NCBI GenBank assembly: GCA_015233465.1
Contig: JADFXP010000008.1
Location: 1 to 64,000 of the forward strand
Direction of reading: 5' to 3'
DNA: 64,000 bases
Origin: Candidatus Magnetominusculus dajiuhuensis
GTDB taxonomy: Bacteria; Nitrospirota; Thermodesulfovibrionia; Thermodesulfovibrionales; Magnetobacteriaceae
Of the stretch, positions 1 to 64,000 are shown one piece after another. The position numbers and the translations under genes are program-made. How positions within the stretch are numbered: the first letter of the stretch is position 1; every line of letters begins with the position of its first letter. Below the pieces are notes generated by a model. That model had not been told where the DNA came from, ran no database searches, and was given only the letters and a program-made list of their open reading frames with translations.

Positions 1-2
1 TT

Positions 3-329
3 ACAGGGTTTAGAGAATTCTCAGGTGGTAATATATTTAATACCTCAATTGATGAAGCCCTTGATTCCGAGCCGTTTCATAAGGTCAGAAGCCGTCATGT
101 TGAAAATATTTCAGAATGCAGTGACTGCGGTCTAAGAAATATCTGCGGGTCTCCTTGTCCAGCAGAAATGTATGGAAGAGGCGATATATACAAAAAGGCA
201 GAGTTTTGCGAGTTTTATAAGGATATTATTGGCTATGCCTTTAAGTTGATTGCTGAGGATAAGGTTGGGCTTTTGCTTAGGAAAGATTCACTGGAACAGA
301 TGGAGTTTGAATATAAATTAACCTCATGA
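3..329 (+). CDS. Radical SAM/SPASM-domain protein, C-terminal fragment
   Basis: This is the 3' end of a gene that begins before the window; 108 codons are readable in frame to the TGA at 327-329. The fragment carries a cysteine array, C-x2-C-x5-C-x3-C followed by PAE (the segment CSDCGLRNICGSPCPAE), and a later FCEFYK. That pattern is typical of the SPASM auxiliary iron-sulfur domain at the C-terminus of radical SAM enzymes that modify peptides or mature sulfatases. The radical SAM core (CxxxCxxC) lies outside the window, so substrate and exact family cannot be told. The stop codon sits inside the first hairpin of a palindromic repeat. The SPASM assignment is fairly safe; the function is open. 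Confidence 0.8.
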   Translation, partial: TGFREFSGGNIFNTSIDEALDSEPFHKVRSRHVENISECSDCGLRNICGSPCPAEMYGRGDIYKKAEFCEFYKDIIGYAFKLIAEDKVGLLLRKDSLEQMEFEYKLTS

Positions 330-380
330 GGGTTTCACCCTCATACACCCATAAGGGGACTCGTCCCCTTAACCCCATTA
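327..380 (-). repeat. Two-hairpin palindromic repeat, copy A
   Basis: Two perfect inverted repeats lie next to each other: TGAGGG/CCCTCA around TTTCA at 327-343, and AAGGGGAC/GTCCCCTT around TC at 353-370, followed by AACCCCATTA. On the minus strand this reads as the consensus order TAATGGGGTTAAGGGGACGAG..., so this copy is inverted. The first hairpin overlaps the stop codon of the upstream gene. The rest of the spacer up to 560 shows no gene or clear promoter. Confidence 0.85.
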
Positions 381-560
381 TTAAAAAAATTCAATATCTG
401 CCTAAATATTAGCCAATAAATTGAGAAATATTGAGATAAAGCATTAATCCTGTCAGACAAACAATTACAAAATTTTCAGCTAAACACAGCTATTATTTTT
501 GATATTGATTAGTCTATACTTATTTAGACGAAGAATACACAAAATAGAAAAGGGGATTAG

Positions 561-2963
561 ATGGTTTTGAAGTTTGCATTATTTCCTAAGACAATTAAAA
601 AACATTCAAATAGCTTGATTTATATTTGTACCGTTGTCTTTTTTAGTATAATCATATTTGCCCCGCTTCATGCTTATGCCCTTGAACCAATTGTCTTAAC
701 AGATAAACAGGAACGTTATCAGCTTGGACAATCTATTGAATATTTAGAGGATAAGGATAAAAAATGGACTATTGAGGATGTTTCTTCTGAAGATATGAGC
801 AGACAATTTAAGAAAATAACTACACAAAATCCATCCTTTGGCTATACAAAATCTGCATATTGGCTAAGATTTAAGTTAAAAAACAATACAATGAAAACAA
901 AAGATTGGCTTATTGAATCCAGCTATTTAATAGAAAGTATTAATTTATATATTAAGAAAAGTAATGGATTTATAATGAAAAGAAGCGGTATCTCTATTCC
1001 ATATTCTGAAAGAGAGTTTAAGAACAGAACCTATGTCTTTCCTATAGAAGTCAATTCAAACAGTGAAAACATATATTATGTCAGGTTACAAACAAGGTCT
1101 TCTATGGTTTTTGATGCTGAAGTCATGACGCAGTCAGCCTTCTTAACTAAGACAAATAATGAAACACTGTTTTATGGCATCTATTTTGGCTTTATTATAG
1201 TTATGATTATTTATAATTCTTTCATATATTTTTCTGTAAAAGATAAGGCCTATTTATATTATATTCTACATCTTTTCTTTTGGGGATTTCATATGTTCGC
1301 TATATTGGGGTATGGAATCATATATTTTTATGATAATTTTGCTGTTTTTAATCAAGCATTATATTTGAATGTGTTTTCATCAATAAGTTTTATGACTTTA
1401 TTTGCTAAGGAATTTTTAAAGACAAATATTTACGCTAAAGGATTAGATATTGTCATAAATATTATGATAATACTGTTTTTTTTAGTAACAACTTTAACTT
1501 ATATTGATGTATATAATATGCGCTTTGAAGTACTATTTTTATTACTTATCCCTTTAGTAGTATTTTCTGCTAGTATTATTTCATATAAAAACGGTAATAA
1601 ATCAGCTCGGTTTTTTATAATAGGATGGGGTTTTTACTTGAGTTCAATTATTATATTTCTATCAAAAATTATTGGAATAATTCCATTCAATTTTATAACA
1701 AACAATATACATATAATAGGTTCAGCACTTGAGATGACTCTTCTATCTTTAGCCCTTGCAGACCGAATTAACATCATGAAAAATGAACTTATTGAAAGTG
1801 CCGAATTCAAATTAAAGGCAGAGACAGAGATAGCCAAGACTCAAAAATTAGAATCCATTGCCCTGCTTGCAGGCGGCATGGCACATGATCTTAATAACAT
1901 CCTTGCAGGTCTATTTATGAAGGTTCAGTTGTCAGAAAGGACTATCACAAAAGACACTTTCAAGGCAGCCAGTTATTTATCCGATGTTAAAACTATCTTT
2001 AATATGGCAAAAAATATATTAAACCGACTTCAAACTTTTTCAAGAGGAGACGCTTTATTTATCAGACAGCAATCTTTAACAAAGCTCCTTAGCGAAGTTG
2101 GCAATCTTGTGTTATCAGGTTCTAACTCTCAATGTGAGGTAACAATCTTAAAAGACTTATGGGCAGTAGAATTTGACAAAACACAGCTTAATCAAGTTAT
2201 AACAAATCTTTTAATTAACGCTGATCAAGCAATGCCTAACGGCGGTAAGATTAATATTGTTGCCGAAAATATTGAAATCATTGATACCAAAATACAATAT
2301 CTTATCAATGGTAAATATATTAAAATTACCATAAGAGATAACGGCAAAGGCATCCCTAAGGAAAATATCCATAAGATATTTGACCCCTTTTTTACCACAA
2401 AAGAATCAGGTCAAGGACTTGGGTTAGCAATGTCATATTCAATAGTCAAAAAACATAAAGGTCATATAGAGGTAGAAAGTGAATTAGGCAAAGGCACAAG
2501 TTTTTATATCTATCTCCCAGCAAGTGAATCTGAACAAATAGAGGAAGAACAGGAATTAATCCCAGATCAGTGGCAGTTATTAGGAAAGAGTATTCTAATA
2601 ATGGATGATAATGAAACCCTGCTTGAAAGTATCACTGCCATATTATCAGAAAAAGGCTGTATAGTTGATGTAGCAAGAAACGGAGATGAGGCAATTGCTC
2701 TATACACCAAGGGATTAAAGAGTACTGAGCCATATGATATTTTAATAATAGATGTTACGATCTCAGGCGGGATGGGAGGGATAACTGCAATTAAAAAATT
2801 AAAAGAGATGGATCCAAAGGTTAAGGCAATCGTATCAAGCGGATACAGCGAGATTCCAGTGATGAGTAATTTCAGACAGTATGGATTTGTCGCAGCACTG
2901 CCTAAACCATATACAATTGAGGAATTAAATTATGTGCTGCAAGAGTCTTTAGAATATAAATAA
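561..2963 (+). CDS. Membrane hybrid sensor histidine kinase (7TMR-DISM / HK / receiver)
   Basis: This 800-residue protein senses a signal outside the cytoplasm and autophosphorylates. A hydrophobic signal segment (about residues 17-41) is followed by a periplasmic domain of the 7TMR-DISM extracellular type 2 (about 50-180; note the SAYWLRFKLKN stretch). Seven membrane helices follow (about 205-395). The kinase core has the phosphoacceptor H442 in GGMAHDLNN, an N-box and the ATP-lid motifs DNGKGIP and GQGLGLAMSYSIV. A C-terminal receiver (about 675-800) has D682/D683 and phosphoacceptor D731. It stands about 200 bp upstream of a NarL-type regulator that may be its partner (inference). The ATG follows AAAAGGGGATTAG, a good ribosome site. 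Domain calls are strong; the ligand is unknown. Confidence 0.9.
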   Translation: MVLKFALFPKTIKKHSNSLIYICTVVFFSIIIFAPLHAYALEPIVLTDKQERYQLGQSIEYLEDKDKKWTIEDVSSEDMSRQFKKITTQNPSFGYTKSAYWLRFKLKNNTMKTKDWLIESSYLIESINLYIKKSNGFIMKRSGISIPYSEREFKNRTYVFPIEVNSNSENIYYVRLQTRSSMVFDAEVMTQSAFLTKTNNETLFYGIYFGFIIVMIIYNSFIYFSVKDKAYLYYILHLFFWGFHMFAILGYGIIYFYDNFAVFNQALYLNVFSSISFMTLFAKEFLKTNIYAKGLDIVINIMIILFFLVTTLTYIDVYNMRFEVLFLLLIPLVVFSASIISYKNGNKSARFFIIGWGFYLSSIIIFLSKIIGIIPFNFITNNIHIIGSALEMTLLSLALADRINIMKNELIESAEFKLKAETEIAKTQKLESIALLAGGMAHDLNNILAGLFMKVQLSERTITKDTFKAASYLSDVKTIFNMAKNILNRLQTFSRGDALFIRQQSLTKLLSEVGNLVLSGSNSQCEVTILKDLWAVEFDKTQLNQVITNLLINADQAMPNGGKINIVAENIEIIDTKIQYLINGKYIKITIRDNGKGIPKENIHKIFDPFFTTKESGQGLGLAMSYSIVKKHKGHIEVESELGKGTSFYIYLPASESEQIEEEQELIPDQWQLLGKSILIMDDNETLLESITAILSEKGCIVDVARNGDEAIALYTKGLKSTEPYDILIIDVTISGGMGGITAIKKLKEMDPKVKAIVSSGYSEIPVMSNFRQYGFVAALPKPYTIEELNYVLQESLEYK

Positions 2964-3160
2964 ACTTATTATATTACTGTTATATTTTTAATCTCAAGAG
3001 GAAGAATGAGGAGTTTATAGTAATATTTCGTTGTCTTTTAAATTTGTAATTGTTAAATTAATCGAAATTACTTCCAAAAAAGTTCATCTTATACATAAAT
3101 CACCTGATTTAATTGTTATTAATAATGTTTTATTATTATTTTATATTGGGGGAAGACATA

Positions 3161-3781
3161 ATGATTACAATAATAATATCTGATGATCATAAAATATTTA
3201 GAGAAGGACTTAAGTCTTTAATTCAGGAGTATAGCGATGAATTTAAGATACTTGGCGAGGCTTCAAGCGGAAGTTCTACCATCAAATTAATCGATGAAAC
3301 AAAAGCAGATATAGCCATATTAGATTTTTCTATGCCAGATATGGACGGGCTTGATGTTTTAAAAAAAATAAAACAAAATCACAACAATATTAAAACCATT
3401 ATGCTTACAGCCCATTATGATCCTATTATATTTAATTGCGCAGTGGATTTAGGTGTTGACGGGTTTTTATTAAAAGAGGATTCCTTTCAAGATATTTTAA
3501 CTGCTATAAAAACCGTAATAGTCAATAAAAAATTTATTAGTAAAACTATTGATATCAATTCAACATATTATGCTCTTTTTGAAAAACTTACAGATAGAGA
3601 GATGGAGATATTTAAGCTCTTGGCTAAAGGTTTAAGTATAAATGATATCTCTAAAAGATTTCAGATAAGCGTTAAAACAGTAGATACTCATAAGGTCAGA
3701 ATAATGGGCAAACTTGATATTCATACATCAGTAGATATTGTTAGACTTGGATATAGATTAGGTCTTCATAATGAACGATAG
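3161..3781 (+). CDS. NarL/FixJ-family response regulator
   Basis: A 206-residue two-domain transcription regulator. The N-terminal receiver has acidic pair D8/D9 and phosphoacceptor D55 (AILDFSMPDMDG). The C-terminal LuxR-type helix-turn-helix (about 140-200) shows LTDREMEIFKLLAKGLS and VSVKTVDTHK-like motifs (here ISVKTVDTHKVRIMGKL). The frame is open to an in-frame ATG at 3113, but the ATG at 3161 follows GGGGGAAG with good spacing and starts exactly where receivers start (MITIIISDDH). It follows the hybrid kinase on the same strand and may be phosphorylated by it. Target genes are unknown; the lipoprotein and T2SS genes just downstream are candidates only by position. Confidence 0.9.
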   Translation: MITIIISDDHKIFREGLKSLIQEYSDEFKILGEASSGSSTIKLIDETKADIAILDFSMPDMDGLDVLKKIKQNHNNIKTIMLTAHYDPIIFNCAVDLGVDGFLLKEDSFQDILTAIKTVIVNKKFISKTIDINSTYYALFEKLTDREMEIFKLLAKGLSINDISKRFQISVKTVDTHKVRIMGKLDIHTSVDIVRLGYRLGLHNER

Positions 3782-3923
3782 ATATATTTACAACAAAGGG
3801 AAGGATTATAAAAAATAATAAAATTTTACGATTGTAAGGTATTCACCTGACTTTTTTTCTATTTTATTCCAAGTATTATATTCATAGTTATAAAACATGT
3901 ATAAGAAAAAGGGGAAACATAGT

Positions 3924-6776
3924 ATGCAAAAAATGTATTATCTTTTAATAATATTGCTCTCTATTATATTAATATCATGCGGCGGGGCAAATAACATTTT
4001 TAACGGTGGAGGGGGAGGAACTTCAGATTTAGTTACGCCGACTCCAAGCAATCCTGTTACTCTTCCATCAGCTGCAACGCCAACTGTTACTATAAAGACT
4101 GGAAGATTTATTGATTCTCAGGTTGCTGGTATACAATATGAATCTGGAGGTCAGTCTGGTATTACAGATGCTAATGGACTTTTTACATATGAAGATGGAA
4201 AAAACGTCAAATTTAAGATTGGAGATATTGTTATTGGTGATATATCAGCCAAGTCGCTAATGACCCCTGTAGATTTAGTAGCAGGGGCAACAGATCAAAC
4301 TAACCCTGCAGTTACCAATATAACCAGCTTACTAATGACAATTGATGACGATGGGGATCCTACTAACGGTATTCAGATAACCTCAGCCGTACGAACTGCT
4401 GCTTCTGGAAAGACTGTTAATTTTAATGTAGCTACTAATACTTTTAGCGCAAGTGCAAATACAACAACAGTTGTCAACGCATTAGGGGGGCAAACCACTG
4501 CTGGAACAACTACGTTAGTCCCTTCGGCAACTGCTCAAAGTCATCTTCAAAATACCTTAAGCGTGAAAAATATACCATTTTCTCCATTAAACGTAACAGC
4601 AGTTATGGGAGATGGGCAAGTTACGCTTACATGGGATGGAGACAGCGTTATAGGGGCAGACAGTTATAATGTTTATATGGATACAGTAGATACAGTATCA
4701 AAAAACAAACATACAGCGGTAAAATCCAATATAACATCAAACTCATATACATATACAGGGCTGACAAATGGAGTTAAATATCACTTTGTAATAACATCTG
4801 TAAACGGCTCTGGCGAGAGCAGTGAATCGCTCAGAGTTTTTTGTACGCCTTTTAAAAAAGCAAACTTGGTGTCAATAGCAGTAACGCCAGCCAATCCGAC
4901 TATTGTAAATGGTACAACCAAGCAATTTACAGCAACCGCTACATTACAAGACACAAGCACATTAGATGTTACCTCATCTGTGACATGGAGTTCATCTAAT
5001 ACAGCGGTTGCAGCTATTAGTAATCAAACTATGTATAATGGGTTTGCCGCAGCAGCTTCTGCCGGCACAACGACTATAACCGCAGCCTTAAACGGTATAA
5101 GCGGAACTACAACCCTAACGGTTTCTACTGCGCAGCTAATTTCATTAGCAGTAACTCCTACTACTCCCTCAATTGCAAAAGGCACAAATCAACAGTTTTT
5201 GGTAACTGGGACATTTAGCGATACAACCACTCAAGATATGACTTCGCAGGTTACATGGCTTTCATCAGATGTTAATGTTGTGACTGTTAGTAATTTACCC
5301 GGCTCTCAAGGAAACGCTGCTGCTCAAGGAGTTGGTTCAACCACTATATACGCAAAATTAGGCAGCATAGGATCAACGCAGGTAACTATAACGGTTACTC
5401 CAGCAACGCTGACATCAATAGCAGTAACTCCGTCCAGTCCAACAATTGCAAAAGGTACAACCAAACAGTTTACGGCAACAGGGACATATTCGGATTATAC
5501 TACGCAGGATATAACTACGTCTGTGACATGGACATCCTCTACAGGAGCGGCAACTATAAGCAATACAAATGGCAGTAATGGACTTGCAACAGGTGTCAGC
5601 ACAGGTTTAACAACAATAACTGCTGCCTTAAGCGGTAAAAGCGGGACTTCAACCTTGACGGTTGTAATCCCTTCTATTGCTGTTGGAGGCTGGGAAAATA
5701 CCTTTGCCTTAAAGCCAGATGGCACGGTCTGGGCCTGGGGATATAATTATTCTGGTCAGTTGGGCAATGGAACTTATGATTCAAATCCACATCCTACACC
5801 AGTGCAAGTAAACGGGCTTGCTGGAATTGTGGAAATTTCATCTAACATAGCCTTAAAATCAGATGGCACGGTCTGGGTTTGGGGGAGTAATAGTAATGGT
5901 CAGTTAGGCAATGGAACTTATGATTCAAATCCACATCCTACGCCAATACAAGTAAGCGGGCTTTCTGGAGTTGTGGCAATTGCAGGTGGAGGTTCTCATA
6001 ACTTAGCCTTAAAATCAGATGGTACTGTATGGAGTTGGGGGTATAACAGATATGGTCAGTTAGGCTATACAACAACTTCTATGTCTAATCCTACACCAAC
6101 ACAGGTTAGTGGTATTTCTGGAGTTATAGCAATTGCTGCTTACTCCCCTAATTCCATTGTCTTAATGTCAGACGGTACTGTATATACTTGGGGAAGTAAT
6201 CTATCTGGTCAGTTAGGAAATACTACAAATGCTGGTAATCAAAATGCTAATCCTACACCAACACAGGTTAGTGGTATTTCAGGGGTTATTGCAATTTCTG
6301 CCGGATATTTGAGTTCTTATGTCCTAAAATCGGACGGTTCTGTATGGGCTTGGGGATATAATGGTTATGGTAAGTTAGGTAATAGTACAAATCAGAATAA
6401 TGGAAATCCAAATCCAACACCAACGCAGGTTATTGGTATTTCTGATGTTACAGCTATTGCGGGTGGAGGCTATCATGCAATGGCCCTAAAATCAGACGGC
6501 ACTGTATGGACTTGGGGAAGTAATCAATTTGGTGAAATGGGTAACAATACAAATTATATGACTGGTAATGCTAATCCAACACCAACGCAGGTTATTGGTA
6601 TTTCTGGAGTTACGGCTATTGCTGCTAGTAGTTATTCTGTTGTACTAAAGTCTGACGGTACTGTATGGGCTTGGGGAAGGAATTTTTCTGGTGAGTTAGG
6701 CAATACGACAAATATTGGTTCTAATTTAGGAGGAAATTTTATCCCAACACAAGTTAGCGGTCTGAATTTAAATTAG
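3924..6776 (+). CDS. Large surface lipoprotein with Ig-like (BIG2) domains and RCC1 repeats
   Basis: About 950 residues. An upstream in-frame ATG exists at 3897, but the ATG at 3924 follows AGGGG and gives a proper lipoprotein signal peptide with lipobox ILISC (lipidated C19). After a Gly-rich linker there is a segment with ITDANGLFTYEDGKNVKFKI, seen in various surface proteins, then a fibronectin-III-like domain (about 230-320, ending YHFVITSVNGSGES). Three bacterial Ig-like BIG2 domains follow (each opening like SIAVTPxxPxIxxGTxxQF). About seven RCC1 repeats form the C-terminus (motif LKSDGTVWxWGxNxxGQLG), which should fold as a beta-propeller. Role is probably surface binding or adhesion. 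It lies directly upstream of gspG, so it could be a T2SS client (inference only). Confidence 0.85.
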   Translation: MQKMYYLLIILLSIILISCGGANNIFNGGGGGTSDLVTPTPSNPVTLPSAATPTVTIKTGRFIDSQVAGIQYESGGQSGITDANGLFTYEDGKNVKFKIGDIVIGDISAKSLMTPVDLVAGATDQTNPAVTNITSLLMTIDDDGDPTNGIQITSAVRTAASGKTVNFNVATNTFSASANTTTVVNALGGQTTAGTTTLVPSATAQSHLQNTLSVKNIPFSPLNVTAVMGDGQVTLTWDGDSVIGADSYNVYMDTVDTVSKNKHTAVKSNITSNSYTYTGLTNGVKYHFVITSVNGSGESSESLRVFCTPFKKANLVSIAVTPANPTIVNGTTKQFTATATLQDTSTLDVTSSVTWSSSNTAVAAISNQTMYNGFAAAASAGTTTITAALNGISGTTTLTVSTAQLISLAVTPTTPSIAKGTNQQFLVTGTFSDTTTQDMTSQVTWLSSDVNVVTVSNLPGSQGNAAAQGVGSTTIYAKLGSIGSTQVTITVTPATLTSIAVTPSSPTIAKGTTKQFTATGTYSDYTTQDITTSVTWTSSTGAATISNTNGSNGLATGVSTGLTTITAALSGKSGTSTLTVVIPSIAVGGWENTFALKPDGTVWAWGYNYSGQLGNGTYDSNPHPTPVQVNGLAGIVEISSNIALKSDGTVWVWGSNSNGQLGNGTYDSNPHPTPIQVSGLSGVVAIAGGGSHNLALKSDGTVWSWGYNRYGQLGYTTTSMSNPTPTQVSGISGVIAIAAYSPNSIVLMSDGTVYTWGSNLSGQLGNTTNAGNQNANPTPTQVSGISGVIAISAGYLSSYVLKSDGSVWAWGYNGYGKLGNSTNQNNGNPNPTPTQVIGISDVTAIAGGGYHAMALKSDGTVWTWGSNQFGEMGNNTNYMTGNANPTPTQVIGISGVTAIAASSYSVVLKSDGTVWAWGRNFSGELGNTTNIGSNLGGNFIPTQVSGLNLN

Positions 6777-6895
6777 CAGAACTAATGTAAAGACCATATA
6801 TTATATAGATAATGTTTTGGGTAATGACTTACTATTTTATATTTTATTACTTTTAGTAGGCAGTACAATATAACTATGAATATTGAGGTGAATTA

Positions 6896-7390
6896 TTGCA
6901 AAAGCTAATAATCAAATGGAATAAGAAAATGTCCTTATACAAAAAAACAGTTAAGCCTGAAGCTGGCTGGACATTAATAGAATTAATGATTGTAATTGTA
7001 ATCTTGGCAATTATGGGAGGGGCTGTATTATGGAATATTTCAGACAGTCCAGAAAAGGCGCGTGTTGTTATAGCAAAAACAGATATAAACACTATCATAA
7101 GCGTATTAAAACTCTATAAAACCTCTAATAGCTCCTATCCAACTACACAACAAGGACTAAAGGCATTAATTGAAAAAACAGATATCCCGCCTATTCCAAA
7201 ATATTTTCCTAAAGGCGGGTACTTTGAGCGCGCTGCTATTCCCAAAGACCCTTGGGGAAATGAATACATATACCGCAGCCCAGGCGAAGACGGCAGAGAA
7301 TATGAAATTATTAGCCTTGGTTCTGATGGCAAAGAAGGAGGGGAAGGTTTTGCAAATGATATTAAGAGTTGGGATATGGATAAAGAGTAA
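6896..7390 (+). CDS. gspG: Type II secretion major pseudopilin GspG
   Basis: The major pseudopilin of the T2SS forms the periplasmic pseudopilus. The prepilin site is EAG followed by WTLIELMIVIVILAIMGG: cleavage after Gly, with the conserved Glu at +5 of the mature protein. The residue at +1 is Trp instead of the usual Phe. The C-terminal half has the GspG signature for the calcium site region (YPTTQQGLKAL, PKDPWGNEYIYRSPG, SLGSDGKEGGEG). A TTG start at 6896 follows GAGGTG with 5-nt spacing. The ATG at 6929 would give a shorter leader and is an alternative. It begins an operon of eight gsp genes. Confidence 0.93.
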   Translation: MQKLIIKWNKKMSLYKKTVKPEAGWTLIELMIVIVILAIMGGAVLWNISDSPEKARVVIAKTDINTIISVLKLYKTSNSSYPTTQQGLKALIEKTDIPPIPKYFPKGGYFERAAIPKDPWGNEYIYRSPGEDGREYEIISLGSDGKEGGEGFANDIKSWDMDKE

Positions 7391-7399
7391 TATACAGTT

Positions 7400-7816
7400 A
7401 TGACAACTCACGGCTTCACACTTATAGAACTGCTTATAGTAATCTTTATACTATCTTTATGTTTATTTACACTTATACCCATCTTTGACGTAAAGTTTTT
7501 AGATACCAAACCGCCTGTAGAAAGTGAATTAAATAAAATATTAAATGATGCATCCATCAGATCTAAAGAATTGTCCGATGTTGTGGAGATTACATTTATT
7601 ATAGGCAGCGGCAATATACACTTAAATAATAAGATATATAAATTACCCGATGATATTTTAGTGTCCAGCGCATCTTTAAATGATGAACCAATTCATGGTC
7701 TTGCTTTTTCAGCAAAGGTATATCCTGAAGGGTTATGCGACTATATAGAATTAAATCTTTCAGATAATACCATAATAGTCAGTTTACCGTTATTTAATAT
7801 TATGAGGCTGCAATAA
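7400..7816 (+). CDS. gspH: Type II secretion minor pseudopilin, GspH-like
   Basis: A 138-residue pseudopilin: short leader MTTHG followed by FTLIELLIVIFILSLCLF, with Gly at the cleavage site and Glu at +5. The C-terminal half is short and divergent. The assignment to GspH rests on its place between gspG and gspI and on its size. It starts 10 nt after the gspG stop, and its stop overlaps the gspI ATG (TAATG). Pseudopilin identity is certain; the H designation is likely. Confidence 0.8.
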   Translation: MTTHGFTLIELLIVIFILSLCLFTLIPIFDVKFLDTKPPVESELNKILNDASIRSKELSDVVEITFIIGSGNIHLNNKIYKLPDDILVSSASLNDEPIHGLAFSAKVYPEGLCDYIELNLSDNTIIVSLPLFNIMRLQ

Positions 7817-8151
7817 TGAATCATAGAGGGTTTACTCTATTAGAGGTATTGATTGCTGCTTCAATATTAACTATATCTTTTCTTAGTATTTACACACTGA
7901 TTAATTCAAATATAAACTTATCTAATAGTATTCAAAATAAAGCAGAATTATTAGGGGCTGAAAATGAATTATTATATAATCTATATCCTCAGAATTTAGC
8001 GCAAACATCATCCATACCTGTTAAGCTGGATGATTATAAAAATATTACATATAACATAAAGATATTACCCTCTGGGGTATTTGATTCCAAGATATATACA
8101 GTTTCACTCAGAAATAAAGGGGATGAACTTGAATTTATTTTCTACAAATAA
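7816..8151 (+). CDS. gspI: Type II secretion minor pseudopilin GspI
   Basis: A 111-residue minor pseudopilin with leader MNHRG and mature start FTLLEVLIAASILTISFLSI; Glu is at +5. The FTLLEVLIA version of the N-terminal helix is characteristic of GspI and GspJ. Its ATG overlaps the gspH stop, which indicates translational coupling. With GspJ and GspK it should form the tip complex of the pseudopilus (family knowledge). Confidence 0.87.
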   Translation: MNHRGFTLLEVLIAASILTISFLSIYTLINSNINLSNSIQNKAELLGAENELLYNLYPQNLAQTSSIPVKLDDYKNITYNIKILPSGVFDSKIYTVSLRNKGDELEFIFYK

Positions 8152-8665
8152 GGGGTTTACATTACTTGAGATACTTATAGCCATTGTATTAAGCGCTATT
8201 ATTATTACAGGAGTATACAATATTTACCATACATTACTAAATGTAGAAACCTCCCTTGAGGAAAGAGAAAAAGGCTTAATGTCCTATGTTAAATTAACCC
8301 GCATTGTTCAAAAAGACCTTAGATGTATGATAGATTCTCCGTCTATTGTAAATAATACTCAAGGGGAATCTTTAATTTTCACTTCAACGCATTCTCTTTA
8401 TTTCAATTCCTCGCTTCCTGTACTAATAAGATATTTCTTGGAAAAAAAAAATAATAAGCGATATCTAATGAGAGAAGAAACAGAAAATAATAAAAATGTT
8501 AAATTGACATTAAGACTCCTTAAAGATGTGGATGACTTAAAGTTTTCTTTTTCACAAGGACAATGGGAATGGTTAGAAAGCCCAAATAGTAAAACAAAAA
8601 TCGTTAGATTAAACTACATTTATGAGGGCAAGGCGTGGATAATAACAGGCGGAACATTATTGTAA
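8123..8665 (+). CDS. gspJ: Type II secretion minor pseudopilin GspJ
   Basis: A pseudopilin of about 180 residues with cleavage context NKG followed by FTLLEILIAIVLSAIIITG. The frame is open further upstream, to a TTG at 8081. I chose the ATG at 8123 because it gives a normal 10-residue leader (MNLNLFSTNKG); the GGGG directly before it is too close for an ideal ribosome site, so TTG 8081 (after TGGGG) stays possible. The coding region overlaps gspI by 29 bp. The C-terminal half (MREETE..., LKDVDDLKFSF) matches the GspJ pattern of a late FS-type strand. Confidence 0.85.
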   Translation: MNLNLFSTNKGFTLLEILIAIVLSAIIITGVYNIYHTLLNVETSLEEREKGLMSYVKLTRIVQKDLRCMIDSPSIVNNTQGESLIFTSTHSLYFNSSLPVLIRYFLEKKNNKRYLMREETENNKNVKLTLRLLKDVDDLKFSFSQGQWEWLESPNSKTKIVRLNYIYEGKAWIITGGTLL

Positions 8666-9531
8666 TAAAAATAGGCAATAGCGGTTCTGTCTTATTAATC
8701 GTCATGATGATAATTACAGTTGTCTTATCTATTGCCCTTTCAAGAAATGAAAAACTGCTGACTTATTATAATGAATTAACATCACTACAAGATACTCAAC
8801 AAGGATATATATATTGTATTTCAGCTCTAAAGGGGATTACTATATTGTTAGAAAGAGATACAAATAGATATATATCCGATAAAGATACTTTTGCAATGGC
8901 ACAAGTTATACCTACGGAACATGGCAATATAAGTATTACTGTAATACCACTTGATTCTAAGATATCTATACTTGGGCTTTTATCAAACAATAAGGATATT
9001 GCAGAGAGAACAAAAGGAGCAATAGTTAATTTAATCCCTGACATTAATGATATTTATTTAATAGACCTTGCTAAAAAAGAGGAATTTTTTAGTTTAGAGG
9101 CATTGCAATATAGTGGAATTAAAAATGAGAAACGTAAAGAGATCGGCTTTTTAACAGTTGAAAATACCGGCGGAAGGATAAATATTAATTTTGTAGAAAA
9201 AAAAGTTCTCAAGGCATATCTGCCTGAAATAGAATCAGCAGCAGATGAAATAATTAATTATAGAAAAGAAAAACCATTTAAAGATATATCTCAGATAAGA
9301 AACGTGCCTGGAATAACTGATAGTGGGTATCTCGCAATTCAGCCGTATATTACTGTTGAAAGCTCAATATTTTACGTTTATGTAGAGGCATTAGTAAAAG
9401 ATTCAAAAACATCTATTAGTGCAATTATAAAAAAGGATAAATCAGGCAAGGTTGAAATTATTAAATATTTTGAGAAGCCTAATGAGCTTTATATGTATAA
9501 CGCTAAGGCAGAGAAATCTATTATAAAATGA
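8635..9531 (+). CDS. gspK: Type II secretion tip pseudopilin GspK
   Basis: A 298-residue protein starting at GTG, overlapping the gspJ end by 31 bp. The hydrophobic helix after SG is SVLLIVMMIITVVLSIAL and lacks the +5 Glu, which is normal for GspK. The large periplasmic domain includes GRININFVEKKVLKAYLP, then EIINYRKEKPFKDISQI and NVPGIT, a helix-hairpin-helix-like stretch typical of the GspK (T2SSK) domain. It caps the pseudopilus tip with GspI and GspJ. Confidence 0.88.
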   Translation: MDNNRRNIIVIKIGNSGSVLLIVMMIITVVLSIALSRNEKLLTYYNELTSLQDTQQGYIYCISALKGITILLERDTNRYISDKDTFAMAQVIPTEHGNISITVIPLDSKISILGLLSNNKDIAERTKGAIVNLIPDINDIYLIDLAKKEEFFSLEALQYSGIKNEKRKEIGFLTVENTGGRININFVEKKVLKAYLPEIESAADEIINYRKEKPFKDISQIRNVPGITDSGYLAIQPYITVESSIFYVYVEALVKDSKTSISAIIKKDKSGKVEIIKYFEKPNELYMYNAKAEKSIIK

Positions 9532-10673
9532 AAAACTTATTGCTTTCTTTTCGTAAACGGAATATGAATGAAGTAATATTCCTGTATCAAGATCATCTAT
9601 TAGTCTGCTCATGGCAGGGCGGTCAATATATCAAAGACAGAGTTGAACTTAATGCGCCTATAAAGACATTGGCCTCTAAGCGTGGATATGTACTTGTAAT
9701 ACCAGATAATTTAATACATTTGGTCTCAACAAATATCACTAAGACAAAGTCACACAAGGTTAAAGATACGGTGAAATACCATTTAGCATATCTTTTCCCT
9801 GAGGAAGAAATACAAGGACGGTTTGGGTATATTTTATCGTCATGCGCATATCCAATTATTGCCTGTATGTATAACGAAAAACTTAAATCAATTTACCTTA
9901 AGAATAAGAAACTATTCGATTCAGCAAGTATTATTACCACACCGTCTATAATCATTCTTTTATCTAAACAAGAGGCTTCTACGCCTTTTTCTATACGTAC
10001 TGAATCAAAAATGCTATTAAAACATGACAATAAGTTTCTGCATATTGTCGGTAATTTAACCGATTATTCATTTCCTATGGGGATAGAAAATATTGATATA
10101 AATACAACTAATAGCGATGTTTTGCTTGAATTTTTGACAAACATTATAAAAGGTCAGAAGGATTTGACTCAATTGACTCTCAGATTATTCATAGATGATA
10201 ATAAAAAAAATTCATTTACCTTAAATAAAAAAGACTTTTTTCTCATTGCTATTGTGTATATTCTCTTTATTGCTGCAATGTTTCTAAAAACCATACCTAT
10301 TGAAAAAAATATTAATAACTATAAATTCGCTTTAAATGAACAATATAAAAAAGCCGGCGTTTTAGGCGAGGCTGATCCATATGGACATCTACTTTTTAAG
10401 GTAAATCAACTTACGAAACAAGACAGCCAAGGGCTAAATATTCTGCAGGCACTTTCAGCCATAGGTAATGCTTTTAACGATGAGCTGAGCGTTGAAAATA
10501 TTTTAATAACCCCTTCATCAATTAAAATGAAAGGAAAGATAAGCAATTATCAATCCCTTGAAAAAGGTCTGATTAAATTATCTAAATTAATTAAAATTCA
10601 ACTTGCTATTGATAATACAGATATTCAAGATAATATAGTAAGTTTTACTGTAACAGGTATGATGGATAAATGA
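9528..10673 (+). CDS. gspL: Type II secretion inner-membrane platform protein GspL-like
   Basis: A 381-residue protein overlapping gspK by 4 bp (ATGA). The N-terminal cytoplasmic part (about 1-230) resembles the actin-like GspL/PilM fold; one helix spans the membrane (about 238-255, FLIAIVYILFIAAMF). The C-terminal periplasmic domain is ferredoxin-like (ILQALSAIGNAF, FTVTGMMDK end). In known systems GspL couples the GspE ATPase to GspM in the inner membrane. Sequence conservation is low, so the name rests on architecture and gene order. Confidence 0.8.
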   Translation: MKNLLLSFRKRNMNEVIFLYQDHLLVCSWQGGQYIKDRVELNAPIKTLASKRGYVLVIPDNLIHLVSTNITKTKSHKVKDTVKYHLAYLFPEEEIQGRFGYILSSCAYPIIACMYNEKLKSIYLKNKKLFDSASIITTPSIIILLSKQEASTPFSIRTESKMLLKHDNKFLHIVGNLTDYSFPMGIENIDINTTNSDVLLEFLTNIIKGQKDLTQLTLRLFIDDNKKNSFTLNKKDFFLIAIVYILFIAAMFLKTIPIEKNINNYKFALNEQYKKAGVLGEADPYGHLLFKVNQLTKQDSQGLNILQALSAIGNAFNDELSVENILITPSSIKMKGKISNYQSLEKGLIKLSKLIKIQLAIDNTDIQDNIVSFTVTGMMDK

Positions 10674-11113
10674 TTAAAAATCTAATAATATTATTTACAA
10701 TTATATCAAGTCTAATCATTATTTTTATTTCATTTAATAGATATACTAATAATCTCGTAAAAGAGAATGAAAATTTATCAAAAAAATATGAAAAGGTTTA
10801 TGATCTTGCCGATAAATATGCGCTTCTCTCAAAAACTAAGACAGACAATAAAAAAATAATTAAAGCAGGGTTGTTATCTTATATTCAAGATGTAAGTAAT
10901 GGTTTAAATATTAAAATTACGGCAATAAAACCAATTCAAGGAGATACAGACAAAATAAATATTATTTACCAAAAAATTAGCTATAAAAATATATTAGACA
11001 TAGTAACTATGATTGATTCAGTATCAAATATAAAAATAATCAATTTTTCATTGATGAAGAGATTTGATGACCCAGAATATATGAATCTTGATTTGCAGAT
11101 AGAAAAATTATGA
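10670..11113 (+). CDS. gspM: Type II secretion GspM-like protein
   Basis: A 147-residue bitopic protein with one N-terminal membrane helix (IILFTIISSLIIIFISF), a coiled-coil-like charged stretch (NENLSKKYEKVYDLADKYALLSK) and a small periplasmic domain. Size, topology and position after gspL with a 4-bp overlap fit GspM, the partner of GspL. Primary-sequence identity to known GspM proteins cannot be judged by eye. Confidence 0.7.
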   Translation: MIKNLIILFTIISSLIIIFISFNRYTNNLVKENENLSKKYEKVYDLADKYALLSKTKTDNKKIIKAGLLSYIQDVSNGLNIKITAIKPIQGDTDKINIIYQKISYKNILDIVTMIDSVSNIKIINFSLMKRFDDPEYMNLDLQIEKL

Positions 11114-11826
11114 TTAAAAAGGTATCACTTATAATTATCTCTTTTTTAATAGGGATATTTATATTTTTTCCTTATGAAAAGTTTTATAATGCACTGTTAG
11201 ATTCACTGATAAAAAAACATAATATACCAGTTACCTTTAAAATAAAGAGCGCAACACCCTTAAAAATTAATCTTTCAAGTGTTTCAATCTATTTTAATAA
11301 TGACCAGCTTGAATTAAACGATGTTCTGCTATCCGTTAATCCATTAAAATATCTTCTAAATGGCAGCATGGCTTTAATCACTACTAATAATATTAAATTG
11401 AATATCATAAAAGAAGATAATCTATTTAAACTATACTTTAATATAAATGATTTTAGTAATAAATTTTTTGATGATACCATTATTTTTATCAATGGCAGCG
11501 CCTATTTTAATAAAATTATAGCAGAAGAAAAAAAGATACAATTAAACATCAATGATTTAAAATTAATAATATCAAATCGTAATATTGTTTTGAATAATGT
11601 AAAAGGTAATTTTCTTATCAAAAATAATATTATTACTATAGAAAAATTAAATATATCTGGAATGGTACATCTATCTATAGACGGCAGGATTATAATAAAT
11701 GCCGACGATTTGCAAAATTCAAGCTTAGAGATTCAAGTTCAGAACAATAATCTTGATAGAAACCAAATGAAGATCACGCTCAAAGATACAGTTGATTTGT
11801 TAAAAAACGGGTCTGTAGGGTCTTGA
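11110..11826 (+). CDS. gspN: Type II secretion GspN-like protein
   Basis: A 238-residue protein overlapping gspM by 4 bp. It has one N-terminal membrane helix (VSLIIISFLIGIFIFFP) and a beta-rich periplasmic part with repeated short strands (KINLSSVSIYF, LELNDVLLSVNPLKYLL), as in GspN and related AsmA-like proteins. It is last in the gsp operon, as gspN often is. The genes gspC, gspD, gspE and gspF are not in the window. The stop lies 35 bp from the convergent caspase gene. Confidence 0.72.
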   Translation: MIKKVSLIIISFLIGIFIFFPYEKFYNALLDSLIKKHNIPVTFKIKSATPLKINLSSVSIYFNNDQLELNDVLLSVNPLKYLLNGSMALITTNNIKLNIIKEDNLFKLYFNINDFSNKFFDDTIIFINGSAYFNKIIAEEKKIQLNINDLKLIISNRNIVLNNVKGNFLIKNNIITIEKLNISGMVHLSIDGRIIINADDLQNSSLEIQVQNNNLDRNQMKITLKDTVDLLKNGSVGS

Positions 11827-11861
11827 GCTGTGTTAGTCAGAAAAATCGTTTTAAGTGACAA

Positions 11862-14800
11862 CTATTTAGCAAATATTATAAACCTCTCCATTCCAACAGG
11901 CACGACTGCAACAGGTTTCTGTACGCTGTCAATGACTTCTTCTTCACTTTTTTGTTTAACGCTTACACCTCTATATAAACCAAGCATTATATCACGATTC
12001 AGTCTTGGCACCTCTCGGTCTACATAATCTTTTAACTTTAAAAATGGCAGAAAATTTGCCTCATATGCCGCTTTTCCGTCAAATCCGCTTACCATTGATA
12101 ATGTAAATACCCCTCCCTTTAACGTTTCTTTGCCTGATTCCTGTCTGGATGTCCCTGAGTATATGATTGCATTCACATCGTGAACGTCTTTGACAAGTCT
12201 TTTTATATCTGTTTTATTGTCAGAAAAAACCTCGCCTGCCTGACATGTATCTACTATAACCACGCGCCTGCCCATTGTTTTATCTAATATTCTGTGAAGA
12301 CGTTTCCAATCAAGGCTTGTGCCTTCCTTTAAGCCGCCTGTTATCTTTGTGTCAGCAGTTACAAAGTGATAACTCCCTAAAGCATCCGTTACCCCATGGC
12401 CTGCCAAAAATATTATCGTTGTATCAGAGGCCCCTGCCTTTTGGGTCTGTTCCTTTAATGCCTTTTCCACCATATCTGATGTTATGACCATCTTTTTGGC
12501 TACTATAGTATCAATATTTTCTGCAAGGACTTTAACCTCAACCTTTTTATAAAGCATTCCTTCTAATCTCTTAAAATGCTCGGCAATTGATTTTGCGTCA
12601 AGAGGCGGGGATTTTAACTGATTATCAAGCGGCAGTTCTGGATAATTACTGATACCTACTGCTACCACGTAAAGTGTTGAATTCTTTGTTGATAACATAT
12701 CATTACCGTTTGGATTATCAACATATGTTTCATTACTGTTTTCTGCCCATTGATTTTCAACTGTAACCTTTATCGTGTTTTTGTTGTCTGGCAGTAATAT
12801 TTTGTATTTAAGTATATCCCCTGGTTTTGCTCCTTTTAATAAACGCTGCTTTTCTGTTAATTGCTGCGCCCCATTTACATATAAGGTTATCCGCTCTGGA
12901 GCAGTTGTATTATTATTCCCAAGCCTAATTGTTACATCTGCTCTTCCGTCCTTTAAAATTACTACTTGAGCTATCTTTACATCTACTGGCGCTCTCTTTA
13001 TAAGTTCTGCTAAGGTAATATCTCTGATACTCGGCTCTCTTTTGGCGATTTCTTCTATTGCTAATTTACTTCCGCCAAGTTCAATAGTCTTTTTTATTAT
13101 ATCAGGTCTATAAAGATACCTTCTAAATTGTTTAGCAGTAAATAACTCTGCAGCAGTTTCATTACCCTTATTAACATGCCAGCCAACGTATTGATCGCCA
13201 TTAGGTGATGCGTTATAGAAACCCTCGTTAGTCCAAGCCACCCATTGTTTATCCTCTGAAATAAAAATACTAAGGAATGGATAAATCTCCTTATTATTCT
13301 CTAATACCATACCAAATTTTTCATCTATCTTATCAATAACAATGGTTTTAACCTCTTCTTTTCGCTTAATTTGAAATAAATATTGTTTTTTAGGAGTTAT
13401 ATAATTTATAACTTCCATTGCATCTTTAAATGGCTTACTATCTACTTTTAATATTATATCTCCAATCTCTAAACCTGATCTCTCAGCGATACCAGACTTT
13501 ACAATAGATTTAATCCTAACCTTAGCGCCTCCTGACTTTAAGTCCCTTAAATTCCATAGTTTTATAATTTGGTCTTTAGAGCCTGAGACAAGGGTATCCC
13601 CGTCTATTGCAAGAGCCTGTATATCTGAGACATGACCTATGAATTGGGCAGTCTCCTCACCTCTTTCGTTATAAGCATTTAAGAAACCATTCCCCCCGCC
13701 TGAGATTATCGTCCCATCAGTTGTAAATCCATAAGCAATATTTTTGCTTCCATTTGTACTATCTCTATAAATCTGTCCAGTCTTTCTGCCATTATTCATA
13801 ATATCAAGGACTTGCCCATCAATCCCCACAGTAAAATTAAAGGAATACCCAAGATACTTCTGATCTATCTTCTTAAATCCACTCAATTGAGATGAGTTGT
13901 TGATTAAGTACGTATCAAGATTTATTGAATCTTCTAATTTTATTTGTTCATTATAATTTTTGTTTTCAAGTGCTGCCTTACGTTCTAAATATTTATTAAT
14001 ATTCATATTCTCTGACATTGCTTGTTTTTGAAAATTGTATAGCTCCAAGTTTTTCTTTTCAACTATTTCAGTATCAGCATATCCAAATCCTATCTCCTTG
14101 CCTTTGATACCTACTGACCAAACCTCATTGCCAATACCTTTTATTTGCCTTTTTATATCGCCTGTATTGATATCCCATAAATAAATCTCATTATGTGTTC
14201 CGCCTGCTGTAATAGCAGTTCTATTATCTAAAAAGGCGACTGTTCCTGCTACATAATCGAACTTTTTAAATGATACTATCTCCTTAAATCCATTTTGAGA
14301 GTCATATACCTTAGCAGCAAATGGAGGATATTGAGTTCCAGCGAGTAGAAGTTTCCCGTCAGGTGAAAACGATAGTCCTAATGGCAATGTATCTGAAACT
14401 ATCTCCTTAATTGGCTTAAAGTTGTGTTCTAATATAACTATATTATAGGATCCCCCTACTATATTACTCCCAATTGCACCTGTAACTGCGATATAACCAA
14501 CGCTGACTGCCAAAGATAATAATCCAGTTGTGTGCACATATGTCTTTAAAACGCTTTTTTCATTCAAAGACCAAAGTATAACCTTTCCATCAACGCCTGC
14601 TGATATTATTTTATAATCACCGTCTTCTTTAATTATACTAACGGCTGAAACCGTATTCGTATGTTTTTTAAAGGTATTGACAAGAGAGAATTTATCTGAA
14701 ATATCCCATACCTTTAAAGTTGTATCCGCTGAACCTGATACCAAATACCTTCCATCACTACTTACAGAAAGACAATTAACCGTACTTTGATGAGACCTTA

Positions 14801-15188
14801 GAACCCTTGAAATCCTTCCAGTCTTTAGGTCATATATGCGAATATTCCCCCATGTATCAACACTCTGACCAAACCATCCCCCAACAGCAAGCCATCTTTC
14901 ATCAGGACTAAGGGCTATGGCAAATATCACACCTTCAGGGCCTCCGCCAATCTGTCCTAATATTTTTTGAGTCTCCATGCCAGTGACAGTATCCCAGATG
15001 CGAATGGTCTTATCCATTGATGAGGTGATTATATGCCGTCCATCCTTCATGGGTATAACATTTGTTATAGAAGCCATGTGTCCGCCAGTATTTAACTTAA
15101 GTATTGGGAGATCGGCAAAGGCAAAAGGTGCGGTTATCAATATATAGATAGATATTAATGTAAAAAAGCAATAAATCCTGTGTCTCAT
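11862..15188 (-). CDS. Exported WD40-PDZ-caspase (metacaspase-like) protein
   Basis: An 1108-residue protein with an N-terminal signal peptide (about 1-25, ending FAFA). WD40 repeats form a first propeller (about 30-350; DKTIRIWD, DTTLKVWD, GKVILWS) and further repeats follow near 470-550 (SKDQIIKLWNL). A PDZ domain follows (about 555-625, SGLEIGDIILKVDSKPF). The C-terminus is a caspase-like peptidase C14 domain (about 830-1090) with catalytic H931 in LAGHG and C982 in VDTCQAG, so the dyad is intact. Such proteins probably cleave after basic or acidic residues in the periplasm once a signal binds the propeller (inference). It follows the Sel1 gene on the same strand, and the two probably share an operon. 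Confidence 0.9.
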   Translation of the reverse strand: MRHRIYCFFTLISIYILITAPFAFADLPILKLNTGGHMASITNVIPMKDGRHIITSSMDKTIRIWDTVTGMETQKILGQIGGGPEGVIFAIALSPDERWLAVGGWFGQSVDTWGNIRIYDLKTGRISRVLRSHQSTVNCLSVSSDGRYLVSGSADTTLKVWDISDKFSLVNTFKKHTNTVSAVSIIKEDGDYKIISAGVDGKVILWSLNEKSVLKTYVHTTGLLSLAVSVGYIAVTGAIGSNIVGGSYNIVILEHNFKPIKEIVSDTLPLGLSFSPDGKLLLAGTQYPPFAAKVYDSQNGFKEIVSFKKFDYVAGTVAFLDNRTAITAGGTHNEIYLWDINTGDIKRQIKGIGNEVWSVGIKGKEIGFGYADTEIVEKKNLELYNFQKQAMSENMNINKYLERKAALENKNYNEQIKLEDSINLDTYLINNSSQLSGFKKIDQKYLGYSFNFTVGIDGQVLDIMNNGRKTGQIYRDSTNGSKNIAYGFTTDGTIISGGGNGFLNAYNERGEETAQFIGHVSDIQALAIDGDTLVSGSKDQIIKLWNLRDLKSGGAKVRIKSIVKSGIAERSGLEIGDIILKVDSKPFKDAMEVINYITPKKQYLFQIKRKEEVKTIVIDKIDEKFGMVLENNKEIYPFLSIFISEDKQWVAWTNEGFYNASPNGDQYVGWHVNKGNETAAELFTAKQFRRYLYRPDIIKKTIELGGSKLAIEEIAKREPSIRDITLAELIKRAPVDVKIAQVVILKDGRADVTIRLGNNNTTAPERITLYVNGAQQLTEKQRLLKGAKPGDILKYKILLPDNKNTIKVTVENQWAENSNETYVDNPNGNDMLSTKNSTLYVVAVGISNYPELPLDNQLKSPPLDAKSIAEHFKRLEGMLYKKVEVKVLAENIDTIVAKKMVITSDMVEKALKEQTQKAGASDTTIIFLAGHGVTDALGSYHFVTADTKITGGLKEGTSLDWKRLHRILDKTMGRRVVIVDTCQAGEVFSDNKTDIKRLVKDVHDVNAIIYSGTSRQESGKETLKGGVFTLSMVSGFDGKAAYEANFLPFLKLKDYVDREVPRLNRDIMLGLYRGVSVKQKSEEEVIDSVQKPVAVVPVGMERFIIFAK

Positions 15189-15284
15189 GAATTTTCCTGC
15201 CTTAGAAGAGATTCTGAAATATTTTATATTCCCCGCCCTAATGGGAGGGGAAATCTAAGTTAATAATACAACGTTATAAGTTAT

Positions 15285-16367
15285 CTATTTCTTTGGTTGA
15301 GCATCTAATCTTTGCTGACAACTTACTACAAACACATTTGTAGAATTAAGACCTTGTTCAGTACATTTATGGTACCACTCAACAGCGTCTGAAGTATTTT
15401 GCGGACAATCTAATCCATATTCATAACATAATCCAAGAGAAAGCATAGCCCCTACGAAACCCTGTTCTGCCGCCTCATTAAGTAACCATTTATATTCTGC
15501 TTGGAACTTTCTTGGAGGTTGTGGAGCACTTATACCTTCTGAGCCCATATGTGCTATAAGATTATAACTATTAATTAAATTATATACGTTGGCAATCAAA
15601 AATTGTGCTTGGGGGTAGCCTTGATCAGATGCTCCCTTATACCACTTTAGAGCTTCAGTGTATTCGCTCTCAGGTACAATTTGAATATACTCTACTGGTC
15701 CAATATCATGTCCAGGAGGCAAAGGCTTTCTCATTTTAGAATCTACAAATTTAGCCTTGCCTTGATAATAACTTCCGATATTGGTTTGAGCTATGACTTC
15801 TCCCTGCTCAGCAGCTTTCATTGACCATTTAAGGAAATTCTCTTCACTCTTAGGGACTCCAATGCCAAGAAGGTATATCTGTCCGATAAAGGTTTGAAAC
15901 AATATGCCGCCTTTTTCTGCTTCTGATAAGATTTTTGGTGCAATTGGTAAAATTAATGTTTTTAATTTATCCATATCCAAAACTACAATTTGTTTATCCA
16001 TTCCAATTATCATGGCTAATGCAAATTTCCCCAATAGACTATTATTATCAGCAGCTTTTTTTGCAAATTCAGATGCTAATTTATAGTTTATGTGAGTGCC
16101 AAGACCTGTTAAGTAAGAAAGAGCGACCATCGCTTGAGCATCAGGGTTTCCAGAAGCTGCAGAAGTTTGATATAATTTAAAGGCGCTCTTATAATCTTTT
16201 TTCACACCCTTGCCATAAAACAAGGCCTCAGCCTTTGCAAACGTTTCTTTAGAGGCATTATTACTCTTTGAATCTTTAACGCTTGCTGCAACGGCATTAT
16301 CCACTATTACTAATACGCTTAAATACATAACAATAATAAACAGATGTTTGAAACTCTTGATGGTCAC
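15285..16367 (-). CDS. Secreted Sel1-repeat (TPR-like) protein
   Basis: A 360-residue protein with a signal peptide (hydrophobic 11-24, LFIIVMYLSVLVIV, then NAVAAS). Several Sel1-like repeats follow, for example SGNPDAQAMVALSYLTGLG, WSMKAAEQGEVIAQTNIGSY and QGFVGAMLSLGLCYEYG. These helical repeats bind proteins; no catalytic domain is seen. It lies 96 bp upstream of the WD40-caspase gene and may act as its partner or scaffold (inference from position). The gap holds a G/C-rich imperfect palindrome near 15230-15255 that could act as a partial terminator. Confidence 0.85.
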   Translation of the reverse strand: MTIKSFKHLFIIVMYLSVLVIVDNAVAASVKDSKSNNASKETFAKAEALFYGKGVKKDYKSAFKLYQTSAASGNPDAQAMVALSYLTGLGTHINYKLASEFAKKAADNNSLLGKFALAMIIGMDKQIVVLDMDKLKTLILPIAPKILSEAEKGGILFQTFIGQIYLLGIGVPKSEENFLKWSMKAAEQGEVIAQTNIGSYYQGKAKFVDSKMRKPLPPGHDIGPVEYIQIVPESEYTEALKWYKGASDQGYPQAQFLIANVYNLINSYNLIAHMGSEGISAPQPPRKFQAEYKWLLNEAAEQGFVGAMLSLGLCYEYGLDCPQNTSDAVEWYHKCTEQGLNSTNVFVVSCQQRLDAQPKK

Positions 16368-16666
16368 TATTTTCTCTCCTTGATTTTGTCAAGATCTCTT
16401 ATCCTATTAATAATTACTTCGCACTTGAATTTAAGGAAACATTCCTAAACTCACCTTTGAAAATCTGAGAATTTACTGAGAAAAGCATTTTTTATGGGGC
16501 TCAAGGCTTCAAACCCGTCAAAACTAAAGGATTTTCACCTCGTTTTCATAAGGGAAATTTTATGCCAAAGATAAGACTCATTATACCTTAACAAGTAGTT
16601 GTATGATAAATCAAGATATTAAAACAGATGTCAAAATAGACTCTAAGTTAATTCTATCTATAGTAA

Positions 16667-16787
16667 TTGTCAAAAGTAAATTCCGTTTAAATTCCCCTTT
16701 TAGAAAAAGGGGTAGATGCGTAGCAGACGGGGTATTTGAAGGTTATTCAAAATACAATTTCGTTTAAAACGAAGATATTTTTGACAA
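16667..16787. repeat. MITE-like unit with imperfect terminal inverted repeats
   Basis: The left end TTGTCAAAAGTAAATTCCGT and the right end, read on the minus strand as TTGTCAAAAATATCTTCGTT, match at most positions over about 25 bp. Between them lies a small hairpin (CCCC TTTTAGAAAAA GGGG) and the phrase GATGCGTAGCAGACGGGG. No transposase is encoded, so this would be a non-autonomous element or a decayed remnant. No target-site duplication was verified. Confidence 0.45.
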
Positions 16788-16807
16788 CCAATATAAAACC
16801 GTATTTC

Positions 16808-16882
16808 GTAGGGGTAACCCTTGTGGTTACCCTGATTACATGTAGATTAAACGTAAAACAGGGCAGCCACAAGGGCTGCCCC
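16808..16882. repeat. GTAGGGGC-family palindromes (pair)
   Basis: The first palindrome is GTAGGGGTAACC-CTTGT-GGTTACCC at about 16808-16832, and the second is GGGCAGCC-ACAAG-GGCTGCCCC at 16861-16882. The second is identical in its core to one near 62747-62767. Similar palindromes occur at 43828 and 44766. Confidence 0.75.
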
Positions 16883-16970
16883 TGCTGAGTTAAGAAGGCA
16901 TTAATTGTTTTTAAAGGGAATACAACCTTGATGTCAATTCCTATTTTCCCCAATTATAAATATCCTGAGC

Positions 16971-17243
16971 TTATATCCTTCTTTTTAATTGAGCATATAC
17001 AGCATCATCATTACTCGATCCAATCAATTCTATAAATAAGCAGTCATCTTCAATCCTATAAATAATACGATACTCACCTATATCTACACGTTTAAAGTTA
17101 TAACCTTTTAGGTCTTTAGAATCTTGTGGGATGGGATTTTTTAATAAGGAAAATATCTTTGTGGTTATTTGTTTATAATATTTTAACGGCAAATTCTTGT
17201 CAGTTATAAAATTATAAGCAGCATTTGTAACTTCAAGCTTCAC
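16971..17243 (-). CDS. RelE/ParE-family toxin
   Basis: A 90-residue protein of the RelE/ParE superfamily: KYYKQITTKIFSLLKNP, LKGYNFKRVDIGEYRIIYRI and a basic C-terminus (YAQLKRRI). RelE members cleave mRNA in the ribosomal A site; ParE members inhibit gyrase. The R-x-D/x-G-x-Y-R-I-x-Y pattern fits RelE. It starts 5 nt after the antitoxin stop, the normal antitoxin-first order of a type II module. Confidence 0.88.
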   Translation of the reverse strand: MKLEVTNAAYNFITDKNLPLKYYKQITTKIFSLLKNPIPQDSKDLKGYNFKRVDIGEYRIIYRIEDDCLFIELIGSSNDDAVYAQLKRRI

Positions 17244-17248
17244 AATAC

Positions 17249-17488
17249 CTATCTCAAGATTAACGCTTCCTGTGCCTTCTCATGATCAACGTACCCGCTT
17301 TTTTGAGCCTCTAACGCCTTATCCGCCCAATATCTGTCTTCTAATTCCTGCAGTTGTTCAAGATATTTAATAGAAATCATCGCAGCTGCTGCCCTGCCGT
17401 TTCTCTCTATCACAATAGGCTCTATTAAAGCAGATTCTAAGTGAAGTCCAAATTTTCTTTGAATATCTGTAGACTTTATAGTTTTCAT
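17249..17488 (-). CDS. Phd/YefM-family antitoxin
   Basis: A 79-residue antitoxin. The N-terminal DNA-binding part reads KSTDIQRKFGLHLESALIEP, with VIERNGRAAAAMIS as in Phd/YefM proteins; the C-terminal tail should wrap and neutralise the toxin encoded directly downstream. The ATG follows AGGAGGTAAT-like sequence (GGAGGTAATTTA on the minus strand). It is expected to repress its own promoter with the toxin as co-repressor (family knowledge). Confidence 0.87.
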   Translation of the reverse strand: MKTIKSTDIQRKFGLHLESALIEPIVIERNGRAAAAMISIKYLEQLQELEDRYWADKALEAQKSGYVDHEKAQEALILR

Positions 17489-17510
17489 TAAATTACCTCC
17501 ATATTATACA

Positions 17511-17540
17511 TTGGGGCTGCACCCCAAACCCTGTAAGGCA
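17511..17540. repeat. Half copy of the palindromic repeat, copy B
   Basis: A single hairpin, TTGGGG-CTGCA-CCCCAA at 17511-17527, followed by ACCCTGTAAGG, resembles one half of the two-hairpin repeat. It lies just upstream of the antitoxin gene and after the end of the PAS kinase region. Confidence 0.55.
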
Positions 17541-17589
17541 TTAAATATATTTATTATACATATTATTTGTCAAAGAATATGACAGCGAT

Positions 17590-19926
17590 TTAAGCCTGAT
17601 CTCTCAATTCTTTTGGTTTATATGGACGTGCCGTTATTTCCTTATTCAAATTTATCGGCAGTTCCATTATAAATGTCGTCCCAAGCCCTGGGCTGCTCTC
17701 GCATCTTATAGTTCCTTTTAAAGCCTTATTTACAATATTATAGACTATATTTAGACCAAGCCCTGTGCCTCCTGCACCTCGTTTTGTTGTAAAAAATGGA
17801 TCAAATATCTTATTTATATGTTCAGAAGGTATGCCTTTTCCATTATCGCTATATTTTAATACAATTACATCAACTACTTGTTTACACGAGATAACTATCT
17901 GACCGTTATCGCCTTCATCAAAACCATGTATCAGAGAATTCATTACTATATTTGTTATAATCTGGGCAAATGCACCTGGGTTACTTTCAAGTTCAATGTC
18001 ATCGATACAAGATAAATCTATAAAATGCTGAGTCCTTTTAAGTTTAGGTCTAAGGCTTATAATAATATCATCAATATATAACTTTAGATTAAACTTCCTG
18101 ACTTCCTGGCTTGTCTGATCTGCTGAAACCATCTTAAAACTCCTGATTAACTCAGCAGTGCGATTTAGATTTCGTAGAATTAAGTCATTTCCTTGAACAC
18201 AATCTTTTAGATACTGCTCAAATTCAGATTTCTTCATATTTTTATTATCAATTGTAGTTTGTAAGTTATTTGTCAGGGTTACAAGGCTGGAAGCAGTGGT
18301 TAAGGCTATTCCTATTGGGGTATTTATCTCATGAGCAACACCAGCGACTAATTGACCAAGCGATGCCATCTTTTCTGCTTGAACCAACTGCTCTTGGCTT
18401 TCTTTTAATCTTATATTTGATTGTGTTAATGAATTAATCAGCAGCAACTGTTCTTTTTCCAATAACTTTCGTTCAGTAATATCTCTTATTATCATTACAA
18501 TCCCAGAGTCTTCACCATTTACATCTAACATTGCCGCACAAGATATTGAAGATGAAAATTCCTTCCCATCCTTACAAACATTTAAAACCTCAGCCTTATA
18601 TTTACCCCTTCTTATAGTCTCATAAAAAATATCTTCAACATTTTCCAAACGCGAAAATATTACTGCCAAACTCCTGCCAATAATCTCATCCATGTGATAG
18701 TGAAATTTTTCTTGAGCAGCTAAATTAAATTCAGCAATCCTGCCGTCTTTATCAGTTGCAATTATCATATCCATTGAGCTGTCAATTATGCCTTTTATAT
18801 ATTGTACTAACTTGTTTAGATTCTCTTGTAATTGAGTTTGTTCAGATACATCTCGAGAAATACCAACAGTGCCAATGATATTAGAATTTTCGTCTAACAT
18901 TAAAGACGCTGATAAGGCACAGGGAAAGGTCGAACCATCTTTACGTATTCTGGTTACTTCACCTCTGAATGAGCCTTTTTTAATCACTAAATCCAAGAGA
19001 GATTTACCGCCAGAAAGTATATTTACATTTTCTCCTATAATTTCTTCTAAACTATACCCATAAGTATCCTGAGCTGACTTATTAAATTCAATAATCCTGC
19101 CATAATGGTCAGTTGCAATAATCATGTCCATTGAACTGTCTATTATATTATGAATAAACTGTAATGATTTTCTTAAATTATTTTGAAGTAAAACTTGTTC
19201 TGTAATATCTCGCGCTGTACTAACACCGCCATTGAAATTCCCCGATTTATCTAAAAAAGCAGCAACGGATAAAGCACAGTGAAAAGTCGAGCCATCTTTA
19301 CGCCTTCTGATAACATTGCCACTAAATGAGCCTGTTTCCTTTACTACATTCAAGACATTTATTTCTGATTGATGTCCATCTCTTAAAATATTTATATCTT
19401 TCCCTAAAATCTCTTCTTCGCTGTATCCATAAACCTGCTGAGCTGCATTATTAAATGTATCAATCCTTCCGTACTTATCAGCAGTAATTATCATATCCAT
19501 TGAACAATCGATTATGTTTTGAGTGAACTTTAATGATTTATTTAAATTATCCTGCAGTTGTTTACGCCTAGTTATATCTCTAAAGACACCTACCAAAACG
19601 AGCTTTTCTATAACAATATGATAGCTGTTTATATCTGCATATAAAACGCTGCCATCCTTTCTTAACAATGGGATATTTTCACTTAAAGAAATCCGTTCAT
19701 CTACAGCTTTATTAAATTTCGTTGATATCCATTTCCAATCCTCTTTTGGGTGTAAGTCTCTTACAGACAGCATTTTAATCTCATCATTACTATATCCAAG
19801 CATCTTCTGAAATTGCAGGTTAGATAATAAAAATCGCTCATCTACTGGATCAAAGATGACCTTACCATCATTTGAATTTTCAAAAATAGCCTTAAATAAT
19901 TCCAGTGATTCCAATATGGAATTCAT
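17590..19926 (-). CDS. Soluble sensor histidine kinase with four PAS domains
   Basis: A 778-residue kinase without membrane helices. Four PAS/PAC units lie at about 8-125, 128-248, 255-372 and 378-500; three contain a near-identical SSMDMII(A/T)D segment. The HisKA domain has phosphoacceptor H532 in [13 protein letters not shown]. The ATPase domain shows the N-box (IVMNSLIHGF), DNGKGIP and [12 protein letters not shown]. There is no receiver. The kinase core is almost the same as that of the PilZ kinase at 20414-22876, so the two are likely duplicates that kept one output and changed inputs. Sensory ligands are not evident. Confidence 0.92.
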   Translation of the reverse strand: MNSILESLELFKAIFENSNDGKVIFDPVDERFLLSNLQFQKMLGYSNDEIKMLSVRDLHPKEDWKWISTKFNKAVDERISLSENIPLLRKDGSVLYADINSYHIVIEKLVLVGVFRDITRRKQLQDNLNKSLKFTQNIIDCSMDMIITADKYGRIDTFNNAAQQVYGYSEEEILGKDINILRDGHQSEINVLNVVKETGSFSGNVIRRRKDGSTFHCALSVAAFLDKSGNFNGGVSTARDITEQVLLQNNLRKSLQFIHNIIDSSMDMIIATDHYGRIIEFNKSAQDTYGYSLEEIIGENVNILSGGKSLLDLVIKKGSFRGEVTRIRKDGSTFPCALSASLMLDENSNIIGTVGISRDVSEQTQLQENLNKLVQYIKGIIDSSMDMIIATDKDGRIAEFNLAAQEKFHYHMDEIIGRSLAVIFSRLENVEDIFYETIRRGKYKAEVLNVCKDGKEFSSSISCAAMLDVNGEDSGIVMIIRDITERKLLEKEQLLLINSLTQSNIRLKESQEQLVQAEKMASLGQLVAGVAHEINTPIGIALTTASSLVTLTNNLQTTIDNKNMKKSEFEQYLKDCVQGNDLILRNLNRTAELIRSFKMVSADQTSQEVRKFNLKLYIDDIIISLRPKLKRTQHFIDLSCIDDIELESNPGAFAQIITNIVMNSLIHGFDEGDNGQIVISCKQVVDVIVLKYSDNGKGIPSEHINKIFDPFFTTKRGAGGTGLGLNIVYNIVNKALKGTIRCESSPGLGTTFIMELPINLNKEITARPYKPKELRDQA

Positions 19927-20103
19927 ATTACCTCTCTATTAATTTAATTAAACTGATTGCGCTTGTCTTAGTCATGGTCACATATACAATATCTTCATTA
20001 AAATTAACTTTACAAAAAATTTTAGCACAAAACAAAGCAAACAAAATACAAATATTTAAGCGATTTTAATTGTAAATTATTTGCAGATTAGGTAAAATAT
20101 ATC

Positions 20104-20355
20104 ATGACAACGCTAACCTTTGATACTTTGGCATATGCTAAGAAATTGAAATCAGTTGGCTTTACAGAAGCTCAAGCAGAAGTTCATGCTGAAACTTTAA
20201 AAGAAATAATAACCGAACAACTTGTTACTAAAGAATATCTTGATTTGCGTCTAAAAGAACTTGAATTACGCCTTAAACATGACCTAACATTAAGGCTTGG
20301 CGGAATGCTCACTGCTGGGATTGCTATTGTTGCTGCAATAGTTAAACTACTCTAA
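20104..20355 (+). CDS. Small coiled-coil membrane-anchored protein (DUF1640/CCDC90-like)
   Basis: An 83-residue protein with a long amphipathic coiled-coil middle (TKEYLDLRLKELELRLKHDL) and one C-terminal membrane helix (MLTAGIAIVAAIVKLL). The start (LTFDTLAYAKKLKSVGF followed by TEAQAEVHAE) is characteristic of the bacterial relatives of the CCDC90/MCUR1 family (DUF1640). The cellular role is unknown. It stands alone on the plus strand between two minus-strand kinases, and no strong ribosome site is visible. Confidence 0.75.
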   Translation: MTTLTFDTLAYAKKLKSVGFTEAQAEVHAETLKEIITEQLVTKEYLDLRLKELELRLKHDLTLRLGGMLTAGIAIVAAIVKLL

Positions 20356-20413
20356 AAAGATATTTAAGATTCATTACTGCTGATTTATGATTTAAAAGAT
20401 AAAAACTCTTAAC

Positions 20414-22876
20414 TTAAATATTTATCGGCAGTTCCATTATAAATGTTGTCCCTACCCCTACAACACTCTCGCATCTTATTGTTCCCAATAGATTTTTATT
20501 TACAATATTAAATACAATATTTAACCCTAACCCTGTGCCTCCAGAACCTCGTTTGGTTGTAAAAAACGGGTCAAATATCTTTTTTAGATGCTCTTCTGGA
20601 ACGCCTTTTCCATTATCATTATACCTTAAGATTAAATGGCCGCTTATATTTTCACAAGTAATATCAATATGCCCAATATCTCCTACTTCAAAGGCGTGTA
20701 TCAGTGAATTCATTATCAGATTTGTTATTATCTGAGCAAATGCCCCTGGATTACTCTTTAACTCAATATTATCTGGACAATGAATCTCTATAACATGCTT
20801 TGTCATCTTTAGTTTAGGCCTTAGGCTTAAAATTATGTCATGAATATATGACTTTAGATTAAATTTCCTTATCTCTTGGGAGGTCTGGTCTGCTGAAACC
20901 ATCTTAAAACTCCTGATTAAATCTGCAGTACGATTCAGATTTCGCAATATTAAATCATTACCTTGAACATTATCCTTTAAATACTGCTCAAACTCTGATT
21001 TCTTCATGTTTTTATTATCAATAGCAGCCTGTATGAGATTTGTAAGGGTTACAAGACGTGATGCACTCGTTATGGCTATGCCAATAGGCGTATTAATCTC
21101 ATGGGCAACTCCTGCAACCAATTGCCCAAGCGATGCCATCTTTTCTGATTGAACCAGCCGTTCTTGACTTTTCTGTAATTCATCGTTTGTTTCGCTTAGT
21201 TCATCAATCAGAAGCGTCTGTCTCTGCGCAAACATCTTTTGCTCAGTTATATCTCTAATAACTCCAACCATTCCCAAAGTTTCTCCTTCAGAATTCGTTA
21301 ATACTGAAAAAGAAAGCGCTGAGACAAACTGTGACCCGTCTTTCCGCTGATTTAATGATTCTGTTGAATAGGCCTTTCTTTTTATCGTTTCATCAAAGAC
21401 ATTTATCGAATCTTCTATTGGATCAAACAAATAACTGATAGGAAGACCTATGACTTCTTCTCTTCTATATTGAAAATTATTCTGAGCTGATTGATTAAAT
21501 TCAACGATATTCCCATCCTTATCAGTAGAGATAATCATATCCATTGAGCAGTCAATCAAACTTTGAGAATATCTATATGACTGATTCAACTGCTGCTGCT
21601 TATTAACCAATTCCTCAAGTGTGTTTTGTAATTCTCCTATAAGCCTTGACAACCTGTCTTTGGATTGTTTTCTAATAATAATCCCAGCTAGTATATTTGC
21701 CACAGACAACAAAAAATCCTGTTCATTCTGCTCAAGATGATACCCAACGTCCAAATATAGATTTAATACTCCTAGCACCTTCTTATCAAGGATTATTGGC
21801 ATACAATAATGTCCATGATCCATCATATCATCAAATCTTATATAATGACGATTATCAATACATTCAGATGTAACTGGTTGTGCAGTAGAGGCAGCAAGCC
21901 CGCACAAACATCTCCCAAATGGAACTCTATCGCATAATTGCACTAATTCACTTTGAATACCATTGCTAACCTTTAATCTCAAAACCTCAGGTTCATTTTC
22001 AACAAGATGGATTGTGCCTTTTGGCTGTACTGATAGATAGGGAAGATGGATAATCAGTGAAAATATTCGTTCTAATTGCTCTTGAAATGAGATATCCTCA
22101 ATTGATATTATTAATATCTCTGAAATTATGTTATGGAAATAATCACTGCGTTCTATTTTTTTTAGGTTATCAATATAATTATCTAAAGATTGAATAATAT
22201 TATCATTAAGATTTATAAATTTAATCCCATAAGATGTCTGAAACCCTTCTTTATATAGGTTAATAATAAATCCATCAACTGTAATCTTATCTGTTTTATC
22301 TAATAAAGCAAATTGTAAGTTAATGCTCTTATCTTTCAGCAGGAATTTATCTATTAAATCACTATCCTTCATAATAAATCTCTCAATTAAATCGCTATTT
22401 CTATCATGAAGCGTCTTTATCATCAATTTGCATCCGTCTTTACTTATATTGATCAGAGTCCCTATACCCTCATGTTCTTCAACTTTGATTGCAACAGGCA
22501 AAAGACAGTCAATCCTTTCATTAGACCGAATGCTTATTTGTTCAATTGACTTTGGATAATCTATGATAAGGAGTGAAAATTGGTTAGAAATAACATCTGT
22601 AATAATTGATTTAAATGTATATCTTATACCATGAAATAAATAAGTAGCGCTTACTGATAATCCCTTCAGTTTACCAAATTCAGAGGCATTTCCAGAGATA
22701 CTTACAATAATACATTTTGATGGCTCAATGCCGACAAGCGTACTATTCAATTCATAAGATAAGTTGTCAATAGCAGGTATTTTAAGTATTAATCTCGTAC
22801 CAGAAGAAGGCAGATTTGTCTTGCTTCCACTATGAATTGTGGAATCCTTCACTTGACTCTCAATGACTTGTGCCAT
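20414..22876 (-). CDS. PilZ-GAF-PAS sensor histidine kinase (c-di-GMP-responsive, predicted)
   Basis: An 820-residue soluble kinase. Residues about 25-110 look like the YcgR-type PilZN domain. The PilZ domain follows with the c-di-GMP motifs R117-S-N-E-R121 and N143-I-S-K-D-G148, and a stretch of about 40 charged residues is inserted before its final strands. A GAF domain (about 260-410) carries a Cys/His pattern (GRCLCGLAA, then HGHYCMPI). A PAS domain (about 440-550), HisKA with H592 ([13 protein letters not shown]) and an ATPase domain complete it. Binding of c-di-GMP probably controls kinase activity (inference). The stop of the REC-kinase at 22898 is 21 bp away, so both are probably co-transcribed. 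Confidence 0.9.
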
Positions 22877-22897
22877 ATTTTTAGAGGATATAAATCC

Positions 22898-24226
22898 TTA
22901 CTTATTTTTATCAATTGGAAGTAAGAATATAAACCTACTGCCAATACCTTCTTCACTTTCTGCCCATATATCTCCCCCATGATGTTTGATAATCTCTTTG
23001 CATATCGGAAGCCCTAATCCTGTACCCTTTGGTTTATTTGTCTGAGCTGATGCAACCTGCTGAAATTTTTCAAATACCTTACCAATATATTCCTTTGGAA
23101 TTCCGCATCCTGTATCATGTATCTCACAGCGCATCATACTATTTTCTCCGCGCATTATCTTATATGTTATACATCCGCTGTCAGTAAATTTAATTGCATT
23201 GCTAAATAGATTAATCACTACCTGTATAAGCCTGTCTGTATCTCCAGTTAGAATAAATCCGCTTTGGCCGCTTTGGCCGCTTTGTGCGTCATCCTCTACA
23301 TCGCTCTTTAATTCAAGCCCCTTTTCTTTAAACAGGGCACTCGCTGAAAACGCTGCCCTCTTAAAGATCTCTGCCATATCTACCTTATCTTTACCCCATT
23401 CAACCCTGCCTGCCTCTATCTTTGCCAAATCTAATACATTATTTATCAAGGCAGAAAGCCTTTCTCCCTCTTGTTTCATTATATCAAATTCTTCTTTAGT
23501 ATTGGCTATTGCCTTTTTAATCTTTTTATCAGAATCATCTATTAATGGCAGTAATTTCAAATCAAATCTATCAGAGATAATGGATATAAATCCACGTAAA
23601 GATGTAAGAGGGGTTCTCAGTTCATGAGCAACAAAATTAAGGAAATCAGATTTTTCAAGATTTGCCTTGTCAGCGGATTCCTTTGCAGCCTTTAATTGAA
23701 TTGTGCGTTCTTCTACCTTTTTCTCTAGTTGTTCATTGAATTTCTCAAGGTTTTCGTGCATTGAATAAGAGCGTAGAGAGGTAATCAATGCAGTAAATAA
23801 TTTTTTATCAGTAAGTTCATATTTTTCCTTGTAATCATTTATATCATACGCAGCTATAACTTCCTGTTCAGGAGCCTGCCCGGGCTGTCCTGTTCTAAGT
23901 ATGATTCTTACCTTTAGGTTTTTGATCTCTTCTCTTATATATTTAGCAACCGTAAGCCCGCTGTCTTCTTTTTCCATGACAACGTCTAAAAAAATAAGCG
24001 CAGTATCTGGATGCTCTACCATTAATCTCATGGCCTCTTGCCCAGAATATGCGCTGATAAATTCAACCCCAATACCCATAAATGTAAATCCTGATAGCGC
24101 AAACTGAGTCATCTCATGGATATCAGGCTCATCATCAACTATCATCACCTTCCATTTAGTATGAGATAATTGCGGCTGTTTCTCTTCTTCTTCGGTAAAA
24201 ATAAGTTCGTCTAAGTTTGAATTCAT
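22898..24226 (-). CDS. Receiver-histidine kinase (REC-HisKA-HATPase)
   Basis: About 442 residues: an N-terminal receiver (about 25-150; MIVDDEPDIHEM, phosphoacceptor in IFLDVVMEKEDSG), a coiled coil, HisKA with FVAHELRTPLTSLRGF, and an ATPase domain (NLFSNAIKFTDSG, DTGCGIP, GTGLGLPICKEII). A TTG at 24244 could also open the frame; the ATG at 24226 is preferred, though neither has a strong ribosome site. No output domain is present, so it may relay phosphate from the downstream PilZ kinase or from other kinases (inference). The upstream spacer holds only short AT-rich repeats (TAATTAGATATT twice). Confidence 0.9.
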   Translation of the reverse strand: MNSNLDELIFTEEEEKQPQLSHTKWKVMIVDDEPDIHEMTQFALSGFTFMGIGVEFISAYSGQEAMRLMVEHPDTALIFLDVVMEKEDSGLTVAKYIREEIKNLKVRIILRTGQPGQAPEQEVIAAYDINDYKEKYELTDKKLFTALITSLRSYSMHENLEKFNEQLEKKVEERTIQLKAAKESADKANLEKSDFLNFVAHELRTPLTSLRGFISIISDRFDLKLLPLIDDSDKKIKKAIANTKEEFDIMKQEGERLSALINNVLDLAKIEAGRVEWGKDKVDMAEIFKRAAFSASALFKEKGLELKSDVEDDAQSGQSGQSGFILTGDTDRLIQVVINLFSNAIKFTDSGCITYKIMRGENSMMRCEIHDTGCGIPKEYIGKVFEKFQQVASAQTNKPKGTGLGLPICKEIIKHHGGDIWAESEEGIGSRFIFLLPIDKNK

Positions 24227-24428
24227 AATTAAATATAATCCCAAAAATAAATATTTGAAATTGGATATTTGATATAGATAATTAGATATTAGATGTAATA
24301 ATTAGATATTGAGTAACAGAAATATATTTCAATTCTCTCTTTTTTAATTATAATCCTTTAATTAGAAATCTAAAATTTCTCTAAACATATAATATCATAT
24401 CAAATTATCAAAATAAAACAATTATATT

Positions 24429-25841
24429 TTACAAAAACAACTCCATCTGCGTTTCGCCCTCATCTGGAAAACTCATTGGATAATTATTATCAAAACACGC
24501 ATAACAATAATTATCTGGCTGAGGCACCACTCCACGCAGTCCATCAAGAGTCAAATAAGAAAGCGTATCTGCCGTTATAAACTTTTGAATCTCTGTAACC
24601 AAATGAGTTGACGCTATTAATTCATCCCTTGTCGGAGTATTTATTCCGTAAAAACAAGGACCTATCGTACACGGTGAACTTATCCTCAAATGCACCTCTT
24701 TTGCCTCTCCACCTTCTCTTATCAGCTTGACTATCTTTTTACTCGTTGTGCCCCTTACAATTGAGTCATCCACTACTATAACCCTCTTGCCCCGCAATAA
24801 TTCCTTTACAGGATTGAGTTTTATCTTGACCCCAAAATGCCTAATACTCTGCTTTGGCTCTATAAATGTGCGGCCTACATAATGATTTCTAATAAGTCCA
24901 AAATCAAACGGTATCCCGCTCTGCTCCGCAAATCCTATAGCAGCAGGCACCCCAGAATCAGGAACAGGAATTACAATATCAGCCTCAATATCACACTCCC
25001 TTGCAAGCTGTCTGCCAAGCTCCTTCCTTATCTCATTAACATTTACTCCGCCAAATATATTACTGTCAGGTCTTGCAAAATATATAAATTCAAATACACA
25101 GTGCGCCTTCTTCTTAGTCTTAATCGCATTTATTGACGTTAGTCCTGCATCACTTATTACAAGCATCTCGCCGGGCTCTATGTCCCTTATAAACTTAGCC
25201 CCCAACAAATCAAATGCACATGTCTCTGAGGCAACAACATAAGCCTGCGCCCCATTTATATGTATTACTCCAAGACTCAGCGGTCTGATTCCAAATTGAT
25301 CCCTTACTGCAATCAATTCCTTTTCCCGCAAAATCAAAAGACTAAATGCCCCTTCTATCTGATTTACAGCCTCTATCAACCGCTCCTTCGCTGTCTTTGC
25401 TGCGCTTCTCGCAGTTAGATGTATTATAACCTCACTGTCAGATGTAGACTGAAATATCGCGCCCTCTGCCTCAAGCTCTTTCCGCAAATTATCCGCATTA
25501 ATAAGATTTCCATTATGCGCAATTGCAAACGAACCAAGTGAAAAATTCACCATTATAGGCTGTACATTCTTTAATGCGCTCCCGCCAGCAGTCGAATATC
25601 TGTTATGCCCTATCGCAGATGTCCCAGGCAGCCTCTTTAACCGCTTCTCCTTAAATATCTCAGATACAAGCCCCACAGACTTCTCATTATGTAACTGCAC
25701 CCCATCAGATGAACATATCCCAGCACCCTCCTGCCCCCTGTGCTGAAACGAATATAACCCTAAATACGCAACATTCGCCGCCTCTGGATGATTAAATACC
25801 CCCACTACTCCACATTCTTCATGTATATCAAAGAATTTCAT
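24429..25841 (-). CDS. purF: Amidophosphoribosyltransferase PurF
   Basis: Catalyses the first committed step of purine synthesis, from PRPP and glutamine to phosphoribosylamine. It is 470 residues long. A nine-residue propeptide precedes the catalytic Cys ([10 protein letters not shown]), and the glutaminase domain runs to about residue 230. The phosphoribosyltransferase domain has the PRPP loop [14 protein letters not shown]. Cysteines in [15 protein letters not shown] and YCYACFD match the ligands of the [4Fe-4S] type PurF, as in Bacillus subtilis, which suits an anaerobe. It follows purL, separated only by a palindromic repeat. Confidence 0.96.
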
Positions 25842-25851
25842 TTTATCTTCA

Positions 25852-25905
25852 TGAGGGCTCTGCCCTCAAGCTCCCGCAAGGAGGCTTGCCTCCTTGACCT
25901 CATTA
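25852..25905 (-). repeat. Two-hairpin palindromic repeat, copy C
   Basis: TGAGGGC-TCT-GCCCTCA at 25852-25868 and CAAGGAGGC-TT-GCCTCCTTG at 25877-25896, ending in CCTCATTA. In the direction of the pur genes it fills the gap between the purL stop and the purF start and overlaps the purL stop codon. The second hairpin differs in sequence from other copies but its arms stay perfectly complementary, a compensatory pattern that suggests the structure matters. Confidence 0.85.
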
Positions 25906-28128
25906 TTTTAAAGCATTAGCTAATGAATTACTGTAAACATCTAATAGCCTTGAAACCCCTAAATCTATTACTGATCTATTATTAATAATCACCGTAAACC
26001 TGCCATCTTTAACTACTGTACCAATTATGTTAAACGTTAAACCCTTATTTATAACCTTTTCCGAAACCTTCACAACATCCTTTTCATCACAGCTTACTAC
26101 AACTCTGCTCGCTGATTCACCAAATAATAGCGCATCTGTCCTAATACCAGAAGCCAAAGCAGACAAATCAATAGAAGCCCCAAATCCCTTATCTATACAA
26201 CATTCAGCCATAGCCGCCATCAAACCGCCATCTGAACAATCCTGCGCTGAATTGACAAGTTTATCATTTGATAGCTCTGCTAATAACTCATGCAGCGCCC
26301 TTTCCTTCTTTAAATTCAAAGCAGGAGGAACGCCCATCTCCTTTGAATGAATTAGCGCTAAATAATCACTACCGCCAAGCTCATTTAACGTGTCGCCAAT
26401 AAGGATAATCTTATCGCCTCCAGATTTAAATGAATGAGATATAACATTTGAAACATCCTCAATCATACCTACAACCCCTATTACAGGAGTTGGAAATATC
26501 GCAGAACCCTTTGTCTCATTATATAAACTGACATTCCCGCTTATCACAGGGGTGTTTAACTCTGTACATGCCTCAGCTATTCCTATTATAGCATTTTTTA
26601 ACTGCCACATGACCTCTGGTTTTTCAGGATTACCAAAATTCAGACAATTCGTTACAGCCATAGGAACTGCCCCTGTACATGCCACATTTCTTGCTGCCTC
26701 AGCAACTGCGTGCATTCCTCCAAGATATGGGTCAAGATAACAATATCTGCTGTTACAGTCAACCGACATCGCAAGCGCCTTAGTCGTTGCCTTTATCCTG
26801 ATGACTCCAGCAGATGTACCCGGAAGCTGCACTGTATTTGTCCTTACCATATGGTCATATTGCTCCCATACAAGGGATTTTGACGCTATAGAAGGCAGAC
26901 TCAATATCCTTAAAAATACCTCATTATAATCATTAGGCTCTGGAATTGTTGAAATATCAAGTTTATTTAGATCATCTTGATAATCTGGCTTCTTTGAAGG
27001 TCTATCATAAAGCGGCGCTTTATCAGAAATCTTAGATGCCTCTATCTCAGCAACTGTATTCCCGTGCCATTTTATCCTTAATTTTCCATCATTAGTAACC
27101 CTGCCAATAACTGTGGCATCCAATTCCCATTTTTTAAATATATCTATCAGTTCATCCTTTTTTCCATCGGTACAGACCAAAAGCATACGCTCCTGACTCT
27201 CTGAAAGCATTATTTCATACGGAATCATATCACTTTCTCTAAGCGGGACTTCTGATAATTCAAGTTCTACTCCAGTGCCAGCCCTGCCTGCCATTTCAGA
27301 GGAAGAAGATGTAAGACCAGCGCCTCCCATATCCTGAATACCAACGATTAATTCCTTTTTCATTGCCTCAAGACATGCCTCAAGAAGTAGTTTTTCTGTA
27401 AATGGATCGCCAACCTGAACTGTAGGTTTTTTCTGTTCAGCATCATCTGTAAACTCCTCTGATGCCATAGTTACGCCATGAATGCCGTCCTTGCCAGTCT
27501 TTGCCCCAACATATATAACATGATTTCCGACCCCTGCAGCAGAGCCGTAAAATATCTTATCCTTTTTGGAAAGACCGAGATTAAATACATTTACCAATAT
27601 ATTCCCATTATAACAAGGATGGGCAGAGATCTCTCCTCCAATAGTCGGCACTCCCATGCAGTTGCCATAACCAGCAATGCCAGAGACTACTCCGCCAAAT
27701 AAATGTCTTTGATATGGATCGCTTAATTCACCAAACCTTAGGGAATTAAGGCTTGCAACTGGTCTTGCCCCCATAGTAAAGACATCCCTTAGTATACCGC
27801 CAACCCCTGTTGCAGCTCCTTGATACGGTTCAATATACGAGGGATGATTATGTGATTCTATCTTAAATATTGCGGCAATATCATCGCCGATGTCTATAAC
27901 TCCAGCATTTTCGCCAGGGCCTTGAATTACCCATTTCGCCTTTGTAGGGAAATTCCTTAGATGCAGTCTTGAACTTTTATAAGAACAATGCTCGCTCCAC
28001 ATCACTGAAAATATTCCAAGCTCTGTAAAGCTTGGCTTTCGGCCTAAAATCTCAATAATACGGCTATATTCCTCATCTGTTATGCCGTGGTCTTTGATAA
28101 GTTCTTTGGTTATCTCTGGTTCTTTCAT
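25903..28128 (-). CDS. purL: Phosphoribosylformylglycinamidine synthase subunit PurL
   Basis: A 741-residue small-type PurL, which makes FGAM from FGAR using ammonia supplied by PurQ in a complex with PurS. Motifs: the N-terminal [11 protein letters not shown] with the catalytic His, [37 protein letters not shown], and the second half [16 protein letters not shown]. Length matches the Gram-positive/archaeal and delta-type enzyme rather than the 1300-residue enterobacterial one. purQ and purS are not in the window. It is the first gene of a purL-purF operon. Confidence 0.96.
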
Positions 28129-28241
28129 AATTAAATTTGTCCTTAATGAAAAAAATAAAAATCTAATCTTTAAATTTTAACATATTTATGTTATTATTTT
28201 CTGGTATAAGTTATGTTAAAATTATTTTTATAGAAAAAGTA

Positions 28242-28340
28242 CACACGCTATATTAGGCAGGTCGGCAAAATGCCAGTTCTATAATGGTCTCTAAATTATT
28301 TAGAGGTAATAGGGCTATAGCGGAGGAAAAAACCAAGATT
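28242..28340 (+). promoter_or_regulatory. Structured leader upstream of rpsB (putative)
   Basis: The 225-bp spacer before rpsB contains GGC-AAAAT-GCC at 28264-28274, a perfect hairpin CTCTAAA-TTA-TTTAGAG at 28289-28305 and then GGTAATAGGGCTATAGCGGAGG. This order (AGGCAGGTCGGC, a hairpin bracketed by GGTCTC and GAGGTA, then GCGGAGGAAAAAACC) resembles leaders I recall in front of rpsB in other bacteria. It may be an autoregulatory S2-binding site (inference). No confident -35/-10 pair was identified. Confidence 0.5.
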
Positions 28341-28353
28341 TGGAGGTAAGTAC

Positions 28354-29118
28354 ATGGTAGTATCAATGAAGGAATTACTTGAATCTGGAGTCCATTTTGG
28401 ACATCAGGTCAAGAGATGGAACCCAAAGATGAAGAAATATATCTTTGGACAGCGCAATGGGATATATATTATTGATCTTCAAAAAACAGTTAAAGGCATG
28501 GAAGGCGCTTATAGTTTTATCAAGGAAGTCGCTTATCAGGGTCAAAATGTATTATTTGTAGGAACAAAAAAACAAGCTCAAGAACCAATTGCCGAAGAGG
28601 CAGAAAGGGCAAGCTCTTATTTTGTCAACCAAAGATGGCTTGGCGGAATGCTTACAAATTTCTTTACCATTAATAAAAGCATTGAACGTCTTAAAAAAAT
28701 AGATACATACTCTCAAGACGGCACATACGATGTCCTGACCAAAAAAGAGGTTTCAAGATTAGAAAAAGAACGCACAAAGCTCCAAAAAAATCTTGGCGGT
28801 ATCAAAGAGATGAAGGATATTCCAGGGGCTTTATTCATAGTTGATCCTCGCAGAGAACACATTGCTGTTATGGAGGCAAATAAATTATCCATTCCGATCG
28901 TTGCAATAGTTGACACAAACTGCGACCCTGATTCAATTGAGCATGTAATTCCAGGAAATGATGATGCCATACGAGCAATAAAACTGATTACAAGCAAGAT
29001 TGCTAATGCAATCCTTGACGGTAGAGAGACACTAGCAAGGGAGATTGCAGAACAGCAGCAGAATATTGAAATAGAGAAAAAGAAGATGCAGGAAGAGAAG
29101 GAGGAAGCATTAGCATGA
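28354..29118 (+). CDS. rpsB: 30S ribosomal protein S2
   Basis: A 254-residue S2. Motifs: [43 protein letters not shown] and [13 protein letters not shown]. The C-terminus is a charged coiled tail ([16 protein letters not shown]). The ATG follows TGGAGG. It heads the classic rpsB-tsf-pyrH-frr order; its stop overlaps the tsf start by 4 bp. Confidence 0.98.
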
Positions 29119-29720
29119 ACATAACTGCAGCAATGGTTAAAGACCTTAGAGAAAAAACAGGAGTAGGCATGATGGAATGTAAAAATGCACTCTCCGAAGC
29201 CGAAGGTAATTTTGAAAAAGCAATAGATAATCTAAGAAAAAAAGGACTTGCAACAGCCAAGAAAAAGGCTAGCAGAACTGCCTCAGAAGGTCTGATTTTC
29301 TCTTACATTCATATGAATAAACTTGGAGTTTTAATAGAGCTTAACTGCGAGACAGATTTTGTAGCACGCACGGATGATTTTCAGGAATTGGCATTAGATA
29401 TTGCCCTTCATATTGCTGCTGCAAATCCGCAATATCTTACTGTAGAAGACGTTCCTGCTGCCTTAATAGAGCGTGAAAAAGAGATTTATAAAGATCAGAT
29501 AAAAAATAAACCTGCTAATATTGTAGAAAAGATATTAGAAGGCAAACTGGAGAAATTCTATACTGATAATGTCTTATTAAAACAGTTTTTCGTTAAGGAT
29601 ACTGAGCAAAAAACGACCATTACTGATCTTATAACCACAAAGATAGCAAAACTTGGCGAGAATATTGTATTAAGACGTTTTGTTCGTTTTCAATTAGGCG
29701 AGAAGATAGGCAGCGAATAG
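29115..29720 (+). CDS. tsf: Elongation factor Ts
   Basis: A 201-residue nucleotide-exchange factor for EF-Tu. The N-terminal UBA-like domain includes [19 protein letters not shown], and the core has [16 protein letters not shown] and [15 protein letters not shown]. It is the short form lacking part of the C-terminal domain, as found in Thermus and several delta-proteobacterial and Nitrospirota lineages, against about 280 residues in E. coli. It is translationally coupled to rpsB (ATGA overlap). Confidence 0.97.
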
Positions 29721-29725
29721 ATTCC

Positions 29726-30436
29726 ATGAAATACAGGCGCATATTACTGAAATTAAGCGGTGAAATGCTTATGGGGGAAAAGGCCTTTGGTCTTTCTACC
29801 CCTGCATTAGATTATATGGCGCAAGAGATTAATTCCTTAATTGAACTCAAGGTACAGACTGCAATTGTTATAGGCGGCGGGAATATCTTCAGGGGCATGG
29901 AGATAGCCAAAAACGGCATTGAGCGAACGACGGCAGATTATATGGGAATGCTTGCAACCGTAATGAATGCCCTTGCCCTTCAGGACGCGCTTGGTAAAAA
30001 GGGTATTTCTGTGCGTGTTATGTCAGGTCTTCAGGTACATGGAGTAGTAGAGCCTTATATTCAGAGGCGGGCGGTCAGTCTCCTTGAGAAAAACAATGTA
30101 GTAATATTTGCAGCAGGCACAGGGAACCCATTTTTTACAACTGACACTGCTGCTGCACTAAGGGCGATGGAGATTGGGGCTGATATTATATTCAAAGCTA
30201 CTAAGGTAGACGGGGTTTATTCAGAAGATCCAGTTAAAAATCCATCTGCAGTAAAATATGACCGCATTTCATATACAGATGTTTTAGATAAAGGATTATC
30301 TGTAATGGATTTAACGGCAATAACGTTATGCAAGGATAATAATATTCCAATAGTAGTATTTAAATTAGACAATCAAGGCAGTATAAAAAGGGCAGTACTT
30401 GGAGAATCTGTTGGTACAGTGGTAGGTTCTTTTTAA
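29726..30436 (+). CDS. pyrH: Uridylate kinase
   Basis: A 236-residue UMP kinase of the amino-acid-kinase fold, which forms UDP for pyrimidine nucleotides. Motifs: RILLKLSGEMLMG, IVIGGGNIFRG, the TTADYMGMLATVMNALALQD segment, and FAAGTGNPFFTTDTAAALRA. It starts 5 nt after tsf. The stop codon TAA is the first triplet of a palindromic repeat copy. Confidence 0.97.
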   Translation: MKYRRILLKLSGEMLMGEKAFGLSTPALDYMAQEINSLIELKVQTAIVIGGGNIFRGMEIAKNGIERTTADYMGMLATVMNALALQDALGKKGISVRVMSGLQVHGVVEPYIQRRAVSLLEKNNVVIFAAGTGNPFFTTDTAAALRAMEIGADIIFKATKVDGVYSEDPVKNPSAVKYDRISYTDVLDKGLSVMDLTAITLCKDNNIPIVVFKLDNQGSIKRAVLGESVGTVVGSF

Positions 30437-30491
30437 TGGGTTCAAAGGGACGAGTCCCTTTGCTGGGATTTTAAGGGGCGGCGCCCCTTAA
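30435..30491 (+). repeat. Two-hairpin palindromic repeat, copy D
   Basis: A canonical copy: AATGGGTT, hairpin CAAAGGGA-CGAG-TCCCTTTG at 30443-30462, spacer CTGGGATT, hairpin TTAAGGGGC-GGC-GCCCCTTAA at 30471-30491. It sits between pyrH and frr inside a housekeeping operon and overlaps the pyrH stop. The frr ribosome site (GAGGAGG) begins directly after the second hairpin, so the hairpin could affect frr translation. Confidence 0.9.
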
Positions 30492-30505
30492 GAGGAGGTT
30501 AAGAT

Positions 30506-31063
30506 ATGGTAAAAGGGATTTTAGAAAAGACTAAGGCTAAGATGAAGAAGGTAATAGAGAACCTAAACAAGGATTTTGCCTCCTTAAGGACTGGCAGGGC
30601 ATCACTAGCGATATTAGATGGTATAACTGTGGATTATCATGGTACGCAGATGCCGTTAAATCAGGTAGCAACATTATCTTCTCCTGATGCGCAGACTCTG
30701 ACGATTGCCCCGTGGGAGCAGTCAATGATAAAACATATAGAGCATTCCATTCAGAAATCTGATCTTGGGATATCACCAAATAATGATGGGAAGATAATCA
30801 GACTTGGAGTTCCGCCTTTGACTGAAGAGAGGAGAAAGCAGCTTGTCAAGGTTGCTAAAAAGCATGCTGAGGAATCACGGGTTTCAATACGCAATGTCAG
30901 GCGTGACGCTAATGAAGAACTAAAGAAATCTGAAAAGATGGAACATATAAGCGAAGACGAGACTAAAAAGGGTCAAAAAGACGTGCAGAGTCAAACGGAT
31001 AAATTTATAGAACAGATCGACTCATTACTTGCTAATAAAGAAAAAGAAATAATGGAGGTTTAA
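30506..31063 (+). CDS. frr: Ribosome recycling factor
   Basis: A 185-residue RRF that splits post-termination ribosomes with EF-G. Motifs: FASLRTGRASLAILDGI, VDYHGTQMPLNQVA, PPLTEERRKQLVK and VSIRNVRRDANEELKK. Its length is standard. The ATG follows AGAGGAGG. It is the last of the rpsB-tsf-pyrH-frr set and is followed by a short ORF. Confidence 0.97.
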   Translation: MVKGILEKTKAKMKKVIENLNKDFASLRTGRASLAILDGITVDYHGTQMPLNQVATLSSPDAQTLTIAPWEQSMIKHIEHSIQKSDLGISPNNDGKIIRLGVPPLTEERRKQLVKVAKKHAEESRVSIRNVRRDANEELKKSEKMEHISEDETKKGQKDVQSQTDKFIEQIDSLLANKEKEIMEV

Positions 31064-31069
31064 TTAAAA

Positions 31070-31225
31070 ATGCTGAATAATTTTATGGTTAAATTAGAGG
31101 ATGCAAAACTGCCTGTGCTTCAAAAGGCTCTGAAAAGCGCTGGGCTGAAAATAAGAAGTATCGTTGAGTTACATAAAGAAGGGGTTGATAATTCTGGGGA
31201 TAGTAAAGAAACGGCTGCGGAATAA
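31070..31225 (+). CDS. Small protein of 51 residues, unknown
   Basis: A short frame reading MLNNFMVKLEDAKLPVLQKA and ending in a charged tail (DSKETAAE). It starts 6 nt after frr, with ATGGAGG as ribosome site placed over the frr stop, so it looks like a coupled fifth gene of the operon. The composition is that of a helical, soluble protein with no membrane segment or cysteines. I do not recognise a family. Confidence 0.6.
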   Translation: MLNNFMVKLEDAKLPVLQKALKSAGLKIRSIVELHKEGVDNSGDSKETAAE

Positions 31226-31316
31226 ACCTCTTATTTGATTTCTTGGATTATTATGACTGCTTAATATTATTTTGTGAAGATGGGGGCAATTTGTCGCTTA
31301 CATTAACCGAAGGATA

Positions 31317-32150
31317 TCATATCTTTATAATTTTTTGATTGTCCTTAGTGTTTGCAATTTGAAAACCATTTAAATCAGCTTCTCCTATGTGCTTTCCAAA
31401 CCTGTTAAAAACTTCCAAATGTGCTGATCTTATGCTATTATGAAGATTATCTACATACCAGTAATAATCAGTTTCTTTTTCTTGATATATCATTCTGCTA
31501 TCGTAATTTTTATTGGTAGGCTTAAACCTTTTGTTATCCCGTAAAATTGTTTCATTGTCAAGAGGAGGACGATTGCAATTAGGATCATAAACGGGTTCTT
31601 TCAATCTACCCTTTTTATTAAGCCAAACTTCAAGTTGATTTTTATCTGTGATGCAGTCAATTGGTATCTTATTTGTTGAAGTATTAAGCTGCTTTTCTAC
31701 CAATCCATTTGTTATGTTCGTAAACATCGAGTCGATAAAGTTTATCAAAAGAAAATCGTCATTTTTATATATGGATTTTCTTTCAGCAACCTCAGCTACC
31801 GATGTATTGCAGAAATTTCCATTTATATGAGTACAATGAAAAATTTGATTAGTATCATGTTTTATGTTATCATGCCAATCCTTAGTTTTAAATTGCTTAT
31901 CTAAAGTAGAAATAAACATCTGCTTAAGTTCACCACTTTCGTTGTTAAGTAAGACACTTAGAGTTTTATTATTAATTGGGTAATAGTAGAGCGGCCATAC
32001 TTTAAAAGATTCGCTAAAGAAAATTTCTACAACTATTCCGTTGATGGTAAATAGTTCAAATAGATTCAAAAAAGTAATAAATGCTGTTTTAAAATCGTTA
32101 AATGTATTATATTGTTCATGTATGGATTTTTCATTTATGAAAATCTGCAT
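31317..32150 (-). CDS. Unknown protein, third gene of the DUF262/ATPase operon (possible toxin-like effector)
   Basis: A 277-residue protein I do not recognise. The N-terminal half has hydrophobic/aromatic strands and helices (MQIFINEKSIHEQYNTFNDF, IVVEIFFSESFKVWPLYYYP). The C-terminal 50 residues read YYWYVDNLHNSIRSAHLEVF, then NRFGKHIGEADLNG. This H-x-E-V-F...G-K-H-I-G-E-x-D pattern resembles the ends of small RNase-type toxins and colicin-like domains; that likeness is by eye and unproven. It starts directly after the ATPase stop (TAG then ATG, no gap), so the two are tightly coupled. It ends convergent to the frr operon. Confidence 0.65.
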   Translation of the reverse strand: MQIFINEKSIHEQYNTFNDFKTAFITFLNLFELFTINGIVVEIFFSESFKVWPLYYYPINNKTLSVLLNNESGELKQMFISTLDKQFKTKDWHDNIKHDTNQIFHCTHINGNFCNTSVAEVAERKSIYKNDDFLLINFIDSMFTNITNGLVEKQLNTSTNKIPIDCITDKNQLEVWLNKKGRLKEPVYDPNCNRPPLDNETILRDNKRFKPTNKNYDSRMIYQEKETDYYWYVDNLHNSIRSAHLEVFNRFGKHIGEADLNGFQIANTKDNQKIIKI

Positions 32151-33413
32151 CTAAAACCCATATAGCCGCTTCAAGTCTTTTTCGGCTTGATCAAAGAACT
32201 TTTCAGGCCATTTTTCAATGCTTCCATCCTTGTTGATTTGTATGAATTCAGGTCTTATTCCCTTTTCTTGCTTTTGAAAATACACTATACCTACTTCAGA
32301 AGCATCTATTACTTCATCTTTTACATCAATCCTCAAGGCATTAAGAAAATGTTCGCTATGGGTTTCAATAAATATCTGTACTTCACATTTTGAGACATTA
32401 ACAAGAAAATGAGCAAGCTGAACTTGCGCACTGGGATGTAAGTGTATTTCGGGATTTTCAATTATAAGTATATCACCAGCTCTAGCTATAAGTCCAGAAA
32501 CAACAATGGGCAGCACGCTGCTTAATCCAAACCCCTCATTAACAGGCCTGTTTGTATCAGAGATAGAATCGCTTGACCCTAATTCAATTATTGCTACACC
32601 TGCTTCGGAAGACTTAACTTTAAGCTTTCCCCCATCAAAAATTTTGCTTAACCATACTGATGTCTGGTCTTCCAATGTTTCGGTTGAAGCTTCTTCCAAG
32701 AGTAGAGTTTTATGGACGGTATTATTTCTTAACTGATACAAAATCGTTGCAGTATATTCACCTTGTTTTCCCACATGGATAAATCGGCCTATATTTTTCA
32801 TAGGATAATAATTACGTGGTCCCAGACGATCAGCTGAAACATAGTGCACTCTTGAAAAATTGAGGTATTTTTTGATGAGTGATGCTTGAATTAACATGTT
32901 TCCTTGCATACTTTTTAGATCGTTCTCTGAAATAAATAAATCTTCCATTACATTAACAGTAAAATCACTGTTAATAGAAGAAGTTTCTTGTTTATTATTT
33001 TTTCTCAAATCTATGTTGAATTCAAATATTTCGCTTTTGACTATTCCACTAATTGAAATGTATTTAAGATTTGCCGACTGTTCGTTTAAGTGATTTTTAT
33101 TAAAATAATATTTTACGGTAAATTCATCTTTTCCGATGAAACTCTTATAGCTGAATACAATTGGATCATGCTCAGACTTAAAACGATTTCTTATGTTCGT
33201 ATATGAACCAAGTTCTATGCAGTTTCCATTTAAAATTATTTCTTCCGTATTACTGGAGTGTTCTATGGATTGACGCATCAATAAAAGTGGTTGCAGCGCC
33301 GTGGATTTGCCTTTGCCATTTACTCCAGTAAAAAGGTTAATGTTTTTTACTGGTATATTTACTTCATCCTTATAGCACTTGAAATTACTTATTCCTATTT
33401 CAGTTAGTTTCAT
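32151..33413 (-). CDS. AAA/ABC-type ATPase, DUF3696 family
   Basis: A 420-residue SMC/ABC-like ATPase. Walker A is GVNGKGKST in the N-terminal strand context IGISNFKCYKDEVNIP. Walker B with the family signature is ILIIENPEIHLHPSAQVQLA, and the switch His is in FIETHSEHFLN. The C-terminus has the DUF3696 end pattern (GSIEKWPEKFFDQAEKDL). Related OLD-like and RecF-like ATPases power many anti-phage systems; no TOPRIM nuclease is fused here. It overlaps the DUF262 gene by 14 bp and abuts the 277-residue gene, so all three should be made together. Confidence 0.85.
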   Translation of the reverse strand: MKLTEIGISNFKCYKDEVNIPVKNINLFTGVNGKGKSTALQPLLLMRQSIEHSSNTEEIILNGNCIELGSYTNIRNRFKSEHDPIVFSYKSFIGKDEFTVKYYFNKNHLNEQSANLKYISISGIVKSEIFEFNIDLRKNNKQETSSINSDFTVNVMEDLFISENDLKSMQGNMLIQASLIKKYLNFSRVHYVSADRLGPRNYYPMKNIGRFIHVGKQGEYTATILYQLRNNTVHKTLLLEEASTETLEDQTSVWLSKIFDGGKLKVKSSEAGVAIIELGSSDSISDTNRPVNEGFGLSSVLPIVVSGLIARAGDILIIENPEIHLHPSAQVQLAHFLVNVSKCEVQIFIETHSEHFLNALRIDVKDEVIDASEVGIVYFQKQEKGIRPEFIQINKDGSIEKWPEKFFDQAEKDLKRLYGF

Positions 33414-34605
33414 TGATTCCCGAACCCAATATTTCTTCTGCCCTCTTAAATCTTCTAATTACTCTATTCCTGTCAGCAGTTGCTAATCTTACTGCATCAT
33501 TGTAATTAGGATCGGACAAGAGAGTGTTGAAGTTTTCTATGATTTTATCTTTATTATTATTTAAAAACTCATTGCTTTTATTTGAAAAAAAATGACCTAT
33601 AGACTCAAGCATGGAAATATTGATTCTACCTCTGGTTGTCCTTGTAGGAAACCTAAAGTTATTTTTGCCGAAAAAATCATAAGTTTTTTCCATAACTCTA
33701 AGAAAATCAGCCTTTATTTTTTCTTCTTCTTTATCTTCCATCATATTCAAATGCTTCATTGTTTTTCCTAAAAAATAATCAATTGAATCCTTATAATCGA
33801 TCTTATAATCAAAAATCTTAAAGGCAAGATATCTGAGCACAACCTCACGGTCTTTCATTCTATCCGGTGAAATTCCATAGTCTATGGCTTTTTTGAATAT
33901 ATCGAGTTCCGCCAATTCGTTTAAAAACTCGGTAGCTCTTCCCTGATAGATACAATTTCTTACTTCCTGTCTTGTTAAAATTGTACCGCCAGTGTTTATT
34001 CTATTAAATATGTCGTAAACAATTTCTATAGGTACAGTAGGCTTTATAACATAGAGCATATGATTTTTGTCTTCTATTCGTACATGTAGGTCGGTGCCGT
34101 TTCTTTTATCCAATTCTTTAAGGTCATCAAACGATTTTCCGTTTAAATCAAGCAAGGCTTCTAAGCCTTGCAATTTAAATTTATGTTCTCCTTTTGACAT
34201 GAAATCACTGATTGTAGTTATTCTTTGCTTACCGTCTACCACGATGTAATTGCCCTTTTTGTCTTGATTCAAGTAAATAGGTGGAAGAGGTATCCCTAAT
34301 ATCATTGATTCAATAAACCTACTCTGTTTTTCAATAGGCCATACAAATGCCCGCTGATAAGCTGGATCCAAAAAGAGGTTTCCCTTTTCTAATTTTCGGA
34401 TGATTTCAAGTGAGCTTATTTTGTCTTCCCGAATATCTATTGTTTCTTTATCAAAAAGATATCCGTAAGGATAAATGCTTGAACCACTTTCATCATAGAG
34501 GTTTTCTTGAGCGTCTTCATCCGTTACAATGGGAGCATCGGTATCGGTAGACTGCTGGTTCGCTTCACTTAGTATATTTTCATCTAATTCATGTTCTTCA
34601 GGCAT
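33400..34605 (-). CDS. DUF262 (ParB-like/GmrS-type) protein
   Basis: A 401-residue protein. After an acidic tail (residues 1-45) comes the DUF262 domain: FLDPAYQRAFVWPIEKQSRF, then ESMILGIPLPPIYL and the hallmark VVDGKQR. DUF262 is the ParB/sulfiredoxin-like nucleotide-hydrolysing domain found in GmrSD and SspE defence nucleases. The DUF1524 His-Asn nuclease half of those proteins is absent; residues about 210-395 are helical and contain RTTRGRINISMLESIGHFF. It is the first gene of the three-gene minus-strand operon. No strong ribosome site is visible. The system is probably defence-related (inference). Confidence 0.85.
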   Translation of the reverse strand: MPEEHELDENILSEANQQSTDTDAPIVTDEDAQENLYDESGSSIYPYGYLFDKETIDIREDKISSLEIIRKLEKGNLFLDPAYQRAFVWPIEKQSRFIESMILGIPLPPIYLNQDKKGNYIVVDGKQRITTISDFMSKGEHKFKLQGLEALLDLNGKSFDDLKELDKRNGTDLHVRIEDKNHMLYVIKPTVPIEIVYDIFNRINTGGTILTRQEVRNCIYQGRATEFLNELAELDIFKKAIDYGISPDRMKDREVVLRYLAFKIFDYKIDYKDSIDYFLGKTMKHLNMMEDKEEEKIKADFLRVMEKTYDFFGKNNFRFPTRTTRGRINISMLESIGHFFSNKSNEFLNNNKDKIIENFNTLLSDPNYNDAVRLATADRNRVIRRFKRAEEILGSGINETN

Positions 34606-34736
34606 ATTATAAAACCAGTTACGAATTGTAGATTCAAAAGAATATCAAGCAACATAATTTCAAACAATCTTATCAAAGATGTTGTTACTTTGTCAATATG
34701 AAACAAAAACCCAGTCAAGCCAAAATGAAAAAAGCA

Positions 34737-34780
34737 TTTTTAACGGCTCTGCCCACGAGACTTCAGCAAAGGGATTATAA
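34737..34780 (-). repeat. Degenerate palindromic repeat, copy M
   Basis: TTTTTAACGGCTCTGCCC followed by GCAAAGGGATTATAAAA matches the inverted half of copies such as 50470-50510 (GGGCTCTGCCC...CAGCAAAGGGATTTTTTAA), but the hairpin arms are mutated. It begins 6 bp beyond the stop of the truncated HAMP-PAS sensor. Confidence 0.6.
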
Positions 34781-34785
34781 AAACA

Positions 34786-35946
34786 TTATAATAATGTCCG
34801 TACACAAGAAAGCCATACCCTTCCATATTCATGATGATTGAAGATGGATATTGATTTGTGCGATAAAAATACAGTTCCATCTTTTCTTATATTTTCAACT
34901 TCCCCCTTCCATACGCCAGAGATGTCAAGGGCTGAAACTATCTCTTTCACCATTTCTTGCGAGTCCTTACCATCAGGAGATAATAAAATAGATAACTTCT
35001 GACCTAATACCTCGCCTGATTTATAACCAAAAATATTGTCAAACATAGGATTTGCATATACAATTGTATGCGTTGACGCATCAACTAAATAAACTCCCTC
35101 AGCCATATTTGAGGTTATCTCATTTTTTAACCGCAGCTCTTCACTTAACTCATGCAATTTAAAAGTCATATTCTTAATAGAGGCTGAAATCTGACCGATC
35201 TCATCATTAGAGCCCATATTCCTATCAGTAATAAGAGAACCTTTTGAGAATTCATCCGTAACATTTTTAAGAACCCGTATTGGTTTTGTGAGACTTCTGA
35301 TACCAAAAAAAGCAAGAGTCATGATTATTACAAAAGATAAAAAAAACAATAGATATAATAATTGCAATATAAAACGTTTAGTATACTCAGCCTTTAATAA
35401 AAATCCCTTAGCATTTTCTTCGGCAATAGATGAAATCTTTTGCATAGAATCAGAAAGGTTTTTGCGATATATAAAGACATCACTATCTAATAACTTTTCA
35501 GCTTTATCAAAATTACCCTCACGTAATAATTTAAAAAACTCTTGATGACTATCCCTCCATTTAACTGCCTGCTTCTTTAAGGTTATAATCGGGGTTGGGG
35601 CTATTGCCCCAATATTACCGCCAAGAAATTGTCTTGATAAGACATCAATATCTCTAAGTATCTGATTTGTTGCCTCATCAACTATTTTTTTATGATCTTC
35701 TATTACCTTTTGATCTTTAAGAGACATCATCTCTCTTAGGTAAAGAGTAACCTTTATGGTATTAGCATTAATGTTATTAATGGTCTTAGTTACTGTATAA
35801 GGATGGTCATAAAGGGCGTTTGTCAAACTATACATAAAGTTTATCTTAGAAACTGTATAATAACCCAACGCACTAAAAAGCATCAAGATTATTATAACCC
35901 CAATATAAAGCCTAAGACCTATGCCTATTTTTCTCAAATAATCCAT
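34786..35946 (-). CDS. Membrane sensor with HAMP and PAS, apparently truncated
   Basis: A 386-residue protein: membrane helix 1 (about 12-33), a four-helix periplasmic sensor domain (about 34-190, MCP-like), helix 2 (about 195-220, LLYLLFFLSFVIIMTLAFFG), HAMP (about 222-275) and one PAS domain (about 280-380). It stops at GRVWLSCVRTLL, exactly where a PAC subdomain would continue (usually ...V..DIT) into a kinase or cyclase. No output domain exists in any frame just downstream. A degenerate repeat copy follows at once. So it is either a relic of a larger sensor or a truncated receptor. Confidence 0.8.
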   Translation of the reverse strand: MDYLRKIGIGLRLYIGVIIILMLFSALGYYTVSKINFMYSLTNALYDHPYTVTKTINNINANTIKVTLYLREMMSLKDQKVIEDHKKIVDEATNQILRDIDVLSRQFLGGNIGAIAPTPIITLKKQAVKWRDSHQEFFKLLREGNFDKAEKLLDSDVFIYRKNLSDSMQKISSIAEENAKGFLLKAEYTKRFILQLLYLLFFLSFVIIMTLAFFGIRSLTKPIRVLKNVTDEFSKGSLITDRNMGSNDEIGQISASIKNMTFKLHELSEELRLKNEITSNMAEGVYLVDASTHTIVYANPMFDNIFGYKSGEVLGQKLSILLSPDGKDSQEMVKEIVSALDISGVWKGEVENIRKDGTVFLSHKSISIFNHHEYGRVWLSCVRTLL

Positions 35947-36047
35947 AAAATCATGCCCTATTACTATTATTTTAGAATGTTATTAAGGAGAGCGGATACA
36001 TTTGAAATATAACTTAATCTAATAACCAAAATCAATTAAATCTTTTC

Positions 36048-36776
36048 TTATTTAGATATCCACGCACTCTTTTCTGGAGCAGTGCTTTCGTAACGCACAG
36101 TGCATTTGTCGCCTGACTTATATTTTGAGGCATCTTTTGGATGTAATATGATTTTATCATTGTGAGGTCTGCCGTATAAATCGTTATATGTGTATTGGAG
36201 AACAATGAAATTTGATTGCCTAAAATTCGTAAATCCTTCTTTTTTGGTTGATAAAGAAGAGATCACTGTAGCCTCTGCCAAGATGCCGTTTCTTGAAATA
36301 CGCAGATATTTTAATACGCCTTTTACAGCTTTAAAGAGAAGCACCCCGCCAATTAAGAAAGACAGACAACCTATCGTAAAAATAATAACAATTAATCGAT
36401 ATTCTTCATCTAAATCTATGCTCATACGTGACGAAGATGGATCATTGTGAAGATATTGCACTATAATTAGATTGCCCTCGCGAAACCTTTTCCATATATC
36501 ATAGCCTATCTTGTCTCTACCTACTTTTATGATGCCGTCTTTAGTTTTAAATTTGTAGTTGATATAATAGTAATGGGACTTTTCAATATGAACAGATTCC
36601 TTTGAGATCAATGTTGCGTTTACTAAAACACCATATTTTTCGTAATTCCTGTCTTTCTCATATCTAAGTAAAAACCCAATAATAAATGCAATGCCAATTA
36701 TTAGACATATAACTCCAATATTAATATTTGAAGTATACTTATAAAGCAATCCTCTTATAAATTCATTATTTAGCAT
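36048..36776 (-). CDS. DUF3592-type membrane protein
   Basis: About 242 residues. Two membrane helices (about 17-37, VICLIIGIAFIIGFLL, and about 125-145, LIVIIFTIGCLSFLIGGVLL) each precede a beta-rich domain. Those domains share YYINYKFKTKDG / VLQYTYNDLYGRP strands and G-x-x-x-x-V-x-Y-x-x-x-x-P ends, as in DUF3592. The function is unknown. The frame is open to 36821, but the ATG at 36776 has AAGGGTGG at good distance. Confidence 0.75.
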   Translation of the reverse strand: MLNNEFIRGLLYKYTSNINIGVICLIIGIAFIIGFLLRYEKDRNYEKYGVLVNATLISKESVHIEKSHYYYINYKFKTKDGIIKVGRDKIGYDIWKRFREGNLIIVQYLHNDPSSSRMSIDLDEEYRLIVIIFTIGCLSFLIGGVLLFKAVKGVLKYLRISRNGILAEATVISSLSTKKEGFTNFRQSNFIVLQYTYNDLYGRPHNDKIILHPKDASKYKSGDKCTVRYESTAPEKSAWISK

Positions 36777-36948
36777 TTTACCACCCTTTTTTACCAAATT
36801 TACCACATTATATTTAGTCACTTGTCATCTAATTAACACAACAATAATCAACTTGTCAAAAAATGAGGGTCAACCTTCAAAAATCCCTTATCATTATTTA
36901 CAATAATTTAGCCTTGACATCATTTTAGCAATAGTGGTAGAGTTGAAA

Positions 36949-38058
36949 ATGTTAGGCAAAATAAATTTAACTACCATTATATTTCTTTTTATTATATTGC
37001 TCTCCAGTTCAATTTATGCTGATGATGGAGCTGTTTCAAAGGAAAATACTTTATCGCCAAATCAGCTTTTATTTGAATTTGATTCCAGAAACTATATGTT
37101 TAATCTTGAATATATCGGAATTCCTCAAAGAGAAGGCGAGACATGGTTTGGGGATAATCTTAGACTTCTCTTTGAATATAAAGCTGGAAGTGATATAACC
37201 TATACAGCAGGTATGTTTGCTGCCTTTATTTATGGCGAACAGCAATTTTTTAACCCTATTGCTCCAGTAGTAACTTTTAATTATGAGCCCAACAAGGATT
37301 TTTACCTTACTCTTGGAACCCTTGACAGAAAAAGACATGACCTGCTTGATGCTATATTTGATGAAACCTTAGACTTTACAAGGGCAATATCTGCAATGGC
37401 AACTGTTTTTAGACGCGTCCCTCTCAGTAATTTTACTGAATATCCAAGACCACTGGATAATGGAGTAGAGATTTATACAGCGCACCTTAGACCATTTACA
37501 TTACAGACATGGGGCAACTGGCGTTATCTTGACAGCTATACCCATCCAAATGAATTTGATACTTCCGTAATTGCCTTATTAGATTTCAAGGAAACAACTG
37601 GTATAATAATTAATACGCAATGGCATTATATTTATAGATACGGTCTATTAAATAATCAAGGCGTAACACAAGGCGATAATGTATGTGATGCTGGGATTTC
37701 TTACAATCCATTATTTTTACAAAACATAAAGTTTTCAGCAAATATTCTCTTTTCTAATGCAGACGTAAACAGCAAAAACCTTCATCTTAATGGAAATGGT
37801 CAAGAGGTTAGATTAGATTATAATCTTTACAATTGGAGGTTATTTACAATCTACTGGAACAGCAAGAATTTTTACGCAGAAGATGGAAATGCGATGTATC
37901 AGGCAAATACATTCTGGAACTTTGGGTTCACAAGAAAGATTGATATTACAGATGGTGTGAATATTGCCTTTGGTCTTACAGTATATCGTATTGATGACAA
38001 ATTTACACATTCTGAAAAGGTGTATATGAACTTTGATAAGATTTTTAAACTATTATGA
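36949..38058 (+). CDS. Predicted outer-membrane beta-barrel protein, paralogue 1
   Basis: About 369 residues with a signal peptide (MLGKINLTTIIFLFIILLSS, cleavage likely after IYA). The rest alternates aromatic and polar residues in many short strands (ITYTAGMFAAFIYG, DFYLTLGTLDR, GINIAF-like segments) and ends FDKIFKLL, consistent with an outer-membrane barrel. GTG at 36934 is an alternative start. It is clearly paralogous to the next gene: shared NPIAPVVTFNYEP/APLMPVASFHYEP, GTLDR, LDAIFD and NGNGQE-R-LDYNLY segments. No known porin family is recognised. Confidence 0.75.
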   Translation: MLGKINLTTIIFLFIILLSSSIYADDGAVSKENTLSPNQLLFEFDSRNYMFNLEYIGIPQREGETWFGDNLRLLFEYKAGSDITYTAGMFAAFIYGEQQFFNPIAPVVTFNYEPNKDFYLTLGTLDRKRHDLLDAIFDETLDFTRAISAMATVFRRVPLSNFTEYPRPLDNGVEIYTAHLRPFTLQTWGNWRYLDSYTHPNEFDTSVIALLDFKETTGIIINTQWHYIYRYGLLNNQGVTQGDNVCDAGISYNPLFLQNIKFSANILFSNADVNSKNLHLNGNGQEVRLDYNLYNWRLFTIYWNSKNFYAEDGNAMYQANTFWNFGFTRKIDITDGVNIAFGLTVYRIDDKFTHSEKVYMNFDKIFKLL

Positions 38059-39218
38059 TAAAACTATTTAATAAAATGAAGATAACCGCTGTGATGATAA
38101 TTTTTATCATGTCACTAACTAGTATTGTTATGGCTGAAGACATAAATGCCATTAATAAAATGTCAAATAATCAAGCAGGCCTTGCCTTTAATATTAGTTC
38201 AGTTTCTTATCTTTATAATAATGACTACGTTGGGATTCCCACTTATAATTCATTTGGAAGACCTATTTATAATGTAAGCAGACATGGGTTTGATCAAGTC
38301 TATTATGGGGAAAATCTTATGCTATTAATGCGTTACAAAGACGGTAAAAGCATAACGTTTACAGCAGGGGTATTTGGAGGACTAATAAATGGTGAAAATG
38401 ATTTATACGCCCCGCTAATGCCTGTAGCATCATTTCATTATGAGCCTGACAATAATTTTTATTTAACATTTGGAACCCTTGATAGAGGCACTCATAACAT
38501 GCTTGATGCCATATTTGACGATACATTATATTATCCAAAGCCATCAAAAGAAGCGACTTTATTTAGAAGGCTGCCTCTTATTAATTCTTCTGAAGTGCCA
38601 AAACCACTTGAGAATGGATTTGAGATTTATTTTGGGTATCTTAGACCCCTTACTTATCAAGGATGGGTAAATTGGAATTATGTAAATACCGCATTAGACA
38701 GAGAATCCTTTGATGCTGCTTCAATATTTTTGTTAGATTTAAAGTCACAAATTGGACTTGTGCTTAATGGAGATTGGCGTTATATTCATAGAGGCGGACA
38801 ATTATATCATAACGGCACACTAATGGATGGTCATGTATTTAATGCAGGCCTTTCATTTTATCCAACCTTTATCCCAAATGCAAAGATCTCAGCAAACCAG
38901 CTTTGGTCACATGATATAGCAAACAGATACGACCCTTCCAAAACGCTTAACGGTAATGGACAAGAGGCAAGACTAGAATATAATCTGTATGGTTTCAATC
39001 TTTCTACAACATATTGGAATGGCAGAAAATTTTATACAGAAGACGGTAATCCATTTTATCAGGCACAAAATTTCATCAACTTCGGCATTGATAAAAAATT
39101 TATAATTACAGACAGTATAAATATAGGATTTGGCATTACAGCATATGATGTAGATAATAAATTTGCGCACTCTGAAAAGATATTCATTAATTTTGACAAA
39201 ATTATTAAGATTTTATAA
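38055..39218 (+). CDS. Predicted outer-membrane beta-barrel protein, paralogue 2
   Basis: A 387-residue paralogue of the preceding gene, with a signal peptide ending SIVMA. It overlaps the first by 4 bp (ATGA), so the two are co-translated and probably function together or form similar pores. Shared segments include FGTLDR, MLDAIFDDTL, LNGNGQEARLEYNLY and a terminal FINFDKIIKIL. Its stop codon lies within the first hairpin of repeat copy E. The substrate is unknown. Confidence 0.75.
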   Translation: MIKLFNKMKITAVMIIFIMSLTSIVMAEDINAINKMSNNQAGLAFNISSVSYLYNNDYVGIPTYNSFGRPIYNVSRHGFDQVYYGENLMLLMRYKDGKSITFTAGVFGGLINGENDLYAPLMPVASFHYEPDNNFYLTFGTLDRGTHNMLDAIFDDTLYYPKPSKEATLFRRLPLINSSEVPKPLENGFEIYFGYLRPLTYQGWVNWNYVNTALDRESFDAASIFLLDLKSQIGLVLNGDWRYIHRGGQLYHNGTLMDGHVFNAGLSFYPTFIPNAKISANQLWSHDIANRYDPSKTLNGNGQEARLEYNLYGFNLSTTYWNGRKFYTEDGNPFYQAQNFINFGIDKKFIITDSINIGFGITAYDVDNKFAHSEKIFINFDKIIKIL

Positions 39219-39287
39219 GGGCGCTGCCCTTATAACCCGCAAAGGGATTTTTAAAACGGGTCTACGACCCTCCCTTTGAACCCATTA
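39213..39287 (-). repeat. Two-hairpin palindromic repeat, long form, copy E
   Basis: Hairpin TTATAAGGGC-GCT-GCCCTTATAA at 39213-39235 contains the stop codon of the barrel gene. The second arm pair (AAAGGGA at 39241, TCCCTTT at 39271) is expanded by an inner hairpin CGGGTC-TAC-GACCC. The end CCCATTA marks the element boundary. It is inverted relative to copy F, 34 bp away. Confidence 0.85.
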
Positions 39288-39321
39288 ACTATAACATTGA
39301 ATAATTATTAATATAAAATTA

Positions 39322-39375
39322 TAGGGTCAAGGGAACGAGTTCCCTTGCAGGATTTTTAAGGGCAGAGCCCTTAAA
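39322..39375 (+). repeat. Two-hairpin palindromic repeat, copy F
   Basis: Hairpin CAAGGGAA-CGAG-TTCCCTTG at 39328-39347, spacer CAGGAT, hairpin TTTAAGGGC-AGA-GCCCTTAAA at 39355-39375. It ends 16 bp before the ATG of the ParB-like gene. Copies E and F form a head-opposed pair in the spacer between barrels and parB-like gene. Confidence 0.9.
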
Positions 39376-39390
39376 GAAAGGGAAAATAAA

Positions 39391-40200
39391 ATGCTGACAA
39401 CTAAACGATATGAGTATTTGACATTTGAGGCGATTCAAATCCATCCGGATATCAAAAATCACAGGTCTATTGATCTGCGAAAGGTAACGCATTACGAGCA
39501 GGACATTATTAAAAATGGTCTATTAGAGCCATTAGTAGTATGGGAAAAGAAACATCAGGAATATTATCTTGTCGGCGGATTTCACAGAATGGCAGCTATT
39601 AGAAATATCCGAATAAATAACATTGGGTATTTTGACCGTATTGATGTGCGCGTTGTAAGCGGGGATTTTGATGAGATTGTAGCTCTAAATCTAAAGTTAA
39701 ATGCAGACAGGGTTGATACTAAGATTACAGATTTCTTTGATATAATCATATATCTAAATAATGCAAATTGGGACAAACAGAGGATTTCTTCATTTATTGA
39801 TAGGAGCGTTTCATTTATTGAAGAGATAATACGCTATGCCCCAGGTATGGACTCAAAGGTAAGGGCGCTGCTCTCAGAAGGCAGGATAACATGGACAAAG
39901 GCAAAGGCAATCTGTAAGGCAGTCCTTGACGCTCCAGCAGGCAGTGAAAGAGACGTTTTGAATGCACAATTAAAGGCAATTACTGAAAATCCGTCATCAG
40001 CCGACCAGAAAAAACGGCCGCTTACATTTAAATCTGCAAAAGGCAGGATTTCTAAACACCTCAAGACTGGAAAGCCATCTTCCTATACAATTAATACCAA
40101 GACCTTATTATCGTTATTACTGGTGCTTGAAGGCAAATCCTATGAAGATGCACATGTTGAACAGATTAAAGAGGTATTCCCGGGTCTATTTTGGGATTAA
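39391..40200 (+). CDS. ParB-like N-terminal-domain protein
   Basis: A 269-residue protein with a ParB/sulfiredoxin-like domain (about 15-110): IDLRKVTHYEQDIIKNGLLE, PLVVWEKK and the GGFHRMAAI motif that replaces the usual GERR/GxxR phosphate loop. A helical region follows (about 115-185, with MDSKVRALLSEGRITWTKAK, ParB-like HTH). It is not next to parA or an origin, so it is probably a regulator rather than the partition protein. The two-component gene downstream starts 8 bp after its stop and is likely co-transcribed. Confidence 0.8.
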   Translation: MLTTKRYEYLTFEAIQIHPDIKNHRSIDLRKVTHYEQDIIKNGLLEPLVVWEKKHQEYYLVGGFHRMAAIRNIRINNIGYFDRIDVRVVSGDFDEIVALNLKLNADRVDTKITDFFDIIIYLNNANWDKQRISSFIDRSVSFIEEIIRYAPGMDSKVRALLSEGRITWTKAKAICKAVLDAPAGSERDVLNAQLKAITENPSSADQKKRPLTFKSAKGRISKHLKTGKPSSYTINTKTLLSLLLVLEGKSYEDAHVEQIKEVFPGLFWD

Positions 40201-40208
40201 ATAAAAAA

Positions 40209-41375
40209 ATGGCTAAAAACAAACGAAAGGTTTTATTAATAGATGCTGACAAGATTAATCGGGCTGAGATTAGGGCTGCCATCAGTGAGGAATATGAGGT
40301 AATTGATGCTGTAACTGGTGAAATAGGAATGATGTTAGCTGAAAAACAGTCTCCTGATATAATTCTATTAGAGGTTATATTGCCTGTTATGGATGGTTTC
40401 AGCGTATGCCATTCCTTAAAACATAATAAGACTACCCGCAGAATCCCAGTTATATTTATCTCATCAATTGAAGATCAAAGGGAAAAGGTCGTTGGGCTTC
40501 AAATCGGAGGGACTGATTTTATCACTAAACCTGTGAATAAATATGAACTCATGGCACGTATTGAAAAGCACATCAAGACCCATATATACGCCCGTGAACT
40601 TGAACAACAGATACAAGCGCGTACCCAGCAGTTAATCCATGCAGACAGACTTGCCTCACTTGGAGTATTTGCAGCAGGGCTTGCTCATGAAATAAATAAT
40701 CCAAATACATTTATCTCAGGCAATGTTCAGACCCTTAGGAATTTCTGGCAGGTAGCCTTGCCCATTCTTACTAAACATGCTGACGAAAATCCTGAAATTA
40801 AGGATTATCTCAGTGAAGTTGACGGCATGCTTGACGGCATTCAAGAAGGCAGCCGCAGAATAAGCGTTATTGTCAATAGCTCAAAGGGACATGCCAAGGT
40901 TAAAAGCGATACAAGGGAATTAAATACCTTGTTATTTATAATTAACGAGGCAATGATACTGTTAAAACACCGCATTAAAGATGAAATGACCGTTACAATA
41001 GACGTACCAGCAGGCATCAGAATTACCTGCAATAAACAAAAATTATCTCAGGTCTTTGTTAATTTAATAGGTAATGCAATGGATGCAATGGGGAAATCAG
41101 GAAAGATTAATGTTAATGTAGTAGAAGAAACTGAGCATGTATCTATAAAGATAGCAGACACTGGGCCTGGAATTCCAGAAGATAATATAATAAAAATATT
41201 TGATCCATTTTATACAACAAAAGGAGATAAAGACGGCACAGGCTTAGGACTTTATATTGTTAAAGAAATTATTAATGAACACGACGGCTTAATATTTGTC
41301 TCTAAGACCAGCGATACTGGAACAGAATTTACAATAACCTTGCCCAAAGATACATCTGCTTCAAAGGTAAAATAA
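40209..41375 (+). CDS. Pseudoreceiver-histidine kinase
   Basis: About 388 residues: a receiver (1-120), a coiled coil, then HisKA with LAHEINNPNTFISGN and an ATPase domain (NLIGNAMDAMGKSG, DTGPGIP, GTGLGLYIVKEI). In the receiver the phosphoacceptor position is Glu55 (IILLEVILPVMDG) instead of Asp, and the acidic pair is reduced (LIDADK). It therefore cannot be phosphorylated normally and may be locked in an active-like state. A TTG at 40191 could open the frame 8 bp inside the ParB-like gene; ATG 40209 gives a cleaner receiver start. Confidence 0.88.
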   Translation: MAKNKRKVLLIDADKINRAEIRAAISEEYEVIDAVTGEIGMMLAEKQSPDIILLEVILPVMDGFSVCHSLKHNKTTRRIPVIFISSIEDQREKVVGLQIGGTDFITKPVNKYELMARIEKHIKTHIYARELEQQIQARTQQLIHADRLASLGVFAAGLAHEINNPNTFISGNVQTLRNFWQVALPILTKHADENPEIKDYLSEVDGMLDGIQEGSRRISVIVNSSKGHAKVKSDTRELNTLLFIINEAMILLKHRIKDEMTVTIDVPAGIRITCNKQKLSQVFVNLIGNAMDAMGKSGKINVNVVEETEHVSIKIADTGPGIPEDNIIKIFDPFYTTKGDKDGTGLGLYIVKEIINEHDGLIFVSKTSDTGTEFTITLPKDTSASKVK

Positions 41376-41378
41376 ATT

Positions 41379-41424
41379 ATGGATTCAAAGGCAGCCCCCC
41401 TGACCCGTTAAAAAAAACCCATTA
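41379..41424 (+). repeat. Degenerate palindromic repeat remnant, copy G
   Basis: ATGGATTCAAAGGCAGCC, ACCCGTTAAAAAA and ACCCATTA resemble pieces of the long form of the repeat (ATGGGTTCAAAGGG...ACCCGTTT), but the arms no longer pair well. It sits just after the pseudoreceiver kinase stop. Confidence 0.4.
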
Positions 41425-41480
41425 CTGTAACGTGTAGATAAAAAAAAGACAGAACCATTATTCTTTAGTTATTAATTTAA

Positions 41481-41876
41481 TTATTTTTTTATATCTTGTT
41501 CGGCGCAATGCTCTTTCATTGAAACAAGTTCAAATGTAGTAGTCCTGAGACGTTCAACTAAAGCCTTGATAATAACCCTAAAGTGTTCTGCGGTTTTATT
41601 TATCTCTTCATCAAGCATATCTTTATTCATTAAACCGACCTGCACATCAGTAATAGCTATAGCATTTGCAGAACGAGGTCCTTTATCAAGATAACTCATC
41701 TCACCAAATATATCACCTTTGCCAAGTTTCGCAATTACTATTTTATTCCCATTAACAACCTTAGAGATTTCAACCTGTCCTTCAATTACAACATAAGTCC
41801 CTTCGCCATAGGTCCCTTCTTTAAAAATAACCTTACCTGCTTTATGAGCTTCTGTAGTGCCAAGCATTCTTGCCAT
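41481..41876 (-). CDS. Cyclic-nucleotide-binding-domain protein
   Basis: About 131 residues, a single CNB domain: GKVIFKEGTYGEGTYVVIEG, VEISK and the phosphate-binding cassette FGEMSYLDKGPRSANAIA with the conserved Glu and Arg. There is no DNA-binding HTH, so it is not a CRP regulator; it may act as a small cAMP/cGMP-type sensor subunit. A GTG at 41888 overlaps the ribosome site GAGGTG; the ATG at 41876 is properly spaced from it. Confidence 0.87.
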   Translation of the reverse strand: MARMLGTTEAHKAGKVIFKEGTYGEGTYVVIEGQVEISKVVNGNKIVIAKLGKGDIFGEMSYLDKGPRSANAIAITDVQVGLMNKDMLDEEINKTAEHFRVIIKALVERLRTTTFELVSMKEHCAEQDIKK

Positions 41877-42057
41877 TATCTTAATCACCTCATATCAATA
41901 TTTTTAAAATATATCAAGTATTTATATATTATTTATTAATGAATCAATTTATATAATAACCCAATTCTATTATTTTGTCAATTATTCAAGGTTGATTTAA
42001 AAAATCTTCAGGTATATACTAATAATTAAAACATATTTTGATTTGGGCGGAATATAA

Positions 42058-43812
42058 ATGGCAGAGAAATGGATACAAATCACTAATGATGAACTAAAAC
42101 AGATTTTAGTTGAACATCATAAATGGCTTTCAGATAAGAAAACTGGATCAAGGGCAGTACTAAGAAATAAACAACTTAATCCACAAGACCTTTCAAACAT
42201 CAATTTATCAGAGGCCGATCTATCTGAAACTAATCTCTTTAATGTAAACCTGTCTAATGCTAACCTAACAAATGCCAATCTATCAGGGGCTAAACTTGAA
42301 AGTACAAACCTTAAAAAGGCAGTATTAAGAGATGCAAATCTTCAAAAAGCTGATTTATCTCAAGCTATGTTTCTGAAAGAAGAGCAGCTCTCAGGCACTG
42401 ATCTCACAGGTGCGATATTACCTTCTTTTATAGATTTTAAATGTATAGACCATCTAAATGAATCATCTAAAAATGCGCGCAGTATATTTATGATTATGCT
42501 TCTTACATGTCTTTATTCAATTATTACTATTCACTCAACCGTAATTTCTTCATTAATTACAAATTCTGCAAATACAAACCTGCCTTTTCTTAACGTTAAT
42601 ATACCGATTGTATGGTTTTATTACACTGCATGGATATATTTATTAGGGATATATGTATATTATCATATAATAATGCTTAGACTTTGGGAGATAATCGGAG
42701 GACTTCCAGCCTTGTTTCAAGATGGCAGGAGTCTTGATCAAAGAATGCACCCTTGGCTTGTTACAGGGATAATCTATGTATATTTTGACAGGCTGAAAAG
42801 TAAAAAACCCCTAATTAAGTTACAATGGTTAATGGTTGTTATATTATCATGGGGTTCTATTCCGCTTACAATAATGCTTTTATGGTGGAAATTTCTTGGA
42901 AGACGCGAAATCTATTGGACATTTGTGCATATAATAAGTTTTTTAACTGCTATAATATTTGGGATATTTTTCTATCATATCACAGTATCGCAGCTCAAAG
43001 GAAGTTATCTTGATAACTCTGCTCACATTAAGTGGTATAAAAGCGCTGCAAACGTACCTAATATTGCTATGATTTCTGCCACCTTAATAATAACAATTAT
43101 ATTATCGTTTTATTCCATTGCTACAGTTAATTCAAAGACAGCTATTGATCTGAGTTTCAAAAAGATTTCACAAACTCCATCAAATTGGAACGGAAACGTA
43201 AAGGATGTTACTGGAGCAGTATTAACTGGACGAAACCTTGAAGGCTTAAAAGGTGAAGGAACTTTTTTAGTGCAGGCAGATATGACTAAGATTAACCTAA
43301 AAGGCGCAAACCTAAGGGGAGCTGACTTAGAAGATGCAACCCTGATAGATGCAGAGATGCAAAATATAAACCTAAAAAAAGCTAACCTAAAAGGGGCAAC
43401 CCTTTCTGGTGCAAACCTGACAGATGCTGTCCTTAATAGGTCTAATCTAAGCGAGACATCTTTGGTAAAAGCAATCCTTATAAATGCCTCTTTGTTTGAT
43501 GCTAATCTTGCCAGCGCTGACCTATCTGGAGCTAAACTCAATAATGCTGAACTAACACAGACGAACCTTGACCAAACTGATTTCTCATATGCAGATTTAA
43601 CGGGAGCAGACATTAATTCCGCAAATGTAACTTCTGCAATTTTTTTTAAGGCTAATCTTACAAAGGCTGATCTAAGGCTGACAAAAGGTCTTACAATCAA
43701 ACAACTCAAAGAGACAAAATCACTTTATAAAACTAAACTTGACCCCTTGCTTTTATATGAAATTGAAGAAACTGCTCCTCATTTATTAGAAGAATATAAA
43801 TCTTCAAAGTAA
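42058..43812 (+). CDS. Membrane protein flanked by pentapeptide-repeat domains
   Basis: A 584-residue protein. Residues about 40-130 are pentapeptide repeats (ANLTNANLSGAKL, consensus A(D/N)Lxx). Residues about 140-365 hold five or so membrane helices (IFMIMLLTCLYSIITIH, IVWFYYTAWIYLLGIYVY, LTAIIFGIFFYHITV). Residues about 385-555 are a second, longer pentapeptide-repeat solenoid. Pentapeptide repeats form a right-handed quadrilateral beta-helix used for protein contact or DNA mimicry. Function is unknown. The ATG follows GGGCGGAAT-like sequence. Confidence 0.85.
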   Translation: MAEKWIQITNDELKQILVEHHKWLSDKKTGSRAVLRNKQLNPQDLSNINLSEADLSETNLFNVNLSNANLTNANLSGAKLESTNLKKAVLRDANLQKADLSQAMFLKEEQLSGTDLTGAILPSFIDFKCIDHLNESSKNARSIFMIMLLTCLYSIITIHSTVISSLITNSANTNLPFLNVNIPIVWFYYTAWIYLLGIYVYYHIIMLRLWEIIGGLPALFQDGRSLDQRMHPWLVTGIIYVYFDRLKSKKPLIKLQWLMVVILSWGSIPLTIMLLWWKFLGRREIYWTFVHIISFLTAIIFGIFFYHITVSQLKGSYLDNSAHIKWYKSAANVPNIAMISATLIITIILSFYSIATVNSKTAIDLSFKKISQTPSNWNGNVKDVTGAVLTGRNLEGLKGEGTFLVQADMTKINLKGANLRGADLEDATLIDAEMQNINLKKANLKGATLSGANLTDAVLNRSNLSETSLVKAILINASLFDANLASADLSGAKLNNAELTQTNLDQTDFSYADLTGADINSANVTSAIFFKANLTKADLRLTKGLTIKQLKETKSLYKTKLDPLLLYEIEETAPHLLEEYKSSK

Positions 43813-43827
43813 TAATATTTTTACCCC

Positions 43828-43854
43828 GTAGGGGCACGCTCAGCGTGCCCCTAC
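43828..43854. repeat. GTAGGGGC-family palindrome
   Basis: A perfect 12-bp inverted repeat GTAGGGGCACGC with loop TCA, immediately downstream of the pentapeptide gene. It could serve as a terminator-like hairpin, but it has no T-run. Apart from it, the 200-bp spacer before the HD-GYP gene shows nothing recognisable. Confidence 0.85.
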
Positions 43855-44014
43855 AATGACGTTGATTCAATCTTGTAGATTGAGCCAAAATATTTAGGAA
43901 TTTAATTTCTCTAAGTATTATAAAAAAAATTCTTAACAGCAAACTGTGTGGTTCAGACCCCTTGCCTGAACCATCTATATACAATATAAGAATTTGGAGG
44001 CGCTGGGACACAAT

Positions 44015-44650
44015 ATGAATGAAATAATAGAATTATACGATGAAATGCTGAATAGGCTAATAATAGCTGCAGAATATAGAGATACGGATGTCCCAAAACA
44101 CATTATAAGGATTAAACTATACTCTGAATGGCTCTCAAGAGAGTTAAAGATGTCTCAAGACTTTATAGAATCTATAAAATTTGCAGCAGCTCTGCACGAT
44201 ATAGGAAAAATCGGGATACCTTACGACATACTCTTTAAACAAGGAGGACTCAGTAGAGAAGAATTTGTAGCTATAAAAAATCATTCACAGATTGGCGCAA
44301 ATATCCTTGAAGGCTCTAATAATAGCCGTATTCAAATGGCAGCTTCAATTGCCCTTAATCACCATGAAAGATGTGACGGCTCAGGGTATCCAAATGGAAT
44401 CAAAAAAAATACTATACCAATAGAGGCAAAGATAGTAACAATCTGCGATCAATACGATGCGCTAATGATGAAGAAACCATACAAACCCTCATATGGTCAC
44501 AAAAAATCACTTGAAATAATAACAAAAGGTGATGGAAGAACACTTCCACAACACTTTGACCAAGATGTGCTTTCAGCGTTTAAGAAAATCGCAGGTGAAT
44601 TTGAGTCTATTTTTAATACTTATCAAGATTTGAATGATGATATTATATGA
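44015..44650 (+). CDS. Stand-alone HD-GYP domain protein (c-di-GMP phosphodiesterase, predicted)
   Basis: About 211 residues. The HD motif is in ALHDIGKIGIP and the GYP signature is HHERCDGSGYPNG; downstream DQYDALMMKKPYKP and the late HFDQDVLSAF are also conserved in this class. HD-GYP enzymes hydrolyse c-di-GMP to pGpG or GMP. There is no receiver or sensor fused. A TTG at 43994 overlaps the GGAGG that probably serves as ribosome site for the ATG at 44015. It links functionally to the PilZ kinase at 20414. Confidence 0.9.
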   Translation: MNEIIELYDEMLNRLIIAAEYRDTDVPKHIIRIKLYSEWLSRELKMSQDFIESIKFAAALHDIGKIGIPYDILFKQGGLSREEFVAIKNHSQIGANILEGSNNSRIQMAASIALNHHERCDGSGYPNGIKKNTIPIEAKIVTICDQYDALMMKKPYKPSYGHKKSLEIITKGDGRTLPQHFDQDVLSAFKKIAGEFESIFNTYQDLNDDII

Positions 44651-44765
44651 TTATCTGAAAACCGCCTTTACAGAATTAATATGGTTATGTTAATATTCTA
44701 AAATTAGATTCTTAACATTTATAAAAATCAGATTATATCTTGGAATTCTGATAAGAATCCCCTTC

Positions 44766-44793
44766 GTAGGGGCACGACGCATCGTGTACCTGC
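44766..44793. repeat. GTAGGGGC-family palindrome, imperfect
   Basis: GTAGGGGCACGA-CGCA-TCGTGTACCTGC pairs with two mismatches. It sits in the spacer upstream of rpsO. Its first arm shares GTAGGGGCACG with the perfect palindrome at 43828. Confidence 0.7.
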
Positions 44794-44835
44794 AAGATGA
44801 TAAACGAGATATATATTTAAAAAAGGAGCAAGACA

Positions 44836-45105
44836 GTGGGCTTAGAAAAAGAGAAAAAACAGCAAGTAATAGGAGATTTTAAGATTCACGAAAAAGACAG
44901 CGGCTCGCCAGAGGTGCAGATTGCGATTTTGAGCGAAAAATTAGGTTATTTAACTGAACATTTCAAACTTCATAAAAAAGATCATCATTCACGCAGAGGG
45001 CTTTTACGCATGGTTTCAAGAAGGAGAAAACTTCTTGATTATCTAAAATCTAAAGACAATGAACGCTATTTATCCTTGATTAAACGCCTAAGTATTAGGA
45101 AATAA
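44836..45105 (+). CDS. rpsO: 30S ribosomal protein S15
   Basis: An 89-residue S15, full length. Motifs: [32 protein letters not shown] and [12 protein letters not shown]. It starts with GTG, 7 nt after AAAAAGGAG. It is followed by pnp, the conserved rpsO-pnp pair. The 106-bp gap to pnp holds a short direct repeat (ACGATAA twice). Confidence 0.97.
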
Positions 45106-45211
45106 GGCGTGGATTGAAAATAATCAGCAACTTGCAATATGCAAAAGACGATAAACGATAAACGACTGACGATAGGCGGCAGTCAACTGGCAACAATAAA
45201 GGAGAATATAT

Positions 45212-47320
45212 TTGAAATCCCCATTCCAAGTAGAATTGCAAATAAGAGATAAGAAGTTAATTTTAGAAACAGGACTATTAGCAAAACAGGCTGATGGAGC
45301 AATAGTAGCCAGATACGGAGATACAATATTACTTACAACAGCAGTATCTTCAAGACTGGAAAGAGATACATTAGATTTTATACCTCTAACTATAGACTAT
45401 CAAGAAAAAGCCTATGCAGCAGGCAAGATACCAGGCGGATTTTTAAAGCGTGAGGGAAGACCCTCTGAAAAGGAAACCCTGACATCACGTCTTACCGACC
45501 GCTCAATAAGGCCTTTATTTAAAAAAGGTTATAGGTTTGATTCACAGGGAATTTCAAATGTAATATCTTATGGAGATGAAAATATCTCTGATATATTAAG
45601 CATTATCTCAATGTCTGCTGCATTTGTCATTTCAGAGATTCCATTTGATGAACCAGTTGGCGCAGTCAGGGTTGGACGTATAAATGAAGAATTTATCGTA
45701 AATCCTACGCTTGTTGAACTTGAAGATTCTGATCTAAATCTAATAGTTTCAGGAACAGCAGAGGCAGTAATTATGGTAGAAGGTTCTGCCCTTGAGCTAT
45801 CAGAAAAGGTGATGCTTTCAGCTATAGAATTTGCGCATGGTTATATTAAGCAAATAGTTGAATTACAAAATGAATTAAGAAAGATTGCTGGCAAACCAAA
45901 AAGGGAATTCTCAGTTCCTAAGATTGATGAAGCTCTGGTTGCATTAGTTAAAGATTTATCCTCTAAGCGGATTCAGGAATCCTTTAGTATTCCTGATAAA
46001 CTCATTAGACAGAGAATCCTTGATGATATATTGCATGAGACAATTACTAAAATAAATACTGATGCCCCTGATACAAACAAGAGTAAAGAAATCTCATCCG
46101 TATTTTTTGATATTGAAAAAGACATGATGAGAGACCTGATAATAAATGAAAATAGAAGGGCAGACGGAAGAACCCCTGATCAGATTAGAAAGATTAGCTG
46201 CATCGTAGGTTATCTGCCAAAGGCTCATGGTTCAGCGGTATTTACCAGAGGCGAGACCCAGTCGTTAACTGCTGTAACGCTTGGTACTTCTAGTGACGAA
46301 CAGAGAGTAGATTCCTTAGATGGAGACACATTTAAATCCTTTATTCTCCATTATAATTTCCCTCCCTTTAGCGTTGGAGAGGTAAAACCAATCAGACAGG
46401 CTGGAAGAAGAGAGATAGGTCACGGCGCGCTTGCAGAAAGAGGACTGCGCCCAATATTGCCGTCATCTGAGGTATTTCCTTATACAATTAGGGTAGTTTC
46501 TGATATTTTAGAATCAAACGGCAGTTCATCAATGGCCACAGTATGCTGCGCATCGCTAGCAATGATGGATGCTGGCATCCCAATAAAAGAGCCTGTAGCA
46601 GGAATTGCAATGGGCTTGATAAAAGACGGCGATAAGATAGTGATTTTAACCGATATATTAGGAGTTGAAGATCATCTTGGAGATATGGATTTCAAGGTAA
46701 CAGGGACAAAGACAGGCATTACAGCATTCCAAATGGATGTAAAGATAAAAGGAGTTGGAAGCGATGTAATGGAAAAAGCAGTTGAACATGCGCGTCTTGG
46801 AAGACTGCATATTCTTGGTAAAATAACAGAGGCAATCTCTGGACCAAGAGAAAATCTCTCTTCTAATGCTCCGCGAATTGTACAAATGCAGGTAAAACCT
46901 GAAAAGGTGAGAGATATAATCGGAGCTGGCGGAAAGATTATACGCTCCATAACTGAACAGACAGGCGCTAAGATTGATATAAATGACGATGGACTTATCT
47001 GTATTGCTTCAGCGGATGAAGAGTCTCTAAATATGGCAATCAATATAATAAAAGGCATAGTTGAAGAGCCTGAGATTGGAAAGATATATAGAGGAGAAGT
47101 AAAGAAGATAATGGATTTTGGCGCATTTGTTGAAGTATTGCCTGGCACTGACGGACTGCTGCATATCTCGCAGATATCTGATGCAAGGGTAGCAAAGGTA
47201 ACTGATGAATTAAATGAAGGCGATATGATTTTTGTAAAGATATTAGATATTGATAGGGGCGGGAAGATAAAGCTCAGCCGTAAGGGATTAACAGAAGATG
47301 GAAAAGAGGTTGGTAAATAA
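45212..47320 (+). CDS. pnp: Polyribonucleotide nucleotidyltransferase
   Basis: A 702-residue PNPase, a 3'-5' phosphorolytic exoribonuclease. It has two RNase PH domains (first with GGFLKREGRPSEKETLTSRL; second with RADGRTPDQIR, FTRGETQSL and the catalytic MDFKVTGTKTGITAFQMD), a KH domain (IIGAGGKIIRSITEQTGAKI) and an S1 domain (FGAFVEVLPGTDGLLHISQI). It starts with TTG after AAAGGAG, a start often seen for this gene in AT-rich genomes. Confidence 0.97.
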   Translation: MKSPFQVELQIRDKKLILETGLLAKQADGAIVARYGDTILLTTAVSSRLERDTLDFIPLTIDYQEKAYAAGKIPGGFLKREGRPSEKETLTSRLTDRSIRPLFKKGYRFDSQGISNVISYGDENISDILSIISMSAAFVISEIPFDEPVGAVRVGRINEEFIVNPTLVELEDSDLNLIVSGTAEAVIMVEGSALELSEKVMLSAIEFAHGYIKQIVELQNELRKIAGKPKREFSVPKIDEALVALVKDLSSKRIQESFSIPDKLIRQRILDDILHETITKINTDAPDTNKSKEISSVFFDIEKDMMRDLIINENRRADGRTPDQIRKISCIVGYLPKAHGSAVFTRGETQSLTAVTLGTSSDEQRVDSLDGDTFKSFILHYNFPPFSVGEVKPIRQAGRREIGHGALAERGLRPILPSSEVFPYTIRVVSDILESNGSSSMATVCCASLAMMDAGIPIKEPVAGIAMGLIKDGDKIVILTDILGVEDHLGDMDFKVTGTKTGITAFQMDVKIKGVGSDVMEKAVEHARLGRLHILGKITEAISGPRENLSSNAPRIVQMQVKPEKVRDIIGAGGKIIRSITEQTGAKIDINDDGLICIASADEESLNMAINIIKGIVEEPEIGKIYRGEVKKIMDFGAFVEVLPGTDGLLHISQISDARVAKVTDELNEGDMIFVKILDIDRGGKIKLSRKGLTEDGKEVGK

Positions 47321-47351
47321 TCTTCCATGATATGTTTAATCTCTGGTTTAT

Positions 47352-48599
47352 ATGTATAAAAAGGACTATCTAGATAACGGCATACCTATAGTGATGGAGA
47401 GTATCAAAGGGATACAATCCTCAGCTATGGGTATATGGTTAAAGGTTGGTTCAAGATATGAAAGTTCTCAAAAAAATGGGATTTCACATTTTCTTGAGCA
47501 TATGTTTTTTAAGGGCACGTCAAATCGTACTCAAAAAGACATATCTATTGCAATAGATTCAGTAGGTGGAGAGTTAAATGCCTTTACTTCTCGAGAAACC
47601 ACTGCTTATTATGCTATAGTGTTAGAGGATTTTATAGAGATTGCGGTAGACGTCATCTCTGATATTTTCTTAAATTCACAATTCAAACCTGAGGATTTGA
47701 AAAAGGAAAAAGAGATAGTAAAAGACGAAATCCGAATGGTGGAAGATACACCTGATGAATATATATTTGATCTTTTTTATAAAGACATTTGGGGAAATAA
47801 TCATGGTCTTGGAATGCCTGTAACAGGCACAGATAAAACTGTAGATTCATTTAATAGAAGCGATATATTAAATCATATAGATCAGCATTATGGACTAGGT
47901 GACATAGTAATATCATGTGCTGGCAGGATAAACATTAAAAAAGTATATTCTCTTTTTAATAAGCAGCTTGGCAGCCTCAACAGGAAATCAACGCCAGCTA
48001 TAATAGAAGATCAGCATTTTCACCCGGGCTTAAATGTAAATGAAAAAGACCTATTAGATGTGCATATGTGTCTTGGAATAAAGAGCGTAGAGATAAACAA
48101 TCCGCTTAGGTATGTTTTTTTACTGCTTAATACAATTTTAGGCATGGGAGTAAGTTCAAGACTATTTCAAGAGGTTAGAGAAAATAGAGGACTTGCATAT
48201 ACGATACATTCATTTCTTTCGTTATATAAAGATACAGGCATATTTGGAGTATATACGGCATCAGGGGTTGATAATTATATTGAGGTAATAGAAACCATAT
48301 TATCTGAAATAAAAAAACTCACGGGAACAATTTCTGATTTAGAATTATCAAGGGCAAAGAATCAATTAAAGGGCTATTTGATAATGGCGTTAGAGTCTTC
48401 ATCTGGAAGAATGAACAATATAGCTCGTCAAGAGATATATTACAACAATTACCTAAGCACTGATCAAATAATTGCTGAGATTGAAAAAGTAACAATAAAA
48501 GATATAGAGTCAATTATAGATCAATATTTAACAAAAGACAAAATGGCAATCACTGTATTAGGAAATGCTGATATAGCTAAGTTATCAGGTATTATATAG
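47352..48599 (+). CDS. M16 family zinc peptidase (processing-protease-like)
   Basis: A 415-residue single-chain M16B peptidase. The inverted zinc motif HxxEH is in ISHFLEHMFFKGT, with the third ligand Glu in the later EKEIVKDEIRMVED region. The C-terminal domain has RGLAYTIHSFLSLYKDTGIF, with the conserved R/Y pair of M16 enzymes. The rpsO-pnp-M16 peptidase order is common in many bacteria. Its substrate is unknown. It has no signal peptide and no strong ribosome site. Confidence 0.92.
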   Translation: MYKKDYLDNGIPIVMESIKGIQSSAMGIWLKVGSRYESSQKNGISHFLEHMFFKGTSNRTQKDISIAIDSVGGELNAFTSRETTAYYAIVLEDFIEIAVDVISDIFLNSQFKPEDLKKEKEIVKDEIRMVEDTPDEYIFDLFYKDIWGNNHGLGMPVTGTDKTVDSFNRSDILNHIDQHYGLGDIVISCAGRINIKKVYSLFNKQLGSLNRKSTPAIIEDQHFHPGLNVNEKDLLDVHMCLGIKSVEINNPLRYVFLLLNTILGMGVSSRLFQEVRENRGLAYTIHSFLSLYKDTGIFGVYTASGVDNYIEVIETILSEIKKLTGTISDLELSRAKNQLKGYLIMALESSSGRMNNIARQEIYYNNYLSTDQIIAEIEKVTIKDIESIIDQYLTKDKMAITVLGNADIAKLSGII

Positions 48600-48607
48600 C
48601 TTTTTAT

Positions 48608-48687
48608 ATGGGTTCAAAGGGAGGGTCTCAGACCCGTTTAATAAATCCCTTTGCTGGAGCCCGTAGATTAAAAGGGCAGAGCCCTCA
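48608..48687 (+). repeat. Two-hairpin palindromic repeat, long form, copy H
   Basis: ATGGGTTCAAAGGGA, inner hairpin GGGTCTC-A-GACCC, TCCCTTTG, then GGAGCCCGTAGATTAA and AGGGC-AGA-GCCCT. The long form matches copies E and I. It fills the spacer between the M16 peptidase and the 2-oxoacid oxidoreductase beta gene. Confidence 0.85.
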
Positions 48688-48733
48688 AAATAATAATTAA
48701 AGTTTTGTTAAAAAAATAACGATTAATATATAA

Positions 48734-49486
48734 ATGAAAAAGGTATATGAAAGGCCTCAGAGCTTAAAGAAGACTCCGTTTAGATTTTGTCCTGGATGCG
48801 GGCATGGGATAGCACACAGGCTGATAGCGCAGTGTATAGATGAATTAGGCATACGCGAGAAGGTCGTAGGAATTGCGCCAGTGGGATGCGCGGTATTTGC
48901 GTATGATTATTTTAATTTTGATATAATAGAATGCGCTCATGGCAGGCCTCCTGCTGTAGCAACTGCTATAAAACGGGTAAGCCCTGAGACAATAGTATTT
49001 TCTTATCAAGGAGATGGAGACCTTGCTGCAATAGGCACTGCTGAGATAATACATGCGGCAAACAGGGGTGAAAATCTCTCCATATTTTTTATGAATAATG
49101 CCACATATGGAATGACAGGCGGACAAATGGCACCAACTACTTTAATCAATCAAAAGACAGCGACATGCAATAAGGGCAGATGTATAACAGCAGACGGTTT
49201 TCCATTAAATGTGGTGAAATTGATTTCAACAATAAAGGGCGTATCATATGCAGCGAGGTCATCACTTGCTGGAGCTAAAAATATCTTACAGACAAAAAAA
49301 CATATAAGACGGGTATTAGAGAATCAAATAAATAAAAAAGGATTTAGTTTTCTTGAAATGCTCTCGCCCTGCCCTCCTGTTTGGGGTTTGACACCGCTTG
49401 ATTCTTGTAAATGGATAGAGACAGAGATGTCTACAGTATTTAAAAAAGGAGTATATAAAGATATTGAAGCAAGAAAACACTCATGA
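48734..49486 (+). CDS. 2-oxoacid:ferredoxin oxidoreductase, beta (TPP-binding) subunit
   Basis: A 250-residue thiamine-diphosphate subunit of the KorB/VorA type. Motifs: FCPGCGHGIAHRLIA (conserved Cys pair near the N-terminus), the TPP/Mg signature YQGDGDLAAIGTAE followed by IFFMNNATYGMTGGQMAPTT. With alpha, gamma and delta (ferredoxin) subunits it oxidises 2-oxoacids to acyl-CoA while reducing ferredoxin. Neither alpha nor delta lies nearby: the upstream gene is a peptidase. So those subunits must be elsewhere, or this pair works with other partners. Substrate (2-oxoglutarate or 2-oxoisovalerate) cannot be told. Confidence 0.9.
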   Translation: MKKVYERPQSLKKTPFRFCPGCGHGIAHRLIAQCIDELGIREKVVGIAPVGCAVFAYDYFNFDIIECAHGRPPAVATAIKRVSPETIVFSYQGDGDLAAIGTAEIIHAANRGENLSIFFMNNATYGMTGGQMAPTTLINQKTATCNKGRCITADGFPLNVVKLISTIKGVSYAARSSLAGAKNILQTKKHIRRVLENQINKKGFSFLEMLSPCPPVWGLTPLDSCKWIETEMSTVFKKGVYKDIEARKHS

Positions 49487-50036
49487 AAAGAAGCTGCTGA
49501 TAGCAGGCTCAGGCGGACAAGGAATCTTATTTATGGGCAAGGTGCTTGCATATGCGGCAATGCTTTCAGCGATGGAGGTAACGTGGTTTCCTTCATATGG
49601 GGCAGAGATGAGAGGAGGTACTGCAAATTGTTCAATTGTTATATCTGATGAAGTAATAGGTTCACCTGTATTAAAATCTACAGATATATTGGTAGTATTT
49701 AATAAGGCATCACTGGAAAGATTTAAGCCTTTCATAAAAAAAGATGGTATATTATTTTATGATTCTTCACTGCTAGATCCAATAAAATCCAATGGATATA
49801 AGATATATGGAATTGAAGCAAGCAGGGCAGCCTCTGAACTTGGTGAAATAAAAGCAGCAAATATGGTAATGCTTGGGGCAGTGATTAATGTTTCAAATAT
49901 AGTTACAAAGGAAATTCTACAGCTTGCATTAAGTGAAAACACCCCTGAAAAGAGATTTAAGACATTCCCTCTGAACAGTCAAGCCTTATATAAAGGATTT
50001 GATATAATTGAAGATCAAAAACGCCTCAATAGCTGA
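49464..50036 (+). CDS. 2-oxoacid:ferredoxin oxidoreductase, gamma subunit
   Basis: A 190-residue gamma subunit: LIAGSGGQGILFMGKVLAYA, TWFPSYGAEMRGGTANC and a C-terminal FPLNSQALYKGF. It starts with TTG 22 bp before the end of the beta gene; AAAGGAG lies 12 nt upstream. The overlap indicates coupled synthesis with beta. The next gene, a GNAT, overlaps its end by 29 bp. Confidence 0.9.
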   Translation: MKQENTHEKKLLIAGSGGQGILFMGKVLAYAAMLSAMEVTWFPSYGAEMRGGTANCSIVISDEVIGSPVLKSTDILVVFNKASLERFKPFIKKDGILFYDSSLLDPIKSNGYKIYGIEASRAASELGEIKAANMVMLGAVINVSNIVTKEILQLALSENTPEKRFKTFPLNSQALYKGFDIIEDQKRLNS

Positions 50037-50472
50037 TGTAACGAAGATCTCCGAGCTTATTTCAACATTTGCCAATATGCAGTTGATGCTCAATAGGCCG
50101 CTGAGTGAATTATATGAAAATATCAGAGACTATTTTGTTTGCATTGAAGACGATGAAATAGTTGGTGTCTGCGGTTTACATGTATTATGGGAGGATTTAG
50201 CAGAGATAAAATCACTTGCTGTGAAAAAAGCTAAACAAAAAAAAGGGATAGGAAGCGCTCTTGTAAGACACTGTATAGAAGACGCAAAAAGACTCAAAAT
50301 AGACAAGGTATTTGCCCTTACTTATAATCCACAGTTTTTCATAAAAAATGGCTTTATAATCACAGATAAATCCTCATTTCCACAAAAAATTTGGACAGAC
50401 TGCGTTAAATGCTCTAAATTCCCTAAGTGTGATGAAGAAGCTGTTATAATTAACCTTAAACCTAAAGAATAA
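50008..50472 (+). CDS. GNAT N-acetyltransferase, N-acetylglutamate-synthase-like
   Basis: A 154-residue GNAT protein. The acetyl-CoA loop is KKAKQKKGIGSALV; flanking motifs are VGVCGLHVLWEDLAEIKSLA and YNPQFFIKNGF followed by IWTDCVKCSKFPKCDE, the end pattern of the short ArgA-like N-acetylglutamate synthases. It would acetylate glutamate for arginine synthesis (family-level inference). The TTG start overlaps the oxidoreductase gamma gene, which is odd for an arginine enzyme and suggests coupling to 2-oxoacid metabolism. Its stop lies in repeat copy I. Confidence 0.85.
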   Translation: MKIKNASIADVTKISELISTFANMQLMLNRPLSELYENIRDYFVCIEDDEIVGVCGLHVLWEDLAEIKSLAVKKAKQKKGIGSALVRHCIEDAKRLKIDKVFALTYNPQFFIKNGFIITDKSSFPQKIWTDCVKCSKFPKCDEEAVIINLKPKE

Positions 50473-50542
50473 GGGCTCTGCCCAAGGGCTACAGCAAAGG
50501 GATTTTTTAAGCGGGTCTGAGACCCTCCCTTTGAACCCATTA
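50470..50542 (-). repeat. Two-hairpin palindromic repeat, long form, copy I
   Basis: Starts at the stop codon of the GNAT gene: AGGGC-TCT-GCCC, then CAAAGGGA, inner GCGGGTC-TGA-GACCC, TCCCTTTG and AACCCATTA. It is inverted relative to copies H and J on either side. The remaining 130 bp before the aconitase gene show no further signal apart from its ribosome site. Confidence 0.88.
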
Positions 50543-50672
50543 ATAAAAACTAAGATATCGTTGACAATTACTATAAATCCCCTAACTAAAATGAAAATAT
50601 GGAAATTTCATCTTAATCTATGATAGACTTATAAAATATTTCATTTTTTATTAAATAATTTGGAGGTATTAC

Positions 50673-52601
50673 TTGAATCTCACACAAAAAATATTACACT
50701 CACATTTAGTAATCGGCGATTTAAAAGAAGGCTCTTCCATCGGACTTAATATAGATGAAGTGTATACACAAGATGCAACTGGAACTATGGCTTGGCTTCA
50801 GTTTGAGGCTATTGGAATTGAGAGAGTTAAAGTACCGCTTGCTGTGTCATATGTTGACCATAACATGATACAGTCTAATTTCATGAATCCAGATGACCAC
50901 CAGTTTCTCCAAAGCTCGGCTGCAAGATTTGGCGCATGGTTTTCAAGACCGGGCAACGGGATTTGTCATCAGGTAAATCTTGAGAGATTCGCTAAACCCG
51001 GGAATATCGTACTTGGCACAGACAGCCACACTCCTACAAACGGCGGAATGGGAATGATAGCCTTTGGAGTTGGCGGATTGGACGCTGCTACTGTTATGGC
51101 AGGCTCTCCATTTGAAATAACTATGCCTAAGATTATAGGAGTTAAGTTAATCGGCGCTCTTCAAAAACCATGGCTTACTGCAATGGATGTTATCCTTGAA
51201 CTATTAAGAAGATTAACCGTAAAGGGCGGGGTTGGAAAGATATTTGAGTATTTTGGCGATGGTGTTAAGACTCTAAATGTTCCGCAGCGTGCTACAATCA
51301 CTAATATGGGCGCAGAACTTGGCGCTACCACCTCAATATTTCCAAGCGATGAAATTACGTTCTCATTCCTTAAAGCACAAGGCAGAGAAGGAGACTTTAA
51401 GGTCTTTAAGGCAGATAACGATGCTAAATATGATGAAATCATAGAGATTGATCTCTCAAGCCTAACGCCTATGATTGCAAAACCTCATAGTCCTGATGCT
51501 GTAGTGAAGATCAAGGATATTGAAGGTCAAAAGGTAGATCAGGTCTGTATTGGAAGCTGCACAAATTCTTCTTATCAGGCGATGAAGAGCGTTGCTGCAA
51601 TCCTTAAAGGGAGACAGGTTCATAAAGATGTAAATCTTCATATAAACCCGGGTTCAAAACAAGTAGCAGAGATGCTTGCAAGGGATGGCTCACTGGCAGA
51701 AATGATTGCTGCTGGGGCAAGGATTATGGAGGTTTCTTGCGGGCCATGTATAGGAATGGGCAGTTCGCCTGCAACTGGGCAGACATCTATTCGCACATTT
51801 AATAGAAATTTCAAGGGCAGATCAGGAAATAATGACGCATTTGTTTATCTTACAAATCCACTTGCTGCCTGTGTTATGGCTATTACTGGACATATTATTG
51901 ACCCGCGTGATTCTGAAATTAATCTTGAAATTATAGAAGAGCCTGATACATTTTTAATAAATGATAATATGCTTATACCGCCTCCAGAGAATTTTAGAGA
52001 TATTAAGATTATAAAGGGACCAAATATAAAAGAAGTTCCAGTAAAATCACCTGCCTCTGATGTAATTTCTGCCCCAATTCTATTAAAACTTGGAGATAAT
52101 ATCACAACAGACGATATAATGCCTGCAGGGTCAAAGGTACTGCCATACCGCTCAAATATACCTGAGATCTCAAAGTTTGTATTTACCAATATAGATGAGA
52201 CATTTTATGAGCGAGCAATAAAGACAAGAGAAAAGGGAGGAGGCATTATAGTTGGCGGAGAGAATTATGGACAGGGTTCTTCAAGGGAACATGCAGCTAT
52301 TGCGCCGATGTATCTTGGAATACAGGCAGTAATTGTAAAATCTTTCGCAAGGATACACAGGACAAATCTGATAAATTTTGGTATATTACCTTTAATATTC
52401 TCTGTTCCTTCTATATATGAGAAGATAATGCAAGGAGATAGATTAGAAATGAAAGATTTACTTAAAAATATAGATTCAAGTCGGATCTTAAAAGTTGATA
52501 ATGAAACAAGTAATTATTCATTTGATTGTATTTTGAATTTAAATCAGCGAGAAAGGGCTATATTATTAAAAGGCGGACTGTTGTCATATTCAAGAGGCTA
52601 G
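50673..52601 (+). CDS. Aconitate hydratase
   Basis: A 642-residue single-chain aconitase, isomerising citrate and isocitrate. The [4Fe-4S] ligands are C296 (CIGSCTNSS) and C356/C359 (SCGPCIGMG). Other signatures are GTDSHTPTNGGMG in the N-terminal domain and NYGQGSSREHAAIAP, with MYLGIQAVIVKSFARIHRTN, in the C-terminal swivel domain. The length fits the 640-residue class found in delta-proteobacteria and relatives rather than the 890-residue AcnA. It starts with TTG after TTGGAGG. Confidence 0.95.
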   Translation: MNLTQKILHSHLVIGDLKEGSSIGLNIDEVYTQDATGTMAWLQFEAIGIERVKVPLAVSYVDHNMIQSNFMNPDDHQFLQSSAARFGAWFSRPGNGICHQVNLERFAKPGNIVLGTDSHTPTNGGMGMIAFGVGGLDAATVMAGSPFEITMPKIIGVKLIGALQKPWLTAMDVILELLRRLTVKGGVGKIFEYFGDGVKTLNVPQRATITNMGAELGATTSIFPSDEITFSFLKAQGREGDFKVFKADNDAKYDEIIEIDLSSLTPMIAKPHSPDAVVKIKDIEGQKVDQVCIGSCTNSSYQAMKSVAAILKGRQVHKDVNLHINPGSKQVAEMLARDGSLAEMIAAGARIMEVSCGPCIGMGSSPATGQTSIRTFNRNFKGRSGNNDAFVYLTNPLAACVMAITGHIIDPRDSEINLEIIEEPDTFLINDNMLIPPPENFRDIKIIKGPNIKEVPVKSPASDVISAPILLKLGDNITTDDIMPAGSKVLPYRSNIPEISKFVFTNIDETFYERAIKTREKGGGIIVGGENYGQGSSREHAAIAPMYLGIQAVIVKSFARIHRTNLINFGILPLIFSVPSIYEKIMQGDRLEMKDLLKNIDSSRILKVDNETSNYSFDCILNLNQRERAILLKGGLLSYSRG

Positions 52602-52608
52602 TTTTTAT

Positions 52609-52663
52609 TAATGGGTTCAAAGGGACGAGTCCCTTTGCTGGGGTTTAGGGGCAGAGCCCTCAA
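52609..52663 (+). repeat. Two-hairpin palindromic repeat, copy J
   Basis: Canonical short form: TTAATGGGTT, CAAAGGGA-CGAG-TCCCTTTG at 52618-52637, spacer CTGGGGTTT, AGGGGC-AGA-GCCCT at 52647-52660, then CAAAATAA. It is nearly identical to copy D over the first hairpin. It is 8 bp past the aconitase stop. Confidence 0.9.
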
Positions 52664-52777
52664 AATAAATTATTGTTTACAAAATATTAATATGTATGTT
52701 ATTTTAAAATATTCAAATAATACAGGCTATTAACTTAATAATATAAACTATATCATTAATATTACAGATGGAGAGTA

Positions 52778-53620
52778 ATGATAATAAGATGCTGGGGTTC
52801 AAGAGGTTCGGTGCCTGTCTCTGGATGTGAGTATATAAAATATGGCGGAGATACAACCTGTTTTGAGATAAGAACCGAAGATGACCAGATAATAATAGTA
52901 GATGCAGGATCAGGGATAAGGCGATTAGGGAACAAGTTATTAGACGAAGGGCGTTTTGAGTATAATTTATTTTTCACACATGCGCATTGGGATCATATCT
53001 TAGGATTTCCATTTTTTAAACCGATTTACCTTCCAAAGACGAGGATAAAGATAGCAGGGTGTCCATTTAGTGATAAATTTATAAAAAAGGCATTAAACAG
53101 TGCGATGTTTCCACCATATTTTCCAATAAAATTAGATGAAATAAGGGCAAACGTTGAATATGATAATGGTAATTGTAAGAATGAGTTTAGGATAGGATCA
53201 GTGAAGGTAACAATGATTCGACTCAGCCATCCAAATCAAGGACTGGGATATAAATTTACAGAAGGAGACAAGAGTTTTGTACTTCTTACGGATAATGAAC
53301 TTGGATTTCATCATAAAGGAGGGAGGCAAACTTTAGAATATCAATTATTTACTGAAGGCGCAGATATATTAATGCACGATTCAGAATATACAGAAAAAGA
53401 ATACAAAACTACAAAGAAATGGGGACATTCTACATTTAACGATGCAGTAAAACTAGCCCTTGATGCTGGAGTTAAGACATTTGGCTTAATACATCATAAT
53501 CAAGAACGCACAGATGATGACCTTGATAAAATTGTATTACAAAGTAAGGAAATAATTCAAAAACATAATTCAAAAATGAATTGTTTAGCAGTCGCAGCAT
53601 TATCTGAGTTTAAACTCTAA
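52778..53620 (+). CDS. Metallo-beta-lactamase-fold hydrolase
   Basis: A 280-residue MBL-fold protein. The metal motif is FFTHAHWDHILG (about residues 66-77), and further metal ligands are in IRLSHPNQGLGYKF, LLTDNELG, LMHDSEYT and GLIHHNQERTDDD. The N-terminus RCWGSRGSVPVSG is typical of the PhnP/RNase Z-like subgroup, often found near cyclic-nucleotide signalling proteins. It has no signal peptide. Substrate unknown; a phosphodiesterase is most likely (inference). Confidence 0.85.
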   Translation: MIIRCWGSRGSVPVSGCEYIKYGGDTTCFEIRTEDDQIIIVDAGSGIRRLGNKLLDEGRFEYNLFFTHAHWDHILGFPFFKPIYLPKTRIKIAGCPFSDKFIKKALNSAMFPPYFPIKLDEIRANVEYDNGNCKNEFRIGSVKVTMIRLSHPNQGLGYKFTEGDKSFVLLTDNELGFHHKGGRQTLEYQLFTEGADILMHDSEYTEKEYKTTKKWGHSTFNDAVKLALDAGVKTFGLIHHNQERTDDDLDKIVLQSKEIIQKHNSKMNCLAVAALSEFKL

Positions 53621-54173
53621 AATGATAAAAGTACAGATATTTATAATGCCAAAATATAGTAATATTTCCACTTATCCTTGAATTAAGCTAAAGATATAAT
53701 TTAATTCTATTAAAACTCGACAAAATCAATATAAATTATATATAATAAAGCATGAATACATTAATGATCATAATGGGCATAATAGCAGCAATATATATAT
53801 TTGCTGCATTAAATTTAAGGCATAGTTATAGTAAACTTTATTGAAACAAGGGATCAACCCTCCGTGCCAGAGGGGACAATAATGAAAGCAAAGAAAATGA
53901 AGGAATAAAGAAGAATTCCAGTTGTTCCTGATTTGTTTATACCAAGAGAAGTTCTCATCAGATACAACAAAGGAATAAAATTGATCATAACTTATACCTT
54001 TTATCCTGTTTTTACAATTTTTTGTCAATACTGGACAAACATATTAAATTAATGCTAAAATTTCAAAGTTTAGAATTAAGGGTAAAAAATCATAAGGACA
54101 AAGGGTAATAGACCCAAGCCCGATAATAACCCTGCAAGGTATTAAGGCAATAAAAAATGTATCGGAGGGCTTA
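53621..54173. other. Long spacer with no secure gene
   Basis: This 553-bp stretch has one 30-codon membrane-type frame (53752-53844) and, at about 53912-54050 on the plus strand, a stretch that reads IPVVPDLFIPREVLIRYNK after an in-frame stop. The latter looks like decayed coding sequence but belongs to no family I know. A minus-strand frame through the same DNA is not credible. The final 60 bp include GGAGGGC before the acyl-CoA dehydrogenase ATG. Confidence 0.4.
53752..53844 (+). CDS. Possible 30-residue membrane peptide
   Basis: The frame reads MNTLMIIMGIIAAIYIFAAL followed by NLRHSYSKLY, a single hydrophobic helix with a basic tail. Such small membrane proteins exist, but no good ribosome site precedes it (only AAAG) and the family is unknown. 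Confidence 0.25.
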   Translation: MNTLMIIMGIIAAIYIFAALNLRHSYSKLY

Positions 54174-55337
54174 ATGGATTATTTTTTAAATGAAGAACAA
54201 CAGATGATTAAAGATCTTGCCCGGCAGATAGCAAATGAAAAGATAATCCCGATAAGGGCTGAGCTTGATGAAAAAGAGACATTTCCATATGAGGTAGTTG
54301 ATGCCTTAGCAAAGGCAGATATGTTTGGGCTATTTATACCAGAGGAATACGGCGGACTTGGAAAGGGTTCATTTGAACTCTGTTTAGCAGTAGAGCAATT
54401 AAGCAAGGCATGTCTTGGAATCTCTACAGTATATGCAGCAAATGCCCTCGGAGCTTATCCAATATTGCTTTTTGGCACTGATGAACAAAAAAAGAAATAT
54501 CTTCCCTCTATTGCAACAGGTAAAAAACTTGTAGCCTTTGGTTTAACTGAGGCAAATGCTGGCAGTGATGCAGGCGGAATTCAGACTACAGCCGTCAAAG
54601 ACGGTAATGAATATATCCTTAACGGTACAAAACAATGGATAACTAATGGCGGAGAGGCAAGTATTTATACAATAATTGCCCTTACGGATAAATCTAAAGG
54701 CGCAAGAGGGGCATCTGCCTTTATAGTTGAAAAAGGCACACCTGGTTTCACCTTTGGAAAAAAAGAAAAAAAGATGGGCATACGTGCTTCATCAACCTGT
54801 GAACTTGTCTTTAATGACTGCAGAATACCTGCTGAAAATCTTTTAAGCGCTGAAGGAAGGGGATTTTTAGTAGCTATGAAGACGCTTGATCAGTCAAGAG
54901 TCGGAGTTGGTTCTCAAGGTGTTGGAGTAGCTCAAGGCGGACTAGACGAGGCAGTTAATTTTGCGAGTATGAGGGTTCAATTTGGCAAGCCAATAATCAG
55001 TTTTCAGGCTATTCAGCACATGTTAGCAAATATGGCAGCAAAGACAGAGGCTGCAAGGGCTCTTGTTTATTCTGTTGCAAGATATATAGATGGCGGCGCT
55101 AAGGATTTTTCAAAGGTCTCTGCTATGGCAAAGGTATTCGCAACTGATACTGCAATGGAGGTTACAGTTGATGCAGTTCAGATTATGGGCGGATCTGGCT
55201 ATATGAAGGATTACCCAGTGGAAAAGATGATGCGTGACGCAAAGATTCTACAAATATATGAAGGAACAAATCAGATTCAAAGAAATGTCATTGGACAGTG
55301 TATATTTAAAGAAGTCGTTAAAAATAAAAAGGGATAA
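54174..55337 (+). CDS. Acyl-CoA dehydrogenase
   Basis: A 387-residue flavoenzyme that oxidises acyl-CoA to enoyl-CoA and passes electrons to ETF. Motifs: FGLTEANAGSDAGG, KQWITNGGEA, RVGVGSQGVGVAQGGLD, and the C-terminal MGGSGYMKDYPVEKMMRDAK with catalytic Glu in IYEGTNQIQRN. The length is standard for the short/medium-chain (or glutaryl/butyryl) type; chain length cannot be told. The ATG follows CGGAGGGC. It lies 63 bp upstream of etfB. Confidence 0.95.
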   Translation: MDYFLNEEQQMIKDLARQIANEKIIPIRAELDEKETFPYEVVDALAKADMFGLFIPEEYGGLGKGSFELCLAVEQLSKACLGISTVYAANALGAYPILLFGTDEQKKKYLPSIATGKKLVAFGLTEANAGSDAGGIQTTAVKDGNEYILNGTKQWITNGGEASIYTIIALTDKSKGARGASAFIVEKGTPGFTFGKKEKKMGIRASSTCELVFNDCRIPAENLLSAEGRGFLVAMKTLDQSRVGVGSQGVGVAQGGLDEAVNFASMRVQFGKPIISFQAIQHMLANMAAKTEAARALVYSVARYIDGGAKDFSKVSAMAKVFATDTAMEVTVDAVQIMGGSGYMKDYPVEKMMRDAKILQIYEGTNQIQRNVIGQCIFKEVVKNKKG

Positions 55338-55400
55338 CTAATATTGGGAGTTGCATTTATTTATGGGCAAACCCGCAAAGCATTAAGGTGAACGAAATAT

Positions 55401-56183
55401 ATGAATATCGTTGTATGCGTAAAACAAGTGCCAGATACTGCTGAGGTCAAGATTGATCCAAAGACCAATACATTAATAAGAGACGGCGTGCCAAGTATAA
55501 TTAATCCCTATGATATGCACGCCATTGAAGCAGCTCTTGAAATAAAAGAAAAGATCGGGGGAACTGTGACAGTTCTCACAATGGGTCCTCCGCAGGCAGA
55601 AACTGCCCTTAGAGACGCAATTTCTCTTGGCGCAGATGAGGCAGTATTATTATCAGACAGGGCATTTGCAGGCTCAGATACTTGGGCAACCGCTTATACA
55701 CTTGCAGGGGCTATTAAAAAAATTGGATTTGATATAATTATATGCGGGAAACAGGCAATTGACGGCGATACAGCACAGGTTGGACCTGGAATAGCAGAGT
55801 TTCTTAATATACCGCATGTTGCATTTGTAAGTAAGATCAAAGATATTACAGAGCAGACTCTGACATTAGATAGAATGATGGATGATAGATATGAGATTGT
55901 TGAAGCAGATATGCCAGTACTCTTCACAGTTGTAAAAGAAATAAATGTGCCAAGACTTCCCTCCTTAAAAGGAAAGATTAAGGCTAAAAAGATAGAGATT
56001 AAAAAGATGACAAACGCTGAGATTGGTTTAGATGTTGAGTCATTAGGACTTTCTGGTTCTCCAACTCAGGTTAAAAATATATTTGCACCTGATATTGTAA
56101 AAGATAGAAAGATGTTAGAAGGCGGAGTAGAGGAGCAAGTCAATCAATTAATGTCGGTGCTAAAAGAGCTTAAATGTGTTTAA
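55401..56183 (+). CDS. etfB: Electron transfer flavoprotein beta subunit
   Basis: A 260-residue EtfB: VCVKQVPDTAEVKIDP, INPYDMHAIEAALEIKE, the AMP/FAD-site segment GKQAIDGDTAQVGPGIAE, and ADMPVLFTVVKEINVPRLPS. It accepts electrons from acyl-CoA dehydrogenase, directly upstream. etfA, normally the next gene, is missing here; the next gene is the methyltransferase selenoprotein, whose GTG start overlaps etfB by 8 bp. EtfA must be encoded elsewhere. Whether this ETF bifurcates cannot be judged. Confidence 0.95.
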   Translation: MNIVVCVKQVPDTAEVKIDPKTNTLIRDGVPSIINPYDMHAIEAALEIKEKIGGTVTVLTMGPPQAETALRDAISLGADEAVLLSDRAFAGSDTWATAYTLAGAIKKIGFDIIICGKQAIDGDTAQVGPGIAEFLNIPHVAFVSKIKDITEQTLTLDRMMDDRYEIVEADMPVLFTVVKEINVPRLPSLKGKIKAKKIEIKKMTNAEIGLDVESLGLSGSPTQVKNIFAPDIVKDRKMLEGGVEEQVNQLMSVLKELKCV

Positions 56184-56964
56184 GTTCTTTAATAAATTAA
56201 TCCGAAGTAATAAAAGCGAAAATTGCCCTCAAATAAATACCGACGAATTTAGTGAAAAAGTCAAGGAAGTATATTCCTCTGTTGCTGCAAACCCTTATGA
56301 TAAACACTCTTTCCCCACTGGCAGAAAATTTGCAGAATCAATCGGCTATCCAAAAGAGATACTTGATAAATTACCAGCAATAACTGTAGATTGCTTTGCA
56401 GGTGTTTCTAATGTTTCCATTTACGCATCAATTCCACAAGGTGCTGCTGTACTTGATTTAGGATGCGGAGCAGGTCTTGATACCCTTATTGCAGCACAAA
56501 AAACTGGCAGCAGTGGAAGGGTCATAGGGATAGATTTTAGCGAGGCTATGATAAATAAGGCTAATTTTGGCATTAAACAATGTGGATATACTAATGTATC
56601 ACTTCAAATAGAACATGCAGATACATTATCACTGCCGGATTCCTCCATTGATATTGCCTTAGTAAATGGAATCTTCAATCTAAATCCATTTCGTGAAAAG
56701 ATATTTATTGAACTTGCGCGAGTTATTAAAAAAGGCGGGGTTGTATATGCCTCTGAATTAATATTAAAAGAGCCAAACATATCTTCAATCGTATGCAGCT
56801 TGGATAATTGGCTTAATTGAATAGCTGGTGCTAAAGAAGGCGTCGCCTTCATAGAAGAATTTAGGCAGGCAGGTTTTTCACAAGCAAAAATCCTTAAAAC
56901 CAGCCGTAATGCACGAACGAAAAATCCAAAAGTTATAGTTGCAGATGTTCAAGTTGTAAAATAA
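56176..56964 (+). CDS. SAM-dependent methyltransferase, ArsM-like, probable selenoprotein (TGA read as Sec)
   Basis: Read through the in-frame TGA at 56818-56820, the product has 262 residues with selenocysteine at 215. The class I SAM motifs are VLDLGCGAGLDTLIAAQ, VIGIDFSEAMINKA and VNGIFNLNP, as in arsenite-methyltransferase-like proteins. The sequence around the TGA is DNWLN-U-IAGAKEGVAFIE, then EEFRQAGF; relatives have Cys before the (I/V)AGA motif, where ArsM binds arsenic. Coding signal continues for 47 codons to TAA, and a SECIS-like hairpin follows the TGA. The N-terminal ArsM Cys of the GCGNP type is absent (CFAGVSNV), so arsenic as substrate is unproven. If Sec is not inserted, the gene is a pseudogene ending at residue 214. 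Confidence 0.82.
56831..56854 (+). promoter_or_regulatory. Bacterial SECIS-like hairpin downstream of in-frame TGA
   Basis: Perfect stem GAAGGC/GCCTTC (56836-56841 with 56845-56850) closes the loop GTC (56842-56844); an outer CTA/TAG pair extends it across a small internal loop. Twenty-one nucleotides separate the TGA from the loop. A short stem with a G-U loop at this distance is what bacterial SelB recognises. It lies within the coding sequence, as bacterial SECIS elements do. Confidence 0.75.
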
Positions 56965-57027
56965 GAGAAAATTCCGCCGCGCAAGTGATTAATATGCGCG
57001 GCTAATAGAGATTGACTGCCCGAACCA

Positions 57028-57180
57028 TTAACTAAATACCCTAATAAGTGAACTATCAGGAGAAAGATATTTGTTAGAAATATCCCTTATAAGGCTGTAT
57101 CTTTCAATCAAACTAAGGTCAAAATAAATATCTGTATCCATAAGTATTTCTACGATTTCTTTAACTCTGCTATTATCCAT
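57028..57180 (-). CDS. Small acidic protein, 50 residues, paralogue of its neighbour
   Basis: It reads MDNSRVKEIVEILMDTDIYF at the start and ends SPDSSLIRVFS. The ATG is 7 nt after GGAG; an ATG two codons upstream lies too close to it. Its first 30 residues align with the gene just upstream (57199-57342) over MD-x-x-x-(V/L)KEI-x-E-x-LM-x-TD-x-YFD. The C-termini diverge. No known family; both the size and the conserved-front, variable-tail design recall leader-core peptides, but no modifying enzyme is adjacent. Confidence 0.65.
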   Translation of the reverse strand: MDNSRVKEIVEILMDTDIYFDLSLIERYSLIRDISNKYLSPDSSLIRVFS

Positions 57181-57198
57181 TATCATTCTCCTTAGAAA

Positions 57199-57342
57199 TT
57201 AGTGCACTGTCTCAACAGTATTATAGTTCTCAAAACATGGAACTTCTGTAACTAACTTGTAGCTTTCCCAAATCTTTACATCAAAATATGCATCCGTTGA
57301 CATCAACATCTCTTCAATCTCTTTTAATTTGTTAATATCCAT
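57199..57342 (-). CDS. Small acidic protein, 47 residues, paralogue of its neighbour
   Basis: It reads MDINKLKEIEEMLMSTDAYF at the start and ends ENYNTVETVH, with one Cys (EVPCFEN). AAGGAG lies 9 nt before the ATG. It is first of a two-gene minus-strand unit with the 50-residue paralogue, 18 bp apart. The upstream spacer has a strong palindrome at 57402-57440. Function unknown. Confidence 0.65.
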   Translation of the reverse strand: MDINKLKEIEEMLMSTDAYFDVKIWESYKLVTEVPCFENYNTVETVH

Positions 57343-57401
57343 TTTTTAAACTCCTTAGTATATTTAATAATTACGCTATTTATATAAGCAATATCCATGC
57401 C

Positions 57402-57440
57402 AGCTATATTTTAAAAGTAATACTTTCTTAAAATATAGCT
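57402..57440. repeat. Palindrome in divergent spacer (possible operator)
   Basis: AGCTATATTTTAA at 57402-57414 and its exact complement at 57428-57440 flank an inner AAGTA-A-TACTT palindrome. It lies between the minus-strand small-ORF pair and the plus-strand K+ channel gene (divergent), so it could be an operator for either. It is AT-rich, so a transcription-factor site is more plausible than a terminator. The rest of 57343-57569 shows nothing else. Confidence 0.6.
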
Positions 57441-57569
57441 AATACAGCATTAATTAAAGATATTTTAGGTAAATTACGATGAAACATATAAAATGGTTTT
57501 GTACAAATAGAGGTAAAAATAGTATAATTATGGAAAATACTTCTATATGAGGCTTGAAGCGTCAAAAAT

Positions 57570-58601
57570 ATGACAGAAAAGTACAATTTTGAGTTATATA
57601 GTCAATTTGTTTACAGGCGGTTCATATGGACTGTGCCAATATTTATGAGCGTGCTGATAATTGGGACAACTGGATATTATATTATAAGCGATGGTCAGGC
57701 ATCATTTATAGATTGTTTATATATGACGGTAATAACAGTTACTACCATTGGCTTTGGTGAGATAATTGATCTTCATAATAAGCCTTATGGCAGGGTATTT
57801 ACAATGTTTATAGCCTTATCTGGCATAGGGGCTTTGACGTATATACTTTCAAGTATAACTGCTTTTATAGTTGGAGGCGAGTTAAAAGAGGTTTATAGGA
57901 GGAAAAAGATGAATAAACAGGCAATGGCATTTCAAAACCATTATATTGTCTGTGGAATTGAAGGCGTGGGTCATTATATAGTCAAGGAATTAATTGCCAC
58001 GAACCGCCCGCACATTATTGTTGATAACAGCGAGGAGCATATAAATGAACTACTGCGCACTATTGATGAAAAAGTATATATAATAGGCGATGCAATGGAT
58101 GATAACACTCTGATGGAGGCTGGAATAGAAAGGGCATCTGGGCTCTTTGCAGTTACAGGGGACGACAATCACAATCTTGTAATATGTCTGAGCGCAAAAC
58201 AATTAAATCCAAAGATAAGGGTAGTAGTGCGATGCAGACAGATAAAAAATATGGATAAGATGAGGAAGGTTGGCGCAGATTCCATAGTATCGCCTCAATT
58301 TATTGGCGGATTAAGGATGGCATCAGAGATGATTCGCCCTGCAACGGTTTCATTTTTGGATGCAATGCTGCGAGGCGGTAAGAATCTAAGGGTTGAGGAT
58401 ATGAAAATTCCTGATACATTTAGAGAAAGACAAGTTCAAGAGCTAAAACTTGAGGTGTTATTGATGGCTATAAAGACAAAAGATGATGATTGGATATATA
58501 ATCCATCTCCTCAATATATAGTTAAGTCAGGGGATTCATTGATAATACTTTGTTCTCCAGAAGAGAGAAAGGTGATAAATAGTAAGTTTGCTCAAGAATA
58601 A
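57570..58601 (+). CDS. Two-helix K+ channel with RCK (TrkA-N/TrkA-C) domains
   Basis: A 343-residue channel subunit. Membrane helix 1 is at about 15-38, the pore helix and filter TVTTIGFGE at about 55-64, and helix 2 at about 72-95. The filter IGFGE is a variant of TVGYGD. The RCK-N domain (about 112-230) has CGIEGVGHYIVKEL, IVDNSEEHI and GDAMDDNTLMEAGIERA; TrkA-C covers about 260-340. Such channels are gated by a ligand such as Ca2+ or a nucleotide bound to RCK (family knowledge). The methyltransferase gene follows after 18 bp. Confidence 0.93.
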   Translation: MTEKYNFELYSQFVYRRFIWTVPIFMSVLIIGTTGYYIISDGQASFIDCLYMTVITVTTIGFGEIIDLHNKPYGRVFTMFIALSGIGALTYILSSITAFIVGGELKEVYRRKKMNKQAMAFQNHYIVCGIEGVGHYIVKELIATNRPHIIVDNSEEHINELLRTIDEKVYIIGDAMDDNTLMEAGIERASGLFAVTGDDNHNLVICLSAKQLNPKIRVVVRCRQIKNMDKMRKVGADSIVSPQFIGGLRMASEMIRPATVSFLDAMLRGGKNLRVEDMKIPDTFRERQVQELKLEVLLMAIKTKDDDWIYNPSPQYIVKSGDSLIILCSPEERKVINSKFAQE

Positions 58602-58619
58602 AAAAGGAGATAATATAAT

Positions 58620-59339
58620 ATGCCAGAATATGGGGTTAATACTTGGACAGATGAAGAATTTGTTGGAAATTATCTAACTGGTGCAGACATATTTCAAGTT
58701 GACCGCCCAAATATGATAAATATTATGAAATCGTTTTACATACACTTTATGTTCAATAAAAGTAATAAGAAAATCCTTGACCTTGGCTGTGGTGACGGAA
58801 TTATGACGCATGAGATTTTAAAGATAGACCCTGAGATTTCTACAACCTTAGTTGATGGTTCTGATGATATGCTTAAACACGCAAAACTTCGGCTTGCAGA
58901 ATATGAAAGGCTTACATATATAAAATCAATCTTGCAGCAATTACCTGATAATAAGGAATTAAAAGGAGGGTTTGATTTTATTTTTTCATCAATGGTGATT
59001 CATCATCTGAATATGAAGGAAAAGACAGATATATTTAAATTTATCTATAATAATCTAAAGCCTGGCGGATATTTTATAAATTTAGATGTGGTATTGTGTC
59101 CTAATGCCGCACTTGAGAAATGGGCACTTGAACTATGGAGACAGAGGATAAAAGCTCATCAGCAAAAAGTAAGTGCAAATAAAGATTATACTAATATTCC
59201 AGATAAATATAAAAAACTTGAAGAAAATATCCCTGATACCCTTGATGACCAGCTAAATGCGATGAGAGAGATTGGATTTAAGCCAGTTGATTGTCTTTAT
59301 AAATATGGGATATTTACTGTTTTTGTGGGTGGAAGATGA
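58620..59339 (+). CDS. Class I SAM-dependent methyltransferase
   Basis: A 239-residue methyltransferase: ILDLGCGDGIMTHEIL (motif I), TTLVDGSDDMLKHAK, FIFSSMVIHHLNMKEKTDIF and LKPGGYFINLDVV. The C-terminal third (HQQKVSANKDYTNIPDKYKK) is specific to this subgroup, sometimes annotated with small-molecule methylation. Substrate unknown. It overlaps the next small membrane gene by 4 bp (ATGA). Confidence 0.88.
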   Translation: MPEYGVNTWTDEEFVGNYLTGADIFQVDRPNMINIMKSFYIHFMFNKSNKKILDLGCGDGIMTHEILKIDPEISTTLVDGSDDMLKHAKLRLAEYERLTYIKSILQQLPDNKELKGGFDFIFSSMVIHHLNMKEKTDIFKFIYNNLKPGGYFINLDVVLCPNAALEKWALELWRQRIKAHQQKVSANKDYTNIPDKYKKLEENIPDTLDDQLNAMREIGFKPVDCLYKYGIFTVFVGGR

Positions 59340-59536
59340 ATTGGACAACTATAATAATTTTATGTTTAACATTAGGGCTTGCTCCGTTTAATCCGCCGCA
59401 TATTGTTGAAAAACTACAAATGCTCTTTAACGGTAAGTTAGTAAGACCTATAGATTGGTTTGATCTAATACTGCATAGTACGCCTTGGGCAATCCTAATT
59501 TATAAGATTGTAATAACAGGTTTAAAAAAGAATTAA
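59336..59536 (+). CDS. Small membrane protein, 66 residues
   Basis: Two hydrophobic segments (TIIILCLTLGLAPF and PWAILIYKIVIT) flank a short conserved-looking loop, KPxD-like VRPIDWFDLILHSTP. Similar short proteins are widespread in anaerobes and are sometimes labelled as RND-transporter related on weak grounds. It is translationally coupled to the methyltransferase. Confidence 0.7.
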   Translation: MNWTTIIILCLTLGLAPFNPPHIVEKLQMLFNGKLVRPIDWFDLILHSTPWAILIYKIVITGLKKN

Positions 59537-59586
59537 GACTAACGAGGTATTCATATATATTACACTATATCCATGCTATAAAAAAT

Positions 59587-59681
59587 TAATGGGGTCAAAG
59601 GTTCTTAGACCCCAGGGACGAGTACCTTTGCGGAAGCCATCCCATCCCATACCTAAAGGGAGCCCTTGGGCAGAGCCCTCA
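59587..59681 (+). repeat. Palindromic repeat, irregular long form, copy K
   Basis: AATGGGGTCAAAGGTTCTTAG, AGGGACGAGTACCTTTGC and GGGAGCCCTTGGGCAGAGCCCTCA are recognisable parts, but the first hairpin is disturbed by an insert. Its 3' end overlaps the stop codon of the minus-strand 43-residue gene (TGAGGGCTCTGCCC on that strand). Confidence 0.7.
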
Positions 59682-59810
59682 TGCTTTATCCTTTATTGAT
59701 ACATCCTTAACATAATCAGCGCATCTTATATCTCTTCCAGAGATTGAAAATTTCTTCTGACAAGTCTCTCTCCAAGCGCACACTACGCAAATGCTTACTG
59801 TATCTGCCAT
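59679..59810 (-). CDS. Small four-cysteine protein downstream of nadB
   Basis: A 43-residue protein: MADTVSICVVCAWRETCQKK, then FSISGRDIRCADY. The four Cys are arranged C-x2-C-x5-C...C and suggest a metal-binding knuckle. I recall similar uncharacterised CxxCAWRxxCxKxF proteins in other anaerobes. The ATG is 8 nt after AAGGAG and 12 nt after the nadB stop, so it is almost surely the last gene of that operon. It is too short for most gene finders. Confidence 0.75.
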   Translation of the reverse strand: MADTVSICVVCAWRETCQKKFSISGRDIRCADYVKDVSIKDKA

Positions 59811-59822
59811 ATATCTATCTCC

Positions 59823-61400
59823 TTAGCCGTTACTTTTTTCTCTCTTAACTATTTTTATATTGTCTTTATCTTTAAATAATTCAATATCGTAATAATCAAC
59901 TTCTCTTTGGGGGAAATCAGATCTATAATGCGAACCGATGCTTGATTTTCTATTTAATGCTGAAAGCGTTATCAATGTTGCAGTCTGTAACATATTTACT
60001 ACCTCATTTTCAAGCCTTGTCGCATACCAAACGCCCTGTATCTTTGACATCTCTTTTAATGTATCTAAGGCATCTGTCAGCGATTCCTCGCTTCTTATTA
60101 TACCAACCCTTTCCCACATTATCCTTTTCAATCTTTGTGTTAAGGCATCAATATCCTTTAAACTCTCTGCAAACGGTATTTTCTTGAAAACCAATTTGTC
60201 TAAATCCGAAATATCAATAGAATTCTTTGCCGCAAACATCGCAGCCCTTGCTCCAAAAACTATCCCTTCAAGCAGACTATTGCTTGCAAGTCGGTTTGCT
60301 CCATGAACCCCCGTGCAAGCTACCTCTCCAGCAGCCATTAATCCCTTGATATTTGTTGCACATCCATAGTCAGTCTTTATGCCTCCCATAATATAATGCG
60401 CAGATGGTGATACAGGTATTGACTCATTTGTTATATCTATATCGTATTTCAAACAAGTTGAATAAATCCTTGGAAATCTCCTCTTTACAAACTCGCTATT
60501 TAGATGTGTTATATCTAAATATACATGCCTTGAATCAGTAAGTGCCATTTCTGAGATGATTGCCCTTGAAACTATATCCCTTGGGGCAAGCTCTCCATCA
60601 GGATGATAATTTTTCATAAATTCTTGTTTATTGATATTTATTAATTTAGCACCCTCCCCTCTTAGAGCCTCGCTTAATAAAAACTGAGGCGCAGAAGGCG
60701 CATATAATGTGGTTGGATGAAATTGAATAAACTCCATATTCTCAAATATAGCCCCTGCCCTAAACGCTATCGCCATCCCGTCCCCTGTAGCAACTGAGGG
60801 ATTTGTAGTTCTTGAAAATATGCTCCCTACCCCTCCTGTTGAAAGTATCACTGTCTTTGATAATATTACTGAAACCTCATTATCTTTTAATATATACGCC
60901 CCATAACAACATCCTTCATATATCACAAGATCAAGGATATATGCAAAAGGGTATCTCTTTACATTAGACAAGGTCTTAACCTTGCTGACCAGCACCCTGA
61001 CTAGCTCCCTGCCAGTTGAATCACCTTGAGCATGTAAGATTCGTTTGCGTGAATGGGCTGCCTCTAAAGTAAATGCCAGCTTACTCCCAGATCTGTCAAA
61101 CTCCGCCCCCCATGATATTAATTCATTTATCCTCTCAGGCCCCTCTTCAACTAATATCTTCACTGCCTTTGGATCGCAATATCCATCCCCTGCCTTTATC
61201 GTATCTTCAAAATGTATCCCTATTGTGTCCTCATCACTTAACGCTACTGCAACTCCCCCTTGCGCATATTCTGAAGAGGATTCTTCTGTTATATCCTTTG
61301 TTATGACCAAGACATTTCCGTAGCCGGCAAGCTCTATCGCTGCCCTCAGTCCCGCTACACCGCTTCCTACTACTAGATAATCCGTGGACTCTATCTTCAT
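59823..61400 (-). CDS. nadB: L-aspartate oxidase
   Basis: A 525-residue flavoprotein that oxidises L-aspartate to iminoaspartate, the first step of NAD biosynthesis; it can use fumarate under anaerobic conditions. Motifs: YLVVGSGVAGLRAAIELAG (FAD site), ESSSEYAQGGVAVAL, HSRKRILHAQGDSTGRELVR, PTTLYAPSAPQFLLSEALRG and SAHYIMGGIKTD. It is in a minus-strand run with HAD, CxxCC and hisB genes. nadA and nadC are not in the window. Confidence 0.96.
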   Translation of the reverse strand: MKIESTDYLVVGSGVAGLRAAIELAGYGNVLVITKDITEESSSEYAQGGVAVALSDEDTIGIHFEDTIKAGDGYCDPKAVKILVEEGPERINELISWGAEFDRSGSKLAFTLEAAHSRKRILHAQGDSTGRELVRVLVSKVKTLSNVKRYPFAYILDLVIYEGCCYGAYILKDNEVSVILSKTVILSTGGVGSIFSRTTNPSVATGDGMAIAFRAGAIFENMEFIQFHPTTLYAPSAPQFLLSEALRGEGAKLININKQEFMKNYHPDGELAPRDIVSRAIISEMALTDSRHVYLDITHLNSEFVKRRFPRIYSTCLKYDIDITNESIPVSPSAHYIMGGIKTDYGCATNIKGLMAAGEVACTGVHGANRLASNSLLEGIVFGARAAMFAAKNSIDISDLDKLVFKKIPFAESLKDIDALTQRLKRIMWERVGIIRSEESLTDALDTLKEMSKIQGVWYATRLENEVVNMLQTATLITLSALNRKSSIGSHYRSDFPQREVDYYDIELFKDKDNIKIVKREKSNG

Positions 61401-61405
61401 AACCC

Positions 61406-61464
61406 TTTAAGAGGCTCTGCCTCTTAAAAATCTCCGCAAGGGAACTCGTTCCCTTGACCCATTA
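61406..61464 (-). repeat. Two-hairpin palindromic repeat inside coding sequence, copy L
   Basis: Hairpins TTTAAGAGGC-TCT-GCCTCTTAAA at 61406-61428 and CAAGGGAA-CTCG-TTCCCTTG at 61437-61456, bounded by ACCCATTAT. It lies between HAD and nadB and supplies the last 13 codons and the stop of the HAD gene. Confidence 0.9.
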
Positions 61465-62080
61465 TCTCAGAAAAACATTTGAAACCAACATTCATATGAA
61501 GGACATACTTTATTCCGTATTCCCTTGCCGCCATAACCACTTCCAATGTATCATCTATAAATAAAGTCTTGTCACAATCAAATCCTATCTTATCTTCAGC
61601 CCTCTGCCAAAACCTTATATCCTCTTTCGGACAACCCATATCAAAAGACGTTACAACCTCATCAAAATATCCCAATAATAATGCCTTTTCCATCTTTATC
61701 TCTATAGTCTTTGGATGCGCATTTGTAAAAAGTAACAACTTCTTACCTTTATCTCTAAGCTGCCTTAAAAAATCCTCTACATAAGGAACTGCCGTTACAA
61801 GCGAACTTATCCCTTCCTTTAATCCAACAACATCTATACCTAAATCCCTGCTCCAATAATCCACATCCGTCCAATTCAATGTGCGCTCTTGAGTTTTATA
61901 TCTTGCAAATAATATCGCTTTTGAGCTTTCAATAGAAATACCATTAATCTCTGAATATCTTTGAGGCATCAAGGTCAACCAAAAATACTCATCAAAATAC
62001 TTATCAACTATAGTCCCATCCATATCTATCAAGACATGCACAACATCCGACCATAATGCCTTTTTTATATCTTCTATCAC
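61424..62080 (-). CDS. HAD-family phosphatase, YrfG (GMP/IMP nucleotidase)-like
   Basis: A 218-residue HAD hydrolase. Motif I is VLIDMDGTIVD, motif II LLFTNAHPKTIEIK, motif III near GCPKEDIRFWQ, motif IV TLFIDDTLEVV. The pattern F-D-x-x-F/Y-W-L, the TLNWTDVDYWSRDLGID segment and the TNAH motif match the GMP/IMP nucleotidase YrfG subgroup. The start overlaps the CxxCC gene by 4 bp. The C-terminal end IMGQGNEFPCGDF is encoded by a palindromic repeat and is therefore not ancestral. Confidence 0.87.
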   Translation of the reverse strand: MIEDIKKALWSDVVHVLIDMDGTIVDKYFDEYFWLTLMPQRYSEINGISIESSKAILFARYKTQERTLNWTDVDYWSRDLGIDVVGLKEGISSLVTAVPYVEDFLRQLRDKGKKLLLFTNAHPKTIEIKMEKALLLGYFDEVVTSFDMGCPKEDIRFWQRAEDKIGFDCDKTLFIDDTLEVVMAAREYGIKYVLHMNVGFKCFSEIMGQGNEFPCGDF

Positions 62081-62673
62081 AGATTCTTTTCTTGCCCCTT
62101 TGCAAAGTCTACAACCATCTCTGCTATCGTCTTTTTATGTTTCTGAGTATATGAAAATAACTTTCTCATCCTGCCTTCCAAAGTAGCAATCTGCGTATAA
62201 TATTTTGTGCGGTCAATGCTTCCAGCAGTGACATCAGGATGTAACTCTTGAAAACGATTACAACCTGCCCATGTCTGCACTCCCTTTACAGGGGAATTTA
62301 GTTTTGCAGGAAGTCCATGTATTCTGCAGATTAATGGACGGTTTTGATAAATACCACACTTCCCCTCAAAATTTAACGGACACATTATTTTTAGAGATTC
62401 AATGTTTCCACGATTTTTTCCAAGTTCAATGCAGTATGCCTCTGAACGTTTAATCGCCTCTTCAAGCTGGTCTGGGTTTAATAATCCAAGCCCCTCTGAG
62501 ACAATAAAATCCTCAATCAATGTATAATGATTAAACACTGTCGTACAACAATTATCCTGACATCCATCACAAGAAAAATTACCATAAACCCCTTGCATCT
62601 CTTTATATTCTTTATCTATTGAGTTAAAAATCTCACTCAGTTCATCAAGAAACTGTGACAAATCAATTGGCAT
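62077..62673 (-). CDS. YkgJ-type CxxCC zinc/iron-chelating protein
   Basis: A 198-residue protein with the CxxCxxxCC metal site CDGCQDNCC and the later CPLNFEGKCGIYQNRPLICR, the two-part signature of the YkgJ/CxxCC family. Its role is uncertain (a metal-bound domain, possibly redox or RNA related). The ATG is 9 nt after GGAGG. It is upstream of, and overlapping, the HAD gene. Confidence 0.87.
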   Translation of the reverse strand: MPIDLSQFLDELSEIFNSIDKEYKEMQGVYGNFSCDGCQDNCCTTVFNHYTLIEDFIVSEGLGLLNPDQLEEAIKRSEAYCIELGKNRGNIESLKIMCPLNFEGKCGIYQNRPLICRIHGLPAKLNSPVKGVQTWAGCNRFQELHPDVTAGSIDRTKYYTQIATLEGRMRKLFSYTQKHKKTIAEMVVDFAKGQEKNL

Positions 62674-62712
62674 CCCTTAAAACCTCCAATTTAAAATAAA
62701 TGAAAAACATTC

Positions 62713-62771
62713 GTAGGGGCAGGTCTTGTACCTGCCCCTATTTTTTGGGCAGCCACAAGGGCTGCCCCTAC
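62713..62771. repeat. GTAGGGGC-family compound palindrome
   Basis: GTAGGGGCAGGT-CTTGT-ACCTGCCCCTA at 62713-62740, then a T-run and GGGCAGCC-ACAAG-GGCTGCCC plus CTAC at 62747-62771. The outer ends GTAGGGGC and GCCCCTAC are themselves complementary. The T6 run after the first hairpin could help terminate minus- or plus-strand transcripts. Confidence 0.85.
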
Positions 62772-62780
62772 ATTTTCAAC

Positions 62781-63365
62781 TTAAATCATTCCCTTTGTAG
62801 TAGGCAGACCCTTAACCCGCGAATCAAGAGTCATTGCATCATCAAGGGCGCGCCCAAATGCCTTAAATATTCCTTCATAGATATGATGTAAATCCCTTCC
62901 ATGACGAACCATTATATGAAGATTCATCATTGCATTATTGCTAAGTGCGCGAAAGAAATCCTCAAAAATAGAGATCTCTATATCCATAATCCTGCCGTTT
63001 GGAATCATTGGCTCATAAACCAGATATGGCCTGCCTCCCATATCTATCACAACCTCTGCAAGCGTCTCATCCATTGGAATTACAGCATGTCCGTATCGTT
63101 TTATACCCGCCCTGTCGCCAGAGGCTTTATTAATTACTGCTCCAAGCGTAAGCCCTATATCTTCTATTAGATGATGATAATCTACATTCGTATCTCCAGA
63201 GGCAATTATATCAATATCAAGCAAACCGTGTTTTGCCATAAGGTTAAGCATATGGTCAAGAAAAGGGATGGAAGTGTTGATTGAATATTGCCCGCTTCCA
63301 TCAAGATCTAACTTTATGCTTACATCTGTTTCAAGGGTTTTTCGTTTTATCTCTGCATTTCTCAT
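62781..63365 (-). CDS. hisB: Imidazoleglycerol-phosphate dehydratase
   Basis: A 194-residue monofunctional HisB, which makes imidazole acetol phosphate in histidine synthesis. Metal-binding motifs are in PFLDHMLNLMAKHGLLD, VDYHHLIEDIGL and MVRHGRDLHHIYEGIFKAFG. The usual his neighbours are absent, so histidine genes are dispersed or lie beyond the window. It is separated from the upstream nucleotidyltransferase by 23 bp. Confidence 0.96.
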   Translation of the reverse strand: MRNAEIKRKTLETDVSIKLDLDGSGQYSINTSIPFLDHMLNLMAKHGLLDIDIIASGDTNVDYHHLIEDIGLTLGAVINKASGDRAGIKRYGHAVIPMDETLAEVVIDMGGRPYLVYEPMIPNGRIMDIEISIFEDFFRALSNNAMMNLHIMVRHGRDLHHIYEGIFKAFGRALDDAMTLDSRVKGLPTTKGMI

Positions 63366-63388
63366 GTATGCTCCAATCTATTAAAGAT

Positions 63389-63655
63389 TTATAATTCTTT
63401 CAATATCTTTGATGAAAACCTCTGATTTAGGTATCCATGGCAAGATTGGCTTTCTTCAAAACTAACAAAATCCATGTAATCACCCTCTTGACGATTATCA
63501 TTTATCTGACCATCAGTCAAGACTAATAAATCCCAATCAGACTTGGCAGCTGCATCTCCACGTGATCTTGAATCGTATAAAATTACTGTTACATCAGGCT
63601 CTACTTCCATAACAGCCTTTTTAACTTGATTAAGTAATTGATTTTTATCCATCAT
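63389..63655 (-). CDS. Nucleotidyltransferase-like protein, degenerate or short
   Basis: About 88 residues: MMDKNQLLNQVKKAVMEVEP, then VILYDSRSRGDAAAKSDWDLLVL. This is the minimal nucleotidyltransferase pattern, but the glycine of the G-S motif is Asp (YDSRSRG against FGSxxRG), and the C-terminal half (ending YLNQRFSSKILKEL) does not match the usual DUF4145/MNT tail. The gene may be decayed or may be an altered antitoxin-type NTase. It overlaps or follows the next NTase gene closely; the frame also opens upstream at 63676 inside that gene. Confidence 0.6.
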   Translation of the reverse strand: MMDKNQLLNQVKKAVMEVEPDVTVILYDSRSRGDAAAKSDWDLLVLTDGQINDNRQEGDYMDFVSFEESQSCHGYLNQRFSSKILKEL

Positions 63656-63656
63656 T

Positions 63657-63980
63657 TTATACAATTCTTTCCCCATTTCTTAAAATCTCTGCTGCAAGTG
63701 GATTATCTTCATTAAACTCATTAATTAAAAAAGGATGCGGTTCTATATCTATATCTATATTATGACCAATCTTGGTAAGTAAAAATCTAAAATCTAAATC
63801 ATCTCCGACAAACTCTTTAGTTATCAGCGCAATATCTATATCACTCCAAACAGTAGCATTGCCTTTTACGTATGAGCCAAAGAGATACGCACCTATAATA
63901 TCAATATTATTTTTCTTTAACAGATCAAGATATTGTCTCGCTAAGGTCGATACTATTGCTCTATCTTTTGCGTTAACCAA
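63657..63980 (-). CDS. MNT-domain nucleotidyltransferase
   Basis: A 107-residue minimal nucleotidyltransferase with AYLFGSYVKGNATVWSDIDI, so the GS-x10-D-x-D catalytic pattern is intact; a third acidic residue lies in HNIDIDIEPH. It starts with TTG, 8 nt after AAAGGAG. Such proteins are often antitoxins of HEPN toxins, which they AMPylate (family knowledge), but no HEPN gene is visible; the window ends 20 bp beyond the start. Confidence 0.85.
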   Translation of the reverse strand: MVNAKDRAIVSTLARQYLDLLKKNNIDIIGAYLFGSYVKGNATVWSDIDIALITKEFVGDDLDFRFLLTKIGHNIDIDIEPHPFLINEFNEDNPLAAEILRNGERIV

Positions 63981-64000
63981 TCTCTTAACTCCTTTATTAT

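Follow-up and report, generated by a model that had tools for sequence, protein, structure and literature searches.

Two very short open reading frames lie in tandem on the minus strand of the window, by which we mean the whole 64-kb stretch of Candidatus Magnetominusculus dajiuhuensis DNA that was analysed. The question is whether they are genes and what their products would do. The original prediction described paralogous ORFs of 47 and 50 codons, each preceded by an AAGGAG ribosome-binding site and sharing the front K-E-I-x-E-x-LM-x-T-D-x-YFD. All of this was confirmed at the positions given in Table 1, and the likeness is beyond chance, as copy B, the second gene, retrieves copy A, the first, from the same genome at E=1.5e-4. 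The AAGGAG-to-ATG distance is 7-8 nt in both copies, and 18 nt separate the stop of copy A from the start of copy B, for which a start at an in-frame ATG upstream, at 57186, would add two residues. The pair is convergent with a methyltransferase gene (56176-56820, plus strand) and divergent from a TrkA-type potassium-channel gene (57570-58601, plus strand), and so has the layout of a transcription unit of its own. The hairpin 3' of copy B is the probable terminator of the A-B unit; it misses the strict terminator rule of the prediction tool.

Table 1. Features of the small-gene pair, with positions in the 64-kb window
Feature	Position	Strand	Basis or remark
GC-rich hairpin GCCGCGCA-N11-TGCGCGGC, then T-rich stretch, 3' of copy B	56976..57002	-	z=-4.0
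Copy B, 50-aa small protein, second gene of pair	57028..57180	-	ORF reading; profile match 8.9e-22
Ribosome-binding site AAGGAG, copy B	57188..57193	-	sequence
Copy A, 47-aa small protein, first gene of pair	57199..57342	-	ORF reading; profile match 4.0e-18
Ribosome-binding site AAGGAG, copy A	57351..57356	-	sequence
Sigma-54 promoter TGGCATGGATATTGCT (GG-N10-GC)	57387..57402	-	44 nt before copy A ATG
Perfect 13-bp inverted repeat AGCTATATTTTAA-N13-TTAAAATATAGCT, abutting the -24 element	57402..57440	-	hairpin z=-3.76

A profile built from 15 members detected the family in 59 of the 156 genomes of the window's order (38%; E down to 1e-22), a set that includes incomplete MAGs. With a wider profile, a sample of 396 genomes from across the phylum Nitrospirota yielded members in 60. 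The set used below comprises 99 distinct members, related by ancestry, taken from loci in Nitrospirota genomes. They are about 40-70 residues long, and presence is patchy, with one to five copies per genome. Of the named records in which the strict motif LMESx[FVL]YF[DE] occurs, nearly all bear the label Nitrospirae, Nitrospirota, Nitrospiraceae or Thermodesulfovibrio, the others being one Deltaproteobacteria MAG (L067) and two unclassified BMS3B bacteria; this record scan was narrow, and divergent members may be spread more widely. No significant match to the family was obtained in Pfam, NCBIfam, PHROGs or PDB sequences, and no description of it was found in the literature searched. It is a previously undescribed family, found in Nitrospirota. 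Between close members, dN/dS is mostly 0.05-0.35; the few values above this, up to 0.6, are noisy and come from very few changes. The original prediction had named homologues and substitution ratios as its check: the ORFs do have homologues, and nearly all close pairs give a dN/dS clearly under one. Its view of the ORFs as translated-looking, too short for routine gene calling and of unknown family is thus supported, and judging by sequence comparison we regard a real protein family as almost certain.

A third copy was found on another contig of the same genome (C31; E=2.4e-12), with 61% identity to copy B. The three copies form one group in the tree (SH-aLRT 92), so the tandem pair is a local duplication, specific to this lineage, inside the small-protein family. 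Copy A is a divergent member, on a long branch and without the nearly invariant Arg of the family's 'ER' pair. Comparison of copies A and B (pN 0.33, pS 0.72) indicates purifying selection between them. The tandem arrangement originally reported holds for this genome and fails elsewhere, as a second member occurs at no other locus among all those read.

Across the family, the nearly invariant positions read ILMES-x-x-YF-x-L-x-L-x-ER-x-x-L. AlphaFold2, run on copy B with 22 relatives, places three helices at residues 3-13, 17-21 and 24-39 (model without Met1), with a pLDDT of about 95 for the core that falls to about 53 in the tail. That the two copies differ in the tail therefore stands in a modified form: what looked like a conserved front and a variable end is, on this model, a folded core of about 38 residues plus a tail predicted to be disordered. 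No signal sequence or membrane segment was evident by eye in the member sequences, and we predict a mini-protein that stays in the cytoplasm. A structure search returned nothing better than E=4 among PDB and viral models. In 16 otherwise divergent members (L049, L053, L054, L056, L058, L108-L111, L115, L120, L121, L138 and L148-L150), the tail carries the motif [VI]GYE[SA]SW or a form near it, mostly at about residue 51. This C-terminal motif resembles a docking motif.

The original prediction noted that a constant front and a variable end in tandem, as in this pair, occur among RiPP precursors, small toxins and signalling peptides; on that reading, a constant leader would precede a variable core. 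A SPASM-like protein ending near window position 329 is in keeping with that idea, but at 57 kb from the pair it does not amount to linkage. What the window holds of this cysteine-rich protein is its C-terminal end (1-329, plus strand), cut by the window edge. The conserved part of the family is predicted to be a folded core rather than a cleavable leader, and several members (38-41 aa) stop right after it. Every member found is solitary except the window's pair. The commonest Pfam family beside members occurs five times among 150 non-redundant nearest neighbours, and neither a maturase nor a peptide exporter is among the 25 commonest flanking families (150 non-redundant flanking proteins); nor does an immunity gene recur beside members. 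No relatives were found in plasmids or viral contigs. A toxin-antitoxin module was likewise dropped: a same-strand neighbour lies within 60 bp upstream in just 4 of the 99 members and downstream in 8, and no recurring toxin-antitoxin-like partner gene was found among their neighbours. Considering that the tandem is unique, that the other members are solitary and that no neighbour recurs, neither a RiPP precursor nor a toxin-antitoxin pair is supported, and the peptide reading as a whole is highly improbable.

Neighbour contexts are kept within lineages only: after ssrA, beside a thymidine-phosphorylase-like gene, or behind a PilZ/sigma-54-activator gene. In lineage f12 (L009, L011, L035 and L075), the member has a sigma-28-type promoter and lies downstream of ssrA (tmRNA), near smpB. 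A link to tmRNA was dropped, members lying just 3' of ssrA in one lineage only. In the PilZ-linked class (L108, L109, L110, L115, L121, L163 and L164), synteny is conserved: the member follows, after about 180 bp, a gene that encodes PilZ, sigma-54-activator and Fis-type HTH (HTH_8) domains, and an N-acetylmuramoyl-L-alanine amidase gene lies downstream of it. Several of these loci have AGTGTAAA/TTTACACT-like repeats between the activator gene and the member, which are possible enhancer sites of the activator. Kinase or response-regulator genes occur near 20 loci, with no enrichment at the nearest gene relative to farther ones; they were taken as background and a two-component partner was dropped.

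The main clue to the pair, absent from the original prediction, is the sigma-54 promoter. Sigma-54 and sigma-28 are alternative sigma factors, switches for flagella, pili and the cell surface. The sigma-54 -24/-12 promoter was defined as TGGCAY-N5-WTGCW (GG-N10-GC), and TGGCATGGATATTGCT upstream of copy A is a textbook site. The pattern TGGCAYRNNNNWTGCW was matched once in the window, at this promoter (0.16 expected). The inverted repeat that abuts it, not seen at the third copy, is a possible site for a regulator. No sigma-28 promoter was found upstream of the pair, and sigma-70 promoters around it showed no excess over chance. The pair would accordingly read as a two-gene transcription unit, running from the sigma-54 promoter through copy A and copy B to the hairpin.

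This promoter is not peculiar to the window. A first scan of the 200 nt upstream of each member used the consensus TGGCACGNNNNTTGCW, which was not tuned on the family, at a cut-off of 9/11. It retrieved 46 of the 99 members; shuffles predict 1.9, and the same scan of the reverse strand and of the downstream flank gave 2 and 1, respectively. A relaxed form is sharply bimodal, with 11-12 of 12 in 54 members; it was tuned on the family, yet run equally on control genes. Under one rule for all, a sigma-54 site lies upstream of 54/99 members and 13/697 neighbouring genes (Fisher p ~1e-43), and a sigma-28 site, defined as TAAAGTTT-N10-12-GCCGATAA, upstream of 30/99 and 11/697, respectively (p ~1e-20); because members are related, kinship inflates both tests and the p-values overstate independence. 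Many members lacking the sigma-54 site, plus some that have it, show GCCGATAA preceded by TAAAGTTT at the flagellar sigma-28 spacing. At least one of the two promoters was found for 76 members and both for eight, leaving 23 with neither by these rules, copy B among them, which is served by the copy A promoter. On the tree, whose resolution is poor, 19 changes of the sigma-54 label and 10 of the sigma-28 label are required, so the promoter link does not look like one inherited accident. On these sequence patterns, control of most family members by sigma-54 or sigma-28 is very likely.

Short solitary transcription units with a strong promoter and hairpins could also be those of a sigma-54-dependent small RNA whose ORF is incidental. 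This is scarcely credible, however, when synonymous changes far outnumber non-synonymous ones between close members and one protein motif is kept in very divergent members over the phylum. Ribosome-binding sites are kept as well, although start codons were picked partly by SD score, so that SD statistics are no independent evidence.

The genes sharing the promoter indicate what the family may be switched on with. In the window genome, the strict sigma-54 pattern has 18 sites, against 2 in a reversed-pattern control; some fall within the preceding gene, and a few have probably arisen by chance. Two of the 18 serve this family (the pair and the third copy). Further sites precede the genes for FlgM, FlhB, FliL, FliF, a pilin with an N-methylation motif, a histidine kinase, a GGDEF (diguanylate-cyclase) protein and TPR proteins. 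The 16-mer TGGCATGGATATTGCT itself recurs at G000:C1:34382-34397 (L165), within the last part of a peptidase-like reading frame that precedes flgM. A 71-aa lipoprotein-like ORF without a Pfam match (L172:1230-1442, minus strand) stands right behind another strict site of the same genome. In a complete non-flagellated genome, 3 of the 15 strict sites serve family members, and the remaining genes, named by eye, include response-regulator, LptC-like, LpxC-like and cytochrome-like ones. RpoN was detected in 150 of the 156 genomes of the order, with a match of 9.9e-132 in the window genome. Sigma-54 has been described as a controller of the cell exterior, acting on flagella, envelope and surface genes (Francke et al. 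2011, PMC3162934); such surface-gene control matches the genes sharing the promoter in the window genome, whereas that survey covers the regulon and not this small-protein family.

Co-regulation with flagellar and pilin genes under sigma-54 and sigma-28 would also suit a small, chaperone-like accessory factor of surface structures such as flagella or type IV pili. Such a protein would be produced together with the appendage, which would depend on it for assembly, export or positioning at the pole. In the window genome, the third copy adjoins a PilT-like (T2SSE) ATPase gene, and PilT-family genes are present in every genome of the order. That universality makes a correlation with type IV pili uninformative, and it contrasts with a family found in 38% of the genomes. 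Family presence is also independent of flagella, judged by FlhA/FliA (32/95 flagellated and 27/61 non-flagellated genomes, p=0.24), so a flagellar part was ruled out. Among the loci read, no flagellar or pilus gene was found to recur beside members, and patchy presence in one to five copies would be odd for an assembly factor. We consider this role distinctly unlikely, a little more so than the anti-factor discussed next.

The sigma-28-type members themselves mostly go with flagella: 21 of 25 are in genomes with FlhA or FliA, compared with 26 of 57 other members (p=0.0015). Sigma-54-type members are present also where FliA is missing, and several genomes, e.g. G033, G049, G091, G094 and G095, hold paralogues of both types. 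Such paralogues, the tiny helical size, the conserved place behind the PilZ/sigma-54-activator gene in one class and a self-regulated layout, with the gene's own promoter inside the same regulon, would fit a specific anti-factor. Much as FlgM acts on sigma-28, such a protein would bind to sigma-54, to sigma-28 or to an AAA+ enhancer-binding protein and silence the regulon it belongs to. Against this, the window genome has an ordinary FlgM (PF04316, 3.1e-16), so the family is not needed as an anti-sigma-28 factor, sigma-54-controlled members exist without FliA, and neither Pfam nor NCBIfam links the family to any anti-sigma family. An anti-factor is therefore an unlikely reading; it is a special case of a feedback or adaptor role, to which the assembly accessory is a rival.

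The simplest reading of a small, soluble, helical protein encoded by solitary genes, with several paralogues and the promoter of a specialised regulon, is a regulator or adaptor that binds other proteins. Lone family genes would be expressed together with the sigma-54 and/or sigma-28 regulons, which cover flagella, pili and envelope functions, and the protein would be made once the alternative sigma factor fires. Through its helical face, plus the tail where present, it may then dock on some part of that cascade or appendage, which it would adjust as a feedback or checkpoint adaptor. The family itself, the selection on it, its link to the promoters, its solitary layout and the duplication are shown by sequence, and the fold is predicted; from these results we infer this regulatory role and any partner, and likewise expression and translation. 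The reading as a whole, a small-protein family of sigma-54/sigma-28 regulons that serves as a feedback or adaptor regulator, seems to us moderately probable; taken separately, the regulator or adaptor role of the protein is put forward tentatively. More speculative still are clade-specific plug-in checkpoint regulators of the sigma-54/sigma-28 cascade, with the gene re-wired repeatedly, paralogues on different sigma factors and the GYESSW docking tail in one subfamily.

Known regulators offer partial parallels. FlgM, the anti-sigma-28 factor, is a small helical protein in the flagellar regulon and a feedback regulator by its position in the cascade. The family resembles it in being small, helical and inside the regulon concerned. 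It differs in sequence, none of the 15 members scanned matching the FlgM domain PF04316, in having a core of only about 38 residues, in coexisting with a separate FlgM in the window genome and in occurring also in genomes without FliA or FlhA. Regulators of two-component systems of the Spo0E/Sda type are helical proteins of 40-85 residues, encoded by solitary genes of a specialised regulon with several paralogues per genome. The likeness here is a works-like comparison only, of size, helices, paralogues, solitary genes and specialised regulon. Motif and phylum differ, the family has no Pfam or NCBIfam match to either, and histidine-kinase/response-regulator genes are no commoner as its nearest neighbours than farther off.

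Gene callers miss very small proteins, and this family, without a model in the libraries searched, nonetheless holds a fifth (3/15) of the strict sigma-54 sites in one Nitrospirota genome. An orphan sigma-54 site followed by a ribosome-binding site is a way to find other unannotated small proteins. With the promoter class known, what switches the family on and what its protein touches are directly testable. Sulfate reducers, nitrite oxidisers and magnetotactic bacteria all belong to this phylum, whose motility and surface programme could gain a further regulator in this family.
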